Below are positions 1 through 10,379 of a DNA stretch of 10,379 nucleotides, one piece after another. The stretch is from assembly GCA_023132075.1 (NCBI GenBank), contig JAGLYT010000029.1, positions 1-10,379 of the forward strand, written 5' to 3'. Below the pieces are notes generated by a model that did no database searches, was not told where the DNA came from, and saw nothing but the letters and a program-made list of their open reading frames with translations. How positions within the stretch are numbered: the first letter of the stretch is position 1; each line of letters starts with the position of its first letter. Both the position numbers and the translations under genes were made by a program. This DNA is from JAGLHV01 sp023132075 [NCBI: bacterium]. GTDB taxonomy: Bacteria; CBDUZB01; JAGLHV01.

Positions 1-706
1 CCTGCAACCCCCCTACTGCCTCCAAGCCGCTTCTTTCATCAATAACTTCCTGAACTTTCGGAGGAACAGTAATTGACCCAATGATAAAATCAACCAATTC
101 CACTCCGTATTTAGCAAAATCATCCTTAAGCCTTGTTTTCATTCCCACGGCTAATTCATCATAATATTGAGGAAGATCAAATATTGTTTTTAAATTTTCA
201 CCTAAAAGGTCATTTAACCTGCCTACAATTATTTCTTTAAAAAAATCTTCCAACAACCCTGAATTATAGCTGCCCTGGGTTCCCACAATCTTATTTACGA
301 AAAGCTGAGCATCGGTAATCCTGGTGGAAAACATTCCAAAACCGCGTAACCTAACCATTTTTAATTCCGAATCATGAAAAACAACCGGCTCCTTTGTTCC
401 CCATTTCATATTAATAAAAACTTTTTCATTAACAAAATATACCTCTGCCCGAAAAGGACTGGTAAAACCGTAAGGTAAACTTAAAACCCGGGTAATAATA
501 GGAATATTTTCAGTTGTTAAAACATGTCTGCCCGAACCAAAGGTATCCAGGGCTTTTCCGTCACGAAAAAACACTGCTTTTTGATTTTCCCGAACAATAA
601 GCTGTGCACCCATTTTAATATCCCCTGAGCCACCTTCCGGAATACGATGCACCATTTCTTTTCCCGTTTCATCCAGAAATTCCAAAACCTCAATTAAAAT
701 TCCCAT
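1..706 (-). CDS. SPFH/band-7 domain protein, YdjI-like (3' end outside window)
   Basis: The ORF opens with ATG at 704-706 and stays open to the window edge, giving 235 complete codons; the C-terminus is missing. A strong AGGAGG site (715-720) lies 8 bases before the ATG. The protein begins [20 protein letters not shown], followed by segments such as [20 protein letters not shown] (31-50) and [19 protein letters not shown] (52-70). This is the start typical of the YdjI branch of SPFH proteins, often annotated 'virion core protein'. No N-terminal membrane helix is visible, so it is probably cytosolic or recruited to the membrane. In Bacillus subtilis, YdjI acts with YdjG, YdjH and a PspA homologue in membrane-stress response; a similar role here is inference. 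Family members are usually more than 300 residues long, often with a C-terminal zinc ribbon, which would fall beyond position 1. It lies 32 bases after the preceding small gene and probably shares its transcript. Confidence 0.85.
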
Positions 707-738
707 TTTAGTTCCCTCCTTATTATTTTTATGCTATT

Positions 739-1239
739 TTAAGCGGTTATTCCTTTTTCTCTTTCAGAAAAAATATCATCTAACTTTTCAATTTTTTCCG
801 AAAGTAAAGAAATCTTTTCTTCCGTTGCTTCTTTTTTTACTACTTCAATCATTTTTTTCAATTCTTCAACTTTTTCCATTAACGAATAATCGAATTTACA
901 AATATCATTTAATTTTTCAGCATCAATTTTAATCTGATCAAAAAAACCGCTATATCCATAATCCGCAAAGCGGATTTTATCTGCTATTTTTTCCATTTTT
1001 TTAGTCAAGCGGTCAATCCTGTCAATGCCGGATAACTGTTGTTTTTCTACCTTCTCCGAAGCAATTTGAGCTATCTTTTCTTTACTTTGATTAAGTTCTT
1101 TCGCCAAAAAATCCCGAACTAATTTATCTGCATCCCTTCTTCTTTCCCTATCTTTATATCCGCCATACCCGGGTATTTTCTCTGTAAGTATCTGCCACTT
1201 ATTCCTTTCGTTTTCCATTTTTCCGGTAATATCTTCCAT
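739..1239 (-). CDS. Conserved hypothetical protein with GYGGYK and YGYSGFFD motifs, linked to SPFH gene
   Basis: This is a 166-residue, charged, mostly helical soluble protein with no signal peptide or membrane segment. Two aromatic/glycine motifs stand out: IPGYGGYKDRERRRDADK at 22-39 and IRFADYGYSGFFD at 89-101. The rest reads as helices with heptad-like leucine and isoleucine spacing (about 103-160), so it may be coiled coil. From memory, similar GY-x-GYK / YGY-x-GFFD proteins occur as unnamed conserved proteins, often near SPFH-type genes; I know no assigned function. I chose the ATG at 1237-1239 because an AGGGAGG site precedes it by about 9 bases. The in-frame TTG at 1269 overlaps the ymdB stop and has no ribosome site. 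It sits between ymdB and the YdjI-like SPFH gene, with 32 bases to the latter, so a partner role for that protein is the best guess. Confidence 0.8.
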   Translation of the reverse strand: MEDITGKMENERNKWQILTEKIPGYGGYKDRERRRDADKLVRDFLAKELNQSKEKIAQIASEKVEKQQLSGIDRIDRLTKKMEKIADKIRFADYGYSGFFDQIKIDAEKLNDICKFDYSLMEKVEELKKMIEVVKKEATEEKISLLSEKIEKLDDIFSEREKGITA

Positions 1240-1248
1240 GTCTTTTTC

Positions 1249-1254
1249 CTCCCT
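1249..1254 (-). promoter_or_regulatory. Ribosome binding site deciding the start of the 166-residue protein
   Basis: On the minus strand GGGAGG stands 9 bases before the ATG at 1239. The alternative upstream TTG at 1269 lacks any purine-rich site, so this element favours the shorter protein. Confidence 0.7.
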
Positions 1255-1265
1255 CTTATTTACTT

Positions 1266-2057
1266 TCAAGGATTACCTGTTCGTTTTTTGTAAATTCTCT
1301 TTATGCTCAAGGCTTTACCTGTTCCTTCATCTATTTCGATAACCACTCCCTCAAAAATAGGCCCTTCCCGGGCTACTTCAAAACGTACAGGTAGACCGGT
1401 TAAATATCTTTTTAAAATTATTTCTTTCTTTACTCCGATTATAGAATCTCCCGGTCCGGTCATACCTGCATCAGTAATATATGCCGTGCCCCCGGGCAAA
1501 ATCCTTTCATCAGCAGTAGGAACATGAGTGTGAGTACCAACAACAGCACTTACTTTACCATCAAGATAGAACCCAAAACATAATTTTTCCGAGGTTGCCT
1601 CCGCATGAAAATCCACAAAAATAACAGAGGTTTGTGTTTTTATTTCTTCTATAATCAAATCACTCTTTCGAAACGGACAATCCAAATTAGACATAAAAAC
1701 ACGCCCCATAAGATTTATTACTCCGATTTTTACTCCCTTAAAACTGGGAACATAGACATTAAAACCTTTACCGGGAACATTTGGAGGATAATTTGCCGGA
1801 CGAAGAATCCGGGGATGGCCTATAATTTCAAAAACTTCTTTGCGATCCCAGGTATGATTTCCTAAAGTAATAACATCTACCCCCAAAAAAAATATTTCCT
1901 CAGCCACTCGGGGAGTAATACCGGCCCCACCGGCTGAGTTTTCTGCATTAACAATGGTAAAATCTATTCTTTCCTCTTTTTTTATTCCAGGTAATAACTC
2001 TTTTAATATTTTTCTACCTGCCTCTCCCACAATATCAGCAACAAACAGTAATTTCAT
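1266..2057 (-). CDS. ymdB: YmdB-family metallophosphoesterase (TIGR00282)
   Basis: The 263-residue protein matches the usual YmdB length (264 in Bacillus subtilis). The calcineurin-like dinuclear metal site is intact: D8 in LLFVADIVG, E39 and N40 in VNAENSAGG, N67 and H68 in TLGNHTWD, H151 in VDFHAEATSEK, and H176 and H178 in GTHTHVPTADERILPGG. The family hydrolyses 2',3'-cyclic nucleotides in vitro and in B. subtilis influences biofilm and late adaptive gene expression; it is a cytosolic enzyme. Translation starts at ATG 2055-2057 with AGGTG 5 bases upstream. It follows rny after 109 bases, the classic ymdA-ymdB pairing, and its stop overlaps the possible TTG start of the next ORF. A candidate promoter lies in the gap upstream, so it may be expressed both with and apart from rny. 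Confidence 0.95.
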   Translation of the reverse strand: MKLLFVADIVGEAGRKILKELLPGIKKEERIDFTIVNAENSAGGAGITPRVAEEIFFLGVDVITLGNHTWDRKEVFEIIGHPRILRPANYPPNVPGKGFNVYVPSFKGVKIGVINLMGRVFMSNLDCPFRKSDLIIEEIKTQTSVIFVDFHAEATSEKLCFGFYLDGKVSAVVGTHTHVPTADERILPGGTAYITDAGMTGPGDSIIGVKKEIILKRYLTGLPVRFEVAREGPIFEGVVIEIDEGTGKALSIKRIYKKRTGNP

Positions 2058-2080
2058 CCATTCACCTTTCTAAGTCCTTA

Positions 2081-2109
2081 ATAATAAACTCCGGGAAAAT
2101 AAACAGCAA
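2081..2109 (-). promoter_or_regulatory. Candidate sigma-A/sigma-70 promoter upstream of ymdB
   Basis: On the minus strand TTGCTG (2104-2109) and TATTAT (2081-2086) are separated by exactly 17 bases, in the 109-base gap between rny and ymdB and about 24 bases before the ymdB start. The match is decent, but AT-rich DNA produces such pairs by chance, so this is weak evidence. Confidence 0.3.
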
Positions 2110-2166
2110 ATAACATATCTTTAATTGCATTTCTGCCTTTAAAAAGCACAATCCGATTCAAATATA

Positions 2167-3726
2167 CTATTTTGCTAATTCCACCGCCCTTATTTCCCTA
2201 ATAACGGTAACTTTTATTTGTCCGGGATATTCTAATTCCTGCTCTATCTTCTTAGCAACGTCTCTGGCTAATTGCGCTGCACAATTATCATCTATATCTT
2301 CCGGTTCAACTATAATTCTTAACTCCCTGCCGGCTTGAATTGCATAACTTTTTTCCACTCCCCGAAATTCATTAGCTATTCCTTCCAGCTTTTCCAATCT
2401 CTTCAAGTAATGTTCTAAACTTTCTCTCCTTACCCCCGGACGGGAGGCGGAAATTGCATCCGCTGCCTGAAGTAATACTGCCTCTACACTCCTTGGCTCT
2501 TCCCCTCCTTCATGATGAGATAAAATAGCATTACACATTTTATCCCCTTCGTTGAATCTTTTAGCTAAATCCGCCCCTATTTGAGGGTGGGAACCTTCTA
2601 CTTCATGGTCTATTGCTTTTCCAATATCATGCAAAAGTCCTGCCCGTTTACTAAAAGCAATATCTACCCCTAATTCCGCTGCTAAAACCGTCATAATGCG
2701 AGCTACTTCTTTGCAATGCTGTAAAACATTCTGACCATAACTCGTTCGATATTTTAACCTGCCTATTAACCTTGTTAATTCAGGATGAAGGCCGACTATT
2801 CCTAATTCAAAAACAGTTTGTTCTCCTACCTCTTTCAAGAAAACCTCCATCTCTTTGGTTACTTTCGCTACAACTTCTTCGATACGGGTAGGGTGAATCC
2901 TTCCATCGGTAATCAATCTTTCTAAAGCTACCCTGGCTATTTCTCTTCTTACCCCGTCAAAAGCAGATAAAGTAATCGCCTCAGGGGTATCATCAACAAT
3001 TAAATCAACCCCGGTAATAGTTTCAAAAGCACGAATATTTCTCCCTTCCCTACCAATGATCCTCCCTTTCATTTCATCGCTGGACAAAGAAACGGTTGAT
3101 ACCGTAATATCCGCAGTATGATCCGCAGCACATCTTTGAATAGACAAACTAATAATCTCTTTTGCTTTTTTACCGGCGATTTCCCGTGTTTCTTCTTCCA
3201 TTTTTTTCACTAACGCTGCCGATTCATGGGTAAGAGTTTTTTCTATATTTTGTAAAAGAAGTCCCTTTGCTTCTTCACAACTCATTCTGGCTACTCTTTC
3301 TAAAACTTTTTTCTGTTCTTCATCCTGTCTGCTTATTATTTGTTCTTTTTCCCGAAGCTGCTTATCCAGATTAGACAAAGACTTTTCTTTTATTTGGGTC
3401 TCTCTTTCTTTTCTGTCTAAAATATCCATTTTTTTATCCAGATTTTGCTCTTTCTGAACTAATCTTTTTTCCGCATTATTCAGTTCTACTCGACGGCTAC
3501 GACTCTCTTTATCAAATTCTATTCGAATCCGGTGCCTTTCTTCTTTTATTTCCAAAAACCCTTCTTTCTTCTTCGTTTCCGCTTCTCTAACAGCCTCTTC
3601 TAAAATCCTTTTAGATTCTTTTTCCGAAAGATTCATCTTAAACTTAACATAGATCTTCCTTCCTAAATAACCTAAAAGTATTCCTGAAAAAAGGCTGCCT
3701 ATCATCAATAAACCAAAATTATTCAT
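2167..3726 (-). CDS. rny: Ribonuclease Y
   Basis: The 519-residue protein has the full RNase Y layout (520 in Bacillus subtilis). An N-terminal membrane helix spans about residues 4-21. A long charged coiled coil (about 30-195) follows. The KH RNA-binding domain holds the signature GRIIGREGRNIR (221-232). The HD catalytic domain has LQHCKEVARIM around 335-345 and LLHDIGKAIDHEVEG around 364-378, with H366 and D367 as the metal-binding HD pair. It is a membrane-anchored endoribonuclease that starts mRNA decay. Translation begins at ATG 3724-3726 after an AAGGGGC ribosome site. It lies 65 bases downstream of the cyclo-ligase gene and upstream of ymdB, its usual neighbour. Nothing is truncated or missing. 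Confidence 0.97.
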   Translation of the reverse strand: MNNFGLLMIGSLFSGILLGYLGRKIYVKFKMNLSEKESKRILEEAVREAETKKKEGFLEIKEERHRIRIEFDKESRSRRVELNNAEKRLVQKEQNLDKKMDILDRKERETQIKEKSLSNLDKQLREKEQIISRQDEEQKKVLERVARMSCEEAKGLLLQNIEKTLTHESAALVKKMEEETREIAGKKAKEIISLSIQRCAADHTADITVSTVSLSSDEMKGRIIGREGRNIRAFETITGVDLIVDDTPEAITLSAFDGVRREIARVALERLITDGRIHPTRIEEVVAKVTKEMEVFLKEVGEQTVFELGIVGLHPELTRLIGRLKYRTSYGQNVLQHCKEVARIMTVLAAELGVDIAFSKRAGLLHDIGKAIDHEVEGSHPQIGADLAKRFNEGDKMCNAILSHHEGGEEPRSVEAVLLQAADAISASRPGVRRESLEHYLKRLEKLEGIANEFRGVEKSYAIQAGRELRIIVEPEDIDDNCAAQLARDVAKKIEQELEYPGQIKVTVIREIRAVELAK

Positions 3727-3791
3727 AATTCGCCCCTTTCTGTCTTTTTTTTAAATTTTTTATTCGTTCCTTATCCTTTTTCGATTACTTC

Positions 3792-4385
3792 TTATGCCGC
3801 TTTTTTAACTTTAATAACTCTATCTTCGGTAATTATTAAATTCATATCTACATCGTACTTTTTTTTGAGGGGAATTTCATTTATCACCTGTAATTCATAA
3901 GCCAACCCTGCCCGGCAAACCTCTTTTTTTAATTTATTTAAAAACCGATCATAATATCCATACCCAAATCCTATTCTTTGCCCTTTTCGATCAAAAACTA
4001 TCCCCGGAACAATTACCATTTCAATATTGTTTTTGTTAAATTTTTTCATTAAAGACTTTTTTATTCCCATAATCCCAAATGCTCCTTTCGTTAATTGTTT
4101 TTTATAATCTTTCTTTACTTCAAATACTTCCATTTTCCCTTGCCTGTCTATTACTGCGGGTAATACAACCCTCTTCCCCATATTTAAGGCAGTATCTATC
4201 ATTTCCTCCGTTCCTACTTCTCCCTCAAAACTGAAATAAAACATAATCACGCGTGCTTTCTTAAATTCCTGTAAGGAAAACACCCTTTGAGCTATTCTCC
4301 TGCTTTTTTCCTTTTTATCCTTAACCAAAAGGCTATTTCTTAATTTTCTGAATTTATCCCTTAAATTATTTTTATCTGTTTTCAT
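3792..4385 (-). CDS. ygfA: 5-formyltetrahydrofolate cyclo-ligase
   Basis: The 197-residue length is normal for the family. It converts 5-formyltetrahydrofolate to 5,10-methenyltetrahydrofolate using ATP, recycling an inhibitory folate in the cytosol. Supporting motifs are a basic N-terminal helix (KNNLRDKFRKLRNSL, 6-20), FYFSFEGEVGTEEMI (49-63) with conserved acidic residues, PGIVFDRKGQRIGFG (127-141) and the hallmark GYGYYDRFL (141-149). The ATG at 4383-4385 lies inside the end of rarA, overlapping it by 14 bases, so the two are translationally coupled. Its own ribosome site (GGGAAAG) is weak. In proteobacteria the orthologue (ygfA/fau) lies just downstream of the 6S RNA gene; here rarA separates them. 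The main alternative, an unrelated Rossmann-like protein, is excluded by the GYGYYDR signature. Confidence 0.93.
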   Translation of the reverse strand: MKTDKNNLRDKFRKLRNSLLVKDKKEKSRRIAQRVFSLQEFKKARVIMFYFSFEGEVGTEEMIDTALNMGKRVVLPAVIDRQGKMEVFEVKKDYKKQLTKGAFGIMGIKKSLMKKFNKNNIEMVIVPGIVFDRKGQRIGFGYGYYDRFLNKLKKEVCRAGLAYELQVINEIPLKKKYDVDMNLIITEDRVIKVKKAA

Positions 4386-5676
4386 TCTTTCCCATCAAAT
4401 TAATCAACCGTTTTTTTATTCCTGATTCATATCCCTCTTCCGTCGGCTGATAATAACTTTTTTCTTCCGGTAAATATTCCTGTTTGACATGGTGCCCGGT
4501 AAATTTATGGGGGCATTTATATTTCTTTACCTGTTCAAATTTGTTACTATGACTATCTTTTAAATGAAGAGGAACCTTCTGAACTGCTTCTTCCTCTATA
4601 TCTTTTAAAGCTTTCTCAATCCCTAAAAAAGATGCATTGCTTTTAGGGGCACAAGCAACATAAACAGCTGCCTGAGAAAGAGGAATTTTTCCCTCAGGCA
4701 TACCTACAAACTCACTAATTTTTAATGCCGCCGCCGCTACACATATCGCCTGAGGATCCGCATTTCCCACATCTTCCGAAGCACAAATAGCAATTCGACG
4801 GGCAATAAATCGGGGATCTTCCCCGGCATAAATCATTTTTGCCAACCAATACAAAGTGGCATCGGGATCAGAGCCCCGCATACTTTTAATAAAAGCTGAA
4901 ATTGTATTATAATGTTCATTTTCTTTTTTATCATAAAGAAGAACCTTTTTCTGGATGGATTCTTCACTTACTGAAACAGTAAAATTAATCATATTTTTTT
5001 CATCGGGGGATGTAGTAATTACCCCTAATTCTAAGGCATTCAATGCTTTCCTTGCATCACCTCCTGCAGTTTCAATCAAATGATTGAGAGCTTTTTCTTC
5101 CATATTTATCTTGTATTTTCCAAAACCCTTATTAGAATCAATTATTGCATTCTTTAAAATAGTTTCTATTTCTTTCTCTCTCAGAGCCTTAAACTCAAAT
5201 ATTACCGACCGGGAAATCAAAGCAGAATTTAAATAAAAATAAGGGTTATGTGTAGTAATACCTATTAAAGTAATTATTCCTTTTTCTACATTGGGGAGGA
5301 GAACATCCTGTTGAGTTTTATTGAAATGATGGATTTCTTCAATCAACAATATGGTTTTTTTATTGTTTTGTACCCTTCTTTGCTCAGCACATTTTATCTC
5401 TTTTCGCAAATCGACAACCCCGCAAGTTACTGCATTTAAAGAAATAAAACTACTTTTTGTCGTTTTAGCAATAACATTAACTAATGCCGATTTTCCACAG
5501 CCGGAGGGACCATAAAGAATTAGGGAAATAATCTTATCTGCCTCAATAAGCCTGTGCAAAAGTTTATTTTTTCCTAATATATGCTCCTGTCCGACAAACT
5601 CTCCCAAATTTTCAGGACACATACGTAAAGTCAACGGCATATCTTTTCGGTTTAGCTGTTGATTAAACAAATCCAT
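4372..5676 (-). CDS. rarA: Replication-associated recombination protein A (RarA/MgsA), AAA+ ATPase
   Basis: From the chosen ATG this is 434 residues, normal for RarA. The family acts at stalled replication forks, related to clamp-loader and RuvB-type ATPases. Seen in order: the N-terminal LGEFVGQEHILGK (24-36), Walker A GPSGCGKS (56-63), Walker B LLIEEIHHFNKTQQD (110-124), sensor 1 GITTHNP (139-145), arginine finger region SALISRS (151-157), sensor 2 GGDARKALNALE (205-216), and the C-terminal tetramerisation/MgsA region ending in YYQPTEEGYESGIKKRL. Three sites differ from the usual pattern: Walker A is normally GPPGTGKT, Walker B DEIHRF is EEIHHF here, and sensor 1 TTENP is TTHNP. The fold is intact, so it is probably active but divergent. 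ATG 5674-5676 was chosen over the in-frame TTG at 5688 because GGGG stands 6 bases before the ATG. It is the first gene after the 6S RNA and overlaps the cyclo-ligase gene. Confidence 0.93.
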   Translation of the reverse strand: MDLFNQQLNRKDMPLTLRMCPENLGEFVGQEHILGKNKLLHRLIEADKIISLILYGPSGCGKSALVNVIAKTTKSSFISLNAVTCGVVDLRKEIKCAEQRRVQNNKKTILLIEEIHHFNKTQQDVLLPNVEKGIITLIGITTHNPYFYLNSALISRSVIFEFKALREKEIETILKNAIIDSNKGFGKYKINMEEKALNHLIETAGGDARKALNALELGVITTSPDEKNMINFTVSVSEESIQKKVLLYDKKENEHYNTISAFIKSMRGSDPDATLYWLAKMIYAGEDPRFIARRIAICASEDVGNADPQAICVAAAALKISEFVGMPEGKIPLSQAAVYVACAPKSNASFLGIEKALKDIEEEAVQKVPLHLKDSHSNKFEQVKKYKCPHKFTGHHVKQEYLPEEKSYYQPTEEGYESGIKKRLINLMGKNENR

Positions 5677-5682
5677 TTTATT

Positions 5683-5686
5683 CCCC
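5683..5686 (-). promoter_or_regulatory. Ribosome binding site deciding the rarA start
   Basis: GGGG on the minus strand stands 6 bases before ATG 5676. It overlaps the alternative TTG codon at 5688-5686, so the ATG start fits better and gives the family-typical MDLF N-terminus. Confidence 0.55.
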
Positions 5687-5762
5687 AATCTTATCTTTAA
5701 TTCAAAGATATTTTACATTACATACCCTAATTTATGTTTTTTCACCCGCACCGGACTTATTT

Positions 5763-5942
5763 ACCTTCAAATAAAAAACCCCCGCGTATGCCGTGTGTGC
5801 AGTCCTTTTGAAGCACCAGATACCAGGTGGGTATTCCGTTTCTGTAACCAAGATTACAGAAAACCGAAGAATTCCCTGATTTAGGCTTGTAGGCCCAAAA
5901 TGATCAACACAACACTAACACCGCAGGGATATATTAAAGGTC
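5763..5942 (-). ncRNA. ssrS: 6S RNA (RNA polymerase regulator)
   Basis: About 180 nt in the non-coding gap between zapA and rarA, the expected 6S size and location. 6S RNA mimics an open promoter and holds the housekeeping RNA polymerase holoenzyme in stationary phase. The ends pair over a long range: CCCTGCG (5928-5922) with CGCGGGG (5786-5780), and outside it ACCTTTAA (5941-5934) with TTGAAGGT (5770-5763). GTGT just inside the 5' arm can pair with the ACACAC on the 3' side. A central open region carries a small side hairpin, GGGC-CTACAA-GCCT, on the 5' side and CACC/GGTG on the 3' side. A perfect 8-bp hairpin, TTCTGTAA/TTACAGAA (5860-5841), caps the molecule. GC content is higher than in the flanking DNA. 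Exact ends are estimated from the promoter and the outer stem. The linkage to zapA on one side and rarA then ygfA on the other independently supports the call. Confidence 0.9.
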
Positions 5943-5949
5943 TATATAT

Positions 5950-5978
5950 ATTTTACTAAAATTTTAACATTTTTTCAA
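5950..5978 (-). promoter_or_regulatory. Candidate housekeeping promoter of 6S RNA
   Basis: On the minus strand TTGAAA (5973-5978) and TAAAAT (5950-5955) are 17 bases apart. The predicted start, about 7 bases on (near 5942-5943), coincides with the 5' end of the outer closing stem of 6S RNA. That agreement between promoter and RNA structure is the main support. Transcripts reading through from zapA may also contribute, as known in E. coli. Confidence 0.6.
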
Positions 5979-6046
5979 ATTATAATCCCTTTTTGCAACC
6001 CCTACTCAGAAAAACTTTAATTTTCTTTCAGATTCATAATATAAAC
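5979..6046 (-). other. AT-rich spacer between zapA and the 6S promoter
   Basis: This remainder of the 370-base protein-free gap (5677-6046) holds no ORF and no clear terminator hairpin after zapA. Read-through from the pheST-zapA operon into 6S RNA is therefore possible. The other flank, 5677-5762, is the rarA leader and shows only short, weak hairpins. Confidence 0.5.
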
Positions 6047-6331
6047 TCATTCTAAAGCAGTATCTAATAATTTAATTAACTCCTCGGTATCTTTTTCCAC
6101 TGAATCATGAAGAAAATTTTTGTTTTCCTTTAATTTAAACAATTCATCAGCAATATTCAATGCTGCCAGCACCGCTACTTTGTTTGTGTCTACAATGTTA
6201 GTAATGTGTGAAATCTCTTTCATTTTTTGATCAACTAAAGAAGCTAAAGAATATACATGCAAAGGATCTTCTTCGCTGGTAACTTCATATTCCCTGCCGA
6301 ATATTTTTATTACTATTTTATCTTTAGCCAC
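6047..6331 (-). CDS. zapA: Cell division protein ZapA
   Basis: The 94-residue protein fits the short ZapA family. It opens with KIVIKIFGREYEV (5-17), the typical beta-strand start, and contains DTNKVAVLAALNIADEL (48-64), the conserved helix signature of the family; a C-terminal helix suited to coiled-coil dimerisation follows. ZapA binds FtsZ and promotes bundling of protofilaments in the division ring. The start is GTG at 6329-6331 with GGGTG just upstream. It follows the small coiled-coil gene by 19 bases in the pheS-pheT operon and precedes the 6S RNA gene, the arrangement known from many bacteria. Confidence 0.92.
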   Translation of the reverse strand: MAKDKIVIKIFGREYEVTSEEDPLHVYSLASLVDQKMKEISHITNIVDTNKVAVLAALNIADELFKLKENKNFLHDSVEKDTEELIKLLDTALE

Positions 6332-6350
6332 TTCACCCTACCTGATTTAC

Positions 6351-6590
6351 CTATATTTTAAATTTTTCCATCTTTCCTAAAAGTTTTGTTATCCTTTCTT
6401 TTATTTCTTTTTTCCCATCATAAAGCACTTCATTTTCTTTAATCAACTTCCGGGCCTTTTCATTTTCCTTTTCTAAAAACTTCAATTTCTCACTGTTTTT
6501 TTTAATTTTTTCTTTTAATAACTTATTTTCTTCTTTTAAAAAATAAACAACTTCTACTGTTTTTTTTATTTTTTCTTTTAATATTTTCAT
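6351..6590 (-). CDS. Small coiled-coil protein, ZapB-like design
   Basis: The 79-residue protein is almost entirely one predicted coiled coil. It is rich in Lys and Glu, with Leu/Ile at heptad spacing from about residue 15 to 75 (FLKEENKLLKEKIKKNSEKL, 17-36, is representative). It has no signal peptide, membrane helix or enzymatic motif. Its place between pheT and zapA, and its size, resemble the ZapB-like or unnamed coiled-coil genes found there in other lineages; ZapB is a FtsZ-ring factor that works with ZapA. The functional link is inference from context, because coiled coils give little family signal. The ATG at 6588-6590 has an in-frame stop three codons upstream and only a weak, distant ribosome site, so translation may depend on coupling with pheT, which ends 30 bases earlier. 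The segment LKEKIKK occurs twice, 21 residues apart. Confidence 0.7.
   Translation of the reverse strand: MKILKEKIKKTVEVVYFLKEENKLLKEKIKKNSEKLKFLEKENEKARKLIKENEVLYDGKKEIKERITKLLGKMEKFKI
6492..6583 (-). repeat. Imperfect 28/29-base direct repeat inside the coiled-coil gene
   Basis: The copies at 6492-6520 and 6556-6583 read ACTG-T8-A(A)-T6-C-TTTT-AATA on the plus strand and differ only by one A. They encode the two LKEKIKK segments 63 bases apart. The indel moves the shared ACAGT on the coding strand into a different frame, giving NS in one copy and TV in the other. Low-complexity composition may explain part of the match. Confidence 0.5.
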
Positions 6591-6620
6591 TGTTATTTAA
6601 AAACAAACCTTTTAAAACTT

Positions 6621-9032
6621 TTATTTATCCCTTATTTTTACTTTAAAATTTTCCTCCAGCGACTGAAGCACCTCATTATGAATAAAATTAACCTCTTTAT
6701 CCGTTAAAGTTTTTTCCTTGGATTGATAAACAATAGAATAAGCCAGACTCCTATACCCTTCATCTATTTGCTTCCCCTGATAAACATCAAACAATTTTAT
6801 TTGAGAAATAACCTCCCCTCCTGTTTTTTTAATTTGAGAAGAAACCTGAAAATAAGAAATTTCTTTAGGCACCACTAAGGCTACATCTCTTATCACAGCC
6901 GGATATTTACTAATCGATAAATAACGCCTTCTGAGATTTTGACTTTTTAGAAGAGCATCCATGCTTAATTCGAAACCATAAACAGGTAAATCAAAATTAT
7001 ATTTTTCCGCTATCCAGGGAGATACTTTACCAAGTTGTCCTATCTGTTGCTTCCCATTAATAATTATTCTTGCCGATTGTCCCGGATGAAAAAGCAAATT
7101 CGCCCCTTTCTCCATTTTGTAATTCTTGATTTCTAAACTTTCCAGAAGAGATACCAGAACCCCTTTTAAATAATGAAAATCAACTTCCTTAGATTTTTTT
7201 TGCCAATAAGATTCTTCTATCATTCCACAAACCGCACCGGAAAACATCTTTTTCTCTTCCGGTAAAAGTTTATTTCCCTTACTCAAAAATATTTTTCCCA
7301 ATTCAAACAATTTAAGATTATATAAATTGTAACTACTGTTTTTTGAAATATTTTCGAAAATACTTCCCAGAAGAGTTGTACGCAAAAACCCATATTCGCG
7401 AGACAGAGGATTTTTAACCTTCACCGCTTTAGCATAATAAAACTCTTCCCCAACCCCTAATTTCTTAAATTCCTCCTCACTACTAAAAGAATAATTTATT
7501 ACTTCGAAAAACCCTGCACCGACAAAAAAATTCTTTACTTCCCTTTCCAATAAAAATTCCTGATTAGGACTATATTCCAAACTTTCCCATTGGGGAACAG
7601 CAGGAGTAATTTCATCATATTTATAAATACGGGCAATCTCTTCTATTAAATCAATTTCCCTGCTTACCTCCCTTCTAAAAGCGGGAACCATTACTTTTAG
7701 ATTGGAATTATTCTCCGAATTACATTCAAAACCTAACCGCTTAAGTAAAACCTGTATTTGCTTTCCGGACATTTCTATCCCCAAAATCCTATTAACCTGT
7801 TCCGGTCTCAAAGTAATCTGCTGAGGAACAATTTTTTGAGGATATTGATCAATAATCCCTTCTACTACTTCACCCCCGGCTATCTCTCTAATCAATGAAG
7901 TAACTCTATTTATGGCTTTTGCCGCCATTTCAAAATCAGTCCCTCGTTCAAATCGATAGGAAGATTCTGTACTTAACCCTAATTTTTTAGAAGTTCTACG
8001 AATATTTATTGCATCAAAATAAGCACTTTCAATAAGTAAATTACAAGTTCCTTCATTCACCTGAGAATTACTTCCCCCTATTATACCGGCCAAAGCAACG
8101 GCCTTTTTGTCATCGGCAATTACTAACATATCCTTACTTAATGTATATTCAACACCGTCCAATGCACCAAATTTTTCTTTTTCCTCTGCCCGACGAACAA
8201 TAATATGATGATTACTAATAAGATCGTAATCAAAGGCATGGAGGGGATGTCCTAATTCCATTAAAACATAATTTGTTGCATCCACAACATTATTAATAGC
8301 CCTTAATCCCACCATCTCCAAACGGTGTTGCAGCCAAAATGGTGATGAAGAAACTTTAACATTTCTAATGACCCTGGCCAGATAACGGGGACAAAGTAAG
8401 GAATCCTTTATTGTTACTTCTCCCTGTTTTTCTATTTGTTTCCCCGTGTTTTTTAACTCCATCTCCGGTAATTTAAAAGGAACATTTAAAACAGCAGCTA
8501 CTTCCCTAGCTATTCCTATTACACTCAAACAATCCGGGCGATTAGGTGTAATTTCCAGGTCAAGAACTACATCGGGCAAAGGAAATACTTCTTTGAGTTC
8601 TTTCCCTAACGGAGTTCCCTCGGGTAAAATAAGTAATCCTGCCGCATCATCGGAAATACCAAGTTCTTTAGCTGAACACATCATCCCTTCCGAATCAACT
8701 CCCCGTATATTAACCGGCTTTATTAATTTGTTTTCACTTAAGACAACTCCCTCCAAAGCTACGGGGACAATATCTCCCTCTTTCATGTTTTTCGCCCCAC
8801 AAACAATACTATATTCTTTTTTACCTGTATCTACTTTACAAACCGTTAGGCGATCCGCACGAGGATGTGCTTCAACAGACAGGATTTTTCCGACAATAAC
8901 ACCGTCTATTCCCTCTCCTATGGATTGCATACTTTCTACATTTATCCCTAAACTAACTAATTTATCAGCCAACTCTTCAGCAGATAAATCAAAATCCACA
9001 TATTCTTTCAGCCAACGATAGGTAATTTTCAT
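6621..9032 (-). CDS. pheT: Phenylalanyl-tRNA synthetase beta subunit
   Basis: The 803-residue protein has the full bacterial PheT architecture. An EMAP/OB-fold tRNA-binding domain spans about 40-150 (IVGKILSVEAHPRADRL, 46-62; VCGAKNM, 77-83). B3/B4 follows at about 210-385, containing NNVVDATNYVLMELGHPLHAFD (247-268) and LLIESAYFD (332-340), which are the editing-site motifs. B5 lies at about 402-475 (SREIDLIEEIARIYKYDEI, 457-475), then a catalytic-like core. The C-terminal ferredoxin-fold anticodon-binding domain (about 705-803) starts with SKYPAVIRDVALVVP. It pairs with PheS as an alpha2-beta2 enzyme charging tRNA-Phe and hydrolysing mischarged Tyr-tRNA. ATG 9030-9032 has AAGGG 7 bases upstream and lies 16 bases after pheS. 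No domain is missing. Confidence 0.98.
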   Translation of the reverse strand: MKITYRWLKEYVDFDLSAEELADKLVSLGINVESMQSIGEGIDGVIVGKILSVEAHPRADRLTVCKVDTGKKEYSIVCGAKNMKEGDIVPVALEGVVLSENKLIKPVNIRGVDSEGMMCSAKELGISDDAAGLLILPEGTPLGKELKEVFPLPDVVLDLEITPNRPDCLSVIGIAREVAAVLNVPFKLPEMELKNTGKQIEKQGEVTIKDSLLCPRYLARVIRNVKVSSSPFWLQHRLEMVGLRAINNVVDATNYVLMELGHPLHAFDYDLISNHHIIVRRAEEKEKFGALDGVEYTLSKDMLVIADDKKAVALAGIIGGSNSQVNEGTCNLLIESAYFDAINIRRTSKKLGLSTESSYRFERGTDFEMAAKAINRVTSLIREIAGGEVVEGIIDQYPQKIVPQQITLRPEQVNRILGIEMSGKQIQVLLKRLGFECNSENNSNLKVMVPAFRREVSREIDLIEEIARIYKYDEITPAVPQWESLEYSPNQEFLLEREVKNFFVGAGFFEVINYSFSSEEEFKKLGVGEEFYYAKAVKVKNPLSREYGFLRTTLLGSIFENISKNSSYNLYNLKLFELGKIFLSKGNKLLPEEKKMFSGAVCGMIEESYWQKKSKEVDFHYLKGVLVSLLESLEIKNYKMEKGANLLFHPGQSARIIINGKQQIGQLGKVSPWIAEKYNFDLPVYGFELSMDALLKSQNLRRRYLSISKYPAVIRDVALVVPKEISYFQVSSQIKKTGGEVISQIKLFDVYQGKQIDEGYRSLAYSIVYQSKEKTLTDKEVNFIHNEVLQSLEENFKVKIRDK

Positions 9033-9048
9033 CTAAAAACCCTTTTAT

Positions 9049-10068
9049 TTAAAATTGTTTCAAAAACCTTAAATCATTCTCATAAAACAAACGTATGTCA
9101 GTAATACCGTATTTAATCATTGCCAAACGTTCTATCCCGCCGCCAAAGGCAAAACCCGTCCACTCTTCCGGATCATAACCAACCGCTTTGAATACATTCG
9201 GATCCACCATCCCCGCACCAAAAAGCTCTAACCATCCTGTTTGCTGGCAAACACTACAACCCTTTCCCTTACATAAAACACAGCACACAGAAACCTCCGC
9301 ACTTGGCTCAGTAAAAGGGAAAAAACTGGGTGTTAATCTAATTTCAATGTCTTCCCCAAACAATTGTCTGAAAAATATCTTCATAATACTTTTTAAATGC
9401 CGAAAGGTTATTTCCTTACCGACAACCAATCCTTCCACCTGATGAAAAACAGGTGAATGGGAAGCATCTATGGCATCACTCCGGTAACATCTTCCGGGAG
9501 CAATAATACGCAAAGGAGGTCTGTTTTTTTCCATTACTCTAATTTGAACAGGCGAAGTTTGAGTTCTCAAAACTATTCCGTCAGAGATATAAAAAGTAGC
9601 CTGCATATCCCGCGCCGGATGATCTGGAGGAGTATTTAAAGCTTCAAAATTATAATATTCGGTTTCTACCTCAGGTCCTTCCACAATATCAAAATTTAAT
9701 TTTTCGAAAATAACTTTTATTTCTTCTAAAATTTTAGTCAAAGGATGTAATTTTCCCCGTGCCAAAGGTTTTCCGGGAAGAGTTATATCCAAATCATCCT
9801 TTAAATCATTTTTATTAATTAACCGCTTTAATTCTTCCTGTTTTAAACTTAATAGAAGATCAATTTCTTCTTTTATTTCATTTGCCAATTTGCCAATGAT
9901 TTTCCGTTCCTGGGGAGAAAGTTGTTTCATTATACGCAAAATCTTAGTCACTAACCCCTTTCTTCCTAAATACTTAATCCTTATTAGTTCCAAATCCTCT
10001 TTTTTTTCTTTTATTTGGGCTATTTCTTTTTTTGCCGTTTCCCTTAACTTTTCTAATTCTTTCTCCAC
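9049..10068 (-). CDS. pheS: Phenylalanyl-tRNA synthetase alpha subunit
   Basis: The 339-residue protein is a typical bacterial PheS. An N-terminal coiled-coil arm (about 1-90) binds tRNA-Phe. The class II catalytic domain follows, with LHPLTKILEEI (106-116), the motif-2 region CYRSDAIDASHSPVFHQVEG, the Cys-rich CCVLCKGKGCSVCQQTGWLE found in many bacterial PheS proteins, and motif 3 GGGIERLAMIKYGITDIR near the C-terminus, which ends NDLRFLKQF as usual. The start is GTG at 10066-10068 with GAGGAG 8 bases upstream. It follows the TPR gene by 16 bases and precedes pheT by 16. No T-box or leader peptide can be judged, because the operon start lies beyond the right edge. Confidence 0.98.
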   Translation of the reverse strand: MEKELEKLRETAKKEIAQIKEKKEDLELIRIKYLGRKGLVTKILRIMKQLSPQERKIIGKLANEIKEEIDLLLSLKQEELKRLINKNDLKDDLDITLPGKPLARGKLHPLTKILEEIKVIFEKLNFDIVEGPEVETEYYNFEALNTPPDHPARDMQATFYISDGIVLRTQTSPVQIRVMEKNRPPLRIIAPGRCYRSDAIDASHSPVFHQVEGLVVGKEITFRHLKSIMKIFFRQLFGEDIEIRLTPSFFPFTEPSAEVSVCCVLCKGKGCSVCQQTGWLELFGAGMVDPNVFKAVGYDPEEWTGFAFGGGIERLAMIKYGITDIRLFYENDLRFLKQF

Positions 10069-10084
10069 TCTGAAATCTCCTCTT

Positions 10085-10379
10085 TTAAATGCCTACTAAT
10101 TTATCCAGATGTTCTTTAGCAAAAAAATGGTCGGGTTTTAATTCCAAAGTACGCCTATACATCCGGCTTGCTTTTTCAATCATGTTTTTTGCTTCATAAA
10201 CAATTCCTAAATTGTAGAAAACTAAAGGATTGTTTGAGTTAATCTTCAAAACCTTCTCAAATTCTTCTATTGCCTGATCATACTTCTGATTCAAAAAATA
10301 AAATTTCCCCAATTCTATCAATTCCTGCTCTATGCTGTCTACATCCTCATCTAACTTCTCTTTTTTTTCTTTTTTCTCT
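10085..10379 (-). CDS. TPR-repeat protein, C-terminal part (5' end outside window)
   Basis: The frame is open from the right edge to a TAA at 10085, giving 98 complete codons; the start lies outside. A possible TTG at 10321 is only an internal leucine, because the reading continues upstream as a Lys/Glu-rich linker. Two tetratricopeptide repeats are visible: one around LIELGKFYFLNQKYDQAIEE, and one around YNLGIVYEAKNMIEKASRMY with its LELKPDH end. A partial capping helix (AKEHLDKLVGI) follows. TPRs mediate protein-protein contacts; the partner and location cannot be told from this fragment. It ends 16 bases before pheS and probably shares its transcript. Confidence 0.8.
   Translation of the reverse strand, partial: EKKEKKEKLDEDVDSIEQELIELGKFYFLNQKYDQAIEEFEKVLKINSNNPLVFYNLGIVYEAKNMIEKASRMYRRTLELKPDHFFAKEHLDKLVGI

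Follow-up and report, generated by a model that had tools for sequence, protein, structure and literature searches.

Gene order at the 6S RNA locus

The window, that is, the whole stretch of 10,379 nucleotides analysed here (contig JAGLYT010000029.1 of assembly GCA_023132075.1), carries on its minus strand the order pheS-pheT-zapB-like-zapA-6S-rarA-ygfA(5-FCL)-rny-ymdB (Table 1). A sequence-only reading of this DNA had described zapA, 6S RNA, rarA and ygfA as contiguous on one strand with rarA overlapping ygfA, and both points were borne out by domain and RF00013 matches, the overlap measuring 14 nt in the window and in both relatives from its phylum. Absent from that reading were the ZapB-like ORF directly 5' of zapA and the extension of the cluster to pheS-pheT before it and rny-ymdB after it. 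Gene order was identical in all three genomes examined of the window's phylum. A chance Rfam match or a mis-assembly might be suspected, given that the relatives are metagenome-derived and that the 6S match lies just 10 bits above the cut-off, but the order is shared by all three genomes of the phylum and the same slot behind 6S recurs in other phyla; on these grounds we rejected both as extremely improbable.

Table 1. Features of the cluster in the window, from its 5' end
Feature	Position	Strand	Evidence
pheS, phenylalanyl-tRNA synthetase alpha (cluster 5' end)	9049..10068	-	TIGR00468, 342.8 bits
pheT, phenylalanyl-tRNA synthetase beta	6621..9032	-	TIGR00472, 889 bits
ZapB-like coiled-coil ORF, 79 aa	6351..6590	-	PF06005, 33.9 bits (cut-off 31.5)
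zapA, cell-division protein, 94 aa, GTG start	6047..6331	-	PF05164, 74.9 bits
Promoter-like TTGAAA-17-TAAAAT, 5' of 6S	5950..5978	-	10/12 consensus bases
6S RNA gene (ssrS)	5775..5932	-	RF00013, 56.5 bits, E 2.4e-9 (gathering 46.4)
T6 run abutting 6S closing stem, terminator-like 3' end	5773..5778	-	Sequence reading
rarA (mgsA), AAA+ replication-fork ATPase	4372..5688	-	PF12002, 205.6 bits; PF16193; PF00004
ygfA/fau, 5-formyltetrahydrofolate cyclo-ligase	3792..4385	-	PF01812, 141.2 bits; TIGR02727, 165.5 bits (cut-off 84.9)
rny, ribonuclease Y	2167..3726	-	TIGR03319, 709.5 bits
ymdB, TIGR00282 metallophosphoesterase	1266..2057	-	TIGR00282, 306.5 bits

The rarA gene was called from a TTG at 5688; an ATG at 5676, preceded by GGGGA, offers an alternative start and, judging from the sequence, is the likelier of the two. 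All three RarA domains scored over their cut-offs (MgsA_C and AAA_assoc_2 on an AAA+ core). The Walker B motif of RarA/MgsA is Asp-Glu. The three RarAs of the window's phylum depart from it, all reading EEIH, whereas DE was found in all 88 other RarAs readable by pattern (15 of 106 were unread). We retained the name RarA because Glu-Glu substitutes conservatively and the domains score as in a RarA. The ygfA product matched the TIGR02727 equivalog for 5-formyltetrahydrofolate cyclo-ligase (5-FCL) well over its cut-off. Across the loci studied, the window's phylum included, Pfam confirmed ZapA in 43/43 (the scan covering 43 of 45), 5-FCL in 26/26 and RarA in 15/15, a set without the G104 RarA, which is truncated at a contig end. 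PF06005 was matched at E <= 0.01 by 26 of 31 ZapB-like ORFs, including those of the window and its two relatives, these 31 having been chosen by eye among 43 candidates. Two kinds of rarA match were rejected: those of G014 and G162 (189.8 and 185.5 bits), which we read as probable DnaX because a YbaB-like ORF comes next, and weak 845-aa matches in G017 and G164, which we read as putative Lon; both names are our own readings.

The 6S RNA gene and its signals

The RF00013 match spans the full length of the model (1-187) and falls within the interval 5763-5942 where the 6S RNA had been placed from sequence. The 6S fold was more stable than that of shuffled sequences (z -4.43; none of 200 shuffles equally stable), with a long closing stem and a terminal hairpin predicted and a central region that differs between the minimum free energy and centroid structures. 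Mean column identity among the window and its two relatives was 97% over 6S compared with 89% over the entire zapA-rarA interval, 6S included.

Ahead of 6S, TTGARA and TAAAAT are kept in all three genomes of the phylum; promoter-like sites in the region were no more frequent than expected by chance (10 observed vs 10.1). At the T6 run behind 6S, GGGGGTTTTTTAT is likewise kept in 3/3 genomes. The run was unlisted by a terminator scan whose loops were limited to 3-8, and it could insulate rarA from 6S.

Further 6S-like matches were found in two settings. In G185 a match of 34.5 bits, below the cut-off, is positioned between zapA and rarA. Second 6S-like copies occur in G090, G244 and G259 (L272-L274) and in G269, G270 and G273 (L302-L304); half of these six copies score under the cut-off, and none of zapA, rarA, ygfA or rny was found at these loci.

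Distribution of the cluster among bacteria

We searched a domain-wide sample for 6S RNA and retrieved a match at E <= 0.001 in 105 of 193 genomes, 89 of them over the cut-off. Among the 102 6S-bearing genomes outside the window's phylum, zapA lies upstream in 42 (within 200 nt of 6S in 40), and downstream lie rny in 45 (within about 2.2 kb), ygfA in 23 and rarA in 13; ymdB was found in 36 and pheT in 17. At least one of the seven genes sought, pheS among them, was present in 61 genomes, these counts taking in above-threshold matches on the 6S strand up to about 5.2 kb away; in the other 41 a search of that strand to about 5 kb from 6S found none, and a contig edge cuts some of these loci short. 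The counts therefore indicate that the genomic setting of 6S is often a pheST-zapB-zapA-6S-(rarA)-(ygfA)-rny-ymdB cluster. A pairing of 6S with RNase Y was not found in the titles and abstract openings among the literature matches listed.

By our own arithmetic, if rarA were placed at random, about 0.02 of 102 genomes of ~3 Mb each would have it beginning on the 6S strand no more than 1.2 kb past 6S, against the 13 seen. Two of the 13, in G031 and G048, are true RarAs lying 704 and 957 nt beyond the 6S end, the latter being the largest distance among the 13; both are labelled unlinked in the RarA trees. In G017 and G164 rarA follows 6S, the other genes sought were not found, and the RarA groups with unlinked RarAs. 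The order is not unique to one assembly, since zapA-6S-rarA was also found in seven further phyla, four of which have zapA-6S-rarA-ygfA. Its occurrence in several unrelated phyla makes it an old arrangement and no oddity of a single organism.

Within phyla, rarA was found downstream of 6S in 26 of 29 new loci of the G113 phylum (40 genomes with 6S, 30 with loci, of which the 29 new ones were counted), 20/20 principal loci of the G090 phylum, 7/7 new principal loci of the G094 phylum, 4/4 new loci of the G023 phylum, both genomes of the G040 phylum and one of two loci of the G144 phylum. The 6S-rarA gap is 499 nt in G094, about 425-610 nt in five more genomes of its family f93 (by subtraction), about 0.9 kb in G216 and, by estimate, >1 kb in G217 and G224, the last three in the G113 phylum. 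Relatives differ from one another in what the rarA slot contains. Family f172 of the G113 phylum (G193, G195 and G197) has zapA-6S-ygfA-rny and encodes RarA elsewhere; G230 of that phylum has the same order, and a RarA match was not found in it; in G205 and G227, also of that phylum, 6S and RarA are on separate contigs. In the G144 phylum, the slot of G233 is without rarA and a 6S match was not found in G232. Nor was one found in 3/9 genomes of the G023 phylum, in 9/29 of the G090 phylum or, at E <= 0.01, in the Caldilineaceae locus L008 (RarA 50%).

History of the rarA slot

RarAs encoded in the slot cluster on the RarA tree, with 5 label changes compared with 10.3 after shuffling (0/500 shuffles as low), which speaks against many independent insertions. 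The tree held 66 of 106 rows (15/53 linked, 51/53 unlinked), its bootstrap had not settled, and the label count took in 11 linked and 51 unlinked rows, G197 and G110 being left out of the tree. Input RarAs had at least 450 bits (survey) or 350 bits (later loci) and at least 250 aa, with one row per genome. G096 was labelled linked; its contig stops inside rarA, and 6S was not seen there. In the label count and in the polarity models below, one row per phylum is known for linked rows searched by phylum and assumed for the others. A single clade of slot RarAs was rejected by the AU test (p 0.022, the group having been named after the tree was seen), and more than one joining or separation must therefore have occurred.

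One history compatible with these data would place the full cluster, pheST-zapB-zapA-6S-rarA-ygfA-rny-ymdB, in an early bacterial ancestor, with repeated loss of rarA, ygfA or rny-ymdB. In every row read, a true RarA following 6S is on the same strand and before ygfA and rny, the subset layouts resemble simple deletions from the full order, and a starred clade (97/86) made up of 42 unlinked RarAs contains none of the slot RarAs from ten groups, eight of which are known to be separate phyla (G017 is not among the ten). The sequence-only reading had suggested a possible origin of this kind for zapA-6S-rarA-ygfA, with both known layouts arising by loss. Two phyla do hold the slot with and without rarA, as loss (or gain) needs, but the proposed direction did not gain support: on the cluster-gene tree, loss-only and gain-only models fit equally well (lnL -22.81 vs -22.96 on 46 thinned rows; -35.60 vs -35.83 on 67 rows), starred branches force at least six label changes, and a direction could be read only from a soundly rooted tree. 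The thinned set had 10 linked rows, and where a phylum contained both states a linked row was chosen over an unlinked one; the models were run with 15 rootings. The cluster-gene tree itself was a quick search over 67 of 90 rows, 39 of the 67 less than half filled, after genomes with fewer than two of the five proteins had been dropped (6/96).

In nearly all species of lactic acid bacteria rarA precedes 6S (PMC8414754), so that deletion from zapA-6S-rarA-ygfA alone cannot yield that layout. As for proteobacteria, the zapA-ssrS-fau order of E. coli can be explained without an ancestral rarA, because zapA-6S-ygfA-rny lacking rarA occurs in many genomes. We regard an ancestral full cluster as possible but somewhat doubtful.

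Alternatively, rarA may have entered the slot of an old core pheST-zapB-zapA-6S-(ygfA)-rny-ymdB on one or a few occasions, later spreading through inheritance and transfer of the block, in which case phyla with rarA elsewhere never had a slot copy. The rarA-less core is the commoner one. The linked label requires 5 changes on the RarA tree and 10 on the tree of cluster genes, which was built from a different set of rows; this is what would be seen if the RarA type and the cluster had sometimes moved separately. In family f172, whose three genomes have the core without rarA, both placed RarAs fall among the unlinked ones. However, it is a priori unlikely that distant phyla independently acquired rarA in the same slot and orientation, and the RarAs of the G113 phylum form their own long branch, as expected of old inheritance. 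We give this later gain a chance approaching even.

Comparison with known 6S neighbourhoods

As in the proteobacterial zapB-zapA-ssrS-(fau/ygfA)-EVE unit described in PMC7641849, a zapB-like gene and zapA immediately precede 6S on its strand and ygfA lies downstream; our E. coli K-12 control returned the zapA-ssrS-fau order. Unlike that unit, the window has rarA between 6S and ygfA, so that ygfA is not next after 6S, and has pheS-pheT upstream and rny-ymdB downstream. An EVE domain was absent among the ten window proteins scanned with Pfam. The rarA-6S-uspA arrangement of lactic acid bacteria (PMC8414754) likewise has rarA beside 6S, but there upstream, and in the window downstream; uspA was absent among the same ten proteins. 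In B. subtilis rarA is reported in the opposite orientation, and the main text of that article names neither zapA nor ygfA (PMC8414754). In Aquifex aeolicus, too, 6S is at or beside pheT, according to an ncRNA table whose entry comes without neighbourhood analysis (PMC4227106). A further article states that 6S RNA has no syntenic pattern valid across all bacteria (PMC9130861).

These articles also bear on whether 6S control of polymerase, RarA fork repair and folate recycling form a dedicated, co-regulated module, for example on entry into dormancy. Retention of the linkage across phyla would fit such a module, as would the growth-mode switch argued for ZapAB-SsrS-FAU1-EVE (PMC7641849) and the stress network of rarA, 6S and uspA argued in PMC8414754. 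Its sole basis here is gene order, however; pheS, pheT, rny and ymdB are also linked, as would be expected if growth genes had simply stayed clustered, and in the 41 genomes noted above none of the seven genes was found near 6S. We consider a module of this kind improbable, and a dedicated 6S/fork-repair/folate pathway is, we think, superfluous for explaining the cluster.

Interpretation and significance

What was observed directly is the set of genes, the order in which they stand, the return of that order in other phyla and the grouping of slot RarAs on the RarA tree. These observations are probably best explained by a real 6S gene in an old multi-phylum cluster whose rarA slot is filled here, the cluster persisting mainly by shared transcription and long co-inheritance. 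A counter-point is that a mere 13 of 102 genomes have rarA at or close to the slot.

Known 6S RNAs mimic an open promoter on the housekeeping holoenzyme during slow growth and are released by synthesis of product RNA. The 6S of the window would be transcribed from a promoter within the zapA-6S gap, fold as an RNA-polymerase-binding rod and act like these RNAs. Most transcripts would end at the 6S closing stem plus T6, and read-through or processing would supply the rarA-ygfA message, as reported for the dicistronic ssrS-ygfA transcript of E. coli (PMC7641849).

The multi-phylum cluster provides an anchor for locating diverged 6S genes, such as the candidate in G185, and allows the history of the zapA-6S-ygfA linkage to be tested. 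It also brings an RNA-processing enzyme, RNase Y, near 6S. By itself, the cluster does not imply a new mechanism. A bolder proposal, which we consider unlikely, is that pheS-pheT-zapB-zapA-6S-rarA-ygfA-rny-ymdB is what remains of an early bacterial ancestor's gene cluster and that the slot RarA is the old, vertically inherited copy, which a RarA of another type has displaced in many phyla elsewhere. If true, this would show where in the genome 6S originally lay, with RNase Y and YmdB as constant neighbours, and would make the proteobacterial zapA-6S-ygfA order a cut-down form of the full cluster.

Gene order around the 6S RNA gene

An RF00013 (Rfam 6S RNA) scan of the window returned a full-length 6S match, 10 bits above the Rfam cut-off. 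Gene calls and family searches confirmed the positions that the sequence-only reading had given for zapA, 6S RNA, rarA and the 5-formyltetrahydrofolate cyclo-ligase (5-FCL) gene ygfA; the ZapB-like ORF and the flanking pheS-pheT and rny-ymdB pairs are additions to that account. The rarA and ygfA reading frames share 14 nt in the window. The predicted fold of the 6S RNA is stabler than those of shuffled sequences, and the assembly (~87% complete) contains a single RF00013 match at E ≤ 0.001. The mode of action of 6S RNAs is established, and this RNA should act like the others.

Features identified in the window
Feature	Position	Strand	Remark
pheS	9049-10068	minus	
pheT	6621-9032	minus	
ZapB-like ORF	6351-6590	minus	before zapA
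zapA	6047-6331	minus	
6S RNA	5775-5932	minus	RF00013
rarA	4372-5688	minus	
ygfA/5-FCL	3792-4385	minus	
rny	2167-3726	minus	
ymdB	1266-2057	minus	
ORF, 176 aa	739-1269		weakly like LIMLP_15305 (65.3 bits, cut-off 210)

Sampling of the window's phylum comprised three genomes only; all three carry 6S and an identical pheT-to-ymdB order. The contig of one relative (G001) begins within pheT, and that of the other (G002) continues upstream past infC-rpmI-rplT, gene names being our reading of the translations. The RarAs of the two relatives share 82 and 91% identity with that of the window, and identity in the phylum is 97% across 6S compared with 89% across the entire zapA-rarA interval. A TTGARA-17-TAAAAT site before 6S is conserved in all three genomes, promoter-like sites in the 6S region being not above chance frequency, as is a T6 run after the 6S closing stem. 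The Walker B motif of RarA (window 4372-5688, residues 117-120) reads EEIH, not DEIH, throughout the phylum sample. The LIMLP_15305-like ORF likewise stands after ymdB in each genome.

6S RNA neighbourhoods across bacteria

Searching from the window's phylum across the domain, we found 6S matches in 105 of 193 genomes, 89 of them above the cut-off. Neighbourhoods were fetched for 104 loci from 102 genomes, with genes called by an iterated profile search seeded with the window's proteins. zapA preceded 6S on the same strand in 42 of the 102 genomes (40 at ≤200 nt, maximum 811 nt) and pheT lay ahead of 6S in 17; downstream were rny (45 genomes), ymdB (36), ygfA (23) and rarA (13). Of the seven genes looked for, pheS among them, 61 genomes had one or more and 41 had none. 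Pfam confirmed every ZapA (43/43), RarA (15/15) and 5-FCL (26/26), the window's phylum included. The RNase Y gene rny lay up to ~2.2 kb downstream of 6S at 45 of 102 loci outside the phylum, often with ymdB next, and RNase Y could serve 6S processing or decay.

ZapB-like ORFs ahead of zapA are common to many survey genomes, and 26 of the 31 small coiled-coil ORFs scanned there matched ZapB (PF06005). Passages of PMC7641849 describe the zapB-zapA-ssrS-(ygfA) order in beta- and gammaproteobacteria, whereas the ZapB-like/zapA/6S order found here reaches many survey genomes.

Genome G185 has an RF00013 match of 34.5 bits, below the cut-off, between zapA and rarA (L291:5911-6063); synteny can therefore support weak 6S matches. 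Second 6S-like copies, three of six below the cut-off, were found in G090, G244, G259, G269, G270 and G273 (loci L272-L274 and L302-L304), and a search near them for zapA, rarA, ygfA and rny found none of these. The situation resembles that in some Firmicutes, which have two 6S RNAs.

Among the publications searched, none mentions 6S RNA, rarA and zapA together, nor does any combine three of RarA, ZapA, 5-formyltetrahydrofolate cyclo-ligase (full name) and ribonuclease Y. The titles and abstract openings listed held no further account of the zapA-6S-rarA order, parts of which may have been described earlier. Wehner 2014 and Barrick 2005 are the likeliest sources of 6S neighbourhood tables. Passages of PMC8414754 place rarA beside 6S in lactic acid bacteria, and those of PMC9130861 claim no 6S synteny pattern valid for all bacteria.

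The rarA slot and its history

In the position directly after 6S (the slot), rarA stood on the same strand at ≤200 nt in surveyed genomes G023, G170, G113, G144, G090, G040, G104 and G175, and at 499 nt in G094; 6S-rarA occurred in another setting in G017 and G164. Searches by phylum showed the groups of G000, G023, G040, G094, G104 and G144 to be separate small phyla. Those of G090 and G113 are larger, sampled phyla, their distinctness from each other resting on the sampling scheme and trees. rarA followed 6S in 26/29 new loci in the phylum of G113, 20/20 principal loci in that of G090, 7/7 new principal loci in that of G094, 4/4 new loci in that of G023, both genomes in that of G040 and 1/2 loci in that of G144.

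Counting the window's, eight phyla have 6S between zapA and rarA. In five of them, namely the window's phylum and those of G023, G113, G144 and G090, the gene after rarA is ygfA. In G094 it is rny, ygfA was sought after rarA in G185 (phylum of G040) and not found, and in G040 and G104 the contig comes to an end. Three genomes in the phylum of G113 (family f172) have zapA-6S-ygfA-rny without rarA between, their RarA being encoded elsewhere, and G233, in the phylum of G144, also has zapA-6S-ygfA-rny. Both states occur within each of these two phyla, so rarA has entered or left the slot on more than one occasion.

On a RarA tree, with one linked row (encoded in the slot) counted for each group, 11 in total, and 51 unlinked rows from the survey, the linked label required 5 changes compared with 10.3 when shuffled (0/500 as low); with 106 rows, near-copies included, it required 5 compared with 35.8. 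It is therefore unlikely that local rarA genes were inserted independently many times. A starred branch (97/86) separates 42 unlinked RarAs from the others on the smaller RarA tree, whose bootstrap had not settled. Nine unlinked RarAs share that tree's region of linked ones, and a single clade of all linked RarAs except that of G017 was rejected (p 0.022). On the joined PheS, PheT, RNase Y, YmdB and YgfA tree, the linked label took 10 changes compared with 21.3 shuffled, at least 6 being forced, and gain-only and loss-only models fitted similarly. The sequence-only reading had put zapA-6S-rarA-ygfA forward as a possible ancestral arrangement. The data therefore indicate an old arrangement that has changed repeatedly; that it is ancestral does not follow from them.

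Read-through from ssrS into ygfA is reported for E. coli in passages of PMC7641849. A purposeful link between 6S, fork repair and folate may exist but seems less likely; by analogy with E. coli ssrS-ygfA, read-through from 6S into rarA-ygfA would be the simplest reason for the slot.
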